Assembly (NCBI GenBank): GCA_015222115.1
Contig: JADFUO010000490.1
Coordinates: 1 to 12,627 of the forward strand
From: Bacteroidota bacterium
Lineage (GTDB): Bacteria > Bacteroidota > Bacteroidia > Bacteroidales > JADFUO01
Reading direction: 5' to 3'
Length of the DNA: 12,627 bases
Positions 1 to 12,627 of this stretch are shown here, piece by piece. A model generated the notes under the pieces. It was given only the letters and a program-made list of their open reading frames with translations. It had not been told where the DNA came from and ran no database searches. Both the position numbers and the translations under genes were made by a program. How positions within the stretch are numbered: position 1 is the first letter of the stretch; every line of letters starts with the position of its first letter.

Positions 1-2946
1 CATAATTATTCCGAAACTTCTTTTAAAGAGTTGATGAAGAAAAGAATTTATCATATCTTACTTATTTCAAGTAAGTATGATGCATTTTTACTTGAAGAGG
101 ATGGAAGAATTGATGAGCAGATATTTGATGAATATGTTTCATTAAATCTCAGGTATCCACCACGATTCATCCTGGTTTCAACTTCGGAGCAGGCTTTTGC
201 AACTTTAGAGGAAGAGAGTATAGATATGATAATTATAATGCTGAGTGATGGCGATATTGATACTTTTGAATTAACAAGAATTATTAAAAATAAATACCCT
301 GACAAACCAATTGTTGTATTAACTCCATTTTTACGTAAGGTTACATTAAAACTTTATGAAGATAATTTAAAAGAAATAGATTATATTTTTTGCTGGCTAG
401 GTAATGCTGATATTTTACTTGCAATAGTTAAACTTATTGAAGATAAAATGAATGCTGAACATGACATATTAGATGTTGGTGTTCAGGCAATTCTTATAGT
501 TGAGGATTCGGTGAGGTTTTATTCAAGTTTTTTACCCAACATTTATAAAATTATTTTTAAACAATCTAAAAAATTTATGACAGAAGGTCTTAATATGCAT
601 CAGCAGATGCTGAGAATGAGAGGACGTCCTAAAATCCTTCTGGCAACTACTTATGAAGAAGCATTAGTTTTATATGAAAAATACAAAAACAATTTATTAG
701 GTATAATTTCGGATATCGGATATAATAGAAATGGCAAAATAGATCCGCAAGCAGGAATAAAACTTTGTAAAAAGATAACAAGTATTGATAAACAAATTCC
801 TATTTTATTACAATCATCCGAAGCTAAAAATGAAAAAATTGCAAAAAAGCTTAACGTTGGTTTTTTAAATAAAAATTCAAAGAAACTATCAACTGAATTA
901 CGTGACTTTATTTTTCAAAATTTTGCTTTTGGCGATTTAGTATTTTATCATCCTAAAACCAATAAAGAAATTGTACGTATTTCAGATCTTAAAGCCCTGC
1001 AAAATAAGTTATATGATATTCCTGACGATGCTTTTATATCACATCTTGATAGAAATTACATTTCTAAGTGGTTGTATGCAAGAGCATTATTTCCAATTGC
1101 TGAAACTTTTAAAAGTTATGAACGTGAGGACTTTAATGATTTGGACGAAGTAAGAAGATATATATTTGATACAATTGCCGATTTCAGGCTTAATAAAGGA
1201 AGAGGTGTTATTGCAAAATTTCAAAAGGATAATTTTGATGAATATTTAAATTTTTCCCGTATAGGCGAAGGTTCAATCGGTGGAAAAGCAAGAGGTTTGG
1301 CTTTTATTGATTCGCTTATTAAACGAAATAATTTACTGAATAAGTTCAAAGATACAATTATTACAATACCAAGAACCGTAACAATTGGAGTTGATATCTT
1401 TGATGAATTTATGGAGAATAATAATTTGTATAAAATTGCATTATCCGGTGCAAGTGATAAAGAAATATTAAATCAGTTTATTGAAGCCAGACTTCCTTTT
1501 CATATTCATGCAGATCTATTAGCATTTATGTCAGTAATAAATAAACCAATTGCAATCAGGTCATCAAGTTTATTAGAAGATTCACTTTATCAACCCTTTG
1601 CAGGAGTTTATTCAACTTATATGATCCCAAATATCAAATCGGACGAAAGGCTATGTCTACAACAATTAAGTTATGCAATAAAATGTGTATATGCTTCTAC
1701 TTTTTTCAAAGATGGTAAAGCATATTTAGAAGCCATTTCAAATATTATTGATGAAGAAAAAATGGGAATAGTTATTCAGGAAGTATGCGGCACAAAATAT
1801 GGAAATAGATTTTATCCTGTAATTTCCGGTGTTGCAAGGTCATTAAATTTTTATCCCATATCTCCCGAAAAACCCGAAGATGGCATTGCAAACGTTGCAC
1901 TTGGCTTAGGTAAATATATTGTTGAGGGTGGAGTAAATTTACGGTTTTCACCAAAATATCCGAAAAAAGTATTACAGCTTTCCTCACCTGATATGGCATT
2001 AAGAGATTCTCAAAAACAATTTTATGCACTTAATCTGGATAAAAACAGCTTTATACCATCTACTGACGACGGTATAAATATATTGAAACTTAGAATAAAT
2101 GAGGCTGAAAAAGATCATACACTTAAATATGTAGCTTCTACTTATGATTTTGAAAATGATATTTTAAGAGATGGAATAAATTATAAAGGCAAAAAATTAA
2201 TAACCTTTTCAAATATTTTAAATCATAATGTATTTCCTTTGGCTGAAATATTGCAAAATATTTTGGATATTAGTCAAGAAGAAATGAATGATCCTATTGA
2301 AATTGAATTTGCAGTTAACTTAGACACTCCCAAGGGACAACCTAAGATTTTTAATTTCTTACAAATACGGCCAATAGTTGAAAATAAAGAAATTTTTGAT
2401 GTAAAAATTGAAAAAATACAATTAGATAAAACAATTATTTATTCAGATACTGCATTAGGCAATGGAGTAATTGATAATATATATGACTTTATTTATGTTA
2501 AACCTGATTCGTTTAATTCAATGGAAAACCCCAATATTGCAGTAAAAATCGGAAATATTAATGAACAATTAATCAAAGAAAAAAGAAATTACGTTCTGGT
2601 AGGACCTGGAAGATGGGGTTCTTTTGACCCTTGTCTTGGTATTCCGGTTAAATGGTCGCAAATATCCGGTGCAAGAGTCATTGTTGAATCAGGTTTGGAG
2701 AATTACAGAATTGACCCAAGCCAGGGAACGCACTTTTTTCAAAACCTGACATCTTTCCGCGTAGGGTATTTTACAATTAATCCATACATCAACGACGGTT
2801 ATTATGATTTAGATTATTTGTCAAAATTCAAGCCATTATATGAAGATGAATTTATAAGGCATATCAGATTTAAAAATCCTTTAAAAATATTGATTGACGG
2901 AAAGAAGAATTTAGGTGTGATATTTAAGTTTGAATATTCAGAATAA
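1..2946 (+). CDS. Receiver/pseudo-receiver protein with PEP/pyruvate-binding (PPDK_N) domain, 5' partial
   Basis: The frame is open to base 1 (reading HNYSETSFKEL before the TTG at 31 and ATG at 34), so the true start probably lies upstream. Residues are numbered from the codon at 31. Residues about 5-130 look like a receiver fold, but the usual phosphoacceptor Asp is Met in the strand IIIMLSDGD. Residues about 150-300 form a second receiver that keeps the acidic pair E158/D159, Asp228, Ser262/Ser263 and Lys281. From about 410 onward is a PPDK_N ATP-grasp-like domain, with GEGSIGGKARG (412-422), RSSSLLED (510-517) and VGPGRWGSFDP (857-867). The phosphohistidine and PEP/pyruvate barrel domains of true pyruvate phosphate dikinase or PEP synthase are absent, so full PPDK activity is not expected. 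A phosphotransfer or regulatory role responding to PEP or ATP is inferred. The gene is more A+T-rich than the redox genes downstream. Domain assignment is firm; function is unknown. Confidence 0.88.
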   Translation, partial: HNYSETSFKELMKKRIYHILLISSKYDAFLLEEDGRIDEQIFDEYVSLNLRYPPRFILVSTSEQAFATLEEESIDMIIIMLSDGDIDTFELTRIIKNKYPDKPIVVLTPFLRKVTLKLYEDNLKEIDYIFCWLGNADILLAIVKLIEDKMNAEHDILDVGVQAILIVEDSVRFYSSFLPNIYKIIFKQSKKFMTEGLNMHQQMLRMRGRPKILLATTYEEALVLYEKYKNNLLGIISDIGYNRNGKIDPQAGIKLCKKITSIDKQIPILLQSSEAKNEKIAKKLNVGFLNKNSKKLSTELRDFIFQNFAFGDLVFYHPKTNKEIVRISDLKALQNKLYDIPDDAFISHLDRNYISKWLYARALFPIAETFKSYEREDFNDLDEVRRYIFDTIADFRLNKGRGVIAKFQKDNFDEYLNFSRIGEGSIGGKARGLAFIDSLIKRNNLLNKFKDTIITIPRTVTIGVDIFDEFMENNNLYKIALSGASDKEILNQFIEARLPFHIHADLLAFMSVINKPIAIRSSSLLEDSLYQPFAGVYSTYMIPNIKSDERLCLQQLSYAIKCVYASTFFKDGKAYLEAISNIIDEEKMGIVIQEVCGTKYGNRFYPVISGVARSLNFYPISPEKPEDGIANVALGLGKYIVEGGVNLRFSPKYPKKVLQLSSPDMALRDSQKQFYALNLDKNSFIPSTDDGINILKLRINEAEKDHTLKYVASTYDFENDILRDGINYKGKKLITFSNILNHNVFPLAEILQNILDISQEEMNDPIEIEFAVNLDTPKGQPKIFNFLQIRPIVENKEIFDVKIEKIQLDKTIIYSDTALGNGVIDNIYDFIYVKPDSFNSMENPNIAVKIGNINEQLIKEKRNYVLVGPGRWGSFDPCLGIPVKWSQISGARVIVESGLENYRIDPSQGTHFFQNLTSFRVGYFTINPYINDGYYDLDYLSKFKPLYEDEFIRHIRFKNPLKILIDGKKNLGVIFKFEYSE

Positions 2947-3031
2947 TTTACATTGAAATTGTCTTTGTTTGTGAATTAATCGGGTTAAAAATATTTTTTA
3001 TATAAATTAATATAATCATATTAAAATAATA

Positions 3032-3039
3032 TAATTTTG
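3032..3039 (+). promoter_or_regulatory. Candidate Bacteroidota -7 element upstream of gdhA
   Basis: TAATTTTG matches the Bacteroidota -7 consensus TAnnTTTG exactly and lies about 58 bases before the gdhA ATG. No convincing TTG -33 element is visible at the usual distance upstream. In DNA this A+T-rich a chance match is quite possible. Confidence 0.3.
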
Positions 3040-3097
3040 CCAAATATTTTTTTGCGATTATTTAAAACATTTTTTAACAATCAAATAACATAATAAT

Positions 3098-4435
3098 ATG
3101 AATTTAGAAAAATTAATGATTGACCTTGAGAAAAAACATCCCGGAGAAGTTGAATATTTGCAAGCTGTTCGTGAAGTTTTAGAATCAATCGAAGATGTAG
3201 TTAATGAAAATCCTCAATTTGAATCAGCAGGAATTATTGAACGAATTATTGAACCCGATCGTATATTTACTTTTAAGGTGCCTTGGGTTGATGATTCCGG
3301 AAAAGTTCATGTAAATATCGGATACAGGATTCAGTTTAACAATGCTATTGGTCCGTATAAAGGTGGTCTGCGTTTTCACCCGAGTGTGAATTTAAGTATA
3401 TTAAAATTTCTCGGTTTTGAACAAATATTTAAAAACAGCTTAACAACACTTCCGATGGGAGGTGGTAAAGGTGGTTCGGATTTTAATCCTAAAGGAAAAT
3501 CCAATGCTGAAATTATGAGATTTTGCCAGTCGTTTATGCTTGAATTATGGAAGCTTATTGGTCCGGAAACTGATGTTCCTGCCGGTGATATTGGCGTTGG
3601 CGGTAGAGAAATCGGATATTTATTCGGAATGTATAAAAAATTAACCAATGAGCATAAAGGTGTTTTAACAGGAAAAGGATTAAATTGGGGTGGTAGTTTG
3701 ATCAGACCCGAAGCAACAGGTTTTGGTACGGTTTATTTCACTGAAGAAATGTTAAAAACCCAAAATGATACAATTAAAGGAAAAACCGTTGCTATTTCCG
3801 GTTTTGGAAATGTAGCCTGGGGAGCAGTACAAAAAATTAACGAGTTGGGTGGTAAAGTTGTTACACTTTCAGGACCCGATGGTTATATCTATGACCCTGA
3901 TGGTATAAAAGATGAAAAAATTGTTTATATGCTTGAATTAAGAGCATCAAATCAGGATATTGTAAAACCATATTCTTATGAATTTCAAAGTGCTCAATTT
4001 CACCAGGGTAAACATCCATGGGAAGTAAAATGCGATGTTGCTATACCTTGTGCTACTGAAAATGAACTGAATAAAGAGGATGCTGAAAATCTAATTAAAA
4101 ATGGTTGTATTTGTGTGGCAGAAGGCGCTAATATGCCTTCAACACCTGAAGCTATTGAAGTGTTCCAGGAAAACAAAATTTTGTATGGTCCCGGCAAAGC
4201 TGTTAATGCCGGCGGTGTTGCTACATCAGGTTTGGAAATGTCACAAAATTCAATGAAACTGAATTGGCCTGCTTCAGAAGTGGATGATAGGCTTCACCAT
4301 ATAATGAATAGTATTCATGAGTCATGTGTTAAATATGGGAAACAAGAAGATGGGTATATTGATTATGTTAAAGGAGCTAATGTTGCTGGCTTCCTTAAGG
4401 TAGCAAATTCAATGATGGACCTGGGGGTTGTTTAA
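3098..4435 (+). CDS. gdhA: NADP-type glutamate dehydrogenase
   Basis: Interconverts 2-oxoglutarate plus ammonium and glutamate in the cytoplasm. At 445 aa it has the length of the hexameric bacterial/fungal class. The N-terminal Glu/Leu/Phe/Val dehydrogenase dimerisation domain carries GPYKGGLRFHP (Lys88), PMGGGKGGSDF (Lys124) and PAGDIGVGG (Asp164). These match the substrate and catalytic lysines and Asp of the E. coli enzyme with a constant offset of four. The Rossmann domain carries the dinucleotide fingerprint SGFGNVAWGA (Gly235, Gly237, Ala240). NADP preference is inferred from similarity to the GdhA subfamily and was not tested. The ATG at 3098 gives the expected N-terminus; no clear ribosome-binding site precedes it, as is normal in Bacteroidota. 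It is probably a single-gene unit, with 151 bases before it and a heptamer array starting about 40 bases after its stop. No disrupted residues were seen. Confidence 0.96.
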   Translation: MNLEKLMIDLEKKHPGEVEYLQAVREVLESIEDVVNENPQFESAGIIERIIEPDRIFTFKVPWVDDSGKVHVNIGYRIQFNNAIGPYKGGLRFHPSVNLSILKFLGFEQIFKNSLTTLPMGGGKGGSDFNPKGKSNAEIMRFCQSFMLELWKLIGPETDVPAGDIGVGGREIGYLFGMYKKLTNEHKGVLTGKGLNWGGSLIRPEATGFGTVYFTEEMLKTQNDTIKGKTVAISGFGNVAWGAVQKINELGGKVVTLSGPDGYIYDPDGIKDEKIVYMLELRASNQDIVKPYSYEFQSAQFHQGKHPWEVKCDVAIPCATENELNKEDAENLIKNGCICVAEGANMPSTPEAIEVFQENKILYGPGKAVNAGGVATSGLEMSQNSMKLNWPASEVDDRLHHIMNSIHESCVKYGKQEDGYIDYVKGANVAGFLKVANSMMDLGVV

Positions 4436-4477
4436 TTAGTGACTGTCTATAATGCCAATTATATTGATAAAATTTTA

Positions 4478-4512
4478 GATTTATGATTTATGATTTTTAA
4501 TTTATAATCTGC
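4478..4512 (+). repeat. Heptamer array, GATTTAT type, forward arm
   Basis: Five 7-bp registers in a row: GATTTAT, GATTTAT, GATTTTT, AATTTAT, AATCTGC. The array starts 42 bases after the gdhA stop. An array of the same unit in the opposite orientation lies 25 bases downstream at 4538-4579, so the pair could fold into an imperfect A/T-rich hairpin. A terminator role for gdhA is possible but there is no GC-rich stem. Confidence 0.7.
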
Positions 4513-4537
4513 TGATAGTCAACATAGTTATTAATTT

Positions 4538-4579
4538 TTAAATCTAAATTCTAAATTCTTAAATCGTTAATCTGAAATC
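4538..4579 (-). repeat. Heptamer array, GATTTAA type, inverted arm
   Basis: On the minus strand this reads as six 7-bp units in exact register: GATTTCA, GATTAAC, GATTTAA, GAATTTA, GAATTTA, GATTTAA. It is the inverted counterpart of 4478-4512. The 4436-4653 gap holds these two arms and the candidate promoter for the next gene; nothing else was recognised in it. Confidence 0.72.
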
Positions 4580-4603
4580 AAAAAAAATAATTTATTTATT
4601 AAT

Positions 4604-4632
4604 ATTGTATCAGCAATTATTTAGTAATCTTG
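4604..4632 (+). promoter_or_regulatory. Candidate promoter of the zinc-ribbon gene
   Basis: ATTG at 4604-4607 and TAATCTTG at 4625-4632 resemble the Bacteroidota -33 (TTTG) and -7 (TAnnTTTG, one mismatch) elements with 17 bases between them. Transcription would start about 15 bases before the ATG at 4654. Spacing is a little short, so this is tentative. Confidence 0.35.
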
Positions 4633-4653
4633 TAAAATTTAAAGAGAAAAGCA

Positions 4654-5526
4654 ATGTACGATTTTATGTCATTAAAGTTAAAATGCCCGGTATGCAACGA
4701 ATCGTTAATGGAACACGATCATTTGGTTGATAATGAACCGAGCATTAAATTAAAAATTAAAATTGCGGGGAAAAAAGGAGCGATTAATTTGAGTTCAATT
4801 TATGGCAGTTATAATTATATTTCGGATATTGAGTTGCCAAAAGGCGAAATAGCTGAATTTACTTGCCCGCATTGCAATGCTCTCATAATCTCAGATGCAG
4901 AGTGTTTAACCTGCGGTGCTCCAATGGTGCCGTTTTATCTTGATATGGGCGGTAAAGTAAGTATTTGTTCACGGAGTGGTTGTAAAAATCATAAAGTTGA
5001 GTTTGAAGACCTTTCCGATGCATTAAACAAATTGTATCAGGAATACGGCTTTGGTGGCAAAATACATGATAAAAAAATTGAACCCCATGATAAAGGCAAA
5101 AAAACCGAAGCTGTAGAAACTGATTCTAATAAAGAAATTATTCATTCGGGAACATTTTTGCAGGTATATTGTCCTCATTGTAAAAAAAGTCTTATTGAGA
5201 ACGATATGCTTAAATTAAAAATTACTACCGACGAAACAGGTTATTTAATGCTAAGCCCGTATTTAAATGTATTTACTTCAAAATCCACAATATTTTTATC
5301 CGAAGATAAAGTTATTGAAGATATAAGATGTCCGCATTGTGATAAAAGTCTGATTGTAGATAAGATAAAATGCGGAAAGTGTGGCTCTCCTGTTGCTAAA
5401 ATTTCAATCAGTGCCCGTACAAAATTTTTAGATTTTTATATCTGTACTAAAAAGGGATGTAAGTGGCATGGCTTGAGTGAAGATGATTTTTATGATATCC
5501 GGCTGGAAGACAGCGATGAATGGTAG
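4654..5526 (+). CDS. Tandemly duplicated zinc-ribbon protein of unknown function
   Basis: A 290-aa soluble protein with no signal peptide or membrane segment. It is built as two homologous halves joined by a charged, Lys-rich linker (about 135-165). Half one has metal-ligand pairs C11/C14, C71/C74, C84/C87 and a C105-x4-C110-x2-H113 motif. Half two repeats the order with C173/C176, C226/C229, C240/C243 and C264-x4-C269-x2-H272. CPHC pairs followed by a CxxCG(A/S)P pair mark both halves. Each half could hold two Zn(II) or similar ions. Between the Cys pairs lie beta-rich stretches without a family I can name. Proteins of this kind are usually annotated only as zinc-ribbon proteins. Rubredoxin-like iron binding or nucleic-acid binding cannot be decided from sequence. 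The start follows a weak purine-rich stretch (AAAGAGAAAAGC). A GTTGGCA array starts 14 bases after the stop. Confidence 0.85.
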   Translation: MYDFMSLKLKCPVCNESLMEHDHLVDNEPSIKLKIKIAGKKGAINLSSIYGSYNYISDIELPKGEIAEFTCPHCNALIISDAECLTCGAPMVPFYLDMGGKVSICSRSGCKNHKVEFEDLSDALNKLYQEYGFGGKIHDKKIEPHDKGKKTEAVETDSNKEIIHSGTFLQVYCPHCKKSLIENDMLKLKITTDETGYLMLSPYLNVFTSKSTIFLSEDKVIEDIRCPHCDKSLIVDKIKCGKCGSPVAKISISARTKFLDFYICTKKGCKWHGLSEDDFYDIRLEDSDEW

Positions 5527-5540
5527 AAATAAAGTCGACA

Positions 5541-5561
5541 GTTGGCAGTTGGCAGTTTTTT
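5541..5561 (+). repeat. Heptamer array, GTTGGCA type, forward arm
   Basis: Two perfect GTTGGCA units followed by GTTTTTT, in register, 14 bases after the zinc-ribbon stop codon. The same GTTGGCA pair recurs at 8154-8167. It forms the left arm of a pair with the inverted array at 5854-5885. Confidence 0.65.
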
Positions 5562-5622
5562 CCCCGATTGAATTACTACCAAATCATGGAAAAAACATTT
5601 TGAAAAGGCAAACTATGAACTG

Positions 5623-5769
5623 ATGATAGGTATTGATTATATTATTGATTCTGCTTCTTATATAACGGATAGTGTTGCAATAATTGGCGATTTTCAACAT
5701 TTTTACTGGAACAAGCAGGATTTTATGCCAGATAGGAACTTTATAATTTATTTTAACAAAAATGAGTAA
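5623..5769 (+). CDS. Small unrecognised ORF or gene remnant inside the array-bounded gap
   Basis: From ATG 5623 this would encode 48 aa beginning MIGIDYIIDSASY and ending IIYFNKNE. The frame is open further back to 5572, giving about 65 codons that include SWKKHFEKANYE. The predicted peptide has a protein-like mix (aromatic and charged residues, with GDFQHFYWNKQDF in the middle), so it may be a decayed piece of a longer gene. I do not recognise the family. No ribosome-binding site is obvious. Its position between two inverted repeat arrays parallels that of the four-helix-bundle gene at 8214-8585. A random open frame cannot be excluded. Confidence 0.25.
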   Translation: MIGIDYIIDSASYITDSVAIIGDFQHFYWNKQDFMPDRNFIIYFNKNE

Positions 5770-5853
5770 AAAATTCCAGCAGGCATTTTACCAAAGCACT
5801 AGAGTCCATCGGTAAATAATATTATTCCTATACTTTATTTATTTTTTGCCTAC

Positions 5854-5885
5854 TACTTACTACCAACTGCTACTGCAACTGCCAC
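5854..5885 (-). repeat. Hexamer/heptamer array, GTNGCA type, inverted arm
   Basis: On the minus strand it reads GTGGCA, GTTGCA, GTAGCA, then the 7-mers GTTGGTA and GTAAGTA. It starts 19 bases after the nfnB stop codon, in the sense direction of nfnB. Its first 14 bases match part of the array at 8614-8680. Confidence 0.68.
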
Positions 5886-5904
5886 TTGTTAGTATTTTAA
5901 GAAC

Positions 5905-7299
5905 TCAAATTTCATTTATCAGGTAATCATGAATTCCCCTTGCTGCTACCTTGCCTGCTCCCATAGCAAGAATAACAGTAGCTGCTCCGGTTGCTACGTC
6001 GCCTCCTGCAAAAACACCTTTTTTTGAAGTTTTGCCGGTTTCCGGGTCTGTGATAATATTTCCCCATTTGCCAACTTCAATATCAGGTGTTGTTGAGGGT
6101 ATTAACGGATTAGGATTATTCCCGATTGCAATAACAGCAACATCAACAGGCATTGTAAAATTTTCGCCTTCAATAGGCACCGGTCTTCTTCTGCCCGAGT
6201 CATCAGGTTCACCGAGTTTCATGCTGATACATTCAACCTCTCTTAACCAATTATTTTTATTGCCATGAAATGCAGCAGGGGTTGAAAGCAATTTAAAAAT
6301 TACTCCTTCTTGTTCGGCATGATGTATTTCCTCGTTACGGGCAGGCATCTCGGGTCTGGAACGCCTGTAAATCAATATTGATTCTTCCGCACCTAATCGT
6401 AATGCTGTGCGCGCGCAATCCATAGCAACATTTCCACCCCCGACAGTTGCTACCCGTTTTCCTTTTATAATAGGAGTTTTATATTTTGGAAACAGATATG
6501 CTTTCATAAGATTTGCGCGGGTAAGATATTCATTAGCCGAATATATCCCGTTAAGGTTTTCGCCGGGAACATTTAAAAACCAAGGTAAACCTGCACCTGT
6601 TCCCAAAAAAACAGCATCATATTCTCCTAAGAGTTCATCAACACTTTTGATCCTTCCGATTACCGAATCAGTGTATAAATTAACCCCAAATTCTTTCAAA
6701 TAATCAATTTCCCTGAATACAATGGCTTTGGGTAGTCTGAATTCGGGGATGCCATAAACAAGCACACCGCCGGGTTGATGAAGGGCTTCAAATATATCTA
6801 TTTTATGACCGAGCTTTGCCAGGTCGGCAGCAGCAGTAATTCCTGCGGGTCCTGCACCGACAACTGCAACTTTTTTACCTGTTTGTTTTGGTTTGGGAGG
6901 TATTTCAATCTCACCTTCGATTCGTTCCCAGTCAGCTAAAAAACGTTCCAGCCGTCCGATAGCTATGGGTTCATTTTTCTTGCCGACAACACATTTAATT
7001 TCACATTGTTCTTCCTGCGGGCAAACACGTCCGCATACAGCAGGAAGAATATTTTTTTCTTTCAAACGTTTTATTCCTTCTTTAAAATCTTCCTGTGCAA
7101 TAAAGCCAATAAAACCGGGGATATCAATTTCAACCGGACAACCTTCAATGCACATTGGTTTTTTGCATTGCAGGCAACGTTGAGCTTCAAGTACAGCTTC
7201 TGCCGGAGAATACCCGTAAGGCACTTCATCGTAGTTTTTTATTCTTTCCTTTGGAGGCTGCTCCCGCATAGGAGTTTTTTTTGGGCTTATTTTTGCCAT
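5905..7299 (-). CDS. nfnB: NADH-dependent reduced ferredoxin:NADP+ oxidoreductase large subunit (NfnB, GltD-like)
   Basis: Large subunit of the cytoplasmic flavin-bifurcating Nfn complex, which couples NADH, reduced ferredoxin and NADPH. The 464 residues follow the GltD/dihydropyrimidine dehydrogenase plan. The N-terminal cysteines C42, C45, C50, C54 and C89, C93, C99, C103 serve two [4Fe-4S] clusters. The characterised Thermotoga enzyme has an unusual Glu cluster ligand; E96 or E97 in CPQEEQC is the likely counterpart here. FAD-binding GAGPAG is at 148-153, the second nucleotide site GGGNVAMD at 287-294 with RRSR at 312-315 suited to NADPH, and the C-terminal FAD motif GGDVATGAATV at 432-442. 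The ATG lies 2 bases after the stop codon of nfnA, so the two are co-transcribed. Pipelines often call it glutamate synthase small subunit. The adjacent nfnA and the absence of a gltB neighbour favour Nfn. Confidence 0.92.
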   Translation of the reverse strand: MAKISPKKTPMREQPPKERIKNYDEVPYGYSPAEAVLEAQRCLQCKKPMCIEGCPVEIDIPGFIGFIAQEDFKEGIKRLKEKNILPAVCGRVCPQEEQCEIKCVVGKKNEPIAIGRLERFLADWERIEGEIEIPPKPKQTGKKVAVVGAGPAGITAAADLAKLGHKIDIFEALHQPGGVLVYGIPEFRLPKAIVFREIDYLKEFGVNLYTDSVIGRIKSVDELLGEYDAVFLGTGAGLPWFLNVPGENLNGIYSANEYLTRANLMKAYLFPKYKTPIIKGKRVATVGGGNVAMDCARTALRLGAEESILIYRRSRPEMPARNEEIHHAEQEGVIFKLLSTPAAFHGNKNNWLREVECISMKLGEPDDSGRRRPVPIEGENFTMPVDVAVIAIGNNPNPLIPSTTPDIEVGKWGNIITDPETGKTSKKGVFAGGDVATGAATVILAMGAGKVAARGIHDYLINEI

Positions 7300-7301
7300 A
7301 A

Positions 7302-8117
7302 TTAATATCTTTCGTTTGAAATAATTTCTTCTTCAAGATATGCTTTTCTTCTTGACTGAATAATATCCCAGTTTATTTTATGAGCATCAAAATGAGGACC
7401 GTCAACACATGCAAATTTGGTTTCTCCACCTACTTCCAAACGACATGCACCACACATTCCGGTACCGTCAATCATCACAGGGTTCATGCTTACAATAGTC
7501 TTAACGCCATAAGCTTGTGTTACTTCAGCAACACGGTATATCATATAAGTGCATCCGACAGCTATAATCCTGTCAGGTTTCATGCCTGATTTAAGGTTTT
7601 CTTCTAACAGGTCAAACGAGTGACCTTTTGTTCCAAGAGAGCCGTCAACAGTTGAATATCTTACTTCATCCGAAACTTCTTCAAGTTTGTCATTCCAGTA
7701 TAGCAAGAATTTGGCACGGGCTTCGGAATAACAAATTACTTTATTGCCTTTTTCTTTGAGGGCTTTTGCAACCGGATAAATACCCCCGATACCATAGCAT
7801 CCTCCTACTAACCCGACTGTGCCGTAATTATCAATTTCAAAAGGTTTTCCCAAAGGACCTGTAAAAGAATAGATATCATCCCCAGTTTTGAGTTCAGCAA
7901 GTCGTTGGGTTGTAGCTCCGATTTCTAAAAAGATAAAAGTCACGGTTCCTTTATCGACATCCCAGTCGGCAATAGTAATTGGTGTCCTCTCGCAATATTC
8001 ATCAGGGATAAGAATCACAAATTGCCCGGGAAGCGCCTTCTTTGCAATATCAGGAGCTATTACAGTGCAACTATGTATGTTGGGAGCTATTTGTGTTTTT
8101 TCTATGATTTTTACCAT
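7302..8117 (-). CDS. nfnA: NADH-dependent reduced ferredoxin:NADP+ oxidoreductase small subunit (NfnA)
   Basis: Small subunit of Nfn, related to the PyrK/ferredoxin-NADP reductase family. It binds FAD and NAD(H) and carries a [2Fe-2S] cluster. The 271 residues show a beta-barrel FAD domain with RTPIT at 44-48, an NAD-binding segment with GLVGGCYGIGGIYP, and a C-terminal cluster motif DGTGMCGACR followed by FACVDGP. In PyrK the first ligand of this motif is Cys. Here it is Asp217, with C222, C225 and C237, which agrees with the three-Cys/one-Asp ligation known for Nfn and separates it from PyrK. It precedes nfnB by 2 bases in one operon. Upstream (8118-8153) no clear ribosome-binding site or -7 element was found, and a repeat array begins 37 bases before the start. 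Whether transcription begins here or reads through from the four-helix gene is unclear. Confidence 0.93.
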   Translation of the reverse strand: MVKIIEKTQIAPNIHSCTVIAPDIAKKALPGQFVILIPDEYCERTPITIADWDVDKGTVTFIFLEIGATTQRLAELKTGDDIYSFTGPLGKPFEIDNYGTVGLVGGCYGIGGIYPVAKALKEKGNKVICYSEARAKFLLYWNDKLEEVSDEVRYSTVDGSLGTKGHSFDLLEENLKSGMKPDRIIAVGCTYMIYRVAEVTQAYGVKTIVSMNPVMIDGTGMCGACRLEVGGETKFACVDGPHFDAHKINWDIIQSRRKAYLEEEIISNERY

Positions 8118-8153
8118 GTTTCTTACTTTGTTGTTTTTTAATTAGATGATTAC

Positions 8154-8204
8154 GTTGGCAGTTGGCAATTTATAGTAGCAGCGGCAGTTGCAGTGGCAGT
8201 AGCA
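8154..8204 (+). repeat. Mixed heptamer/hexamer array, forward arm of the four-helix cassette
   Basis: Reads GTTGGCA, GTTGGCA, ATTTATA, then the 6-mers GTAGCA, GCGGCA, GTTGCA, GTGGCA, GTAGCA. Bases 8183-8205 are a perfect 23-bp inverted repeat of 8638-8660 on the other side of the four-helix-bundle gene. Confidence 0.75.
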
Positions 8205-8213
8205 GATAGTGTG

Positions 8214-8585
8214 TTATTTTGGAGAAAATTTATCAGGATTATTTGCCATGCTGCCCAACATTTTACCAACTTCTTCATATTTCAATTCTAATGATTCATG
8301 TATTTGAACATTTATATAATTACAATCTTTTGCAAAATCTAACCAAACAGTTGTTTCACTTGCTTCACCATCTGCATCTGTTATTTTACTTGTAAAGTGT
8401 TTGGGATACCTTCGTTTTCTATAAGCTTCAGCAATATTTGCACATACAGATCTTGAAGACTTTCTTATTTGATCTGTTAAAGAATACTTTTCTTCAACTG
8501 GAAAATTCTTTGAAATTTCAAATATCTTCATTGCCAATTGATAAGATAATTGATAAACTTTTAAATTTTTAAACCCATTACTCAT
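8214..8585 (-). CDS. Four-helix-bundle protein (S23/TIGR02436-like)
   Basis: A 123-aa protein with the signature of the S23-like four-helix-bundle family found in 23S rRNA intervening sequences and scattered in many Bacteroidota genomes. Visible marks are an N-terminal FKNLKVYQLSYQLA helix, FPVEEKYSLTDQIRKSSRSV, the conserved CANIAEAYRKRRY, and a third/fourth helix pair from about residue 70 to 110. The molecular role of such proteins is not settled; RNA binding has been suggested because of the rRNA association and basic surface. The related fold of the Avd accessory protein in diversity-generating retroelements is noted, but no reverse transcriptase is present. The stop codon lies 10 bases from the forward array at 8154-8204, and the inverted array at 8614-8680 lies 28 bases upstream of its start. 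TTAATTTG (minus strand, 8610-8603) is a near match to a -7 element, so it may carry its own promoter. Confidence 0.88.
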   Translation of the reverse strand: MSNGFKNLKVYQLSYQLAMKIFEISKNFPVEEKYSLTDQIRKSSRSVCANIAEAYRKRRYPKHFTSKITDADGEASETTVWLDFAKDCNYINVQIHESLELKYEEVGKMLGSMANNPDKFSPK

Positions 8586-8613
8586 AAATAATATATTTAT
8601 GCCAAATTAATAC

Positions 8614-8680
8614 TAAATACTACTACTTCCACTGCTACTGCTACTGCCACTGCAACTGCCACTGCCGTTGCCACTACCAC
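8614..8680 (-). repeat. Hexamer/heptamer array, GTNGCA type, inverted arm of the four-helix cassette
   Basis: Minus-strand units in order: GTGGTA, GTGGCA, ACGGCA, GTGGCA, GTTGCA, GTGGCA, GTAGCA, GTAGCA, GTGGAA, GTAGTA, then the 7-mer GTATTTA. It begins 2 bases after the stop codon of the NuoG-like gene and is the longest array in the window. Confidence 0.8.
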
Positions 8681-8681
8681 C

Positions 8682-11036
8682 CTATCCCAAAATATCCCTC
8701 ATATCAGGTATTAGTTTTAAAAGATCATTTCCTAAATAATTAAAGTAATTATTCTCAGCAATTATTTCAACGGGCAATTTTTTCTTCTTATCCAAAACAT
8801 CCGCCCTGACCGGTAGAATTTCATTTTTTGCTTTTTCTTCAGTTGCAAATGACAAATCAATAAAAGAATTTATTTCAGAGAAAATATCTTCAGGTTTTTT
8901 ATAATCAAATCCCTTTTCCTGCATGACTCGTGCGAGATTGGAGATAGTTTCCCATACCGTTTTAAGATTTTTTACAGGAGCCGTAACCGGTGTTATTTCC
9001 TTGAGCTTTTGTTCAAGATTAATTATGTGTCCGTTGATTTCGGTAAAGCCGGTAATTGGGAAAAACACGTGTGCGTATTCGGAAACTTCGGTAAGGAACA
9101 TGTTCTGCTGGGCAAGGAATTTCAGTTTAGCAAGATTCGGGTGGGCAGGAATATCCCCGACAACAAACAAAGCAGTAATACCATCTTCTGTGATATTATT
9201 TACCATTTCATTACCCGACAGTCCTTTGTAATTATTTAGCTCTGCATTCCAGTTGTCAGACCATTTTTTAATATTTTTTTCGCTTGCAAGCTCATCAAAG
9301 CCCGGCAAAAAATCAGGATGCATACCTGCAAGTATACTACCATAAAAATTACCTTCATTTAATAAGAAAATAATTTTGCAGGCATCCGGTTTTTTCAATA
9401 TTGTCTGAATATTAACAAGGGCATTAAAATTGAAAATACTATCAGGATTTATTAATATTCCGTCGCCTGCAATTATTACAGGTTTTTTGGAATTTGCCAA
9501 TGATTTGGCAATTTTTTCAATATCCTGACGGGAAACACCGCACTGTTTAAAGGCTTTTTCAATATCAAAACCTTTAAATTCTTGCTTGAGATCGTTTGAA
9601 AGTTTTCCTAAAATTTTATTGTTTAAAACGGATAAAAGTGATAATAAAAAAGTATGTTCTTCACCTTGTTTGTATAAAATATTTTGTTCGGCAAAGTATG
9701 ATGTTCTCGTGTCGTGAGTATTTGCAACAATTACTTTCTTGCCGTTTTCAGCTGCTTTTCTTATCCTGTTTTCAATTATCGGATGAGATAAATTAGTTTG
9801 CGAACCAATAACAAAAATAGTATCAGCATTTGTTATATCATCAATATTAGCAGGTTTATGATGAGTGTAATAGTCGTGGATTTTTTTTATTATATTTTTA
9901 TCAGGAAAAGAAGAAAGTATATCCACATTATTTGACTTCATAAGCTTGCGTGAAAATTTCTGTAATACATAATTATTTTCCAGCGATTCGTGGGCAGAGC
10001 CAATTATCCCGAACTGATTCCCGCGATATTGTTCAAGCTTATTTACTGTAAAGTTTATAGCTTCATCCCAGGTTACTTCAATCCATTTGTTTTCTTTTTT
10101 TAGCATGGGAGTTGTAATTCGTTCGGGATGGTGCATTATGTCGCCCGGAACAAACTTTCCTCTTACGCAAAGTTGTAATGGGTTTGTTCTTTTGCCTGGT
10201 TCTGGTCCCACATTGACAATCCTGTTATCTTTTGTGTTGATGTTCATCTTACAAGCAACCGAACAAAAAACACATGTAGTTTCAGTTGATTTATCAGGAA
10301 TGCCAGCCCATTTACCCATTTTTTCGGATAAAGAACCTGTTGGGCAAACATCAATACACGCACCGCAAAATTCACAACCTGCATCTTTCTGCGATTCTCC
10401 GAACGCAGTTCCCACAATAACCAAATTTCCACGTTGGACAAAATTAAGAACTTCGCTGTGTCGAATTTCATTACATACCCTTACGCAACGGCCACAGAGT
10501 ATACAAAGGTTATAATCAATATCATAAAAAGGGTTGTTTTTTTCGGGTTTGATTTCCTTATATGTCCAGGGATATCTTATTTCAGTCAGTTCAAGATATT
10601 CCACCAACTCCTGCAATTCACAGTTTCCGTTATTTGTACAGAAATTACAACCTGTAGTAACACTTACCTTACGGGTTGTTGTCATAAATTCATTACAATT
10701 ATTTTTATCCCTGCAAACCAGACAGGTATATGGATGTTCGGAAAGGATAAGCTCTAAAATTTCACGCCTGAGTTTTTGCAATTCGGGAGTTTTTGTGCTG
10801 ATCTCCATATCCTGTGCAATAGGAGTAGTACAAGCAGTAGGATAAGCCCGCATATTTTTTATTTCAACAATACAAAGGCGGCAGCCTCCGTAAGGTTTAA
10901 TATTTTCAAGATAACACAGGGTTGGAATATAAATACCTGCTTTTTGAGCAGCTTGCAAAACCGTTGTCCCAACAGGAGCATTTATTGTTTTCCCATCAAT
11001 TTTTACAGAAATATTTTGGAATTTGTTTTTATTCAT
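8682..11036 (-). CDS. NuoG/FdhA-like iron-sulfur protein with a degenerate molybdopterin domain
   Basis: Predicted electron-transfer subunit partnering the upstream NuoF-like protein. In order: a plant-type [2Fe-2S] domain (C41, C52, C55, C69); a His-Cys motif (H101, C105, C108, C114) followed by a second motif C130, C133, C139 ending GNCELQ; two [4Fe-4S] motifs (C178, C181, C184, C188 and C221, C224, C227, C231); a molybdopterin-oxidoreductase [4Fe-4S] motif (C255, C258, C262, C290); then an alpha/beta molybdopterin-type domain. Where formate dehydrogenases have Cys or Sec (DHCAR-x-C/U-H), this reads NVDILSSFPDKN, so neither catalytic residue is present, and no in-frame TGA exists there. The C-terminal molybdopterin-dinucleotide-binding domain also seems missing (784 aa against roughly 890 or more for FdhA). 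No [FeFe]-hydrogenase H-cluster motifs were seen. It therefore resembles complex I NuoG, although database labels may say formate dehydrogenase or hydrogenase. The ATG at 11036 gives a normal N-terminus. Confidence 0.85.
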   Translation of the reverse strand: MNKNKFQNISVKIDGKTINAPVGTTVLQAAQKAGIYIPTLCYLENIKPYGGCRLCIVEIKNMRAYPTACTTPIAQDMEISTKTPELQKLRREILELILSEHPYTCLVCRDKNNCNEFMTTTRKVSVTTGCNFCTNNGNCELQELVEYLELTEIRYPWTYKEIKPEKNNPFYDIDYNLCILCGRCVRVCNEIRHSEVLNFVQRGNLVIVGTAFGESQKDAGCEFCGACIDVCPTGSLSEKMGKWAGIPDKSTETTCVFCSVACKMNINTKDNRIVNVGPEPGKRTNPLQLCVRGKFVPGDIMHHPERITTPMLKKENKWIEVTWDEAINFTVNKLEQYRGNQFGIIGSAHESLENNYVLQKFSRKLMKSNNVDILSSFPDKNIIKKIHDYYTHHKPANIDDITNADTIFVIGSQTNLSHPIIENRIRKAAENGKKVIVANTHDTRTSYFAEQNILYKQGEEHTFLLSLLSVLNNKILGKLSNDLKQEFKGFDIEKAFKQCGVSRQDIEKIAKSLANSKKPVIIAGDGILINPDSIFNFNALVNIQTILKKPDACKIIFLLNEGNFYGSILAGMHPDFLPGFDELASEKNIKKWSDNWNAELNNYKGLSGNEMVNNITEDGITALFVVGDIPAHPNLAKLKFLAQQNMFLTEVSEYAHVFFPITGFTEINGHIINLEQKLKEITPVTAPVKNLKTVWETISNLARVMQEKGFDYKKPEDIFSEINSFIDLSFATEEKAKNEILPVRADVLDKKKKLPVEIIAENNYFNYLGNDLLKLIPDMRDILG

Positions 11037-11065
11037 AAAAATTTAGTAAAATTTTCCCAGTTTAA

Positions 11066-11291
11066 TTAATTTATAATTATTATTCCCTTGTTTGCTCTGC
11101 CTTGCATTGCTCCGCGAAAATTTCTTACTTGCGAAGAAGAAACTGCTCCCCAATATCTTTTAGCTTGAAAAAGAACATTAAAACCCATTAATGGATTTTC
11201 TTCACTTGAATTCCCTGAACCACCTAATTCTTTTAGAGTCTCAATTAGCGGATTAATATATTTTAAAAAATTCTGGTCCTTTCATTTTCAT
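11066..11291 (-). pseudogene. Remnant of an Mrr-type restriction endonuclease
   Basis: From ATG 11291 the minus strand reads MKMKGPEFFK, then hits TAA after two more codons. Shifting by one base in the A run near 11262 continues as YINPLIETLKELGGSGNSSEE and runs open to TAA at 11068-11066. The first part resembles the N-terminal Mrr_N winged-helix start (KGPxFxxYxxPxLxxLxxLGGSG). The later part, FQAKRYWGAVSSSQVRNFRG followed by AMQGRANKGIIII, resembles the Mrr catalytic core around its QxK motif. About 75 codons remain of a protein normally near 300 aa. The middle, with the catalytic Asp, is deleted and the end is missing after KGIIII. One frameshift, one internal deletion and a truncated C-terminus make this a dead gene. 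Family identity is from recognised motifs, not a search. Confidence 0.72.
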
Positions 11292-11312
11292 ATTTTATCT
11301 TTATTTATAAAC

Positions 11313-11346
11313 TGTTACTATTAACTTATAACATATAACTAATAAC
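11313..11346 (-). repeat. Heptamer array, GTTATAA type
   Basis: Minus-strand units GTTATTA, GTTATAT, GTTATAA, GTTAATA, then GTAACA; looser copies extend it to about 11305-11370. It begins within about 16-40 bases of the NuoF-like stop codon and lies just before the Mrr remnant. No inverted partner was found on the far side (11037-11065). Confidence 0.6.
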
Positions 11347-11385
11347 ATATTTAACATTACATATCAACACACCAATTAGTTACAA

Positions 11386-12627
11386 CTAAACAATAACAAT
11401 AGCATCACCAGCAATAGCATCAAAACGACATATCTCGTAACATGCCCGGCATTTTATACATTTTTCCGGGTCAAGATTATGCGGTTCGCTACGCGGACCT
11501 GTAATAGCGCCGGTAGGACAAACACTGACACATCTCTGGCAACCCGTACATTTTTCTTTTATAACACGATATTCAACCAGATCGCGGCAAACGGCAGCCG
11601 GGCAACGTTTTTCTTCAACATGCGCCAGGTATTCGTCTTTAAAATATTTTAATGTTGTCAAAACAGGATTGGGAGCAGTTTGCCCTAGCCCGCATAAGGA
11701 GCCGTTTTTAACCGTACTTGTAAGTCCTTCCAAAATTTCAATATCTCTCGTTTCAGCTTCTCCTTTTGTTATTTTTTCAAGTATTTCCACCATTTTATGA
11801 GTTCCTATACGGCAGGGCGTACATTTCCCGCAACTTTCCTGGCTTGTGAAGTTCAGAAAATATTTAGCAACATCCACCATACAAGTACCTTCATCCATTA
11901 CAATGAGACCACCTGAGCCCATAATAGAGCCTGCACTGACAAGAGATTCATAATCAACAGGCAGGTCAAGGAATTCTTCTGACAAGCAACCACCGGAAGG
12001 TCCGCCGGTTTGAACTGCCTTGAAAGGTTTTAATGTTCCGCCGCCAATATCAAAAATGATTTCACGCAAAGTAGTTCCCATTGGGACTTCAATCAATCCT
12101 GTTCGCCGCACTTTACCTACAAGTGCAAAAGTCTTTGTTCCTTTACTTTTTTCAGTGCCAAAACCCGAATACCATTTACCTCCTTCACGCAGAATGTTGG
12201 GGATAGTACCAAGGGTTTCAACATTATTAATATTTGTAGGATTTCCATTAAGCCCAGAAACAGCGGGAAATGGCGGTCTGCTTCTGGGCATACCTCTTTG
12301 ACCTTCAATTGATGCAATTAAAGCTGTTTCTTCACCGCAAACAAATGCACCTGCACCTTCTTTTATTTTAATATCAAAATTAAAGCCCGTATTTAAAATA
12401 TTTTTCCCGATCAGACCTAACTTATGCATTTTTTGTATGGCAATTTTTAATCTTTCAATTGCCAATGGATATTCGGCACGTATGTAAATATATCCGTGAT
12501 TTGTCCCAATAGCATAAGCGGCAATAAGCATTCCTTCCAATAAAGCATAAGGATCACCTTCCATGAGGGAACGGTTCATAAATGCTCCGGGGTCGCCTTC
12601 ATCGGCATTACAAATCAGGTATTTGGG
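11386..12627 (-). CDS. NuoF/HydB-like NADH-binding flavoprotein with C-terminal 2[4Fe-4S] ferredoxin domain, 5' partial
   Basis: NADH-oxidising subunit of a soluble complex I-like or bifurcating oxidoreductase. The reading frame is open to the window edge and reads [16 protein letters not shown] before the Met at 12579, a conserved NuoF segment. The real start therefore lies outside, with the FMN glycine-rich loop and probably a thioredoxin-like [2Fe-2S] domain. Visible parts are [20 protein letters not shown] and the SLBB region, then [13 protein letters not shown] and GSLCGLGQ, which bind the N3-type [4Fe-4S] cluster. The C-terminal ferredoxin domain has C344, C347, C350, C354 and C374, C377, C380, C384 (counted from the Met at 12579). 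That extension is typical of HydB/HndC-type proteins, not of respiratory NuoF. The downstream NuoG-like gene is its likely partner, although a 349-bp gap separates them. A NuoE-like gene probably lies upstream, outside the window. Confidence 0.93.

Follow-up and report, generated by a model that had tools for sequence, protein, structure and literature searches.

The short tandem arrays in the gene gaps of this stretch of Bacteroidota DNA are, as a joint best explanation to which we assign a probability of about 75%, the arms of small mobile hairpin elements or what remains of such arms. The clearest arrays form the two arms of such an element, and some of these elements enclose a gene for IVP, a small helical protein otherwise associated with interrupted rRNAs. 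The elements are best read as free-standing relatives of 23S rRNA intervening sequences, together with their remnants. Throughout, the window refers to the whole stretch of 12,627 nucleotides that was analyzed.

Short-period arrays follow stop codons in the window

The gaps after position 4436 are filled with short-period arrays according to TRF, and a detector restricted to periods 6 to 9 called 5 arrays in the window, none of them inside an ORF (0/5), whereas 100 Markov simulations averaged 0.08 arrays and never exceeded 1. The original prediction of arrays in every larger gap after 4436, located just past stop codons, was borne out, with distances taken from the window ORF ends (Table 1), and the placement proved general for IVP loci. 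Its claim that unit length stays at 6 or 7 did not hold, as periods 8 and 9 are also present, both in the same genome and in related genomes, and the single array family that it envisaged gave way to at least 2 kinds of element with a common design, one IVP-bearing and one MITE-like. Of the 3 inverted pairs that it listed, 8154/8614 is strong and the strongest pair of the window (8150-8205/8612-8682; score 25.5, reached by 0/500 shuffles), while 5541/5854 is modest (5533-5557/5846-5890; 10.0, 1/500 shuffles) and 4478/4538 is weak as a bare pair (4472-4508/4525-4572; 11.5, 11/500 shuffles). The window has no Rfam match at the gathering score.

Table 1. Arrays, elements, and associated reading frames in the window.
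Feature	Position	Strand	Distance past stop	Evidence or remark
Decayed MITE-like copy directly after gdhA stop (ends 4435)	4436..4578	plus	element 1 nt, array proper ~37 nt	aligned with 14 congener copies and G002 ortholog
Left terminal repeat of this copy	about 4437-4457	plus
Period-7 array of this copy	4472-4508	plus
Core, then inverted array of this copy	4525-4572
GTTGGCA array after zinc-ribbon stop (5526)	about 5533..5557	plus	~6 nt	TRF, detector
Open stretch between the 5533 and 5850 arrays	5572..5766	plus
Inverted partner array, CAACTGC/CACTGC units, after gltA-like stop (5905, minus)	about 5850..5886	minus	~18 nt	TRF, pair score
3' arm of IVP element, after IVP stop	about 8154..8205	minus		C-rich on element sense strand
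IVP gene, 123 aa	8214-8585	minus		PF05635 / TIGR02436 four-helix bundle
5' arm of IVP element, after NuoG-like stop (8682)	about 8618..8680	minus	1 nt	G-rich on sense strand
Mrr-type restriction endonuclease gene fragment	11072..11281	minus		Mrr_cat PF04471, 1.3e-06
Solitary TAACATA/TAACTAA array after NuoF-like stop (11386)	11322..11350	minus	~35 nt	TRF, detector

An IVP gene lies between the strongest pair of arrays

An intact IVP gene occupies the interval from the 8154 array to the 8614 array and is oriented in sense with its NuoG-like and DHODB-like neighbors. Its product matches PF05635 over residues 6-111 (E 1.3e-34; 119.1 bits, cut-off 33.8) as well as TIGR02436 (105.3 bits, cut-off 24) and thus, by curated cut-off and full domain, belongs to the 23S_rRNA_IVP family; a phage match was not found for it. 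The gene had been overlooked in the original prediction, and the 8154 array follows its stop codon. As in 23S rRNA intervening sequences, the IVP reading frame lies within complementary arms, which is also the case at loci elsewhere; however, the window element is located between protein genes and not inside a 23S rRNA gene. Folded as RNA, it gives a long stem (z -5.95), while the folding of two other cases is unremarkable (z -1.64 and -0.43).

Two further gaps contain possible remnants. The gap of the 5533 array differs from the orthologous gaps in G001 and G002, and the open stretch within its array pair, which has no Pfam match at E 1, is possibly a remnant of former cargo; an IVP gene within this pair was ruled out. 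In the gap at 11036-11386, part of an Mrr-type nuclease gene had likewise been overlooked. This fragment, a possible former cargo, is shorter in congener G002, where an array lies on its far side. A pair around 11060/11310 is lacking in this genome (311/500 shuffles reach the score), G002 carries a second, partner-like array at this site, and G003 a different array.

IVP loci share the same build across phyla

The 2.3 Mb draft genome contains 14 IVP matches (13 above cut-off), and IVP genes were found in 44 of 60 relatives and, at the level of the phylum, in 300 of 392 sampled genomes. IVP genes elsewhere show the same build, with inverted short-period arrays whose unit is common to both arms and different between loci. 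Of 38 loci from the order, 34 had an inverted-repeat score above the 95% level obtained with swapped pairs, as had 57 of 76 cross-phylum loci, compared to 11/86 control genes; the 99% level was exceeded at 25/38 and 32/76, compared to 7/86. The cross-phylum loci come from ~15 phyla, which are groups by record labels with mostly draft genomes. Among later loci, 15 of 29 were above the 95% level of a swapped-pair control made stringent by the units that related loci have in common, the gene control comprising 4 genes only (0 above the level). On plasmids (12 loci out of 38 plasmid records), 11 of 12 loci scored at least 14.5, and 9 of 12 at least 13 in an automatic run. All these are the best-scoring loci returned: 29 loci of relatives in the order set come from a longer list, as do the 30 loci of the later set, and the cross-phylum set goes back to the best 80 of 579 confirmed loci.

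Between codirectional genes, IVP genes are in sense in 98 cases and antisense in 2, compared to 46 and 7 in other gene triplets (later set: 25 and 0). The 5' arm is G-rich, with a positive G-skew in 87 of 93 loci and in 12/12 of the later set, compared to 38% of 289 control windows. It starts at a median of 12 nt past the upstream stop, and in 55/83 cases it lies between -15 and 30 nt from the stop of an upstream gene in sense, in agreement with the placement after stops described in the original prediction.

Furthermore, arm similarity tracks IVP similarity (Mantel 0/500). Synteny is kept in 26 of 43 pairs of closely related IVP genes, and many of the insertions are thus old; these pairs are non-independent, most non-syntenic ones stemming from the same few Nostocales loci. 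Neither concerted evolution of the arms nor compensatory change is supported, as arms from different genomes, when combined for the same site, pair no worse than native ones. One IVP gene (L007) is armless and conserved in place, and L135 shows an array on the 5' side but next to none on the 3' side.

The sense orientation and the many syntenic IVP pairs are in line with functional intercistronic hairpins that act in transcript stability or translational coupling and are kept by selection, IVP being a resident regulator and not a mobile passenger; passages of PMC2670836 suggest such roles for cyanobacterial STRR hairpins. However, the patchy presence of the elements and the L004 site, where IVP and arms have been deleted differently in three congeners, make them look dispensable, and we regard this explanation as unlikely.

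A MITE-like family carries similar arrays

The 4478/4538 pair is part of a MITE-like family whose copies are dispersed and for which one empty site was found. Longer matches to it in G001-G003 are mostly 75-88% identical. Terminal inverted repeats of ~20 bp characterize the family, of which the window copy retains the left one, a right terminal repeat being unrecognizable in it. On visual inspection, 7 of the 14 aligned copies show a TA-rich 6-bp target site duplication (6 exact), and the copy at G001:C168 is missing from G002:C131. The family resembles MITEs in its terminal repeats, target duplications, dispersed copies, and absence of genes but differs from them in its sub-terminal heptamer arrays, whose unit order and number vary by copy.

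If classic transposase-driven MITEs were the only elements, mobility would come from terminal repeats together with a trans-acting transposase, and arrays and IVP would be mere passengers. The terminal repeats, 6-bp duplications, and empty site of this family speak for it, as does one L012-type IVP copy with, by eye, the same right end. Yet arms recur around IVP at plasmid and cross-phylum loci, which makes MITEs alone an improbable account. Neither a transposase nor a reverse transcriptase was identified in a search within the window.

Filled and empty sites indicate mobility

Empty orthologous sites were found in the genus of the window and on cyanobacterial plasmids. The G000:C237 element is missing in 3/3 congeners, and the empty site is without an array, i.e., the arms came with the element. 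On plasmids, the sites opposite L128 and L131 are likewise array-free. An IVP gene between cas10 and cmr3 in Picosynechococcus sp. PCC 7003 has an empty counterpart in PCC 7002. Moreover, IVP copies that are ~91-97% identical and have common outer repeats occur at different places, and arrays change in length by whole units between close relatives. The mobile 3'-end element proposed in the original prediction is thus supported by empty sites, placement past stops, and whole-unit length changes, while the process it invoked to copy length and spacing is unneeded, because at the best empty site the arms arrived with the element and because arm units track IVP lineage.

No common rule emerged for target duplications. 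At L131 and L134, and apparently at L124/L125 as well, the element seems to have taken the place of the previous spacer and not to have split it, and the outgroups would fit either gain or loss at L131; L013 has ACAATAA on both sides, yet congeners read ATGATGA there; and L128 and L135 show imperfect repeats of 7-10 bp.

At G000:C312, where the contig ends beyond the second hairpin copy, and at G001:C158, IVP lies between direct copies of hairpin arms, and the congener site is a solo hairpin. Arrays might accordingly be pre-existing hairpin targets with IVP genes inserting into their loops, but IVP loss by recombination between the direct copies fits these cases equally, and the empty sites of G000:C237, L128, and L131 lack any array, so that we consider this quite improbable.

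Many arrays lie away from IVP genes

Across 40 contigs chosen by number, 50 arrays and 0 IVP genes were counted, and a strict inverted pair within 1.5 kb was opened by 3/37 arrays in G001 and 0/13 in G000. Most arrays in the samples are therefore neither beside an IVP gene nor strictly partnered; one pair (L216) encloses a membrane-barrel-like gene. This abundance and the whole-unit gains and losses would suit ordinary slippage of non-coding DNA with IVP genes tolerating low-complexity spacers, but slippage accounts neither for a gene flanked on either side by one unit in inverted orientation, as at the 57/76 cross-phylum loci, nor for arms that are missing at the empty site and present with the insert (G000:C237) or that track IVP lineage, and as an explanation of the arrays it is highly improbable.

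Relation to known systems

According to passages of PMC4990558, 23S rRNA intervening sequences are selfish, sporadically distributed elements with an S23 reading frame between complementary arms that form an RNA stem, and they are excised by RNase III. The elements described here also enclose an IVP/S23 reading frame with complementary arms. In contrast, they are located between protein genes at stop codons, their arms are tandem arrays of locus-specific units, and cutting of the arms by RNase III is putative.

Cyanobacterial STRR, described in passages of PMC2670836 as short tandem units (usually 7 bp) in gene gaps, hairpin-capable and of unknown function, had been named as a loose precedent. 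By this description, both STRR and IVP arms are short tandem units in gene gaps, and tandem arms, with period 7, 8, or 9, do occur at IVP loci on cyanobacterial plasmids; the link deserves to be retained as a possibility but is unproved. Among the 12 plasmid loci (11 cyanobacterial, 1 Azospirillum), the best period is 7 in both flanks in 4, including Azospirillum, and 8, 9, or mixed in the rest. The TAACTGA repeats of Beggiatoaceae, which also occur in some cyanobacteria and Bacteroidetes and for which spread by a mobile element was considered (PMC4679880, in part), are abundant intergenic heptamer arrays like those of the window but have one fixed unit and comprise 169 direct sets and one inverted. 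None of the terms "S23", "intervening sequence", and "four helix" appears in PMC4679880. In listings and passages of the open-access literature, no link of IVP genes to tandem arrays was found.

A homologous family is bAvd of diversity-generating retroelements: the window IVP scores 54 bits on PF22296 (cut-off 40) but, with an equivalog score of 45 bits against a cut-off of 80, falls outside Avd. No reverse transcriptase is among the 7 window proteins scanned.

Proposed mechanism and significance

The main kind of element would be a free-standing intervening sequence of about 450-600 bp, consisting of 5' arm, IVP gene, and 3' arm, located in operon orientation after a stop codon and before the following start. 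Decay of such elements, which is seen at orthologous sites, would proceed by deletion and leave solo hairpins and solo arrays. The second kind would be MITE-like, with terminal repeats and no gene. For the main kind, we infer an RNA-level mechanism in which base pairing between the two arms of the transcribed element places the IVP reading frame in a loop, as in 23S rRNA, and in which the IVP protein may bind its own arms. Tandem units would allow the stem to re-pair in any register, so that arms could gain or lose whole units with the stem kept, and G without C in one arm would prevent folding inside an arm. The copying machinery may act in trans. bAvd is the reverse-transcriptase partner of diversity-generating retroelements, and its homology to IVP makes a reverse transcriptase a candidate.

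A bolder reading, somewhat unlikely overall, is that IVP elements form a widespread, unrecognized retro-mobile class that inserts at operon stop codons via RNA, the IVP protein binding the tandem arms in the transcript that encodes it and recruiting a trans-acting reverse transcriptase. Arms of such elements, active or defunct, would then account for a large part of the unexplained prokaryotic intergenic heptamer arrays, perhaps including STRR, and 23S rRNA intervening sequences would represent the lineage that entered rRNA. Its probability is lowered because arms on cyanobacterial plasmids mostly have period 8 or 9, not 7.

In a survey of 7006 prokaryotic genomes, passages of PMC6344855 report heptamers as the most abundant intergenic tandem repeats, with no clear clue to function. 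Our analysis gives a first concrete handle on this very common, unexplained repeat type. It ties part of the intergenic heptamers to a gene family for whose relatives two solved structures exist, which makes IVP binding, arm cutting, and element movement testable, and provides the little-studied IVP family with a genomic context outside rRNA.

An IVP gene between inverted arrays

Family scans and the ORF list of the window, which belongs to a 2.3 Mb draft genome (534 contigs, 83% complete), revealed gdhA, a zinc-ribbon protein gene, gltA-like, DHODB-like, NuoG-like and NuoF-like genes as well as a 23S_rRNA_IVP (S23) gene, hereafter IVP. The latter exactly fills the space between both arrays of the strongest inverted pair and was missing from the original prediction, which had proposed a mobile or slippage-made 3'-end element from the arrays alone. 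The arrays themselves were confirmed above chance, with 5 found against a mean of 0.08 expected in 100 simulations. The inverted pairing also proposed is uneven in strength: the pair around IVP scored 25.5, those at 4472/4525 and 5533/5846 scored 11.5 and 10.0, and window pair scoring gave no pair around 11060/11310.

Features of the window discussed here
Feature	Position	Strand	Remarks
IVP gene	8214-8585	minus	123 aa; PF05635 (1.3e-34); TIGR02436; bAvd PF22296 cut-off also passed
Gap after zinc-ribbon gene	5527-5904		turnover hot spot
Mrr-type restriction endonuclease gene fragment	11072-11281		adjoins solitary array

The gap after the zinc-ribbon gene differs in the congeners G001 and G002, the gene being 95-96% identical. 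In the gap with the Mrr-type fragment, G002 has kept less of this gene and carries an array on the far side of it; a third congener, G003, has a different array there.

The IVP element moves together with its arms

The IVP element moves, and its arms, the arrays flanking the gene, move along with it. On contig C237 of the same draft genome (G000), an element of approximately 600 bp lies near the 3' end of the upstream coding sequence, to which it supplies a new stop; it is absent from the same site in all 3 congeners, where the flanks, 89-97% identical, lie 2 bp apart. The arms are not found at the empty site and hence belong to the insert. Copies of IVP that are approximately 91-97% identical and have common outer repeats are located on separate contigs in the own genome and in the congeners. 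The empty orthologous sites by which an inserted element was to be recognized were present in congeners, and likewise on complete named cyanobacterial plasmids. On a Nostoc sp. MS1 plasmid, the element directly follows a stop, and none is found there in Trichormus ATCC 29413 and Nostoc NIES-3756; two Nostoc plasmids carry, at a stop codon, an IVP that has a 5' array and almost no 3' array, and four related plasmids lack it. Picosynechococcus PCC 7003 has IVP between cas10 and cmr3 and PCC 7002 does not, and Nostoc UHCC 0302 has one plasmid with the element and two sister plasmids without. End duplications, where present, are short and imperfect (7-10 bp). The old spacer was replaced rather than split at the PCC 7003 and UHCC 0302 sites and apparently also at the loci L124 and L125; at the UHCC 0302 site, two outgroups carry other spacers, and both gain and loss of the element are compatible with this.

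The IVP of G000 contig C424 is not found in G001, which has another hairpin there. A further hairpin element, with arms CCTACGAGGTTT, occupies sites in G001 (contig C86) and G003 (contig C5) that hold an IVP element in G000. At loci L008 and L002, the palindrome CCCGAGTACTCGGGA lies inside or beside the elements and seems, by eye, to be substituted for another palindrome between copies. In three places on Nostocales plasmids (L124, L125, L127), IVP lies directly upstream of tyrosine recombinase genes; two related plasmids that were fetched have the recombinase without IVP. The host operon in PCC 7003 is a type III-B CRISPR operon, and such a placement is perhaps why a figure legend of a CRISPR-association survey names 23S rRNA IVP (PMC10910872).

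IVP genes with matched arms are widespread

IVP has 14 matches in the own genome, 13 of them above the cut-off; the locus of one match (L014) is truncated by a contig end. Most are flanked on both sides by an inverted unit of their own, e.g., GGCTAA, GGATACT, or TTGGAATA; no arms were found at L007 (contig C433). The 157-aa IVP at this locus is kept in place, equally without arms, in G001 and G002 (L063, L068), a possible domesticated copy. Among 43 loci from the own genome and its order, 38 had full flanks and could be scored for arm pairing; the median was 18.75 compared to 9.5 for swapped partners, with 34/38 above the 95% and 25/38 above the 99% level of the swaps. A scan of named genomes extended this to approximately 15 phylum-level groups, judged by title among the best 80 of 579 confirmed stretches and including Patescibacteria, Desulfobacterota, Acidobacteria, Omnitrophica, Fibrobacter and Chloroflexi. 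Enough flank was available for 76 of these 80 loci (an archaeal draft locus, L139, had too little), and 57/76 exceeded the 95% and 32/76 the 99% level, compared to 11/86 and 7/86 for control genes in the same loci. A later phylum set (30 loci returned, 1 dropped for a stop) was weaker, with 15/29 above the 95% level and 12/29 scoring at least 13, as did 3.8% of swapped pairs. The window IVP matched 38 plasmid records, mostly cyanobacterial (16 from Nostoc), and no phage records; a second IVP query matched 39 plasmid records. Of 12 plasmid loci fetched from the 38 records, 11 scored at least 14.5 and 9 passed the automatic 13-point rule, with arm periods of 7, 8 or 9.

The arms are part of the element. 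Across 100 loci (4925 pairs, after removal of 25 with alike neighbourhoods), arm similarity tracks IVP protein similarity (rho 0.197; 0/500 permutations). The 43 close IVP pairs comprise 26 syntenic and 17 non-syntenic ones; where both arms were called, 11/12 non-syntenic pairs have common units, mostly among the same few Nostocales, and one close pair spans a cyanobacterial plasmid and a Bacteroidota draft genome (L132, L195).

Orientation and placement

Neighbours are no more than 600 bp away at 121 of 135 loci. IVP is flanked by two sense genes at 98 of these and by two antisense genes at 2 (mixed, 11 and 10); for other gene triplets at these loci, the respective counts were 46 and 7 (mixed, 7 and 9), and for the later phylum set 25 and 0 (mixed, 2). 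Since the arms are inverted copies of each other, orientation mainly concerns the gene, and the bias therefore suggests that the element depends on the transcript of its host or that insertion is directional; antisense copies that are not expressed could also have been lost. The 5' arm contains more G than C at 87/93 loci (12/12 in the later set), compared to 38% of control 40-base windows upstream of 289 genes, and 5' arms contain 297 stop triplets versus 219 +/- 10 in shuffles. The predicted placement just past stops holds for IVP loci: across 83 loci, the 5' arm starts a median of 12 nt past the upstream sense stop (55/83 within -15 to 30), and the 3' arm ends a median of 17 nt ahead of the next sense start (n = 83).

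Decay and arrays away from IVP genes

The L004 element is complete in the own genome; each of three congeners shows a different deletion at this site: internal loss of IVP, loss of IVP and one arm, and collapse to one short array. G002 retains the window element, both arms differing by whole units, and in G003 the element has lost one arm and half of IVP; for the NuoG-like gene, G001 offers nothing closer than 28% identity. Solo arrays are therefore an expected end state. Two congener solo hairpins match IVP-bearing versions flanked by direct arm copies, one of these matches relying on a contig end.

A 193-kb sample of G001 contained 37 arrays, of which 29 lie outside ORFs and 23 have period 7; one simulated control gave 3. 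For an 81-kb sample of G000, the figures are 13 arrays, 9 of them outside ORFs and 4 with period 7, compared to 1 in the control. Only 3/37 and 0/13, respectively, are the first member of a strict inverted pair within 1.5 kb, and neither sample yielded an IVP gene; intact IVP elements thus account for a minority of arrays. The others may include MITE-like copies and remnants, or be of another nature. In G001 (contig C5, L216, 8506-9349), an inverted heptamer pair encloses, by eye, an outer-membrane-barrel-like gene, with the 3' array translated as the C-terminus of its product.

The array pair after gdhA belongs to a MITE-like dispersed family, with dozens of full or partial matches in G001-G003. 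An alignment of 14 copies together with the one in the window and the G002 ortholog of the latter revealed terminal repeats similar to TAGTGCCTGTCCATAAAGTCA and a conserved core; the order of the heptamer units varies. A TA-rich 6-bp duplication was seen by eye in 7/14 copies (6 exact), and for one copy a clean empty site exists. The right end of one L012-type IVP element is, by eye, common with this family.

Probable free-standing intervening sequences

We regard IVP elements as free-standing intervening sequences. bAvd is the reverse-transcriptase partner of diversity-generating retroelements, and because IVP is homologous to it, IVP would bind the arms and copying would act in trans, perhaps via a reverse transcriptase. 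Tandem units would allow the stem to re-pair after gain or loss of units; compensatory change between arms, which would have proved pairing, was not found. The window element is predicted to fold into a long RNA stem (z -5.95); a MITE-like copy (z -1.64) and the Picosynechococcus element (z -0.43) did not stand out.

In cyanobacteria, heptamer arrays go by the name STRR, with roles suggested and unproven (PMC2670836); in Beggiatoaceae they occur as TAACTGA arrays (PMC4679880). Among the intergenic tandem repeats of prokaryotes, heptamers are described as the most abundant, with no clue to their function (PMC6344855). Open-access searches, covering parts of the texts, found no paper that connects such arrays with IVP genes. 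A reading frame of the IVP kind is known from 23S rRNA, where it is flanked by arms whose stem is cleaved by RNase III (PMC4990558). The array-flanked IVP element is best read as a kind of intervening sequence, and is possibly more.
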